Origin: Candidatus Oscillibacter excrementigallinarum
Lineage (GTDB): Bacteria > Bacillota > Clostridia > Oscillospirales > Oscillospiraceae
NCBI GenBank assembly: GCA_019118245.1
Contig: DWZJ01000017.1
Location: 1 to 32,482, forward strand
Length of the DNA: 32,482 nt
Direction: 5' to 3'
Part shown: piece by piece, positions 1-32,482 of the stretch
Layout of the letters: every line of letters begins with the position of its first letter
Position numbering within the stretch: the first letter of the stretch is position 1
Translations under genes and position numbers: made by a program
Notes under the pieces: generated by a model
What the model saw: only the letters and a program-made list of their open reading frames with translations
What the model was told of the DNA's origin: nothing
Databases searched by the model: none

Positions 1-302
1 GATAATTTTTATCTACCAAGAGTTATTCACATTTTCCACAGGGTTTTCAACATTCCTCCATTCACTTGTATTTCAATGGTTTTCCTGATAATTGTATATT
101 TTTCCCAGAACCGCTTTCTGAAATGTCCACCGCCCGAAAAAAGCCATTTTAATTGACATAATCATACTCGCTGCAAAAGTTCTCCATCTTCCCTCTTGTT
201 TTTCTCCCGGAGGCGGGACTTTGACGAGAGCAGGGGCTCCCCCTTCAAAAAAAGAAAGGCCGCACCCTTTACAGGATGCAGCCTGCATAGTGTCCTTATG
301 CA
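1..302. other. AT-rich gene-free region with two DnaA-box-like 9-mers
   Basis: This stretch has no convincing gene and its first 180 bases are much more AT-rich than the rest of the window. TTATTCACA at 23-31 fits the DnaA-box consensus TTATNCACA. TTTTCCACA at 32-40 follows directly and differs from TTATCCACA by one base. Two abutting boxes in AT-rich DNA suggest the edge of a replication origin or a DnaA-regulated promoter. That is inference: dnaA and dnaN are not in the window and could only lie to the left. The right part (about 180-302) has a short ATGCAG/CTGCAT palindrome near 275 and leads into the tsaD terminator. Confidence 0.35.
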
Positions 303-333
303 TAAAAACGGCGGCCGCCGAAGCAGCCGCCGT
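303..333 (-). terminator. Rho-independent terminator after tsaD
   Basis: On the minus strand an 8-bp GC stem (ACGGCGGC / GCCGCCGT) with a short loop is followed by a run of T. It begins a few bases after the tsaD stop codon and would end the polA-to-tsaD run. Confidence 0.8.
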
Positions 334-336
334 CGT

Positions 337-1344
337 TCAGTCCGCGATGTCCCGGGTGGCGTAGGCGTTCAGGTCCATGCCCGCCGTGTGGCCCGCCAGG
401 TACTCATAGTACCCCTGGGCGCCGATCATCGCGCCGTTATCACCGCACAGCTTCAGGGGCGGCAGGTACAGCCGGATGCCCGCCGCATCGCAGGCCCGCC
501 GGAGATCTCCCCGGATGACGGAGTTGGCCGCCACGCCGCCGGCGGCGCAGAGGATCTTCCGTCCGGTCCGCTCCGCCGCCGCCATGGCCCGGGGCACCAG
601 CGTATCGCTGACGGCCTGGGCGAAGTCCCGGGCCAATGCCGCCCGGTCCAGCTCCTCCCCCACCTGCTGGGCGTGGTGGGCCAGGTTCACCACCGCCGTC
701 TTGAGGCCGGAGAAGCTCATGTCCAGCTCCGCGCCGTCCACATGGGCGTGGGGCAGCGTATAGACCCCGCCGGGGGACTGCTGGGCCAGGGCGTCCAGGG
801 GGGCGCCGCCGGGGTAGGGCAGGCCCAGCACCCGGGCCGCCTTGTCGAAGCACTCCCCCGCCGCGTCGTCCCGGGTGGCGCCCAGGATCTCCATGTCCGT
901 GTAGTCCCGGACGTCCACGATCAGGGTGTTGCCCCCGGAGATGGCCAGGGCCAGGAAGGGGGGCTCCAGGTCCGGGAAGGCCAGGTAGTTGGCGGCGATA
1001 TGGCCCCGGATGTGGTGCACCGGAATCAGGGGCACCCCCAGGGCATAGGCCACGGACTTGGCGAAGCTGAGGCCCACCAGCACCGCGCCGATGAGGCCCG
1101 GGGCGTAGGTCACCGCCACCGCGTCGATGTCAGCCCGGGTGCAGCGGGCCTCCGCCAGCGCCTGCTCCGTCAGGGCGGCGATGGCCTCCACGTGCTTGCG
1201 GGAGGCGATCTCCGGCACCACGCCGCCGTACAAGGCGTGGAGGTCCGCCTGGGAGGCGATGGCGTCGGACAGGACGGTGCGGCCGTCCTCCACCACGGCC
1301 ACCGCCGTCTCGTCGCAGGAGGACTCAAAGGCCAGGATCTTCAT
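337..1344 (-). CDS. tsaD: tRNA N6-adenosine threonylcarbamoyltransferase TsaD
   Basis: TsaD transfers the threonylcarbamoyl group to A37 of tRNAs that read ANN codons, working in the cytoplasm with TsaB and TsaE, neither of which is in this window. The 335-residue protein starts MKILAFESSCDETAVAV, the typical ASKHA-fold N-terminus of the Kae1/TsaD family. The metal-site pair HHIRGH lies in HHIRGHIAANYL, ISGGNT fills the usual SGGHT position, and the C-terminal CGDNGAMIG carries the third metal ligand. A longer open frame runs upstream to 1449, but the family start is the ATG at 1342-1344. The gene lies 19 bases after the GNAT gene and is last in a minus-strand run that contains rimI, a common partner of tsaD in bacteria. 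Length is normal for the family. Confidence 0.95.
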   Translation of the reverse strand: MKILAFESSCDETAVAVVEDGRTVLSDAIASQADLHALYGGVVPEIASRKHVEAIAALTEQALAEARCTRADIDAVAVTYAPGLIGAVLVGLSFAKSVAYALGVPLIPVHHIRGHIAANYLAFPDLEPPFLALAISGGNTLIVDVRDYTDMEILGATRDDAAGECFDKAARVLGLPYPGGAPLDALAQQSPGGVYTLPHAHVDGAELDMSFSGLKTAVVNLAHHAQQVGEELDRAALARDFAQAVSDTLVPRAMAAAERTGRKILCAAGGVAANSVIRGDLRRACDAAGIRLYLPPLKLCGDNGAMIGAQGYYEYLAGHTAGMDLNAYATRDIAD

Positions 1345-1363
1345 GTGCTCACGCTTCTTTCTC

Positions 1364-1957
1364 TCACTGCTGCCACTCCACCTTTTTCCCGGGGCCGGCC
1401 TGGGGGTCAAAGGGGATGCGGACGTATTTGGCGAACTTGTCCGGGGCAAAGGTATTGGCGTAGACGAAGCGGTGCTCCTCCATCAGGGCGGCCGCGTCCA
1501 CGTCCCCCGCCGCCCAGTACAGGGTCTTGTAGGGCACGCCGAACATCTCCGTGTCGTACCCGGCGGTGTGGGCGCCGCTGCGGGCGTAGAAGCCCAGCCG
1601 CCGCTCCGCCATGGCGGGGTCCGGGGCGTAATCAGGGATCTCGCTCTCCCCGAAGATCACAGTGTCCCCCTCCGCCTCCCGGAGCTTCTCTAAGATCACA
1701 GAGCCCAGGCCGCCGTTCCGGCGGTCGGAGGCCACGCACAGGTAGTCCAGCAGGGCCCAGCCGGGGTGCCCCAGCCACAAAAACGCCTCGCCGGCGATGT
1801 CGTCTCCGTCAAACAGGCACCAGGGGCGGTACTGTCCGCCGGCCCACATCTCCTCGATGTTCCGCAGGGGCTTCAGCTCCGCGGCGGGGAACGACACCCG
1901 CAGGTCCCGGTCATACACCGTCCGCAGCTGCTCCAGTGTCGGTATCCGCAGTTCCAT
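1364..1957 (-). CDS. GNAT-family N-acetyltransferase of unknown substrate
   Basis: This 197-residue protein looks like a GNAT acyltransferase. It has a central strand pair (ALLDYLCVASDRRN) followed by a GGLGSVILEKL segment that matches the acetyl-CoA pyrophosphate-binding loop (R/Q-x-x-G-x-G/A), and a later FYARSGAHTAGYDT region typical of the fold's C-terminal half. The ATG at 1955-1957 has an AAGGAG site 7 bases upstream. A TTG two codons earlier is also in frame but is too close to that site. The first 47 bases overlap the 3' end of rimI, so the two are probably translationally coupled. The substrate cannot be deduced; it differs from RimI and is longer than a minimal GNAT domain. Confidence 0.75.
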   Translation of the reverse strand: MELRIPTLEQLRTVYDRDLRVSFPAAELKPLRNIEEMWAGGQYRPWCLFDGDDIAGEAFLWLGHPGWALLDYLCVASDRRNGGLGSVILEKLREAEGDTVIFGESEIPDYAPDPAMAERRLGFYARSGAHTAGYDTEMFGVPYKTLYWAAGDVDAAALMEEHRFVYANTFAPDKFAKYVRIPFDPQAGPGKKVEWQQ

Positions 1958-2414
1958 TTGCAAACTCCTTCGTCATGATGATGGCATCCTCCTTCGGATG
2001 CTCGTAGTAGTTTTTCCGCCGGCCCACGCCCCGGAAGCCCCGGCTGCCGTACAGGGCGATGGCCCCGTAGTTGGAGGCCCGGACCTCCAGGGTCAGAAAC
2101 GCCAGATGGTGGGCCTGGGCAAAGTCCAGGAACACCTGCAGCAGCTTGCCGGCGATGCCGTTGCGGCGGCACTCCGGCCGCACGGCCACGTTGGTGATAT
2201 ATCCCTCGTCCAGCACCACCAGCAGCCCGGCGTAGCCCACCACCCGGTCCTGGTCGTCCAGGGCCACCAGAAAGGCGGCGCAGTCGTTTTCCAGCTCCTC
2301 CACCAGCATATTGCGGGACCAGGGGGTGGTGAAGCAGATCCGCTCCAGCTCCGCCACCTCGTCCAGATGGTCCCCGTTCATGGGGACGATGCGCACGTGC
2401 ATCTGTTGTCTCAT
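1911..2414 (-). CDS. rimI: Ribosomal protein S18 alanine N-acetyltransferase RimI
   Basis: RimI-type GNAT enzymes acetylate the N-terminal alanine of ribosomal protein S18. The 167-residue protein shows the GNAT order expected of RimI: an N-terminal VAELERICFTTPWS segment, the strand ITNVAVRPECRRNGIAGKLL with the acetyl-CoA-binding RRNGIA loop (around residues 78-90), and the C-terminal LEVRASNYGAIALYGSRGF stretch that is nearly diagnostic for RimI. The ATG has a GGAG site 8 bases upstream and overlaps the stop of the preceding kinase by four bases (ATGA). Its 3' end overlaps the next GNAT gene. Two GNAT genes in tandem next to tsaD suggest a small translation-modification operon. The exact acceptor protein is assumed from the family. 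Confidence 0.85.
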   Translation of the reverse strand: MRQQMHVRIVPMNGDHLDEVAELERICFTTPWSRNMLVEELENDCAAFLVALDDQDRVVGYAGLLVVLDEGYITNVAVRPECRRNGIAGKLLQVFLDFAQAHHLAFLTLEVRASNYGAIALYGSRGFRGVGRRKNYYEHPKEDAIIMTKEFANGTADTDTGAAADGV

Positions 2415-2965
2415 GGTTCTCTCTCCTTTTCCGTGTCCGCCAAAATGCGCTCTGCCGCCGCCCGGGGCGTCAGGTCCGTCACGTCCAGGCGGCGGACGTC
2501 CAGGGCGTCGTACAGCGGCAGATAGGCCAGGCTCCGGTCCACCGCATCCGGCTGCCGGACGCCCGCCCGGATGTCCCCCTCCAGCCGGGCCCGCAGGGCC
2601 TCCGGCGTACAGACCAGTGAGACGGCCCGCAGGGCATACGGCTCCGTCAGGCGGCGGAGCAGGTCCGCCCAGATCTCCCGCCGGTGCAGGACCCAGCAGA
2701 AGATCACCTGGTCATAGGCAGAGCAGCGGAGGAAGCTGTTCAGGAGAAAGGCGATGTTCTCCAGCACCATCTCCCGGGTCTCCTCCGTCACCTGGAAGGG
2801 GTGGGCATCCCAGCACCAGTCCCCGTCCAGGAACACGCTGCGGTCCAGCAGCTGCTGCAGTTGGCGGCAGGCTGTGGTCTTGCCCACGCCCATGGGGCCG
2901 CCGATCACATACAGGCGCTTCCCGCCTTCCCTTTCAGCAGCGCATGCTCTACTCTTCACGCTCAA
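2411..2965 (-). CDS. P-loop nucleotide or small-molecule kinase-like ATPase, start within a heptamer repeat
   Basis: The protein (up to 184 residues) has a clear Walker A loop, GGPMGVGKTT, near residues 22-31, followed by VFLDGDWCWD as the likely substrate-binding or Walker B strand. It looks like the AAA_33/shikimate-kinase-like group of small kinases. The substrate is unknown, and it is not TsaE. There is no ATG in a normal position. The open frame begins with TTG (2963-2965) or GTG (2957-2959) inside a tract of GAAGAGT/TGAGCGT heptamers, so the first 8 or so residues are encoded by repeat DNA. Relatives normally begin only a few residues before the LYVIGG strand, so the native start may have been replaced by the repeat. 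Its stop overlaps the rimI start by four bases. Confidence 0.65.
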   Translation of the reverse strand: MSVKSRACAAEREGGKRLYVIGGPMGVGKTTACRQLQQLLDRSVFLDGDWCWDAHPFQVTEETREMVLENIAFLLNSFLRCSAYDQVIFCWVLHRREIWADLLRRLTEPYALRAVSLVCTPEALRARLEGDIRAGVRQPDAVDRSLAYLPLYDALDVRRLDVTDLTPRAAAERILADTEKEREP

Positions 2966-3023
2966 CTCTTCACGCTCAACTCTTCACGCTGAATTCCTAA
3001 TTCCTCATTCCTAATTCCTAATT
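2951..3023. repeat. Partial heptamer-repeat element between polA and the kinase gene
   Basis: Read on the plus strand, 2951-2990 is a tract of alternating CTCTTCA and CGCTCAA heptamers. 2992-3023 is exactly AATT followed by four heptamers (CCTAATT, CCTCATT, CCTAATT, CCTAATT). The second part equals the 32-nt right inverted end of the full elements at 18962, 23679 and 25063. No left end or hairpin core is present, so this is a solo right end. It fills the whole gap between the polA stop and the kinase start and reaches into the kinase reading frame. Confidence 0.85.
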
Positions 3024-3027
3024 GGCA

Positions 3028-5676
3028 TCAGCCTTTTGCCTCCAGCCAGTTCTTCCCCCAGTGGGCGTCCGCCGTCAGGGGGACGGAGAGGGTCACCACC
3101 CGCTCCATCTCCTCCTTCAACAGCGCCGCGGCCTGCTCCGCCTGGGGCTCCGGGCACTCCACGATCAGCTCGTCGTGGACCTGGAGCACCAGCCGGGCCT
3201 CCGGCAGCTCCCGGCGCAGCCGCTCCCGCACCGCCACCATGGCCAGCTTCATGATGTCCGCCGCCGTGCCCTGGATGGGCATGTTCAGCGCCACCCGCTC
3301 GCCGAAGGAGCGGAGGTTGAAGTTGGAGGACTTCAGCTCCGGCAGGTCCCGCCGCCGGTGGAACAGCGTCTCCACATACCCCTGCTCCTTGGCCTTGGCC
3401 ACGATAGCGTCCATATAGGTCCGGACGCCGGGGAAGGTGGCGAAGTACGCCTCCATATACGCCTTGGCCTCCGCCACGGTGACGCCGATGTCCTGGCTCA
3501 GGGAGAAGGCGGAGATGCCGTAGACGATGCCGAAGTTCACCGCCTTGGCCTGGCGGCGCATCTCGTGGGTCACCTGGTCCGGCGCCACGTGGAACACCTT
3601 GGCCGCCGTCTCCGCGTGGAAGTCCCCGCCGGAGCGGAAGGCGGCGATCATGGCCTCGTCCCCGGCCATGTGGGCCAGCAGCCGCAGCTCGATCTGGGAG
3701 TAGTCCGCGTCCACCAGGACGCAGCCATCGGCGGGAATGAACATCCGCCGGATCTCGCTGCCCAGGTCCGTGCGGGTGGGGATGTTCTGGAGATTGGGCT
3801 CCGTGGAGCTCAGGCGGCCCGTGGCCGTCACCGTCATCTGGAAGCTGGTCCGCACCCGGCCGTCCGGGTCCATGGCCTTCAGCAGCCCGTCGGCATAGGT
3901 GGATTTCAGCTTGGCGTACTGGCGGTACTCCAGCACTGCCCCCACGATGGGAGCCTCGTACCGGAGCTTTTCCAGCACGTCGGCGTTGGTGGACCAGCCG
4001 GTTTTCGTCTTTTTGCCGTGAGGCAGCCCCAGCTTGCCGAACAAAATCTCGCCCAGCTGCTTGGGGGAGTTGATGTTGAACTCCTCCCCCGCTAAATCAT
4101 AGATCTGCTGTTCCAGCTCCGCGCTCCGGACGGCCAGGGCCTCTCCAAAATCTGCCAGGGCCTTGGCATCCACCCGGCAGCCGGCGATCTCCATCTCCGC
4201 CAGAACCCGGCACAGAGGCATCTCCGCCCGTTCAAAGAGGTCCGTGAGGTTCTTCTCCCGCAGTCTGGGGGCCAGGGTCTCGTACAGCGCATCCACAGCA
4301 GAGGTATGGCAGTGGAAGGCCGTCTCCGCCGGGAGCGGGTCCCCCAGGGGGGAGAATGCCTCCGGCTCCAGATGCAGGGGCTTCATCAGCTCTACATTAT
4401 AGTAGGAGACAAACAGCCGCTGCAAATCATAGCTGCCCGCCGTGGCGTCCAGCAGATAGGCAGCCAGGGCCGTGTCGAAGATGAACCCCTCCGCCGGAAG
4501 GTTGTTTTCCAGCAGCGCGCGCATCAGGTCCTTGACATTGTGAGAGACCTTTTTGATGTCAGCGGAGAACAACGCCCGCAGCAGGGCGTTCCAGTCCCCC
4601 TGATACCGGCTGAAAAACAGCTCCGCGGAGACGGCGGTATCTGTCCCGGTCTCACAGTCCACCATGACCCCGGTGAGGTCCGGCAGAGCCAGCAGGGCCA
4701 CATAGTCCGCCCCGCGCCAGAGGTCCAGCAGTTTTTCCGCCTGCTCCGGTGTTGTCACCTGTTCCACCGTCACGGTATATTCCACCGGCTTTTCCACCGT
4801 CGGAGCCGCCGGCGTCAGGCCGAATTTCTCGATGAGCTTGGTGAACTCCAGCTTCAAAAACAGCGGGTAGGCCTCCGGCCCGGGCTGCCGGCGCACATTG
4901 TCCTCCGGCCGGAAGTCCAGGGGCGCGTCGGTGACGATGGTGGCCAGCCAGTAGGACTCCCGGGCGCTCTCCTCCCCCTCCGTCAGTTTTTTGATGGCGG
5001 CGGGCTTGGCGTCGATGTCCGGCAGCTTGGCGTACAGCGTATCGATGCTGCCGTACTGCTGGACCAGGGCCATGGCGGTCTTTTCCCCGATGCCGGGGAC
5101 GCCGGGGATGTTGTCGGAGCTGTCCCCCATCAGGGCCTTCAAATCGATCATGTGGATGGGGGCGAAGCCGTACTGCTCCCGGAAGGCTTCCTCCGTCATG
5201 TCACGGGTTACGGTCTGCCCCATGCGGGTGGACACCAGCTTCACCATGGTGTGGTCGGTGATGAGCTGGAGGGAGTCCTTGTCGCCGGTGACCACCACGC
5301 AGTCCCAGCCCGCCGCCTCGCATTTGCGGGAGATGGTGCCGATCAGGTCGTCGGCCTCCCAGCCCTCCAGCTCGTAGCGGGGGATGTTCAGGGCGTCCAG
5401 CACCTCTTTCAGCACCGGCACCTGCATCCGCAGCTCCTCCGGCATGGGCTTGCGGGTGGCCTTGTAGGTCTCCGCCGCCTGGTGGCGGAAGGTGGGGGCG
5501 TGGACGTCAAAGGTGACGCACAAAGCGTCCGGCGCCTCCTCCCCCTCCAGCCGGAGGAGGGTGGTGAGGAAGCCGAAGATGGCGTGGGTGTAGAGCCCGT
5601 CCCGTGTGGTGAGGGGGCGGATGCCGTAGTAGGCCCGGTTGAGGATGCTGTTGCCGTCGATGACCATGAGCTTCAT
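3028..5676 (-). CDS. polA: DNA polymerase I
   Basis: PolA removes RNA primers and fills gaps during lagging-strand synthesis and repair. The 882-residue protein has three regions. The N-terminal 5'-3' exonuclease (about 1-285) shows DGNSILNRAYYG, TGDKDSLQL and MGDSSDNIPGVPGIGEKTA. A middle 3'-5' exonuclease-like domain (about 300-470) follows. The polymerase domain has TGRLSSTEPNLQNIP, motif A DADYSQIELR, motif B RRQAKAVNFGIVYG and motif C VHDE (residues 833-836). In the middle domain the first strand reads YVALLALPD, without the DxE metal pair of proofreading enzymes, so proofreading is probably lost, as in Bacillus PolA. The ATG at 5674-5676 has AGGAGG 8 bases upstream; an open frame runs 45 codons further but lacks a site. 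A strong promoter lies at 5721-5749. Confidence 0.97.
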   Translation of the reverse strand: MKLMVIDGNSILNRAYYGIRPLTTRDGLYTHAIFGFLTTLLRLEGEEAPDALCVTFDVHAPTFRHQAAETYKATRKPMPEELRMQVPVLKEVLDALNIPRYELEGWEADDLIGTISRKCEAAGWDCVVVTGDKDSLQLITDHTMVKLVSTRMGQTVTRDMTEEAFREQYGFAPIHMIDLKALMGDSSDNIPGVPGIGEKTAMALVQQYGSIDTLYAKLPDIDAKPAAIKKLTEGEESARESYWLATIVTDAPLDFRPEDNVRRQPGPEAYPLFLKLEFTKLIEKFGLTPAAPTVEKPVEYTVTVEQVTTPEQAEKLLDLWRGADYVALLALPDLTGVMVDCETGTDTAVSAELFFSRYQGDWNALLRALFSADIKKVSHNVKDLMRALLENNLPAEGFIFDTALAAYLLDATAGSYDLQRLFVSYYNVELMKPLHLEPEAFSPLGDPLPAETAFHCHTSAVDALYETLAPRLREKNLTDLFERAEMPLCRVLAEMEIAGCRVDAKALADFGEALAVRSAELEQQIYDLAGEEFNINSPKQLGEILFGKLGLPHGKKTKTGWSTNADVLEKLRYEAPIVGAVLEYRQYAKLKSTYADGLLKAMDPDGRVRTSFQMTVTATGRLSSTEPNLQNIPTRTDLGSEIRRMFIPADGCVLVDADYSQIELRLLAHMAGDEAMIAAFRSGGDFHAETAAKVFHVAPDQVTHEMRRQAKAVNFGIVYGISAFSLSQDIGVTVAEAKAYMEAYFATFPGVRTYMDAIVAKAKEQGYVETLFHRRRDLPELKSSNFNLRSFGERVALNMPIQGTAADIMKLAMVAVRERLRRELPEARLVLQVHDELIVECPEPQAEQAAALLKEEMERVVTLSVPLTADAHWGKNWLEAKG

Positions 5677-5720
5677 GGGGAGTCCCTCCTGCCCGCAGGG
5701 TGATTTTTCCATAGAGATAT

Positions 5721-5749
5721 AGTATATCCCAAATCCAACGTTTTCGCAA
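5721..5749 (-). promoter_or_regulatory. Sigma-A promoter of polA
   Basis: On the minus strand, TTGCGA (5744-5749) and TATACT (5721-5726) are separated by 17 bases, about 45 bases upstream of the polA start codon. Confidence 0.7.
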
Positions 5750-5763
5750 GGTGGGTTTGCGCC

Positions 5764-5792
5764 TTGCAATGGGCCGCCGTCTGTGATAGATT
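5764..5792 (+). promoter_or_regulatory. Probable promoter of the small lipoprotein gene
   Basis: TTGCAA (5764-5769) and TAGATT (5787-5792) are 17 bases apart, with TG in the extended -10 position. It is divergent from the polA promoter, whose -35 lies 14 bases away. Confidence 0.45.
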
Positions 5793-5840
5793 GATGGAGA
5801 GAAGCCCCCATTTTCGGATCGTGGAAGGGAGTCCTCCATC

Positions 5841-6257
5841 ATGCTAAAGCGCCGTTTGTTCTCCGCCCTGCTCCTGCTCCTTGTGCTCCTGGCGGCGGGC
5901 TGTTCCGGCCAGCCGGCGGCCGTGACCGCCGACGACCTGGCCGACCAGGTCTACTTCTATGAAAAAGAGGGGTTCGGCGGGAATTTCGCCATCACCCTCA
6001 ACAGCGACGGAAGTATGCGCTGTTCCGAAGGAGGCCTGAGCAGCTATTTTGGACCCGGCACCTGGGAACTGGGCGGAGATACTGTGACCCTCACCACGGA
6101 TGATGGAAAATTCGTCAACCACTTCACCGTCGAGGACGGTGCGCTGGTGTACCAAGCAAAGGATTCCACAAATTTTATGTATCTGACTGTGTCCGACGGC
6201 GAAAAATTCCTGCCCTCCGGGGCCTCCATCGGCAGCCTCGTCACGGATGAGGGGTAA
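5841..6257 (+). CDS. Small predicted lipoprotein of unknown function
   Basis: The 138-residue product starts with a short basic segment, a leucine-rich hydrophobic stretch and the lipobox LAAGC, so Cys21 is the predicted lipidated residue. The mature part is acidic and beta-rich (GNFAITLNSDGSMRCSEGG, GTWELGGDTVTLTTDDGK). That pattern resembles small META/lipocalin-like domains in which a feature value is followed by a 'G.W...' strand, but I cannot assign a family with confidence. The ATG follows a GGAAGGGAG site. The gene is alone, divergent from polA. It is followed by two palindromes and a heptamer tract, with no clear T-tailed terminator. It is probably anchored on the outer face of the cytoplasmic membrane; its role is unknown. 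Confidence 0.75.
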   Translation: MLKRRLFSALLLLLVLLAAGCSGQPAAVTADDLADQVYFYEKEGFGGNFAITLNSDGSMRCSEGGLSSYFGPGTWELGGDTVTLTTDDGKFVNHFTVEDGALVYQAKDSTNFMYLTVSDGEKFLPSGASIGSLVTDEG

Positions 6258-6278
6258 CATGCACACGCCATTCCCGCC

Positions 6279-6303
6279 GGGCGGCAGATTGCCGCCCCTA
6301 CGG
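6279..6303. repeat. REP-like palindrome, copy a
   Basis: GGGCGGCA and TGCCGCCC pair around a 3-base loop and are followed by CTACGG. The same design (GC palindrome plus CCCCTACGG tail) recurs at 6335, 18920 and, inverted, 32187. It lacks a T-run, so it is not an ordinary terminator. Confidence 0.6.
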
Positions 6304-6334
6304 CGCAGAAAGGGCCGCTCCTTCATCGATCAAT

Positions 6335-6363
6335 AGGCCGACACACCGGTCGGCCCCTGCGGC
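6335..6363. repeat. REP-like palindrome, copy b
   Basis: AGGCCGAC and GTCGGCCC form the arms, followed by CTGCGG. The arms are nearly identical to the copy at 18920-18947. It sits four bases before a heptamer tract, as the other copy sits just before a heptamer element. Confidence 0.6.
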
Positions 6364-6366
6364 TTT

Positions 6367-6398
6367 TCATTCCTAATTCCTAACTCCTCATTCCTCAT
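6367..6398. repeat. Solo 32-nt heptamer end
   Basis: CATT is followed by four heptamers (CCTAATT, CCTAACT, CCTCATT, CCTCATT). Length and phase match the right inverted ends of the full elements. No left end or core is present. Confidence 0.75.
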
Positions 6399-6434
6399 TG
6401 ATTTTCTCTGCCGTTTGCGGCACAAGGAGGCACT

Positions 6435-6821
6435 ATGAATCACCGTCCCTCTCACACCATGCTGCTGAAGGCCGCCCGGGCCCTGGAGCTCCTCATCGCC
6501 GCCGTGATCCTGGTGGTGATCGTCTGCGCTGCCGGACTGCTCCTGTGGGACACCGCCCGGACCCTGGTCCTCTCGCCGGGGGACTTCGCTCTGGGGGACT
6601 TCCTCTCCGGCACGCTGCTGCTGGTGATGGGCATCGAGTTCGTGAAGATGCTGGCCCTCCACACCGCCGACGCGGTGGTGGACGTGCTGCTGTTCACCAT
6701 CGTCCGGCAGATGATCGTCAATCATACCAATGCGGTGGAGACGCTGCTGGGCGTGGCCGCCGTGGCGGGGATCTTTGCCATCAAAAAATTCCTCCAGACC
6801 AAGGAGGAGACCCCGGAATAA
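6435..6821 (+). CDS. PsiE-like small integral membrane protein
   Basis: The 128-residue protein has three to four hydrophobic segments: LLIAAVILVVIVCAAGLLLW (about 18-37), FLSGTLLLVMGIEFVKMLAL (about 56-75), a weaker AVVDVLLFTIV (about 79-89) and TLLGVAAVAGIFAIKKFL (about 103-120). The order, the buried glutamate in GIEFVKML and the lysine-rich end fit the PsiE family of phosphate-starvation-inducible membrane proteins, whose molecular function is not established. The ATG is preceded by AAGGAGG with short spacing. It is convergent with the PAP2 gene, with a heptamer element filling the gap. The family assignment rests on pattern recall and is moderate. Confidence 0.6.
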   Translation: MNHRPSHTMLLKAARALELLIAAVILVVIVCAAGLLLWDTARTLVLSPGDFALGDFLSGTLLLVMGIEFVKMLALHTADAVVDVLLFTIVRQMIVNHTNAVETLLGVAAVAGIFAIKKFLQTKEETPE

Positions 6822-6831
6822 GCCACGCTAT

Positions 6832-6976
6832 GAAGAGTTGAGAGTGGAGAGTGAAGAGTTAAGATGCGGAATTCGCCGGAGGCGAATGATTTCAAATCGT
6901 TCCGCCACAGGCGGAACACGTCATCTCCGCTCTTCACTCTCAACTCTTCACTCTACTCTTTGCTCTTCACTCTCTT
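6832..6976. repeat. Heptamer element with two-hairpin core between psiE-like and PAP2 genes
   Basis: The left arm (6832-6861) is a run of GAAGAGT/TGAGAGT/GGAGAGT heptamers. The right arm (about 6930-6976) is the inverted type (CTCTTCA, CTCTCAA). The core has two short hairpins, TTCGCC/GGCGAA and GTTCCGCC/GGCGGAAC, separated by TGATTTCAAATC. The same second hairpin and the ATTTCAA spacer occur in the elements at 18962 and 23679. The right arm overlaps the 3' end of the PAP2 coding frame. Confidence 0.8.
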
Positions 6977-7492
6977 CCGCAGTTTTTTCGCGATCCAGGC
7001 ACCCGCCGTGCCGACAACGGCCCCTACCACAATGCCGCCCAGGATGTCGGTGGGCCAGTGGACGTACAGGTACAGCCGGGAGAAGGCAATGACCGACGCC
7101 AGCACCGCTGCCGGCTTCCACAGGGGGCTGCCGGAGGCCCGCAGGGCGAACACCGCCGCGAAGGACGCCGCCGTGTGGCCCGAGGGGAACGAGGCGTCCG
7201 TGGGGGCCGCGGTCAGCAGCTCCACCGCCGTGTTCACCGCGAAGGGCCGGGCCCGGCCCACCAGGGGCTTCAGGATCATATTGCAGCAGACCAGGTCCAG
7301 GATCAGGGCAAGGGACACCGACACCCCCGTCCACCGGTGTTTTTTCCAAAGCAGCAGCACCGCCGCCAGCAGGATCCAGATCTCCCCGTGGTCACACGTC
7401 CAGCTGACGACCGGCAGCACCGCGTCCAGAAAGCCGCACCGCAGGTGGGCCTGGATCCAGTCCAGCACCGCCAGCTCCGCCGTCTGCATCAT
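6953..7492 (-). CDS. PAP2-family membrane phosphatase
   Basis: PAP2 enzymes remove phosphate from lipid phosphates such as undecaprenyl pyrophosphate or phosphatidate at the membrane. The 179-residue protein has all three catalytic motifs: KPLVGRARP (K-x6-RP), PSGHT, and SRLYLYVHWPTD (SR-x5-H-x3-D). They lie between about five transmembrane segments, as expected for the family. ATG at 7490-7492 has AGGAG 7 bases upstream; a GTG two codons earlier is in frame but badly spaced. The last codons (RVKSKE and the TAG stop) are encoded by heptamer-repeat DNA, so the original C-terminus has been altered or extended by the neighbouring element. The substrate is not determined; an undecaprenyl-pyrophosphate phosphatase role is possible. 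Confidence 0.88.
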   Translation of the reverse strand: MMQTAELAVLDWIQAHLRCGFLDAVLPVVSWTCDHGEIWILLAAVLLLWKKHRWTGVSVSLALILDLVCCNMILKPLVGRARPFAVNTAVELLTAAPTDASFPSGHTAASFAAVFALRASGSPLWKPAAVLASVIAFSRLYLYVHWPTDILGGIVVGAVVGTAGAWIAKKLRKRVKSKE

Positions 7493-7542
7493 ACACACGC
7501 TCCTCTCCCCCGGCGGTCCCGCCGCCGGGCGTCATGGCTGTC

Positions 7543-7572
7543 ATCATACCATATTTTCCCCAGGGAACGCAA
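7543..7572 (-). promoter_or_regulatory. Probable promoter of the PAP2 gene
   Basis: On the minus strand, TTGCGT (7567-7572) and TATGAT (7543-7548) are 18 bases apart, with TG in the extended -10 position, about 50 bases from the start codon. Confidence 0.5.
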
Positions 7573-7643
7573 TGGCCTCCGCCGGTCTCCCCCGCCAAAC
7601 TGCACAAATTCACAGAAAATTTCCAATTTTTTGGAGCCAGCCG

Positions 7644-7672
7644 TTGACAACCGCCTGGGAACGTGGTAGGAT
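7644..7672 (+). promoter_or_regulatory. Sigma-A promoter of the lysine-riboswitch transcript
   Basis: A perfect TTGACA (7644-7649) and TAGGAT (7667-7672) are spaced by 17 bases, with TG in the extended position. Transcription would begin near 7679, just before the riboswitch. Confidence 0.8.
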
Positions 7673-7686
7673 ACCTTCAAAATTGG

Positions 7687-7866
7687 ATCGCTCAGATAGA
7701 GGCGCGGCGTCCATCAGTACCGCTCCGGCAAGGCCAGGCAGCCGCCGGGTGGGAAAGGGTCCGCCGCCGAAGTGCCGGGACGATGCCTGTCCTTCCGGTG
7801 CTGGGCCGTCAGGGAATACCTGCCGGACTGTCACAAACCTTTGTGAAGCGCTATCGATGGCTGTTC
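7687..7866 (+). promoter_or_regulatory. Lysine riboswitch (L-box)
   Basis: The leader carries the conserved L-box elements in order: AGATAGAGGCGCG at 7694-7706, the CAGTA segment, GGGAAAGGG near 7751, CGCCGAAG near 7766, GCCGGACTGTCAC near 7822-7834, and GTGAAGCGCTATC ending at 7855. GATAG (7695-7699) can pair with CTATC (7851-7855) to close the P1 helix. A terminator follows at 7905. In this class lysine binding favours the terminator, so the downstream importer would be off when lysine is plentiful. Confidence 0.9.
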
Positions 7867-7904
7867 GGAAGTCCCCTCATGCGGGGCGCCTTTCCGTCGT
7901 TTCC

Positions 7905-7935
7905 ATGGACCGCTTGACAAAGCGGTCCATTTTTT
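7905..7935 (+). terminator. Riboswitch-controlled terminator
   Basis: An 11-bp stem, ATGGACCGCTT / AAGCGGTCCAT, with a GACA loop is followed by T6. It lies about 50 bases after the lysine-riboswitch core and 75 bases before the first importer gene, as expected for transcriptional control. Confidence 0.85.
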
Positions 7936-8011
7936 GTCCTCACCCTGCCGGCGGCGGGCGCGGCGAGGGCATCGGAACCGCCGCGGAGTATTTTTGGAAA
8001 GGTGAATGAAC

Positions 8012-8914
8012 ATGAAGAGACTTCTGACCCTGCTGATGGCCCTGGCCATGACCGCCTCCCTGGCCGCCTGCGGCGGCAGCACCGGCGACTCCGGTGACAC
8101 CGCCGGCACCGAGGGCGGCGCGGCCTCCGGCGAGACCACGGCCGTGTCCTCCGGCGTGGAGGACGGCGTGCTGACCATCGCCATGGAGTGCGCCTACGCC
8201 CCCTACAACTGGACCCAGAGCGACGACTCCAACGGCGCCGTGCCCATCAAGGACTCCACCGAGTACGCCAACGGCTACGACGTGATGATGGCCAAGAAGA
8301 TCTGCGAGGCCAACGGCTGGGAGCTGGAGATCGTCCGGACCGACTGGGACTCCCTGGTGCCCGGCGTCCAGTCCGGCGTGTATGACGCCGTCATCGCCGG
8401 CCAGTCCATGACCGCCGACCGCATGGAGCAGGTGGACTTCGCGGGCCCCTACTACTACGCCTCCATCGTCTGCGTCACCAAGGCCGACAGCCCCTACGCC
8501 TCCGCCGCCGGCATCAGCGACCTGTCCGGCGGCACCTGCACCGCCCAGATCGCCACCATCTGGTATGACTCCATGCTGCCCCAGATCGAGGGCGCCCAGA
8601 TCCAGCCCGCCGCCGAGACCGCGCCCGCCATGCTGATGGCCCTGGAGACCGGCACCGTGGACTTCATCTGCACCGACATGCCCACCGCCATGGGCGCCGT
8701 GGCCGCCTATCCCGACATGACCATCCTGGACTTCTCCGACAGCGACGACAACTTCGTGGCCGACGAGGGCGACATCAACATCGGCGTGTCCGTCATGAAG
8801 GGCAACACCGAGCTGAAGGACGCCATCGACAGCGTGCTCTCCACCATGACCGCCGACGACTTCAACGCCATGATGGACGAGGCCATCGCCATCCAGCCCC
8901 TGAGCGAGGGCTGA
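8012..8914 (+). CDS. Amino-acid ABC transporter substrate-binding lipoprotein (predicted lysine)
   Basis: This is the extracytoplasmic receptor of a polar-amino-acid uptake system. The 300-residue protein starts with a signal peptide ending in the lipobox SLAAC (Cys20) and a Gly/Thr/Ser-rich linker. A type-2 periplasmic-binding fold follows: LTIAMECAYAPYNW, NGYDVMMAKKICEANGWELEIV, VPGVQSGVYDAVIAGQSMTADRMEQVDFAGPYY, GTVDFICTDMPTAM. The bacterial SBP_bac_3 signature 'R.......F..PYY' is clear. Two ATGs compete: 8006 is only 3 bases from AAAGG, 8012 is 9 bases away and preferred. The riboswitch upstream points to lysine or a related basic amino acid as ligand, which is inference. Codons are strongly C-ending, as in abundant proteins. 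A stem-loop downstream may stabilise its mRNA. Confidence 0.9.
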   Translation: MKRLLTLLMALAMTASLAACGGSTGDSGDTAGTEGGAASGETTAVSSGVEDGVLTIAMECAYAPYNWTQSDDSNGAVPIKDSTEYANGYDVMMAKKICEANGWELEIVRTDWDSLVPGVQSGVYDAVIAGQSMTADRMEQVDFAGPYYYASIVCVTKADSPYASAAGISDLSGGTCTAQIATIWYDSMLPQIEGAQIQPAAETAPAMLMALETGTVDFICTDMPTAMGAVAAYPDMTILDFSDSDDNFVADEGDINIGVSVMKGNTELKDAIDSVLSTMTADDFNAMMDEAIAIQPLSEG

Positions 8915-8944
8915 GCGCGGCCCCTCTCAAGCGTCTTTTCCCCG

Positions 8945-8974
8945 GAGCGGGAGGTATCTGCGTACCTCCCGCTC
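8945..8974 (+). other. Intercistronic stem-loop
   Basis: A perfect 12-bp stem, GAGCGGGAGGTA / TACCTCCCGCTC, with a 6-base loop lies between the binding-protein gene and the permease gene. It has no T-run, so it more likely stabilises the upstream message or reduces read-through than terminates fully. Such a structure is common where the binding protein must outnumber the membrane parts. Confidence 0.7.
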
Positions 8975-9074
8975 TGGGACGCGTCGGAAGGCGGGCGCGG
9001 CGCGCGCCCCTCTTCCGATGTGCCCCAGAACCGCGGATTACCACCAACCATCAAAAGAGAAGGGAGTCTCCCCC

Positions 9075-9950
9075 ATGGAACGATTTGCACAGCTGGGCGC
9101 CGACATCGTAAAGCTCTGGGAGCGAAGCGGCGGCGACTATCTCAACGGCATCCAGAACACCCTGATCCTGGCCATCGTGGCCACCATCATCGGCTGCATC
9201 ATCGGCTTCGTATGCGGCGTCCTCAACACCATCCCCTGCTCCAAGTCCGATCCCCCCGTCAAGCGGTTCTTCGTCAAGCTGATCCGGGTGATCGTGCGGG
9301 TCTATGTGGAGGTCTTCCGGGGCACGCCCATGATGCTCCAGGCCGTGTTCATCTACTACGGCCTGCCCTATTTCACCAATAACACGGTCCAGTGGCCCAA
9401 CGTCTGGATGGCGGCCATCCTGGTGGTCTCCATCAACACCGGCGCCTATATGGCGGAGTCCGTCCGGGGCGGCATCATCTCCATCGACCCCGGCCAGACC
9501 GAGGGCGCCAAGGCCATCGGCATGACCCATGTGCAGACCATGACCAGCGTCATCCTGCCCCAGGCCCTGCGCAACATCATGCCCCAGATCGGCAACAACC
9601 TGATCATCAACATCAAGGACTCCTCGGTCATGTTCATCATCTCCTTCACGGAGTTCTTCGCCGCTCACCGGGGCGCGGTGGGTGCCACCTACCTCTACTT
9701 CCCCTCCGCCACCATCGAGATGGCGGGCTACCTGACCATGACGCTGATCGCCTCCTTCCTCCTGCGCTGGGTGGAGAAGCGGATGGACGGCAGCAGCGAT
9801 TACGAGCTGGTGCAGGAGGACCCCCTGGTGATGACCGCCGGCACCTACAGCCACCCCGACCGGGGCACGCCCTTTGACGAGCGGAGCCCGGAGGAACGGG
9901 AGCGGATCCGCCAGGAACTGAAGCACGGCCGCACGAGAGGAGATCGCTGA
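9075..9950 (+). CDS. Amino-acid ABC transporter permease
   Basis: This is the membrane-spanning part of the same importer. The 291-residue protein begins [16 protein letters not shown] and has about five transmembrane helices. The first includes [21 protein letters not shown], followed by [21 protein letters not shown], which is typical of the HisM/GlnP (HEQRo) family. The EAA loop that contacts the ATPase reads [20 protein letters not shown] with an [11 protein letters not shown] extension. The C-terminal 50 residues are charged and longer than in most homologues. ATG at 9075 has AGGGAG upstream; an open frame extends to 9018 without a site. It ends one base before the ATPase start. Confidence 0.92.
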
Positions 9951-9951
9951 C

Positions 9952-10692
9952 ATGGACGATATGATTTTGGAGATCCGGCATCTTGGCAAGTCCTTCGGCA
10001 CCCACGAGGTGCTGCGGGACATCGACTTCACGGTGCAGAAGGGCGACGTCACCAGCATCATCGGCTCCTCCGGCTCCGGCAAGAGCACCCTGCTGCGGTG
10101 CATCAACCTGCTGGAGACCCCCACCAGCGGCGAGATCCTGTACCACGGCCAGAGCGTCACCGGCCCCAAGGTCAACGCGCCGGAGTACCGCTCCCACGTG
10201 GGCATGGTGTTCCAGTCCTTCAACCTGTTCAACAACATGACCGTGCTGGAGAACTGCGTGGTGGGCCAGGTGAAGGTGCTGAAAAAGGACAGGGAGACCG
10301 CCCGGAAAAACGCCATGCGGTATCTGGAGCAGGTGGGCATGGCCCCCTACATCAACGCCAAGCCCCGGCAGATCTCCGGCGGCCAGAAGCAGCGGGTGGC
10401 CATCGCCCGGGCCCTGGCCATGGAGCCGGAGGTGCTTCTGTTCGACGAGCCCACCTCCGCCCTGGACCCGGAGATGGTGGGGGAGGTCCTCTCCGTCATG
10501 CGGGGCCTGGCGGACAGCGGCATGACCATGCTGGTGGTGACCCACGAGATGGCCTTTGCCCGGGACGTCAGCAGCCGGGTGGTGTACATGAACCAGGGCG
10601 TCATCTGCGAGGAGGGCACGCCGGAGCAGGTCTTCGGCGATCCCCAGCGGCAGGAGACGCGGGACTTCCTCTCCCGGTTCCGGCAGAGTTGA
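9952..10692 (+). CDS. Amino-acid ABC transporter ATP-binding protein
   Basis: The 246-residue ATPase powers the importer. It has Walker [10 protein letters not shown] (about residues 38-46), Q-loop VFQSFNLF, signature [16 protein letters not shown] (I replacing the usual L), Walker [14 protein letters not shown] and the switch histidine in THEM. These features match the GlnQ/HisP group of polar-amino-acid ATPases. The ATG has GAGGAG 9 bases upstream. The stop is followed at once by a strong terminator, so the transcript is riboswitch, binding protein, permease, ATPase. Confidence 0.94.
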
Positions 10693-10701
10693 ACACGCGC
10701 A

Positions 10702-10739
10702 TTTCCCCGGAGGCAGACCGCCTCCGGGGAAATTTTTTT
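10702..10739 (+). terminator. Rho-independent terminator after the ABC importer
   Basis: A 13-bp stem, TTTCCCCGGAGGC / GCCTCCGGGGAAA, with a 5-base loop is followed by T7. Confidence 0.92.
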
Positions 10740-10755
10740 GCGGCTGTTGCAGCTA

Positions 10756-10803
10756 CCACTTGTTCTTGTGGGAAATCCGGTCTACAATAACAATATCTTG
10801 TGT
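10756..10803 (+). promoter_or_regulatory. nrdG promoter with tandem NrdR-box-like sites
   Basis: TTGTTC (10760-10765) and TACAAT (10783-10788) are 17 bases apart. A 16-mer at 10788-10803 matches the NrdR-box consensus ACACWATATATWGTGT at 13 of 16 positions. A weaker one (10 of 16, with CCAC...GTGG ends) lies at 10756-10771, 32 bases earlier. The sites overlap the -35 and the end of the -10, suiting repression by NrdR. Confidence 0.65.
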
Positions 10804-10822
10804 CGGACAGGAGGCGGACCAG

Positions 10823-11518
10823 ATGCACATCCACGGGCTCCAGAAGCTGGCCATGGTGGACTATCCCGGAAAACTGGCGGCCACGGTGTTCACCGGCGGC
10901 TGCGACCTGCGGTGTCCCTTCTGCCACAACGCCCTGCTGGTGACCCGGCTAGCGGAGACGCCGGAGATCCCCGCGGAGGAGGTCCTGGCCTTCCTGGCCA
11001 CCCGGCGGGGCCTTTTGGACGGGGTGGTCCTCACCGGCGGGGAGCCGCTGCTCCAGCCGGACGCGGCGGACTTCCTGCGGCAGGTGCGGGACCTGGGCTT
11101 TGCCGTGAAGCTGGACACCAACGGCTGCCACCCGGCGGCCCTGGCGGATATTCTGGACCAGGGACTGGCGGACTATGTGGCCATGGACGTGAAGAACAGC
11201 CCCGCCCGGTACGCGGAGACCGTGGGGGTGCCGAACTTTGACCTGGCCCCGGTGAAGGAGAGCGTCCGGCTGCTGCGGCAGAGCCACATAGACTACGAGT
11301 TCCGCACCACCCTGGTGCGGGAGCTCCACACCGGGGCGGACCTGGACGATATCGCCGCCTGGCTGGAGGGGGCGCCCCGGTATTTTCTCCAGAACTTCGT
11401 GGACTCCGGCAACCTCATTGGCCGGGGATACCACGGCTTTTCCGCGGCGGAGCTCCACGCCTTCGCGGCGCGGATGGCCCCCCACTTCGGCGCCGTGGCG
11501 GTGCGGGGCGTGGAGTAG
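10823..11518 (+). CDS. nrdG: Anaerobic ribonucleoside-triphosphate reductase activating protein
   Basis: NrdG is a radical-SAM enzyme that uses a 4Fe-4S cluster and S-adenosylmethionine to place the glycyl radical on NrdD. The 231-residue protein has the cluster motif CDLRCPFC (Cys27, Cys31, Cys34), then VVLTGGEPLLQPD and VKLDTNGCHP, which are normal radical-SAM core strands, and VAMDVKNSP. It resembles the NrdG2-type group (TIGR02495-like), somewhat longer than the E. coli protein. ATG at 10823 has AGGAGG 8 bases upstream; the open frame extends further but overlaps the promoter. nrdD follows after 175 bases and has its own promoter. Confidence 0.92.
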   Translation: MHIHGLQKLAMVDYPGKLAATVFTGGCDLRCPFCHNALLVTRLAETPEIPAEEVLAFLATRRGLLDGVVLTGGEPLLQPDAADFLRQVRDLGFAVKLDTNGCHPAALADILDQGLADYVAMDVKNSPARYAETVGVPNFDLAPVKESVRLLRQSHIDYEFRTTLVRELHTGADLDDIAAWLEGAPRYFLQNFVDSGNLIGRGYHGFSAAELHAFAARMAPHFGAVAVRGVE

Positions 11519-11555
11519 CCCCGAAAAAATTTTTCAGCGTTTTCACAGAAATCAA

Positions 11556-11608
11556 ACCCAAGATATAGTGGTTCTTCTAATTGACACCACCACAGGAAGT
11601 GGTAAAAT
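11556..11608 (+). promoter_or_regulatory. nrdD promoter with tandem NrdR-box-like sites
   Basis: A perfect TTGACA (11581-11586) and TAAAAT (11603-11608) are 16 bases apart. The 16-mer at 11556-11571 matches the NrdR-box consensus at 13 of 16 positions. A degenerate partner with CCAC...GTGG ends fills the spacer at 11587-11602, 31 bases downstream (three helical turns). The leader then has a GGGGCG/CGCCCC hairpin near 11618-11635 before the gene. Confidence 0.7.
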
Positions 11609-11693
11609 GATAAATACGGGGCGCATCCGCCCCGGTTTATTTGTGTGTGTTCGCACGGGCTGTCAAGATCAAACAAGAGAAAGCAGGGGTTTC

Positions 11694-14087
11694 ATGTATC
11701 AGGTCGTCAAGCGGGATGGGAAGATCGCATCTTTTGACATCTCCAAAATCAGCACCGCCATCACCAAGGCCTTCGAGGCCACCCAAAAGGAGTACAATCC
11801 GGACATCATCGACCTTCTGGCCCTGAAGGTCACGGCGGACTACCAGGACAAGATCCACGACGGCAGGGTCACGGTGGAGGACATCCAGGACAGCGTGGAG
11901 AGCGTGCTGGGCAAGGCCGGCTATGAGGACGTGGCCAAGGCCTACATCCTCTACCGCAAGCAGCGGGAGAAGATCCGCAACCTCCACTCCACCATGCTGG
12001 ACTACAAGGAGCTGGTGGACAACTACCTGCACATCAACGACTGGCGGGTGAAGGAGAACTCCACCGTCACCTACTCCGTGGGCGGCCTGATCCTGTCCAA
12101 CTCCGGCGCCATCACCGCCAACTACTGGCTCAGCGAGGTCTATGACCAGGAGATCGCCAATGCCCACCGGGACGGCGACATCCACCTCCACGACCTGTCC
12201 ATGCTCACCGGCTACTGCGCCGGCTGGAGTTTGAAGCAGCTGATCCAGCAGGGCCTGGGCATCCCCGGCAAGATCAACTCCACCCCGGCCAGCCACCTGT
12301 CCACCCTCTGCAACCAGATGGTGAACTTCTTAGGCATCATGCAGAACGAGTGGGCCGGCGCCCAGGCGTTCAGCTCCTTCGACACGTACCTGGCCCCCTT
12401 CGTGAAGGTGGACAACCTGACCCAGAAGGAGGTCAAGCAGTGCATCCAGTCCTTCGTGTTCGGCGTGAACACCCCCAGCCGCTGGGGGACCCAGGCGCCC
12501 TTCTCCAACATCACTTTGGACTGGACCGTCCCCAAGGACCTGGAGAACCTACCGGCCATCGTGGGCGGCAAGGAGCAGGACTTCACCTACGGCGACTGCA
12601 AGAAGGAAATGGACATGGTGAACAAGGCGTTCATCGAGATCATGACCGAGGGCGACGCCGACGGCCGGGGCTTCCAGTACCCCATCCCCACCTACTCCAT
12701 CACCAAGGACTTCGACTGGTCCGACACGGAGAACAACCGCCTGCTGTTCGAGATGACCGCCAAGTACGGCACCCCCTACTTCTCCAACTACATCAACTCC
12801 GACATGGAGCCCTCTGACGTGCGCAGCATGTGCTGCCGCCTGCGGCTGGACCTGCGGGAGCTGCGGAAGAAGTCCGGCGGCTACTTCGGCTCCGGCGAGT
12901 CCACCGGCAGCGTGGGCGTGGTGACCATCAACCTGCCCCGGATCGCCTACCTGAGCCAGACGCCGGAGGAGTTCTACCAGCGGCTGGACCACATCATGGA
13001 CATCGCCGCCCGGAGCCTGAAGGTGAAGCGCACCGTCATCACCAAGCTGATGGACGCGGGCCTGTACCCCTATACGAAATACTACCTGGGCACCTTTGAC
13101 AACCACTTCTCCACCATCGGCCTCATCGGCATGAACGAGGTGGGCCTGAACGCCAGGTGGCTGCGGAAGGACCTGACCCATCCGGAGACCCAGCAGTTCG
13201 CGAAAGACGTGCTGAACCACATGCGGGAGCGGCTGAAGGACTACCAGGAGCAGTACGGCGACCTGTACAACCTGGAGGCCACCCCGGCGGAGTCCACCAC
13301 CTACCGGCTGGCCAAGCACGACGTGGCCAAGTACCCCGACATCATCACCGCCGCCAAGAAGCCCGGGGACACGCCCTACTACACCAACTCCTCCCACCTG
13401 CCGGTGGGCTACACCGACGACATCTTCGAGGCCCTGGCCATCCAGGACGACCTGCAGACCCTGTACACCTCCGGCACGGTGTTCCATGCCTTCCTGGGCG
13501 AGAAGCTGCCGGACTGGAAGGCCGCCGCCAACCTGGTGCGGAAGATCGCGGAGAACTTCAAGCTTCCCTACTACACCATGTCCCCCACCTACTCCATCTG
13601 CCCGGACCACGGCTACCTCTCCGGCGAGCACTTCACCTGCCCGGAGTGCGGGCAGAAATGCGAGGTCTGGAGCCGCATCACCGGCTACTACCGCCCGGTG
13701 CAGAACTGGAACGACGGCAAGGTCCAGGAGTTCAAGGACCGAAAGGAGTACGAGGTGGAGAACTCCCGCCTGGAGGGCCGCCGCCTCTGCGACCGGGAGT
13801 CCGCGGCGGAGCCCGCCCCGGGCACCGCCCCCACCGCCCCGGCGGAGCGGGGCGAGGACGGACTGTTCCTCTTCACCACCAAGACCTGCCCCAACTGCAA
13901 GATCGCCAAGAGCGAGCTGGAGAAGGCGGGCCTCCATTACCAGGTGATGGACGTCAGCGAGCACATGGACCTGGTGAGCCAGTACGGCATCCAGCAGGCC
14001 CCCACCCTGATCGTCCGCCACGGGGACCAGGTGGAGAAGCTGGCGAACGCCTCCACCATCAAGAAGTTCGCCAGCCAGAGCAAGTGA
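11694..14087 (+). CDS. nrdD: Anaerobic ribonucleoside-triphosphate reductase with C-terminal redoxin domain
   Basis: NrdD makes deoxynucleotides from ribonucleoside triphosphates without oxygen. The 797-residue chain has an ATP-cone at about 1-95 (MYQVVKRDGKIASFDISKI), the ten-stranded glycyl-radical barrel, and a zinc site with cysteines 636, 649, 652 and 656. The radical loop is RITGYYRPVQNWNDGK, with Gly664 as the radical residue. After a Pro/Ala/Glu-rich linker (about 702-722) comes a glutaredoxin-like domain with KTCPNC (Cys732 and Cys735) and the cis-proline segment QAPTLIV. The fusion suggests the enzyme is reduced by thiols through its own redoxin domain and not by formate; that is inference. 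ATG at 11694 follows a weak GGGG site. A thioredoxin-reductase-like gene is next. Confidence 0.95.
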   Translation: MYQVVKRDGKIASFDISKISTAITKAFEATQKEYNPDIIDLLALKVTADYQDKIHDGRVTVEDIQDSVESVLGKAGYEDVAKAYILYRKQREKIRNLHSTMLDYKELVDNYLHINDWRVKENSTVTYSVGGLILSNSGAITANYWLSEVYDQEIANAHRDGDIHLHDLSMLTGYCAGWSLKQLIQQGLGIPGKINSTPASHLSTLCNQMVNFLGIMQNEWAGAQAFSSFDTYLAPFVKVDNLTQKEVKQCIQSFVFGVNTPSRWGTQAPFSNITLDWTVPKDLENLPAIVGGKEQDFTYGDCKKEMDMVNKAFIEIMTEGDADGRGFQYPIPTYSITKDFDWSDTENNRLLFEMTAKYGTPYFSNYINSDMEPSDVRSMCCRLRLDLRELRKKSGGYFGSGESTGSVGVVTINLPRIAYLSQTPEEFYQRLDHIMDIAARSLKVKRTVITKLMDAGLYPYTKYYLGTFDNHFSTIGLIGMNEVGLNARWLRKDLTHPETQQFAKDVLNHMRERLKDYQEQYGDLYNLEATPAESTTYRLAKHDVAKYPDIITAAKKPGDTPYYTNSSHLPVGYTDDIFEALAIQDDLQTLYTSGTVFHAFLGEKLPDWKAAANLVRKIAENFKLPYYTMSPTYSICPDHGYLSGEHFTCPECGQKCEVWSRITGYYRPVQNWNDGKVQEFKDRKEYEVENSRLEGRRLCDRESAAEPAPGTAPTAPAERGEDGLFLFTTKTCPNCKIAKSELEKAGLHYQVMDVSEHMDLVSQYGIQQAPTLIVRHGDQVEKLANASTIKKFASQSK

Positions 14088-14105
14088 GCGCTGGAATCGA
14101 CAACC

Positions 14106-14135
14106 AAAAAGGAGGGACTTCCGTCCCTCCTTTTT
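14106..14135 (+). terminator. Bidirectional-type terminator after nrdD
   Basis: A 13-bp stem, AAAAAGGAGGGAC / GTCCCTCCTTTTT, with a 4-base loop has A5 before and T5 within its right arm. It begins 18 bases after the nrdD stop. Some read-through to trxB is likely because no clear promoter separates them. Confidence 0.85.
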
Positions 14136-14161
14136 CATCCCATACAAGTGAGGTCATCACC

Positions 14162-15088
14162 ATGGAACCCTATTTCGACATCGTCATCGTGGGCGGCGGC
14201 CCGGCCGGGCTCACCGCCGCCATCTACGCCCGCCGGGCGGGCAGGTCTGTGCTGCTGCTGGAGAAGGAGGGCTTCGGCGGGCAGATCGCCTCCGCCCCCA
14301 AGGTGGAGAACTTCCCCGGCTTCTCCGCCATCTCCGGCGCGGAGCTCGCCGACCGGCTGTTCAGCCAGGCGGAGGCCCTGGGGGCCCGGCTGGAGCTGGA
14401 GGAGGTGCTGGAGATCCGGGACGGGGCCCCCAAGCGGGTGGTCACCGACTACGGCGCCTATCTGGCCGGGGCGGTGATCCTGGCCGCCGGGATGCGCCGC
14501 CGGACCCTGGGCCTGCCCGGGGAGGATCATCTGGCGGGGATCTCCTTCTGCGCCGTGTGCGACGGGGCCTTTTACGCGGGGCAGGACGTGGCCGTGGCCG
14601 GCGGCGGCAGCGCCGCCCTGCAGGACGCCCTGTATTTGGCGGACCTCTGCCGCCATGTGACCGTCCTCCACCGGCGGGCGGACTTCCGGGCGGACCCCAT
14701 CCTGGTGGAGGAGGCCCTGGGCCGGGCCAACCTGACCCTGCTGCCCTCCACGGTGGTGGAAGGGCTGGAGGGCACGGACCACCTCACCAGCCTGACGGTG
14801 CGGAGCACCGCCGACGGCACAGTCTCCCACCTGCCGGCGGCCGCCCTGTTCCAGGCGGTGGGCCACCTGCCGGAGAGCGGCCTGGCCCGGTCCCTGGGGG
14901 TCCCGGTGGACGGGGCGGGCTTCATCGCCGCCGGGGAGGACTGCGCCACCCCGGTGCCCGGCGTGTTCGCGGCCGGGGACGTGCGGGCCAAGGCCGTCCG
15001 CCAGCTGACCACCGCCTGCGCCGACGGCGCCGTGGCCGCCCTGGCGGCCTGCGCGGCGCACGAGCACGCTTATCCTGCAAAAGCGTGA
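14162..15088 (+). CDS. trxB: Thioredoxin-reductase-like FAD/NAD(P)H disulfide reductase
   Basis: The 308-residue flavoprotein has the FAD-binding GGGPAGLTAAIYARRAG near the start, the redox-active CAVC (Cys130 and Cys133), a second dinucleotide fold GGGSAALQDALYLADL, the NADPH-phosphate-contacting HRRADFR, and the C-terminal GVFAAGDVRAKAVRQL. This is the low-molecular-weight TrxB layout. ATG at 14162 has GAGG 8 bases upstream; the long upstream open frame is a shadow of nrdD. Its place right after nrdD suggests it reduces the redoxin domain fused to NrdD (inference). The TGA stop is formed where coding DNA meets a GTGAAGAG heptamer, so the C-terminus abuts a repeat element. Confidence 0.92.
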   Translation: MEPYFDIVIVGGGPAGLTAAIYARRAGRSVLLLEKEGFGGQIASAPKVENFPGFSAISGAELADRLFSQAEALGARLELEEVLEIRDGAPKRVVTDYGAYLAGAVILAAGMRRRTLGLPGEDHLAGISFCAVCDGAFYAGQDVAVAGGGSAALQDALYLADLCRHVTVLHRRADFRADPILVEEALGRANLTLLPSTVVEGLEGTDHLTSLTVRSTADGTVSHLPAAALFQAVGHLPESGLARSLGVPVDGAGFIAAGEDCATPVPGVFAAGDVRAKAVRQLTTACADGAVAALAACAAHEHAYPAKA

Positions 15089-15287
15089 AGAGTGGAGAGT
15101 TGAGAGTGGAGAGTGAAGAGATCTCCGATGCAGGGCCACACTGGCAAAGAAAGACGCTGGCGGCTGTAAACAGCTGCCAGCGTCTTTGCCGCAAACCCGT
15201 ATGAGGAGCGGGAGCCGGGGCGCGCACCCATATCTCCACTCTCAACTCTTCACTCTCAACTCTTCACTCTCAACTCTTCACGCGCAA
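15082..15287. repeat. Heptamer element with a large hairpin core between trxB and the SLH gene
   Basis: The left arm (about 15084-15120) has GAGAGTG/GAGAGTT/GAAGAGT heptamers. The right arm (about 15230-15285) has the inverted CACTCTC/AACTCTT type. The core differs from the others: one large hairpin with AAAGACGCTGGC (15150-15161) pairing with GCCAGCGTCTTT (15176-15187). The element separates two convergent genes and may act as a shared terminator. Confidence 0.8.
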
Positions 15288-15299
15288 GGGAGTCGCGCT

Positions 15300-16208
15300 T
15301 TACTGGATGATAAAGCTCTCCGCCACTGCGGCGGGCGTCTCCCCCAGGGTGCCGCTCTGGCTGATCCGGTAGGTGCCGGGCGCCAGGACGCCCACCTCCT
15401 CCAGATCGCCCCAGTGGAAGGTCAGCTCCTGGCTGGCGCCGGGCTCCAGGGTGTAGAGCACCTGGATCACCACCATGTCGTGGTTCAGCTGGTACCAGCC
15501 GCCGTTGATCTGCCGGTACAGGCCGTAGTCCGCGCCGTAGGAGAAGGTCTCCTCCGTCCCGTTCTTCAGCAGGACCGTGGCCCCGGTGGTGGAGCACTGC
15601 CGCAGCTCCAGGGCCAGGCCCTCCGTCCCGGTATCCAGGGGGGCCTCCGCCGCCGGCAGGCCGCCCCGGAACAGCGCCTCCGTCATGGCGGCCAGCTCCT
15701 CCTGGGTGACGGTCCCCGCCGGCCGCAGCTGCGCGGCGCTGCCGGAGAACCACAGCCCCCGGTCCACGGCCCAGGTCACCGCCTCCCGGCTCCAGGCGGG
15801 CACGGCGGCCGCGTCCTGATACGATGCCAGCTCCCGGCCGGAGATCTCCTCCGTCTCCAGCTCCGTGACCTGGGCGTAGCGGTACAGCATCACCGCCGCC
15901 TGCTGCCGGGTCACCGGCGCGTCGGGGCGGAAGGTGCCGCCAGAGTAGCCGTTGGCGATGCCGCTGGCCTTGGCCCAGCACAGCGCCTCGAAATACGGGG
16001 ACCAGCTCCCCACGTCCCGGAAGGGCGCGGCGCTGCCCTCGCTGACCACCGGCGTGCCGCCGTGGGCCACATGGGCGTCGTACAGCGCGTCCACGAACGC
16101 GCCCCGGCTCACCGCCCCGCCGCTGGTGTCCGCCGCGCCGGCCGTGCCCGCCAGCAGCAGGCAGGCGCACAAACACAGGCATACGATCCAACCGCTTCGA
16201 TGTCTCAT
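15300..16208 (-). CDS. Secreted SLH-domain protein with C-terminal Ig-like domain
   Basis: The 302-residue protein starts with a signal peptide (hydrophobic WIVCLCLCACLLLAGTAGA, probable cleavage after AGA or AGAA). One clear S-layer-homology repeat follows, FRDVGSWSPYFEALCWAKASGIANGY ending in TFRPDAPVTRQQAAVMLYRYA, with a second more divergent one after it (FPAWS..AVTWAVDRGL type). The last 100 residues are a beta-rich domain (LALELRQCSTTGATVLLKNGT, GLYRQINGGWYQL, TLEPGASQELTFHWGD, PGTYRI) like Ig-type domains seen in Firmicute lipoproteins. SLH repeats bind cell-wall polymers, so it is probably wall-attached; its function is unknown. ATG has AAGGAG 11 bases upstream. Confidence 0.8.
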   Translation of the reverse strand: MRHRSGWIVCLCLCACLLLAGTAGAADTSGGAVSRGAFVDALYDAHVAHGGTPVVSEGSAAPFRDVGSWSPYFEALCWAKASGIANGYSGGTFRPDAPVTRQQAAVMLYRYAQVTELETEEISGRELASYQDAAAVPAWSREAVTWAVDRGLWFSGSAAQLRPAGTVTQEELAAMTEALFRGGLPAAEAPLDTGTEGLALELRQCSTTGATVLLKNGTEETFSYGADYGLYRQINGGWYQLNHDMVVIQVLYTLEPGASQELTFHWGDLEEVGVLAPGTYRISQSGTLGETPAAVAESFIIQ

Positions 16209-16266
16209 CAGGCGTCACGCTCCTTCAGATCTTCTGGAATGTCCCTATATGAAATATAGACGTTTT

Positions 16267-16303
16267 TTCCGCCGGTTTTGTTTCATCCCGGCGGGATTTT
16301 TTT
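16267..16303 (+). terminator. Plus-oriented terminator-like hairpin with no obvious plus-strand gene
   Basis: TTCCGCCGG and CCGGCGGGA pair around a 12-base loop, followed by T7 on the plus strand. The neighbouring genes run on the minus strand, where the flanks read as A-runs, so it does not look like their terminator. It could stop antisense transcripts. Confidence 0.45.
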
Positions 16304-16319
16304 GCGGTGCGCCGGGGCC

Positions 16320-17309
16320 TCACAGGCCGTTGACCACGCAGTCCGGCCGCTCCCCCGCCGCCAGGCGCTCCGCGTTGCGCCACATATGGGCGTGGGCCCG
16401 GCGGAAGGCGGCCTCGGTGATGCCCCCCAGGTGGGGCGCCAGGGCCACCCGGTCCTGGACCTCCGGCGGCAGGACGGTCAGGGGATGGCCGGCGGGCACC
16501 GGCTCCGGGGCCAGGGTGTCCAGCCCGGCGCCGGCGATGCGGCCCTCCGTCAGGGCCCGCGCCAGGGCATCGTTGTCCACCAGGTCCCCCCGGGCGGTGT
16601 TGATGAGGTACGCCGTGGGCTTCATCCGCGCCAGAAAATCCTCGTCCACCATGTTCCGGGTCTCGTCGGTGACGGCGCAGTGGAGGCTGACGATGTCGCA
16701 TGTCTCCGCCAGCTCCTCCAGGGGCAGATAGGTGACGCCGTACCTCCTCTCCTCCTCCGGCGTCCGGCGGTGCCTGGTGTAGTAGTACAGCTCACAGCCG
16801 AAGGGGGCCAGCCGCTCCGCCGCGGCCCGGCCGATGTCGCCGAAGCCCACCAAGCCTACTTTGCAGGCGGAGAGCTCCGTGATCCCCTCCACCATGCACC
16901 GCTCCTTCATCTCCATCTGCCGCCCCTGCCGGACCGCCCGGTCCCCGGGGAGGGCCCGGCGCAGCACCATCAGCATCAGGAGGACGGCCTGCTCCGCCAC
17001 GGCGCCGGCGTTGCAGCCCTTGTTGTTGCAGACGTAGATGTTCCGCTGCCGGGCGGCAGCCAGGTCGATGCGGTCATAGGCCACCCCCTCTGAGTGGATC
17101 AGCCGCAGCCGCGGCAGCCGGTCCATCAGGGACCCGGTCACCGGGGTGATGGCGTCCACGAACAGCGCCTCCGCCTCCGGGGCCGCGGCGGCGATCTCCG
17201 TCTCGGTGCTGTCCTTGTCCAGAAAGACCGGCGTCTGCCGGTCGACGAAGGGCATGGCGGGCCGGTAGGCCCGGTAGCGGGCCTCCTGGCCCAGGATCAC
17301 GATGTTCAA
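16320..17309 (-). CDS. D-isomer-specific 2-hydroxyacid dehydrogenase family protein
   Basis: Enzymes of this family interconvert 2-oxoacids and D-2-hydroxyacids with NAD(P). The 329-residue protein has the nucleotide-binding GLVGFGDIGRAAAERL, the substrate-binding and catalytic region LINTARGDLVDNDAL (Arg), the AGAGLDTLAPEP segment carrying the catalytic Glu, and APHLGGITEAA with the catalytic His. The physiological substrate is not clear; phosphoglycerate dehydrogenase-like, glyoxylate or lactate-type activities are all possible. The start is taken as TTG at 17307-17309, 7 bases after AAGGAGG and about 33 bases after the predicted transcript start. An in-frame ATG at 17333 would place the AAGGAGG inside the gene and leave almost no leader. 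Confidence 0.85.
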   Translation of the reverse strand: MNIVILGQEARYRAYRPAMPFVDRQTPVFLDKDSTETEIAAAAPEAEALFVDAITPVTGSLMDRLPRLRLIHSEGVAYDRIDLAAARQRNIYVCNNKGCNAGAVAEQAVLLMLMVLRRALPGDRAVRQGRQMEMKERCMVEGITELSACKVGLVGFGDIGRAAAERLAPFGCELYYYTRHRRTPEEERRYGVTYLPLEELAETCDIVSLHCAVTDETRNMVDEDFLARMKPTAYLINTARGDLVDNDALARALTEGRIAGAGLDTLAPEPVPAGHPLTVLPPEVQDRVALAPHLGGITEAAFRRAHAHMWRNAERLAAGERPDCVVNGL

Positions 17310-17348
17310 GGGGACGCCTCCTTTTTCCCGCATATTTCAGATGCTCCC

Positions 17349-17376
17349 ATTATAGCACCCCGGAGGCGGTTGTCCA
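17349..17376 (-). promoter_or_regulatory. Strong promoter of the 2-hydroxyacid dehydrogenase gene
   Basis: On the minus strand, TGGACA (17371-17376) and a perfect TATAAT (17349-17354) are 16 bases apart, with TG in the extended -10 position. Between this and the divergent gntR promoter is a GC-rich inverted repeat (CCGCCGCC near 17397 with GGCGGCGG near 17447) that could be an operator or a hairpin. Confidence 0.75.
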
Positions 17377-17479
17377 CGGTGAAAACCACGAAAAAACCGC
17401 CGCCGGGGGCTCCCCCCTCCGGCAGCAGACTGGATAGGCCCGGCGGGCGGCGGCGGGGGAATTCTGTCAAATCTGCCAG

Positions 17480-17508
17480 TTGCGGCCGCCCGGAAAATCC
17501 GCTACAAT
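17480..17508 (+). promoter_or_regulatory. Promoter of gntR-purE
   Basis: TTGCGG (17480-17485) and TACAAT (17503-17508) are 17 bases apart. The start of transcription would fall near 17515, giving a 42-base leader to the chosen gntR start. Confidence 0.65.
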
Positions 17509-17556
17509 GGGTATGATCTCTCTATGGTACTACCTATTTTGAAACGAGGTGTGAGA

Positions 17557-18282
17557 ATGAGCGGTCAGCCAATGCAGACGAAAACCATCCGCTCCCAGCT
17601 GCTCGCCGACATGAAGGACGGCATCTACGCCCACTGCTCCCGCCTGCCCCGGGAGAGCGTGCTGGCGGAGAAGCTGGGCATCAGCCGCACCCAGCTGCGG
17701 GACATCCTGGCCTCTCTGGAGCGGGAGGGCTTCATCACCCGCCGCCACGGGGTGGGCACCATTATCAACCGCCATGTGCTGAACGTCCAGTCCCGCATGG
17801 ACATCGAGGTGGAGTTCCTGGACATGATCCGCCAGAACGGCTATGAGCCGGCGGTGGCCTTCGTCCGGGTGGCGGACGGGGAGGCGGACGCCCAGGTGGC
17901 CGTCCAGCTCCAGATCCCGGAGGGGACCCCCGTCATCCGCATCGCCCGGCTGTGCACCGCCGACGGCAAGCCCGCCATCTACTGCGAGGACGTGGTGGAG
18001 AAGGCCCTGGCCAAGGGGACCTACACCATCCAGGACTTCAAGCTGCCCATCTTCCACTTCCTCCAGCGGTTCTGCGGCATCTACCCCTACCTGGACCTGA
18101 CGGACGTGCGGCCCGCGGTGGCGGACGCCGCCCTGGCGGAGATCTTCCAGGTGCCCATGGGCACGCCGCTGCTGAACATGGACGAGGTAGACTACGACAT
18201 CGACGGCCGTCCCGTGTTCTGCTCCAACGAGTACTTTGTGGACGGCATCTTCCGCCACACGGTCATGCGGAAAAAGCTGTGA
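17557..18282 (+). CDS. GntR/HutC-family transcriptional regulator
   Basis: The 241-residue protein has an N-terminal winged helix (about 10-75) with the typical RLPRESVLAEKLGISRTQLRDILASLEREGFI. A UTRA ligand-binding domain follows (about 90-235), with VIRIARLCTADGKPAIYCEDVV and the final NEYFVDGIFRHTVMR. HutC/UTRA regulators sense small metabolites. This one is first in the transcript with purE, 22 bases before it, so it may control the purine genes or itself; the effector is not known. ATG at 17557 has GAGGTG 5 bases upstream. An upstream in-frame ATG at 17524 would lie only about 9 bases from the predicted transcript start. A GC-rich inverted repeat near 17397-17454 is a possible operator. 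Confidence 0.88.
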   Translation: MSGQPMQTKTIRSQLLADMKDGIYAHCSRLPRESVLAEKLGISRTQLRDILASLEREGFITRRHGVGTIINRHVLNVQSRMDIEVEFLDMIRQNGYEPAVAFVRVADGEADAQVAVQLQIPEGTPVIRIARLCTADGKPAIYCEDVVEKALAKGTYTIQDFKLPIFHFLQRFCGIYPYLDLTDVRPAVADAALAEIFQVPMGTPLLNMDEVDYDIDGRPVFCSNEYFVDGIFRHTVMRKKL

Positions 18283-18304
18283 GCACGGAAAGGAGCGCCT
18301 GCGC

Positions 18305-18799
18305 ATGAAAAAAGTCGCCGTCATCATGGGGTCGGACTCGGACTGGCCCGTGGTCCAGGGGGCCTGCACCCAGCTGGACGCCCTGAACATCCCCTATGAG
18401 GCCCACATCCTCAGCGCCCACCGGACCCCGGTCCAGGCGGCGGAGTTCGCCGCGTCCGCCCGGGCCAACGGCTTCGGGGTGCTGATCTGCGCCGCCGGCA
18501 TGGCGGCCCATCTGGCGGGGGCCTTCGCCGCCAACACCACCCTGCCCGTCATCGGCATCCCCATGAAGGGGGGCGCCCTGGACGGGCTGGACGCATTGCT
18601 GTCCACGGTCCAGATGCCCAGCGGCATCCCGGTGGCCACGGTGGCCCTGAACGGGGCCAAGAACGCCGCCATCCTGGCCGCCCAGATCCTGGCGGTGGAG
18701 GACGCTGCCTTGGCCTCCCGCCTGGACGCGGAGCGCCGCAAAATGGCGGAGCAGATCGCCGCCAAGGACGCCAAGCTCCAGGGCGAGGCCTTCAAATAA
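18305..18799 (+). CDS. purE: N5-carboxyaminoimidazole ribonucleotide mutase PurE
   Basis: PurE forms 4-carboxy-AIR in de novo purine synthesis. The 164-residue protein starts VAVIMGSDSDWPVV and contains ILSAHRTP and AAGMAAHLAGAFAANTTLPVIGIP, then VQMPSGIPVATVALNGAKNAA. These are class I PurE features, whose substrate N5-CAIR is normally made by PurK. No purK lies in this window, so it must be elsewhere, or the enzyme may act on AIR plus CO2. ATG at 18305 has AAAGGAG 9 bases upstream. It is followed by a hairpin with T4 and a repeat element before purC. Confidence 0.95.
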   Translation: MKKVAVIMGSDSDWPVVQGACTQLDALNIPYEAHILSAHRTPVQAAEFAASARANGFGVLICAAGMAAHLAGAFAANTTLPVIGIPMKGGALDGLDALLSTVQMPSGIPVATVALNGAKNAAILAAQILAVEDAALASRLDAERRKMAEQIAAKDAKLQGEAFK

Positions 18800-18804
18800 A
18801 GTTC

Positions 18805-18848
18805 TCCGGAACGCGGAGCCGCGCCAGCGGCCCCCGCTTCCGGATTTT
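18805..18848 (+). terminator. Weak terminator-like hairpin after purE
   Basis: TCCGGAA (18805-18811) and TTCCGGA (18838-18844) pair around an inner GCGG/CCGC stem and are followed by T4. It may reduce transcription from gntR-purE into purC. No clear promoter for purC is visible between here and 19140. Confidence 0.5.
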
Positions 18849-18919
18849 CCGTCCCAAACCGTTCAGTTTTTCTAATCAAGCTAATAGCTGCGTTCAGATT
18901 GTCTAATGGAAACAGAACC

Positions 18920-18947
18920 GGGCCGACACGCAGGTCGGCCCCTACGG
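18920..18947. repeat. REP-like palindrome, copy c
   Basis: GGGCCGAC and GTCGGCCC pair around a 6-base loop, followed by CTACGG. It is nearly the same as the copy at 6335 and, like it, lies just before a heptamer tract. Confidence 0.6.
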
Positions 18948-18961
18948 AGCGGCAAGAGCTG

Positions 18962-19120
18962 AATGAGGAATTAGGAATGAGGAATTAGGAATTGTGGTGT
19001 TCCGCCGCAGGCGGAACGATTTCAATGAGTCCGGCTCCGCCGGACACATCAGCTCCTATCTCCACTCTCAACTCTCCACTCTTCAAAAAATTCCTAACTC
19101 CTAATTCCTAATTTCTAATT
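18962..19120. repeat. Heptamer-TIR element with two-hairpin core between purE and purC
   Basis: The left end (18962-18993) is AATGAGG, AATTAGG, AATGAGG, AATTAGG, AATT. The right end (19089-19120) is AATT, CCTAACT, CCTAATT, CCTAATT, TCTAATT. Each is exactly 32 nt. The core opens GTGGTGT and has hairpins GTTCCGCC/GGCGGAAC and GTCCGGC/GCCGGAC separated by GATTTCAATGA. A short CACTCTC-type tract precedes the right end. No reading frame is present. The same plan is seen at 23679-23865. Confidence 0.88.
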
Positions 19121-19140
19121 ACAACAAGGAGGTTTTTCCA

Positions 19141-19860
19141 ATGCAGAAGCTGGAACAAGTCTACGAGGGCAAGGCCAAAAAGGTCTTTCGGACCGACGAC
19201 CCGGAGCTGTACATCGTGGACTACAAGGACGACGCCACCGCCTTCAACGGCCTGAAAAAGGGCACCATCGCCGGGAAGGGCGTCATCAACAACCAGATGA
19301 CCAACGCCCTGATGCGGCGGATCGAGAAGGCCGGCATCCCCACCCACTTCGTCGAAGAACTGAGTGAGCGGGAGACGCTGGTGAAGAAGGTCTCCATCGT
19401 GCCCCTGGAGGTCATCATCCGCAACCTCTCCGCCGGGTCCTTCGCCAAGCGGTACGGCGTGGAGGAGGGCATCGTGTTCGACGCGCCCACCATCGAGTTC
19501 TCCTACAAGAACGATGAATTGGGAGACCCCCTGCTGAACAGCTGCCACGCCCTGGCGCTGAAGCTGGCCACGGCGGAGGAGATCGAGACCATCAAGCGGT
19601 ACGCCTTCGCCGTCAATGACATTTTGAAGGCCTTCTGGGCCGAGTGCGGCGTCATCCTGGTGGACTTCAAGCTGGAGTTCGGCCGCCTGTCGGACGGCAC
19701 CATCGTCCTGGCGGACGAGATCAGCCCCGACACCTGCCGCCTCTGGGACGAGCAGACCCACGAGAAGCTGGACAAGGACCGGTTCCGCCGGGACCTGGGG
19801 GGCGTGGAGGACGCCTACGCCGAGATCATGGGGAGACTGCTGGCCCATGACGCGGAGTGA
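19141..19860 (+). CDS. purC: SAICAR synthetase PurC
   Basis: PurC joins aspartate to CAIR with ATP. The 239-residue protein opens [15 protein letters not shown], the glycine-rich ATP-binding start of the family, and has [28 protein letters not shown] and [13 protein letters not shown], all standard PurC signatures. ATG at 19141 has AAGGAGG about 8 bases upstream, immediately after the heptamer element. Its 3' end overlaps purF by 14 bases, showing translational coupling. Length is normal for the bacterial single-domain enzyme. Confidence 0.96.
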
Positions 19861-21310
19861 GATCAGCGCCGTGCTCCCGGCCCGCCATATCCACGAGGAG
19901 TGCGGCGTGTTCGGCGTCTACACGCCGGAGACCAGCGATGTGGCCTCTCTGGCCTACTACGCCCTGTATGCCCTCCAGCACCGGGGGCAGGAGAGCGCCG
20001 GCATCGCGGTGAACGACGACGGGGTCTTCACCGCCTACCGGGACGTAGGGCTCGTCAGTGAGGTGTTCCCGGCGGAGCGGCTCCGCTCCCTGGGCACGGG
20101 CACCATCGCCGTGGGCCATGTGCGCTACGGCACCACCGGGTCCGACAACAAGCGCAACGTCCAGCCCATTCTGGTAAACCACTACAAGGGCCGCATGGCC
20201 CTGGCCCACAACGGCAACCTGACCAACTCCCACCAGCTGCGCCAGGAGCTGGAGAGCCGGGGCTCCATCTTCCAGACCACCACGGACTCGGAGGTCATCG
20301 CCTACATCATCGTCCAGGAGCGTTTGCGCGCCCCCTCCATCGAGGAGGCGGTGGCCGCCGCCATGGACCGGATCGAGGGGGCCTACTCCCTGGTGATCTC
20401 CTCCCCCACCAAGCTCATCGCCGTCCGGGACCCCCACGGCTTCCGGCCCCTGTGCATGGGCCGCCTGCGGGACGGGGGCGTGGTGTTCGCCTCCGAGTCC
20501 TGCGCCCTGGACGCCATCGGCGCCCAGTTCGAGCGGGACATCCTGCCCGGGGAGATCGTGGTGGTGGACCGGCACGGCGTCAAGTCCGACACCCGCCACT
20601 GCGGAAAGACGGAGAAGCGGCTGTGCGTGTTCGAGTTCATCTACTTCGCCAGGCCGGACTCCGTCATCGACGGGTCCAGCGTCCATGTGGCCCGGCAGCG
20701 GGCCGGGGCCTTCCTGGCTCTGGAGCACCCGGTCCAGGCGGACATCGTCATCGGCGTGCCGGACTCCGGCCTGGACGCCGCCCTGGGCTACGCCCGGCAG
20801 AGCGGCATCCCCTACGGCATGGGGTTCATCAAGAACAAGTACATCGGCCGCACCTTCATCTCCCCCACCCAGGCCATGCGGGAGAATGAGGTCAACATCA
20901 AGCTGAACCCCATCCGCTCCGTGGTGGAGGGCAAGCGGGTGGTGCTGATCGACGACTCCATCGTCCGGGGCACCACCTGCCGCCGGACCATCGACCTGCT
21001 GCGGCGGGCCGGGGCCAAGGAGATCCATATGCGGGTCAGCGCGCCGCCCTTCGTGGCCGCCTGCCACTACGGCACGGACATCGACGACCCCACCAAGCTC
21101 ATCGCCAACAACCACTCGGTGGAGGAGATCGCCAGGATCATCGGCGTGGACTCCCTGGGGTATTTGAGTTTGCAGGACGTGGTGAAGATCGCGGACAACA
21201 CCTGCGGCTTCTGCACCGCCTGCTTCGGCGGCGGCTATCCCACCGCCGTGCCCCGGGACGGCGGCAAGGACCGATTCGAGTGCAAGATCAGCGAGAGGGG
21301 GAAACTCTAA
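19847..21310 (+). CDS. purF: Amidophosphoribosyltransferase PurF
   Basis: PurF makes phosphoribosylamine from PRPP and glutamine, the first committed purine step. The 487-residue protein has a short propeptide, and Cys19 in [10 protein letters not shown] is the predicted N-terminal nucleophile after cleavage. The glutaminase domain contains [11 protein letters not shown] and GHVRYGTTG. The phosphoribosyltransferase domain has the PRPP motif [14 protein letters not shown]-terminal cysteines in [10 protein letters not shown] fit the 4Fe-4S type known from Bacillus PurF, so the enzyme is probably oxygen-sensitive. The gene starts inside the end of purC and stops one base before purM. Confidence 0.97.
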
Positions 21311-21311
21311 T

Positions 21312-22346
21312 ATGGAGAGCTATTCGGAGAGCTATCGGAAGGCGGGGGTGGACATCACCGCCGGATACAAGGGCGTCCAGCTCATGGGGCCCCATGTGGC
21401 CCGGACGATGATCCCCGGCGTGGTGTCCGGCATCGGGGGGTTCGGGGGGCTGTTCGCCCCGGACCTGACCGGCATGACGGAGCCGGTGCTGGTGTCCGGC
21501 ACCGACGGGGTGGGCACCAAGATCCGCATCGCCCAGCTGCTGGACCGGCACGACACCGTGGGCGTGGACTGCGTGGCCATGTGCGTCAACGACATCATCT
21601 GCTGCGGGGCAAAGCCCCTGTTCTTCCTGGACTACATCGCCATCGGCAAAAATGTGCCGGAGAAGGCGGCCGCCCTGGTGGCGGGCGTGGCGGAGGGCTG
21701 CGTCCAGGCGGGCTGCGCCCTCATCGGCGGGGAGACCGCCGAGCACCCCGGCGTCATGGCCGCCGAGGACTACGACCTGGCCGGCTTTTCCGTGGGCATC
21801 GTGGACAAGCCCCAGATCATCGCCCCGGACTATGTCCGCCCCGGGGACGTGGTGCTGGCCCTGCCCTCCTCCGGCCTTCACTCCAACGGCTTCTCCCTGG
21901 TGCGGAAGGTCTTTCACGTGGAGCACGCGGACCTGACGCTCCACTGCGAGGACCTGGGGGAGAGTTTGGGGGACGCCCTGCTGACCCCCACCCGCATCTA
22001 TGTGAAGCCGGTGCTGGCGGCCATCCGCGCGGCGGACGTCCACGGCATCAGCCACATCACCGGCGGCGGGTTCTTTGAGAACATCCCCCGGTGCCTGCCG
22101 GCGGGGATGACGGCGAAAATCGAAAAAGCCGCCATTCAGACGCCGCCCATCTTCAAGCTGCTCCAGGAGACGGGCCGCATCCCGGAGCGGGACATGTTCA
22201 ACACCTTCAACATGGGGGTGGGCATGGCGGTGATCGTCTCCAAAGACACGGCGGACCAGGCCCTGGCCGCCCTGGCGGACCACGGCTGCCCCGGCTATGT
22301 GATGGGCGAGATCGTCCCCGGAGAGGAGCGGGTGGTGCTATGCTGA
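21312..22346 (+). CDS. purM: AIR synthetase PurM
   Basis: PurM closes the imidazole ring, converting FGAM to AIR with ATP. The 344-residue protein shows SYRKAGVDITAGYKGVQL, VSGTDGVGTKIRIAQ, the CVNDIICCGAKPLFFLDY strand, GGETAEHPG and LPSSGLHSNGFSLVRK, then ISHITGGGFFENIPR, all expected for the PurM/HypE fold. It begins one base after purF and overlaps the start of purN by seven bases, so purF-purM-purN are tightly coupled. Confidence 0.97.
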   Translation: MESYSESYRKAGVDITAGYKGVQLMGPHVARTMIPGVVSGIGGFGGLFAPDLTGMTEPVLVSGTDGVGTKIRIAQLLDRHDTVGVDCVAMCVNDIICCGAKPLFFLDYIAIGKNVPEKAAALVAGVAEGCVQAGCALIGGETAEHPGVMAAEDYDLAGFSVGIVDKPQIIAPDYVRPGDVVLALPSSGLHSNGFSLVRKVFHVEHADLTLHCEDLGESLGDALLTPTRIYVKPVLAAIRAADVHGISHITGGGFFENIPRCLPAGMTAKIEKAAIQTPPIFKLLQETGRIPERDMFNTFNMGVGMAVIVSKDTADQALAALADHGCPGYVMGEIVPGEERVVLC

Positions 22347-22960
22347 ACAAGGCCCGCATCGCCGTGCTGGTCTCCGGCGGCGGCACCAATCTGGAGGCCC
22401 TGTTCAATGCCCAGGCGGCGGGGGCCCTGCCCCACGGGGAGATCGTGGCGGTGCTCTCCAGCAACCCGGACGCCTTTGCCCTGGAGCGGGCCCGGCGGCG
22501 GGGGGTGCCCGCCGTCCCCCTGTCCCGGAAGCAGCTGGGGCAGGCGAAATTCGAGGCGGCCCTGACGAAAAAGCTGACGGAATACCGGGCGGACCTGCTC
22601 GTCCTGGCCGGGTTCCTGTCCATTTTGTCGGAGGACTTCGTCCGGCGGTGGCCGGACCGGATCGTCAACGTCCACCCCTCCCTGATCCCCGCCTTCTGCG
22701 GGAAGGGATACTACGGGCTGAAAGTCCACCAGGCGGCGCTGGAGCGGGGCGTGAAGGTCACCGGCGCCACCGTCCATCTGGTGAACGAGATCCCCGACGG
22801 CGGCCGCATCCTGCTGCAGAAGGCGGTGGAGGTGCAGCCGGGGGACACGCCGGAGACGCTGCAGCGCAGAGTCATGGAACAGGCGGAGTGGGTGCTGCTG
22901 CCCCGTGCCGTGGAGCAGCTGTCCGCCCACATCGCCATGGAAAAGGAGGATCATCTGTGA
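22340..22960 (+). CDS. purN: Phosphoribosylglycinamide formyltransferase PurN
   Basis: PurN formylates GAR using 10-formyl-tetrahydrofolate. The 206-residue protein has the phosphate-binding LVSGGGTNLEAL, LLVLAGFLSILS, the catalytic VNVHPSLIPAFCGKGYYG (Asn and His of the N-H-D set) and GATVHLVNEIPDGGRILLQ, where the conserved VD of most homologues reads VN. That substitution at the third catalytic position (usual HxVDxxxDxG) leaves the later Asp in IPDGG in place. ATG at 22340 overlaps purM, with GAGGAG upstream; the longer open frame to 22091 is a shadow. Its stop overlaps the GTG start of the next gene. Confidence 0.94.
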   Translation: MLNKARIAVLVSGGGTNLEALFNAQAAGALPHGEIVAVLSSNPDAFALERARRRGVPAVPLSRKQLGQAKFEAALTKKLTEYRADLLVLAGFLSILSEDFVRRWPDRIVNVHPSLIPAFCGKGYYGLKVHQAALERGVKVTGATVHLVNEIPDGGRILLQKAVEVQPGDTPETLQRRVMEQAEWVLLPRAVEQLSAHIAMEKEDHL

Positions 22961-23664
22961 AACAGGATCTGTGCGCCCTGCTGCGGGGCAACCCCTATCC
23001 CGGCCGGGGGATCGTGCTGGGAAGGACGGCGGACGGGAAAGCGTCCGTGGCCGTCTACTTCATCATGGGCCGCAGCGCCAACAGCCGCAACCGCATCTTC
23101 GCCGAGGAGCCGGACGGCATCCGCACCCAGGCGGCGGACCCCGCCAGGATGGAGGACCCCAGCCTCATCATCTACCATCCCGTGCGGCAGATGGGCCGGG
23201 GGCTCATCGTCACCAACGGGGACCAGACGGACACCATCCTGGAGTTTCTGAAGCAGGGCCTGCCCATGGAGCAGGCGCTCCGCACCCGGGAATTCGAGCC
23301 CGACGGCCCCAACTGGACGCCCCGGATCTCCGGCCTGCTGGGGCCTGACGGCAGCTACAAGCTGTCTATCCTGAAAGCCGCCGACGAGACCGGTAACCGC
23401 TGCCTGCGGCAGACCTTCGAGTACCCGGGCCAGCCGGGGCTGGGCCACTTCCTCCACACCTACGCCGGGGACGGCGACCCCCTCCCCTCCTTCGCCGGGG
23501 AGCCGGAGCCGGTGGCCATCGAGGGGGACCTGGACGCCCTCACCGCCGCCGTATGGGAAAGCCTGAACGACGATAACAAGATCTCCCTCTTCGTCCGCTT
23601 CACAGACCTGGAGACCCACGCCTTCCAGCAGCGCATCGTCAACAAGTACAACCGTTCGGAGTGA
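22957..23664 (+). CDS. PurO-type IMP cyclohydrolase
   Basis: The 235-residue protein matches the IMP cyclohydrolase family first recognised in archaea as PurO. Visible signatures are LLRGNPYPGRGIVLGRT near the start, VYFIMGRSANSRNR, IIYHPVRQMGRGLIVTNGDQTD, FEPDGPNWTPRISG, and TFEYPGQPGLGHFLHTYAGDG. It would close the ring of FAICAR to IMP, the last purine step, replacing the N-terminal half of a normal PurH. This agrees with the next purine gene encoding only the transformylase half. The start is GTG at 22957 with AAGGAGG 7 bases upstream, overlapping the purN stop by four bases. Confidence 0.9.
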   Translation: MKQDLCALLRGNPYPGRGIVLGRTADGKASVAVYFIMGRSANSRNRIFAEEPDGIRTQAADPARMEDPSLIIYHPVRQMGRGLIVTNGDQTDTILEFLKQGLPMEQALRTREFEPDGPNWTPRISGLLGPDGSYKLSILKAADETGNRCLRQTFEYPGQPGLGHFLHTYAGDGDPLPSFAGEPEPVAIEGDLDALTAAVWESLNDDNKISLFVRFTDLETHAFQQRIVNKYNRSE

Positions 23665-23678
23665 GGAGATAGAAGCTG

Positions 23679-23865
23679 AATGAGGAATGAGGAGTTAGGA
23701 ATTAGGAATTGTGGTGTCCGGCAAAGCCGGACGAATTTCAATCGTTCCGCCTGCGGCGGAACCCCTCAACTCCTATCTCCTATCTCTTATCTCCTATCTC
23801 CACTCTCAACTCTCCACTCTTCACTCTCCAAAAAATTCCTAATTCCTAACTCCGAATCCCTAATT
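23679..23865. repeat. Heptamer-TIR element with two-hairpin core between the cyclohydrolase gene and purH
   Basis: The left end (23679-23710) is AATGAGG, AATGAGG, AGTTAGG, AATTAGG, AATT. The right end (23834-23865) is AATT, CCTAATT, CCTAACT, CCGAATC, CCTAATT. Both are 32 nt. The core starts GTGGTGT, then hairpins GTCCGGC/GCCGGAC and GTTCCGCC/GGCGGAAC around GAATTTCAATC. Compared with 18962, the two hairpins are in swapped order. A long CCTATCT/CCACTCT tract with the same 7-base period precedes the right end. Confidence 0.88.
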
Positions 23866-23882
23866 GTATCGGGAGGTTTGCA

Positions 23883-25061
23883 ATGAACGAACTGGAACTG
23901 AAATACGGCTGCAACCCCAACCAGAAGCCCGCCCGCATCTTCCTGCGGGACGGGTCGGATCTGCCCCTCACCGTGCGGAACGGCAGGCCGGGGTATATCA
24001 ACTTCCTGGACGCCCTGAACTCCTGGCAGCTGGTGCGGGAGCTGAAAGAGGCCACGGGCCTGCCCGCCGCCGCGTCCTTCAAGCACGTCTCCCCCGCCGG
24101 GGCCGCCGTGGGGCTGCCCCTCTCCGATGTGGAGCGGCAGATGTACTTCGTGGAGCAGGCAGGAGACCTGTCCCCCATCGCCTGCGCCTACATCCGGGCT
24201 CGGGGGGCGGACCGGCTGTGCTCCTACGGGGACTGGGCGGCCCTCTCCGACGTGTGCGACGCTGACACCGCCCGGTATTTGAAGCTGGAGGTGTCCGACG
24301 GCATCATCGCCCCCGGCTACACGGAGGAGGCCCTGGAAATTCTGAAAACCAAGAAAAAGGGCAATTACAACATCGTGCAGATCGACCCGGACTACGTCCC
24401 CGCCCCCCAGGAGTACAAGGACGTGTTCGGCATCACCTTCCAGCAGGGGCGGAACGACTTTGCCATCAGCGAGGACCTGCTGACCAACATCGTGACCGAG
24501 AACCGCGATCTGCCGGAGGCGGCCAGGCGGGACATGATCGTGGCCCTCATCACCCTGAAGTACACCCAGTCCAACTCCGTCTGCTACGTGAAGGACGGCC
24601 AGGCCATCGGCGTGGGGGCGGGCCAGCAGAGCCGCATCCACTGCACCCGGCTGGCTGGCACCAAGGCGGACACCTGGTGGCTGCGGCACCACCCCAGGGT
24701 GCTGGGCCTGCAATTTGTGGAGGGCATCCGCCGCCCGGACCGGGACAACGCCATCGACGTGTACCTCTCCGACGAGTACGAGGACGTCCTGGCGGAGGGC
24801 GTCTGGCAGCAGACCTTCGCCGTGAAGCCGGACCCCCTGACGGCGGAGGAGAAACGCGCCTGGATCGCCACTCTCTCCGGCGTCACCTGCGGCTCCGACG
24901 CCTTCTTCCCCTTCGGCGACAACGTGGAGCGGGCCAGAAAGTCCGGCGTGCAGTACATCGCCGAGCCCGGCGGCTCCATCCGGGACGACAATGTCATCGC
25001 GACCGCCAATAGGTACGGCATCGTGATGGCGTTTACCGGAATGCGACTTTTCCATCACTAA
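23883..25061 (+). CDS. purH: Stand-alone AICAR transformylase (PurH C-terminal half only)
   Basis: This enzyme formylates AICAR to FAICAR. The 392-residue protein corresponds to the transformylase half of bifunctional PurH: LKYGCNPNQKPA, the catalytic KHVSPAGAA (Lys-His), ALITLKYTQSNSVCYV, IGVGAGQQSRIHC, SDAFFPFGDNVERA and EPGGSIRDDNVI. There is no N-terminal cyclohydrolase domain; that activity is supplied by the PurO-type gene before it. ATG at 23883 has GGGAGG 6 bases upstream, just after the heptamer element. Its TAA is followed one base later by the element carrying the four-helix-bundle gene. Confidence 0.95.
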   Translation: MNELELKYGCNPNQKPARIFLRDGSDLPLTVRNGRPGYINFLDALNSWQLVRELKEATGLPAAASFKHVSPAGAAVGLPLSDVERQMYFVEQAGDLSPIACAYIRARGADRLCSYGDWAALSDVCDADTARYLKLEVSDGIIAPGYTEEALEILKTKKKGNYNIVQIDPDYVPAPQEYKDVFGITFQQGRNDFAISEDLLTNIVTENRDLPEAARRDMIVALITLKYTQSNSVCYVKDGQAIGVGAGQQSRIHCTRLAGTKADTWWLRHHPRVLGLQFVEGIRRPDRDNAIDVYLSDEYEDVLAEGVWQQTFAVKPDPLTAEEKRAWIATLSGVTCGSDAFFPFGDNVERARKSGVQYIAEPGGSIRDDNVIATANRYGIVMAFTGMRLFHH

Positions 25062-25062
25062 A

Positions 25063-25474
25063 AATTAGGAATTAGGAATGAGGAGTTAGGAATTGAAGGA
25101 GAACGAGGTCAGGCGCAAAAGCCTGTTGTTTGCCAGACGCATCGTCATGCTTTATCAATACCTATGTGAGGAGAAAAGGGAATATGTGCTTTCCAAGCAG
25201 CTTCTCCGCAGCGGTACCAGCATCGGCGCCAACATCTCCGAGGCGCAGTACGCAAGCAGCCGAAAGGATTTTCTCAACAAGCTCTATATTGCCTTGAAGG
25301 AATCCGCCGAGACCTTGTACTGGCTGGAACTGCTATACTCATGCGATTACTTGTCTTCCCCGGAGTACAAATCTCTCTATCAGGACTGTGAGGAACTTCG
25401 CAAACTCCTCTCCTCCATCACCAAATCCATTCGAGACGGGAAAATTCCTAATTCCTAACTCCTAATTCCTCATT
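25063..25474 (+). mobile_element. Heptamer-TIR element carrying an S23/IVP-type four-helix-bundle gene
   Basis: The element spans 412 bases between purH and purD. The left end (25063-25094) is AATTAGG, AATTAGG, AATGAGG, AGTTAGG, AATT. The right end (25443-25474) is AATT, CCTAATT, CCTAACT, CCTAATT, CCTCATT. Both are 32 nt and inverted, in the same register as the non-coding elements at 18962 and 23679. Here the core is a single gene. Its start codon lies in the left end and its stop codon in the right end. The GC content of the interior is visibly lower (about half) than the flanking purine genes. I see no transposase and no target duplication. The layout resembles intervening sequences in 23S rRNA, in which stem-forming ends surround an S23 protein gene. 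Confidence 0.75.
25093..25458 (+). CDS. Four-helix-bundle protein of the S23/IVP (23S rRNA intervening-sequence) family
   Basis: The 121-residue protein has the diagnostic run LLRSGTSIGANISEA (residues 38-51) with SSRKDFLNKLYIALKESAETLYWLELL, features of the PF05635/TIGR02436 family found in 23S rRNA intervening sequences and related to the Avd accessory protein of diversity-generating retroelements. Family members form pentameric basic four-helix bundles that bind nucleic acid; the cellular role is unknown. The start is TTG at 25093, spanning the end of the left repeat, with GAGGAG (25080-25085) 7 bases upstream, also made by repeat units. The last residues IPNS and the TAA are encoded by the right repeat. 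No reverse transcriptase or other retroelement part is nearby. It has no evident link to purine synthesis. Confidence 0.9.
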   Translation: MKENEVRRKSLLFARRIVMLYQYLCEEKREYVLSKQLLRSGTSIGANISEAQYASSRKDFLNKLYIALKESAETLYWLELLYSCDYLSSPEYKSLYQDCEELRKLLSSITKSIRDGKIPNS

Positions 25475-25494
25475 GACAGAAAGGCTGTGACAAC

Positions 25495-26772
25495 ATGACG
25501 CTCCTCATAGTGGGCGGCGGCGGCCGGGAGCACGCCATCATCAAAAAACTGAAAGAGAACCCGAATGTGGAGACCATCTACGCCCTGCCGGGCAACGGCG
25601 GCATCGCGGCGGACGCCGTCTGCGTGCCGGAGATCGGCGCCACGGACATCGATGCCATCGTGGCCTTCGCCCGGAGCCACGCGGTGGACTTCGCCGTGGT
25701 GGCGCCGGACGACCCCCTGGCCCTGGGGTGCGTGGACGCCCTCCACGCCGCGGGCATCCCCTGCTTTGGGCCCGACGCCAAGGCCGCCCGGATCGAGTCC
25801 AGCAAGGTCTTTGCCAAGGACCTGATGCAAAAATACCACATCCCCACCGCCCAATACCAGGTGTTCGATGCGCCGGTGGAGGCCCTGGCCTTCCTGAAAA
25901 CCGCCTCCTTCCCCATCGTCATCAAGGCCGACGGCCTGGCGCTGGGCAAGGGGGTCCTGATCCCCCGGTCCTATGCGGAGGCGGAGGCGGCCGTCAGGAC
26001 CATCATGGAGGACCGGGCCTTCGGGGACTCCGGCAGCCGGGTGGTCATCGAGGAGTTCTTGACCGGGCCGGAGGTCAGCGTCCTGGCCTTTACCGACGGC
26101 ACCGCCATCGCCCCCATGGTGTCCTCCATGGACCACAAGCGGGCGGGAGACGGGGACACCGGCCCCAACACCGGCGGCATGGGCACCGTGGCCCCCAACC
26201 CCTGCTACACGGAGGAGGTGGCCCAGGTGTGCATGGACACCATCTTCCTGCCGACGCTGGCCGCCATGCGGGCGGAGGGCTGCCCCTTCAAGGGCTGCCT
26301 GTACTTCGGGCTGATGCTGACCCCGGACGGGCCAAAGGTCATCGAGTACAACTGCCGCTTCGGGGACCCGGAGACCCAGGTGGTCCTGCCCCTGCTGAGA
26401 ACGGACCTGCTGACCGTCATGCAGGCGGTGGAGAACGAGACCCTGGGAGAACTCACCGTGGAGTGGCGGCACGCCTCCGCCGCCTGCGTCATCCTGGCCT
26501 CCGGCGGGTATCCCGGGCACTATGAGAAGGGCAAGGCCATCTCCCTGCCCAAGTCGCTGCCGGGGAACGTGACCATCTACCACGCCGGGGACAAGCTGGC
26601 GGACGGGCAGCTGGTCACCAGCGGCGGCCGGGTGCTGGGCGTCACCGCCACCGGCCCCACATTGCGGCAGGCGTTACAGGATGCCTACGCTGCCGCGGAG
26701 ACGGTGGACTTTGACGGCAAGTACCTGCGCCACGACATCGGTCGGCGGGCGCTGGCGGCCCTGGCGGACTGA
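25495..26772 (+). CDS. purD: Phosphoribosylamine-glycine ligase PurD
   Basis: PurD joins glycine to phosphoribosylamine with ATP. The 425-residue ATP-grasp enzyme begins LLIVGGGGREHAII, and has FPIVIKADGLALGKGV in the ATP-binding region, DHKRAGDGDTGPNTGGMG, and YNCRFGDPETQVVLP with metal-binding residues. The usual GGREHA and PNTGGMG signatures are intact. ATG at 25495 has AAAGG about 10 bases upstream, 20 bases after the right end of the four-helix-bundle element. The length is normal. Confidence 0.97.
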   Translation: MTLLIVGGGGREHAIIKKLKENPNVETIYALPGNGGIAADAVCVPEIGATDIDAIVAFARSHAVDFAVVAPDDPLALGCVDALHAAGIPCFGPDAKAARIESSKVFAKDLMQKYHIPTAQYQVFDAPVEALAFLKTASFPIVIKADGLALGKGVLIPRSYAEAEAAVRTIMEDRAFGDSGSRVVIEEFLTGPEVSVLAFTDGTAIAPMVSSMDHKRAGDGDTGPNTGGMGTVAPNPCYTEEVAQVCMDTIFLPTLAAMRAEGCPFKGCLYFGLMLTPDGPKVIEYNCRFGDPETQVVLPLLRTDLLTVMQAVENETLGELTVEWRHASAACVILASGGYPGHYEKGKAISLPKSLPGNVTIYHAGDKLADGQLVTSGGRVLGVTATGPTLRQALQDAYAAAETVDFDGKYLRHDIGRRALAALAD

Positions 26773-26816
26773 ATCTCATGTTATCAAGCGCCTGACCGGC
26801 GCCGGGAGGTCATACG

Positions 26817-29800
26817 ATGGTAAGACGGATCTATGTGGAAAAGAAGCCGGGGCTCCGGCAGGAGGCCCAGAGTCTGCTGCACGAGCTGCGGACCGTGGTG
26901 GGCGTCTCCGCCCTGGAGGACCTGCGCCTGCTGAACCGCTACGACGTGGAGGGCCTGGACGAGGCCGCCTTCCGCCGGGCGGTGGGGACGGTGTTCTCCG
27001 AGCCCCAGGTGGACGACGCTACCGCCGCCCTGCCCGCCGGGGACTGCATCGCCTTCGGCGTGGAGCCCCTGCCGGGGCAGTTCGACCAGCGGGCGGACTC
27101 CGCCGCCCAGTGCATCCAGCTGATGACCCAGGGGGAGCGGCCCACGGTCCGCACCGCCAAGGTCTACCTGCTGTTCGGCCCCCTGACGGCGGCGGACGCG
27201 GCGGCTGTGAAGCGGTATGTCATCAACCCGGTGGAGTGCCGGGAGGCCTCGTTGGACCTGCCGGAGAGCCTGGCGGCGGAGGCCGCCGTCCCGGCGGACG
27301 TGGAGACCGTCTCCGGCTTCACCGCCCTGGACCGGGCGGGCCGGGAGGCCCTCCTGGCGCGGCTGGGCCTGGCCATGGACCTGGAGGACCTGACCTTCCT
27401 CCAGACGTACTTCCGGGACACGGAGCGCCGGGACCCCACCCTGACGGAGGTGCGGGTGGTGGACACCTACTGGTCCGACCACTGCCGCCACACCACCTTC
27501 TCCACCCATCTGGACCGGGTGGAGATCCATGACCCGGCGGTCCGGGCCGCCTATGACCGCTACCTGGCCGCCCGGGAGGAGGTCTACGGCAAAGAGAAAG
27601 CCGCCCAGCGGCCCCAGACTTTGATGGACATCGCCACCATCGGCGCCAAGGCCCTGAAAAAGCGGGGGCTGCTGCCGGAGCTGGACGAGAGCGAGGAGAT
27701 CAACGCCTGCTCCATCCACGTCTCCGCCCAGGTGGACGGCAGCCGGCAGGACTGGCTGCTGATGTTCAAGAACGAGACCCACAACCACCCCACGGAGATC
27801 GAGCCCTTCGGCGGCGCGGCCACCTGCATCGGCGGGTGCATCCGGGACCCCCTGTCCGGCCGGGCCTACGTCCACCAGGCCATGCGGTTCACCGGCTGCG
27901 GCGACCCCCGGACGCCGGTGGCGGACACCCTGCCGGGCAAGCTGCCCCAGCGGAAGATCGCCCAGACCGCCGCCGCGGGCTACTCCTCCTACGGCAACCA
28001 GATCGGCCTGGCCACGGGGCTGGTCAGCGAGGTGTACCATGAGGGCTATCTCGCCAAGCATCTGGAGTGCGGCGTGGTGGCGGCCGCCGCCCCGGCGGAG
28101 AACGTGGTGCGGCAGCGGCCCGCGCCCGGGGACGTGGTGATCCTGCTGGGAGGCCGCACGGGCCGGGACGGCATCGGCGGCGCCACCGGCTCCTCCAAGA
28201 GCCACAACCGGCAGTCCCTCACCACCATGGCCAGCGAGGTCCAGAAGGGCAACGCCCCGGAGGAGCGGAAGATCCAGCGGCTGTTCCGGGACGGGGACGT
28301 GACCCGGCTCATCAAGCGGTGCAACGACTTTGGCGCCGGCGGCGTCAGCGTGGCCGTGGGCGAGCTGGCGGACGGCCTGGACATCGACCTGGACGCGGTG
28401 CGGAAGAAGTACGACGGCCTGGACGGCACGGAGCTGGCCATCTCCGAGTCCCAGGAGCGGATGGCGGTGGTGGTGGCGCCTGAAAACGCGGACCGATTCA
28501 TCGCCGCCGCCCAGGCGGAGAACCTGGAGGCGTATCCCGTGGCGGTGGTGACGGAAGCCCCCCGGATGGTGATGCGCTGGCGGGGAAAGACCATCGTGGA
28601 CCTGAGCCGGGACTTTCTCAACACCAACGGCGCGGTGAAGCACGCCTGTGCGGCGGTGCCCGCCTCCGCAGGCCCGGCCCCCGATGGGGCCGGGGAGACC
28701 ACCCTCCGCGCCATGGCTGCCAGTCTGCAATGCGCCTCCCGCCGGGGCCTGGCGGAGCGGTTCGATTCCACCATCGGGGCTGGCAGCGTGCTGATGCCCT
28801 TCGGCGGCAAGTTCCAGCGGACGCCGGCCCAGGTGATGGCCGCCCTGCTGCCGGTGCTGCCGGGACAGGAGACGGACCAGGCCAGCGTCATGGCCTGGGG
28901 CTTCGACCCGGAGGCCATGGCGGCGGACCCCTACCGGGGGGCCTACGACGCCGTGCGGGTGTCCCTTGCCAAGCTGGTGGCCGCCGGGGCAGACTACCGG
29001 AGGGCCTACCTCACCCTCCAGGAGTTCTTTGAGAAGCTCCGGGATGACCCCCGCCGCTGGGGCAGGCCCTTCGCCGCCCTGCTGGGGGCCCTGGACGCCC
29101 AGCTGGACTTTGGCGCGGCGGCCATCGGCGGCAAGGACTCCATGTCCGGCACCTTCAACGATTTGGACGTGCCCCCCACCCTCATCTCCTTCGCCATCGC
29201 CCCCATCCGGGCCGGGGAGGTGCTGTCCCCGGAGTTCAAGAAGGCGGGGCACGGCGTCTACCTCTTCGGCTCCGGTGACACGGAGGCCTGCAAGGCCTCC
29301 TGGGCGCAGTTCCACACGCTGTGCCGGGCTGGGAAGGTCCAGGCCGCCTGGGCCGTGGAGCACGGCCTGGCCGAGGCCGTTTCCAAGATGTCCTTCGGCA
29401 ACGGCGTGGGCTTTCTGGCGGAGGAGCCCGCCTCCGCGCCGCTGTGGTACACGCCCATGCCCGGCGTCATCGTGGCCGAGGTGGCGGGGGAGCCGGACAG
29501 CGCCTGGTGCACCAAACTGGGCGTCACCACCGGCGACGGCCGCGTCACCCTCGGCGTGGACTCCGCCCCCATCGGCGAGCTGCTCTCCCTCAACGAGTCC
29601 GTGCTGGAGGATGTGTACCCCAGCCGCACCCCCGCCGATGCCGCGCCGGTGCCGGTGCTGGAGGCCCCGGCCTTCTCCCGTGCCGCCCCGAAGATCGGCA
29701 CGGCCAGGCCCAAAGTGCTGATCCCCGTGTTCCCCGGCACCAACTGCGAGTACGACAGCGCCCGGGCCGTCCTGCGGGCGGGTCTGGAGCCGCAGATCCT

Positions 29801-30506
29801 GGTGCTGAACAACCAGACGCCGGACCAGGTGGCGTCCTCCGCCGCTCGGTTCGCCCAGGCGGCACGCAGCAGCCAGATCCTGTTCCTGCCCGGCGGCTTC
29901 TCCGGCGGCGACGAGCCGGACGGCTCCGGCAAGTTCATCACCGCCTTCCTCCGGTCCCCCCAGGCCGCCGACGCGGTGATGGACCTGCTGAACAACCGGG
30001 ACGGCCTGGCCTTGGGCATCTGCAACGGCTTCCAGGCCCTCATCAAGCTGGGGCTGGTGCCCTTCGGGGAGATCCGGGACACGGACGCGACCTGCCCCAC
30101 CCTGACCTATAACGTCATCGGCCGCCACCAGTCCCGGATCGTCCGGACCCGGGTGGCCTCCAACCGGTCTCCCTGGCTGGCAAGGGCCCAGGTGGGGGAC
30201 ATCGTCAGCGTCCCCATCTCCCATGGGGAGGGGCGGTTCCTCTGCCCGCCGGACCTGCTGGCCCAGCTGGCGGAGAACGGCCAGATCGCCACCCAGTACG
30301 TGGGCCCGGACGGCGCGCCCACCCTGGACATCGACGGCAACCCCAACGGCTCCGTCTGGGCGGTGGAGGGCATCACCTCCCCCGACGGCCGGGTCCTGGG
30401 CAAGATGGGCCACAGCGAGCGGGTGGGCCCCTGCCTGTACCGGAACGTCCCCGGCCATTACGACCTGGGGCTGTTCCAGGCGGCCAGGGACTACTTCGCC
30501 CTGTGA
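26817..30506 (+). CDS. purL: Single-chain phosphoribosylformylglycinamidine synthase (PurL with fused PurQ domain)
   Basis: FGAM synthase converts FGAR to FGAM using glutamine and ATP. The 1229-residue chain has an N-terminal PurS-like domain, an FGAM-synthase linker with VVDTYWSDHCRHTTFSTHL, the first PurM-like domain with ETHNHPTEIEPFGGAATCIGG, a second one with GGKDSMSGTFNDL, and a C-terminal class I glutaminase starting VLIPVFPGTNCEYDSA. The glutaminase triad is Cys1069 (GICNGFQ), His1136 and Glu1138 (SHGEGRF). This is the large-type enzyme of proteobacteria and many Clostridia, so separate purS and purQ are not needed. ATG has GGGAGG 7 bases upstream, 44 bases after purD. Confidence 0.96.
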   Translation: MVRRIYVEKKPGLRQEAQSLLHELRTVVGVSALEDLRLLNRYDVEGLDEAAFRRAVGTVFSEPQVDDATAALPAGDCIAFGVEPLPGQFDQRADSAAQCIQLMTQGERPTVRTAKVYLLFGPLTAADAAAVKRYVINPVECREASLDLPESLAAEAAVPADVETVSGFTALDRAGREALLARLGLAMDLEDLTFLQTYFRDTERRDPTLTEVRVVDTYWSDHCRHTTFSTHLDRVEIHDPAVRAAYDRYLAAREEVYGKEKAAQRPQTLMDIATIGAKALKKRGLLPELDESEEINACSIHVSAQVDGSRQDWLLMFKNETHNHPTEIEPFGGAATCIGGCIRDPLSGRAYVHQAMRFTGCGDPRTPVADTLPGKLPQRKIAQTAAAGYSSYGNQIGLATGLVSEVYHEGYLAKHLECGVVAAAAPAENVVRQRPAPGDVVILLGGRTGRDGIGGATGSSKSHNRQSLTTMASEVQKGNAPEERKIQRLFRDGDVTRLIKRCNDFGAGGVSVAVGELADGLDIDLDAVRKKYDGLDGTELAISESQERMAVVVAPENADRFIAAAQAENLEAYPVAVVTEAPRMVMRWRGKTIVDLSRDFLNTNGAVKHACAAVPASAGPAPDGAGETTLRAMAASLQCASRRGLAERFDSTIGAGSVLMPFGGKFQRTPAQVMAALLPVLPGQETDQASVMAWGFDPEAMAADPYRGAYDAVRVSLAKLVAAGADYRRAYLTLQEFFEKLRDDPRRWGRPFAALLGALDAQLDFGAAAIGGKDSMSGTFNDLDVPPTLISFAIAPIRAGEVLSPEFKKAGHGVYLFGSGDTEACKASWAQFHTLCRAGKVQAAWAVEHGLAEAVSKMSFGNGVGFLAEEPASAPLWYTPMPGVIVAEVAGEPDSAWCTKLGVTTGDGRVTLGVDSAPIGELLSLNESVLEDVYPSRTPADAAPVPVLEAPAFSRAAPKIGTARPKVLIPVFPGTNCEYDSARAVLRAGLEPQILVLNNQTPDQVASSAARFAQAARSSQILFLPGGFSGGDEPDGSGKFITAFLRSPQAADAVMDLLNNRDGLALGICNGFQALIKLGLVPFGEIRDTDATCPTLTYNVIGRHQSRIVRTRVASNRSPWLARAQVGDIVSVPISHGEGRFLCPPDLLAQLAENGQIATQYVGPDGAPTLDIDGNPNGSVWAVEGITSPDGRVLGKMGHSERVGPCLYRNVPGHYDLGLFQAARDYFAL

Positions 30507-30523
30507 AGCCGCCCGGTCCCCCC

Positions 30524-30551
30524 TTGCATTTTTTCGCACCTGTGATATCCT
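30524..30551 (+). promoter_or_regulatory. Promoter of guaB
   Basis: TTGCAT (30524-30529) and TATCCT (30546-30551) are 16 bases apart, with TG in the extended -10 position, giving guaB a start of its own 40 bases before the gene. The -10 is poor without the extended motif. Confidence 0.5.
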
Positions 30552-30590
30552 AGTCCAAACCCCCAAAATCCAAAGAATCGAGGTGGCCTT

Positions 30591-32105
30591 ATGGCATACT
30601 TTTTCCCGGAACCCTCCCGGACGTTCAGCGAGTACCTGCTGGTGCCCGGCTACTCCTCCGCGGCGTGCATCCCCGCCAACGTCTCCCTCAGGACCCCGGT
30701 GGTGAAATACCGCCGGGGCGAGGAGCCCGCCCTCACCATGAACGTGCCCATGGTCTCCGCCGTCATGCAGGCGGTGTCCGGTGAGCAGATGGGCATCGCC
30801 CTGGCGAAAGAGGGCGGCATCGCCTTCATCTACGTCTCCCAGCCCATCGACCAGCAGGCGGAGATGGTGCGGAGGGTGAAGAACTACAAGGCGGGCTTCG
30901 TCACCAGCGACTCCAACCTCCGCACCGACGACACCCTGGCGGACGTGCTGGCCCTGAAAGCGCGGACCGGCCACTCCACCATGGCGGTCACCGACGACGG
31001 CACCGGCACCGGGAAACTGCTGGGCCTGGTCACCAGCCGGGACTACCGGGTCAGCCGCATGGACCCGGCCACGCCGGTCCGGGACTTCATGACCCCGGCG
31101 GACCAGCTGATCACCGCGCCGGAGGGCACCAGCCTGAAAGCCGCCAACGACATCATCTGGGACCACAAGCTCAACGCCCTGCCCATTGTCTCCGCGGACG
31201 GCCATCTGGTGAGCTTCGTGTTCCGCAAGGACTACGACGCCCACAAGGGCAACCCCCTGGAGCTGCTGGACAGCCAGAAGCGCTACGTGGTGGGCGCCGG
31301 CATCAACTCCCGGGACTATGAGGACCGGGTGCCCGCCCTGGTGGAGGCCGGCGCCGACGTGCTGGTGATCGACTCCTCCGAGGGCTACTCCGAGTGGCAA
31401 AAACGGACGCTGGCTTGGATCCGCAGCCGCTATGGCGACACCGTGAAGGTGGGCGCCGGCAACGTGGTGGACGGCGAGGGCTTCCGCTTCCTGGCGGACT
31501 GCGGCGCCGACTTCGTGAAGGTGGGCATCGGCGGCGGATCCATTTGCATCACGCGGGAGACCAAGGGCATCGGCCGGGGCCAGGCCACGGCGGTCATCGA
31601 CGTGGCCCGGGAGCGGGACAAGTATTTTGAAGAAACCGGCGTCTATGTGCCCATCTGCGCCGACGGCGGCATCGTCCAGGACTACCACATCACCCTGGCC
31701 CTGGCCATGGGGGCGGACTTCTGCATGCTGGGCCGGTACTTCTCCCGGTTCGATGAGTCCCCCACCAGCAAGGTCCTCATCGGCGGCAGCTATATGAAGG
31801 AGTACTGGGGCGAGGGCAGCGCCCGGGCCCGGAACTGGCAGCGGTACGACCTGGGCGGGGCGGCCAAGCTCTCCTTCGAGGAGGGGGTGGACTCCTACGT
31901 GCCCTACGCCGGCAAGCTGTCCGACGGCATGGCCACCACCCTGGCCAAGGTGCGGTCCACCATGTGCAACTGCGGGGCCCTGACCATCCCGGAGCTGCGG
32001 GAGAAGGCCAAGCTGACGCTGGTGTCGTCGGTCTCCATCGTGGAGGGCGGGGCACATGACGTGCTGCTGAAGGACACCACCAACTCCGGGAATCAGCGGA
32101 GCTGA
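30591..32105 (+). CDS. guaB: IMP dehydrogenase of the Tritrichomonas-like subfamily
   Basis: IMP dehydrogenase oxidises IMP to XMP, the first step to GTP. The 504-residue protein has a split TIM barrel with two CBS domains (about 105-220, including [20 protein letters not shown]). The catalytic residues fall at Asp261 ([10 protein letters not shown]), Cys319 ([10 protein letters not shown]) and Arg418-Tyr419 (ARNWQRYD). These are the numbers used for the Tritrichomonas foetus enzyme, with no alignment gaps as far as I can recall. The N-terminus [19 protein letters not shown] also matches that subfamily better than ordinary bacterial GuaB. ATG has GAGGTGG 4-5 bases upstream. It follows purL by 84 bases, has its own promoter, and is closed by a terminator. 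Confidence 0.94.
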
Positions 32106-32130
32106 GGGGTCCTTTCCTGTCAGGAAATAC

Positions 32131-32165
32131 GAGGCGGCTGGGCGGGGGCCCGGCCGTCTTTTTCT
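32131..32165 (+). terminator. Terminator after guaB
   Basis: GGCGGCTGGGC and GCCCGGCCGTC form a GC stem with a G-rich loop, followed by T5. It closes the purine block. Confidence 0.8.
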
Positions 32166-32186
32166 TGGGGGGGCTCCGGCGGGGCC

Positions 32187-32210
32187 TGTAGGGGCGGTTA
32201 GCAACCGCCC
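32187..32210. repeat. REP-like palindrome, copy d (inverted orientation)
   Basis: TGTAGGGGCGGTT and AACCGCCC pair around AGC. The GTAGGGG side is the reverse complement of the CCCCTAC tail seen in the copies at 6279 and 18920. Confidence 0.55.
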
Positions 32211-32350
32211 GGGGGATCTCTGCTCCCGCAGGGGGCCGTTTCCACGGGGGATGCGCCCCCCATTGCGTCGTCGCAAAGTCCGCTAAGCTCTGTTTCCGCC
32301 TGCGGCGAAAACTGCGCCCGCTCCCTTGCTCCTCCTTTCCCCACCGCGCG

Positions 32351-32404
32351 GGGCGCGGCGGGGGCCCCTTTTGGTCTTGCCCAAAAAGAGAATGCGCCGC
32401 GCCC
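32351..32404. other. Large GC hairpin or cruciform near the right edge
   Basis: GGGCGCGGCG (32351-32360) pairs with CGCCGCGCCC (32395-32404). Inside, CTTTTGG (32368-32374) can pair with CCAAAAG-like DNA at 32381-32388. From 32211 to the window end I see no gene; a short TTGCG/CGCAA hairpin lies near 32263. The structure looks like an interspersed structured repeat, which cannot be confirmed from one copy. Confidence 0.5.
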
Positions 32405-32482
32405 GGTGGAAGAGAAAAAGGCGCTAGGCGCGCTCCGGTGCAGTGGCCCTCCGCGCGCGACGGGGGTCGGCGTATCGGTGCA

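Follow-up and report, generated by a model that had tools for sequence, protein, structure and literature searches.

An S23 four-helix-bundle gene between inverted heptamer arrays in an Oscillibacter purine operon: a candidate two-part selfish element

The junction between purH and purD in Candidatus Oscillibacter excrementigallinarum is occupied by a 412-bp unit in which a 32-nt heptamer array, an S23/IVP gene and a second, inverted 32-nt array follow one another, and the question raised by this locus is what such a gene is doing between such ends inside a purine operon. We analysed the unit within the window, the whole stretch of 32,482 nucleotides in which it lies. An earlier note had described the arrangement, and this description held: the arms are at 25063-25094 and 25443-25474 and the gene between them matches PF05635 at 106 bits. 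The left arm (25063-25094, + strand) reads AATT-AGG-AATT-AGG-AATG-AGG-AGTT-AGG-AATT and contains five inward core motifs, and the right arm (25443-25474, - strand) is an inverted array of the same unit with five core motifs pointing inward on that strand. The open reading frame (25093-25458, + strand, 121 aa, TTG start) overlaps both arms, with the first two bases of its start codon in the left one and its TAA stop in the right one, and a Shine-Dalgarno-like AGGAG (25081-25085), also inside the left arm, precedes the TTG with a spacing of 7 nt. The unit has a GC content of 47.3%, against 66.0% for the window, and its arms could pair into a stem of about 32 bp with mismatches. Arrays of three units matched 31 times in the window and not once in any of 200 simple shuffles. 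The unit has terminal inverted repeats, as MITEs and insertion sequences do, but S23 is its sole coding content and no known transposase was found in it. It stands in the purH-purD spacer and outside rRNA, since an Rfam search found no rRNA in the window; the only Rfam match there was a lysine riboswitch (7689-7861, + strand, 99.9 bits).

The protein itself was assigned to its family by wide margins, scoring 106.2 bits against PF05635 (cut-off 33.8) and 112.2 bits against TIGR02436 (cut-off 24), and it is the single PF05635 match in the genome (an assembly of 108 contigs, 95.8% complete). No known nuclease or transposase family of Pfam or NCBIfam was matched. The AlphaFold2 model (pLDDT 93.9) consists of four helices and superposes on the solved relative 2rld with a TM-score of 0.91 (E 2e-36 by sequence) and on 2gsc with 0.77. 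Both entries hold five chains, and the title of the paper describing 2gsc speaks of 'five four-helix bundles'; by analogy with these relatives, the S23 of the window would also be a pentamer. The dN/dS ratio of S23 was 0.04-0.13 in the seven of eight pairs for which it could be computed, and the gene is under strong purifying selection.

The gene unit has gene-free relatives. Two of them, E5 (18962-19120, arms 18962-18993 and 19089-19120) and E6 (23679-23865, upstream of purH, arms 23679-23710 and 23834-23865), lie in the same operon and have arms of 32 nt in the same register as those of the gene unit, as the earlier note had remarked. Each contains two hairpins, E5 with an inner GAGTGGA-type array and E6 with extra arrays of other units in its interior. 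E4 (15085-15281, or 15091-15275 in another delimitation) has GAGTGGA/GAGTGAA-type arms and E3 (6831-6973, or 6836-6952) GAGTGAA-type arms, and single arrays with no partner array found are located at 2946-3023 and 6365-6399. In the examined part of this genome (G000) there were 16 paired elements, the gene unit and 15 gene-free ones, four of the latter being exactly 121 bp long and composed of arm, two hairpins and arm; in the whole genome, three-unit arrays gave 222 matches and a control pattern 3.

Gene-free elements were present or absent at the same place between G000 and its relatives, and at two sites the arm type differed in G002. E6 was present in G002 and G005 and absent in G003, G085 and G031. 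E4 was not at the orthologous site in G002, G005 and G085, and its flanks were not found in the stretches from G003 and G031. The E3 site carried AATTAGG-type arms in G002 and no element in G005 and G085, and the E5 site in G002 carried an element with GATAAGA-type arms and two hairpins in the opposite order. Such a swap of hairpins between E5 and its G002 counterpart (L274) could result from inversion of the core within its arms or from a fresh insertion. Around 2900-3060 of the window, G005 and G085 have about 700 bp of other sequence in place of the arrays. Comparisons of filled and empty sites among relatives revealed no clean integration site, and no target-site duplication was seen at the purH-purD unit (E7) or at E6, where filled and empty sites differ in their flanking bases.

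How general the arms are was assessed on S23 copies of three origins: the genus genomes, 72 loci on named genome contigs, and a further 25 genomes, many of them multi-copy. After removal of duplicates 128 copies were left, including 50 of the 71 named-contig loci other than L032. An inverted repeat across the gene with a score of at least 13 was found in 90 of the 128 copies and in none of the 128 when one flank was shuffled. The distinct close set, from which weak relatives were excluded, comprised 114 copies from several phyla; 90 had the inverted repeat, 101 a periodic array, 86 both and 105 either, and nine had neither. Scored with identical criteria, 550 control windows from 47 of the loci gave 2 inverted repeats, 16 arrays, none with both and 18 with either. 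The earlier note had named cyanobacteria as a group in which to look for such flanking repeats. A second set was drawn from 98 genomes of the phylum of a cyanobacterium (centred on G110); the 29 loci with the highest scores were used, and 25 of them had inverted arms, compared with 0 of 29 after shuffling. On named plasmids, sampled as 8 of the 26 records with a PF05635 match, each of the eight copies was flanked by a 7-nt array on one side or both, and six had an inverted repeat scoring at least 13; neither arms nor arrays were found at the S23 copy of one phage contig of the two with a match. Type I restriction genes, a helicase/DNA methyltransferase operon, cas2/cas1 and genes of the DUF1156 / Swt1 family were neighbours of four plasmid copies (L318, L322, L323, L325).

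When the 72 named-contig loci were split by E-value, arms or arrays accompanied 35 of the 38 strong PF05635 relatives and only 1 of the 34 weak ones, so the arms are not a feature of the whole family. The invariant polar residues Q36, S43, N47, E50 and E73 were considered as a mark of the armed clade and discarded, being uninformative about arms because the arm-less group keeps them too; of the second set, 20 of 29 loci entered this comparison, and its contrast is flattering, as four strong relatives (L062, L066, L068, L078) had been placed by hand in the divergent group. The divergent PF05635 genes may include Avd proteins of diversity-generating retroelements: a motif scan gave YxDD-like matches at 4 of 21 of their loci. 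Our results support the view that gene and repeats form one unit, with many different repeats and across phyla, and suggest that S23 with its arms is a widespread element and not a local curiosity. The proposal of the earlier note that the gene belongs with a repeat family was thereby strengthened, gene-free relatives being abundant as well.

The repeat differs from copy to copy. In a Peribacter genome of 1.1 Mb (G108), 20 of whose 21 PF05635 matches were examined (L194-L213), ten copies had a heptamer consensus and these were ten different heptamers; among the remaining copies were some with periods of 6, 8 or 9. In total, 77 loci gave 56 distinct heptamer classes, which, when aligned by rotation and strand, share an ARTB core (A in 52, R in 54, T in 45 and a base other than A in all 56) with an information content of 4.48 bits, against a maximum of 4.30 in 40 nulls. 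In 116 of 138 arms the core is directed inward. Among 90 arms of 29-36 nt, the most frequent first base is motif position 1 (39 arms) and the most frequent last base position 3 or 4 (45 arms), so that an arm is approximately (ARTB-N3)x4-ARTB, that is, five motifs. If this number is kept, arm length must grow with the period, and the medians were 29, 33, 35 and 41 nt for periods 6, 7, 8 and 9 (n = 3, 183, 35 and 7), where five motifs predict 28, 32, 36 and 40 nt. The modal length moved from 31-33 nt at period 7 to 35-37 nt at period 8 (p 3e-7, with the arms of one locus not being independent), and in the combined set the period-8 arms peaked at 35-36 nt. Against the five-motif scaling stands the period-8 median of the first set taken by itself, 28 nt (n = 15); adding the second set and extending arrays less strictly raised it to 35 nt. 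Genomes of around 2 Mb in the cyanobacterial phylum set often show period 8 (L285, L287, L288, L291, L296, L298, L304-L306).

Unit and protein appear to change together. Distances between proteins and between units were correlated (r 0.30, permutation p 0.0005, a value from which relatedness was not removed), and within the genus the S23 alleles located after purH, which are 79-97% identical, share unit types: AATTAGG in G000, G002 and G031, AGATAGG in G043 and G049, GAGTGRA in G047 and G065, and an AGATAAG-like unit in G073 and G041. An exception is G066, with AATTAGG arms, an S23 only 54-62% like the others and a gene away from purH-purD. The PurD of G031 is 87% identical to those of G049, G043, G073 and G047 and 83% to that of G000, with which G031 shares its unit type; gene and arms therefore have a history of their own.

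Whether the arms are conserved as a stem was approached by permutation of units. A first test gave 1605 matches where 1439 were expected (63 loci), but its register had been selected for the most matches; when every permutation was allowed its own best register, nothing of the effect was left (890.5 matches for an expectation of 893.0, 43 loci). Arm pairing as a conserved feature was dropped for this reason: unit variants are not mirrored between the arms, and their pairing is not specially conserved. Because variants are not mirrored, the arrays act like two independent protein sites and not like an obligate stem, and the suggestion of the earlier note that the bundle protein recognises a paired heptamer stem found no support in this fair test.

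Within Oscillibacter the arrays follow the gene. At least ten three-unit array matches were found in 11 of 11 S23-positive genomes and in 8 of the 75 other genomes of the genus (Fisher 3e-9), the counts being 11-222 in the former and 0-5 in 67 of the latter. In G077, one of the eight array-rich others, a truncated S23 gene, of which the tail is left, and an arm lie at a contig edge immediately ahead of purD. No S23 was found in G003, G005 and G069, which are array-rich (G069 is 56% complete), and G074, also array-rich, has a PF05635 match of the weak type only. In 8 of 12 genomes the most frequent type of array was that of the S23 arms (p 0.014; p 0.005 for the share of the own type); a match had been expected in every genome, but it fails in G027, G041, G049 and G077.

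Lower GC content had been taken in the earlier note as a sign that the unit had moved in. A recent horizontal arrival at purH-purD is not supported by the conservation of the junction and by silent-site divergence. In 11 of the 12 S23-positive Oscillibacter genomes the unit is found at purH-purD or, where a contig ends there, immediately behind purH or ahead of purD, G066 being the only one with it elsewhere, and S23 dS exceeded purD dS in 14 of 15 computed pairs (the exception is G000-G002; six further pairs were saturated), although the silent-site rate of purD may be slowed by codon bias. From these comparisons the gene unit is probably old at this place. The close relatives G003 and G005 lack the S23 gene among comparison genomes that include many incomplete assemblies, and the empty purH-purD site of G003 may be a loss. 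The interpretation of the earlier note is supported in part, for the gene and repeat unit and for the resemblance to intervening sequences, and finds no support for recent arrival and recognition of a paired stem. The junction comparison covered 29 of 30 junctions, L123 giving no motif. Two junctions without S23 (L125 of G072 and L129 of G075) seemingly hold a different small open reading frame, and five others (L113, L122, L131, L119, L107) hold another hairpin-rich repeat, in several cases with ACCAGTGAC and TTTGCC..GGCAAA.

With a probability of roughly 0.6, we consider the unit a member of a widespread two-part selfish element, in which an S23 homopentamer recognises the end repeats of its own element and also serves gene-free elements. 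One subunit of the homopentamer would bind each ARTB core motif of the tandem repeat at either end, and one subunit per motif would account for both the approximately five motifs per arm and the growth of arm length with the period. The same S23 would serve in trans those gene-free elements that share its arms and have lost the gene or never had it. By holding or pairing the two inverted arrays, S23 would enable host enzymes to copy or move the element, and the array over the start region would fit a translational self-limitation of S23. Binding by S23, its pentameric state, DNA rather than RNA as its target, and movement and its route are inferred.

RAYT genes encode a Y1 tyrosine transposase and occur as one gene at a conserved place, flanked by the repeat. 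The gene-free inverted doublets in trans, the REPINs, are many (PMC3116915), and the 15 gene-free paired elements sharing the repeat of the S23 gene resemble them in this. Unlike RAYT, the gene of the window matches S23-type families only; its arms are tandem arrays and not single palindromes, and S23 is multi-copy in other genomes. By analogy, the unit is best read as similar to REPIN-RAYT in its working, with a putatively pentameric S23 in the place of the transposase. The resemblance to 23S rRNA intervening sequences (IVS) put forward in the earlier note was borne out by the 428-nt S23 element of Coxiella burnetii, which has a 28-bp terminal stem cut by RNase III and tandem GACAGAT heptamers directly before its ORF (PMC4990558). 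In both cases an S23 ORF lies between complementary ends of about 28-32 bp, but the unit of the window is in an mRNA spacer, both of its arms are arrays of units, the unit varies from copy to copy and a large gene-free population has the same arms. The element would work like REPIN-RAYT and looks like an IVS, and is neither in full. Among the matches listed from open-licence PubMed Central, the Coxiella IVS was the one case in which a paper linked an S23 gene with tandem repeats of this kind.

Other explanations have to be weighed against a selfish element. S23 could be an RNA regulator that binds the repeats in mRNA and controls translation or stability, with gene-free arrays as regulatory sites in operons and the inverted arm either incidental or the end of an RNA structure. 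The Shine-Dalgarno-like AGGAG and the part of the start codon inside the left arm speak for such a role, as does the proposal by MacGregor of translational regulation by TAACTGA arrays upstream of start codons (PMC4679880). The four-helix fold is also shared with Avd of diversity-generating retroelements, including the Avd chains of one of their ribonucleoproteins (4dwl, 8ub7; TM 0.74, Foldseek E about 0.2), but Avd acts in a system with a reverse transcriptase (PMC10053308), whereas the unit of the window encodes only S23. As an RNA site one array would suffice, and two inverted arrays with inward motifs fit the ends of an element better; the gene-free elements vary in presence between close relatives, and the unit variants are unmirrored between the arms. 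Taken together, we regard regulation at the RNA level as unlikely, with some weight left to it.

An intervening sequence acting at the RNA level, in which the transcript folds with its arms paired, the stem is cut by RNase III and the insertion is rendered harmless, with S23 as by-product or helper, draws on the Coxiella anatomy and cleavage and on the stem of about 32 bp that the window's arms could form. We judge it highly improbable here: mirrored conservation of unit variants is missing, S23 is under strong purifying selection, and among 326 S23 loci one had a single 23S-like motif and none had two, in what is a weak test since many stretches are short. S23 might also be a mere passenger of a repeat family whose movement is due to slippage or to an unrelated transposase, its association being historical; this would agree with the lack of any enzyme family match and with array-rich genomes in which no S23 was found. 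It is very improbable nonetheless, because the same layout recurs around S23 with different units in many phyla, the units differ among the paralogues of one genome and the array type matches in trans, none of which a passenger would lead one to expect. Some bacteria abound in heptameric repeats (PMC4692102), and simple-sequence repeats might lie near a small gene by chance, a reading to which we give practically no credit in view of the 86 of 114 close copies with both features against 0 of 550 control windows, the inverted-repeat score reached by 90 of 128 copies and by none of 128 shuffles, and the 25 of 29 loci of the second set.

The preferred reading, of a selfish element with S23 as reader of its ends, also touches repeats described separately. 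TAACTGA arrays are known from Beggiatoaceae, cyanobacteria and Bacteroidetes; binding proteins have been suggested for them but none is proven, and their author considered that a TAACTGA-binding protein could itself be the mobile part (PMC4679880). That paper discusses other candidate proteins and, as far as a term search of its text extends, no mobile element and no S23. In our data S23 genes of G205 and G207 have TAACTGA as right arm and a CAGTAAT variant as left arm; with variants TAACTGA forms both arms of S23 in G110, and L245, from a Bacteroidetes genome, has the TAACTGA unit once rotation and strand are allowed for. The three highest TAACTGA counts among the 98 genomes, 464, 323 and 174 matches, all fell within the trio G110, G205 and G207. 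PF05635 was found in 10 of 11 genomes with TAACTGA arrays and in 41 of 87 without (p 0.008), in a sample whose centre, G110, had been chosen for its S23; G132 has such arrays and no PF05635, and the arms of the window itself are not TAACTGA. The GGGAATC and GGGGATT arrays of Xanthomonas and Nostoc are likewise heptameric, mostly of four units and mostly intergenic, with 70 and 75 convergent pairs (PMC4692102). They were linked there to G-quadruplexes, and a term search of that text found no mention of S23; the Xanthomonas unit, written as AATCGGG, fits the ARTB core of S23 arms. It is possible, though doubtful as yet, that 6-9-nt repeats such as TAACTGA, GGGAATC, the cyanobacterial STRRs and the Oscillibacter heptamers are the ends of a single superfamily of S23 selfish elements, in which an S23 pentamer would read one unit per subunit, the unit would change with the protein and the DNA would be mobilised without a transposase of its own.

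Heptameric repeat families that have been described separately would in this way gain a candidate partner protein and a structural rule of about five core motifs per arm, which concerns in particular the repeats of PMC4679880 and PMC4692102, for which those papers, as far as consulted, give no proven binding protein. If the superfamily is real, pairs of S23 and repeat would be a natural set of orthogonal repeat readers, comparable to programmable rings, and if each S23 reads its own unit, the paralogues of one genome would be ready-made orthogonal repeat-binding rings. The analysis also offers a candidate function for a protein family that was named after the odd case of its insertions in 23S rRNA.
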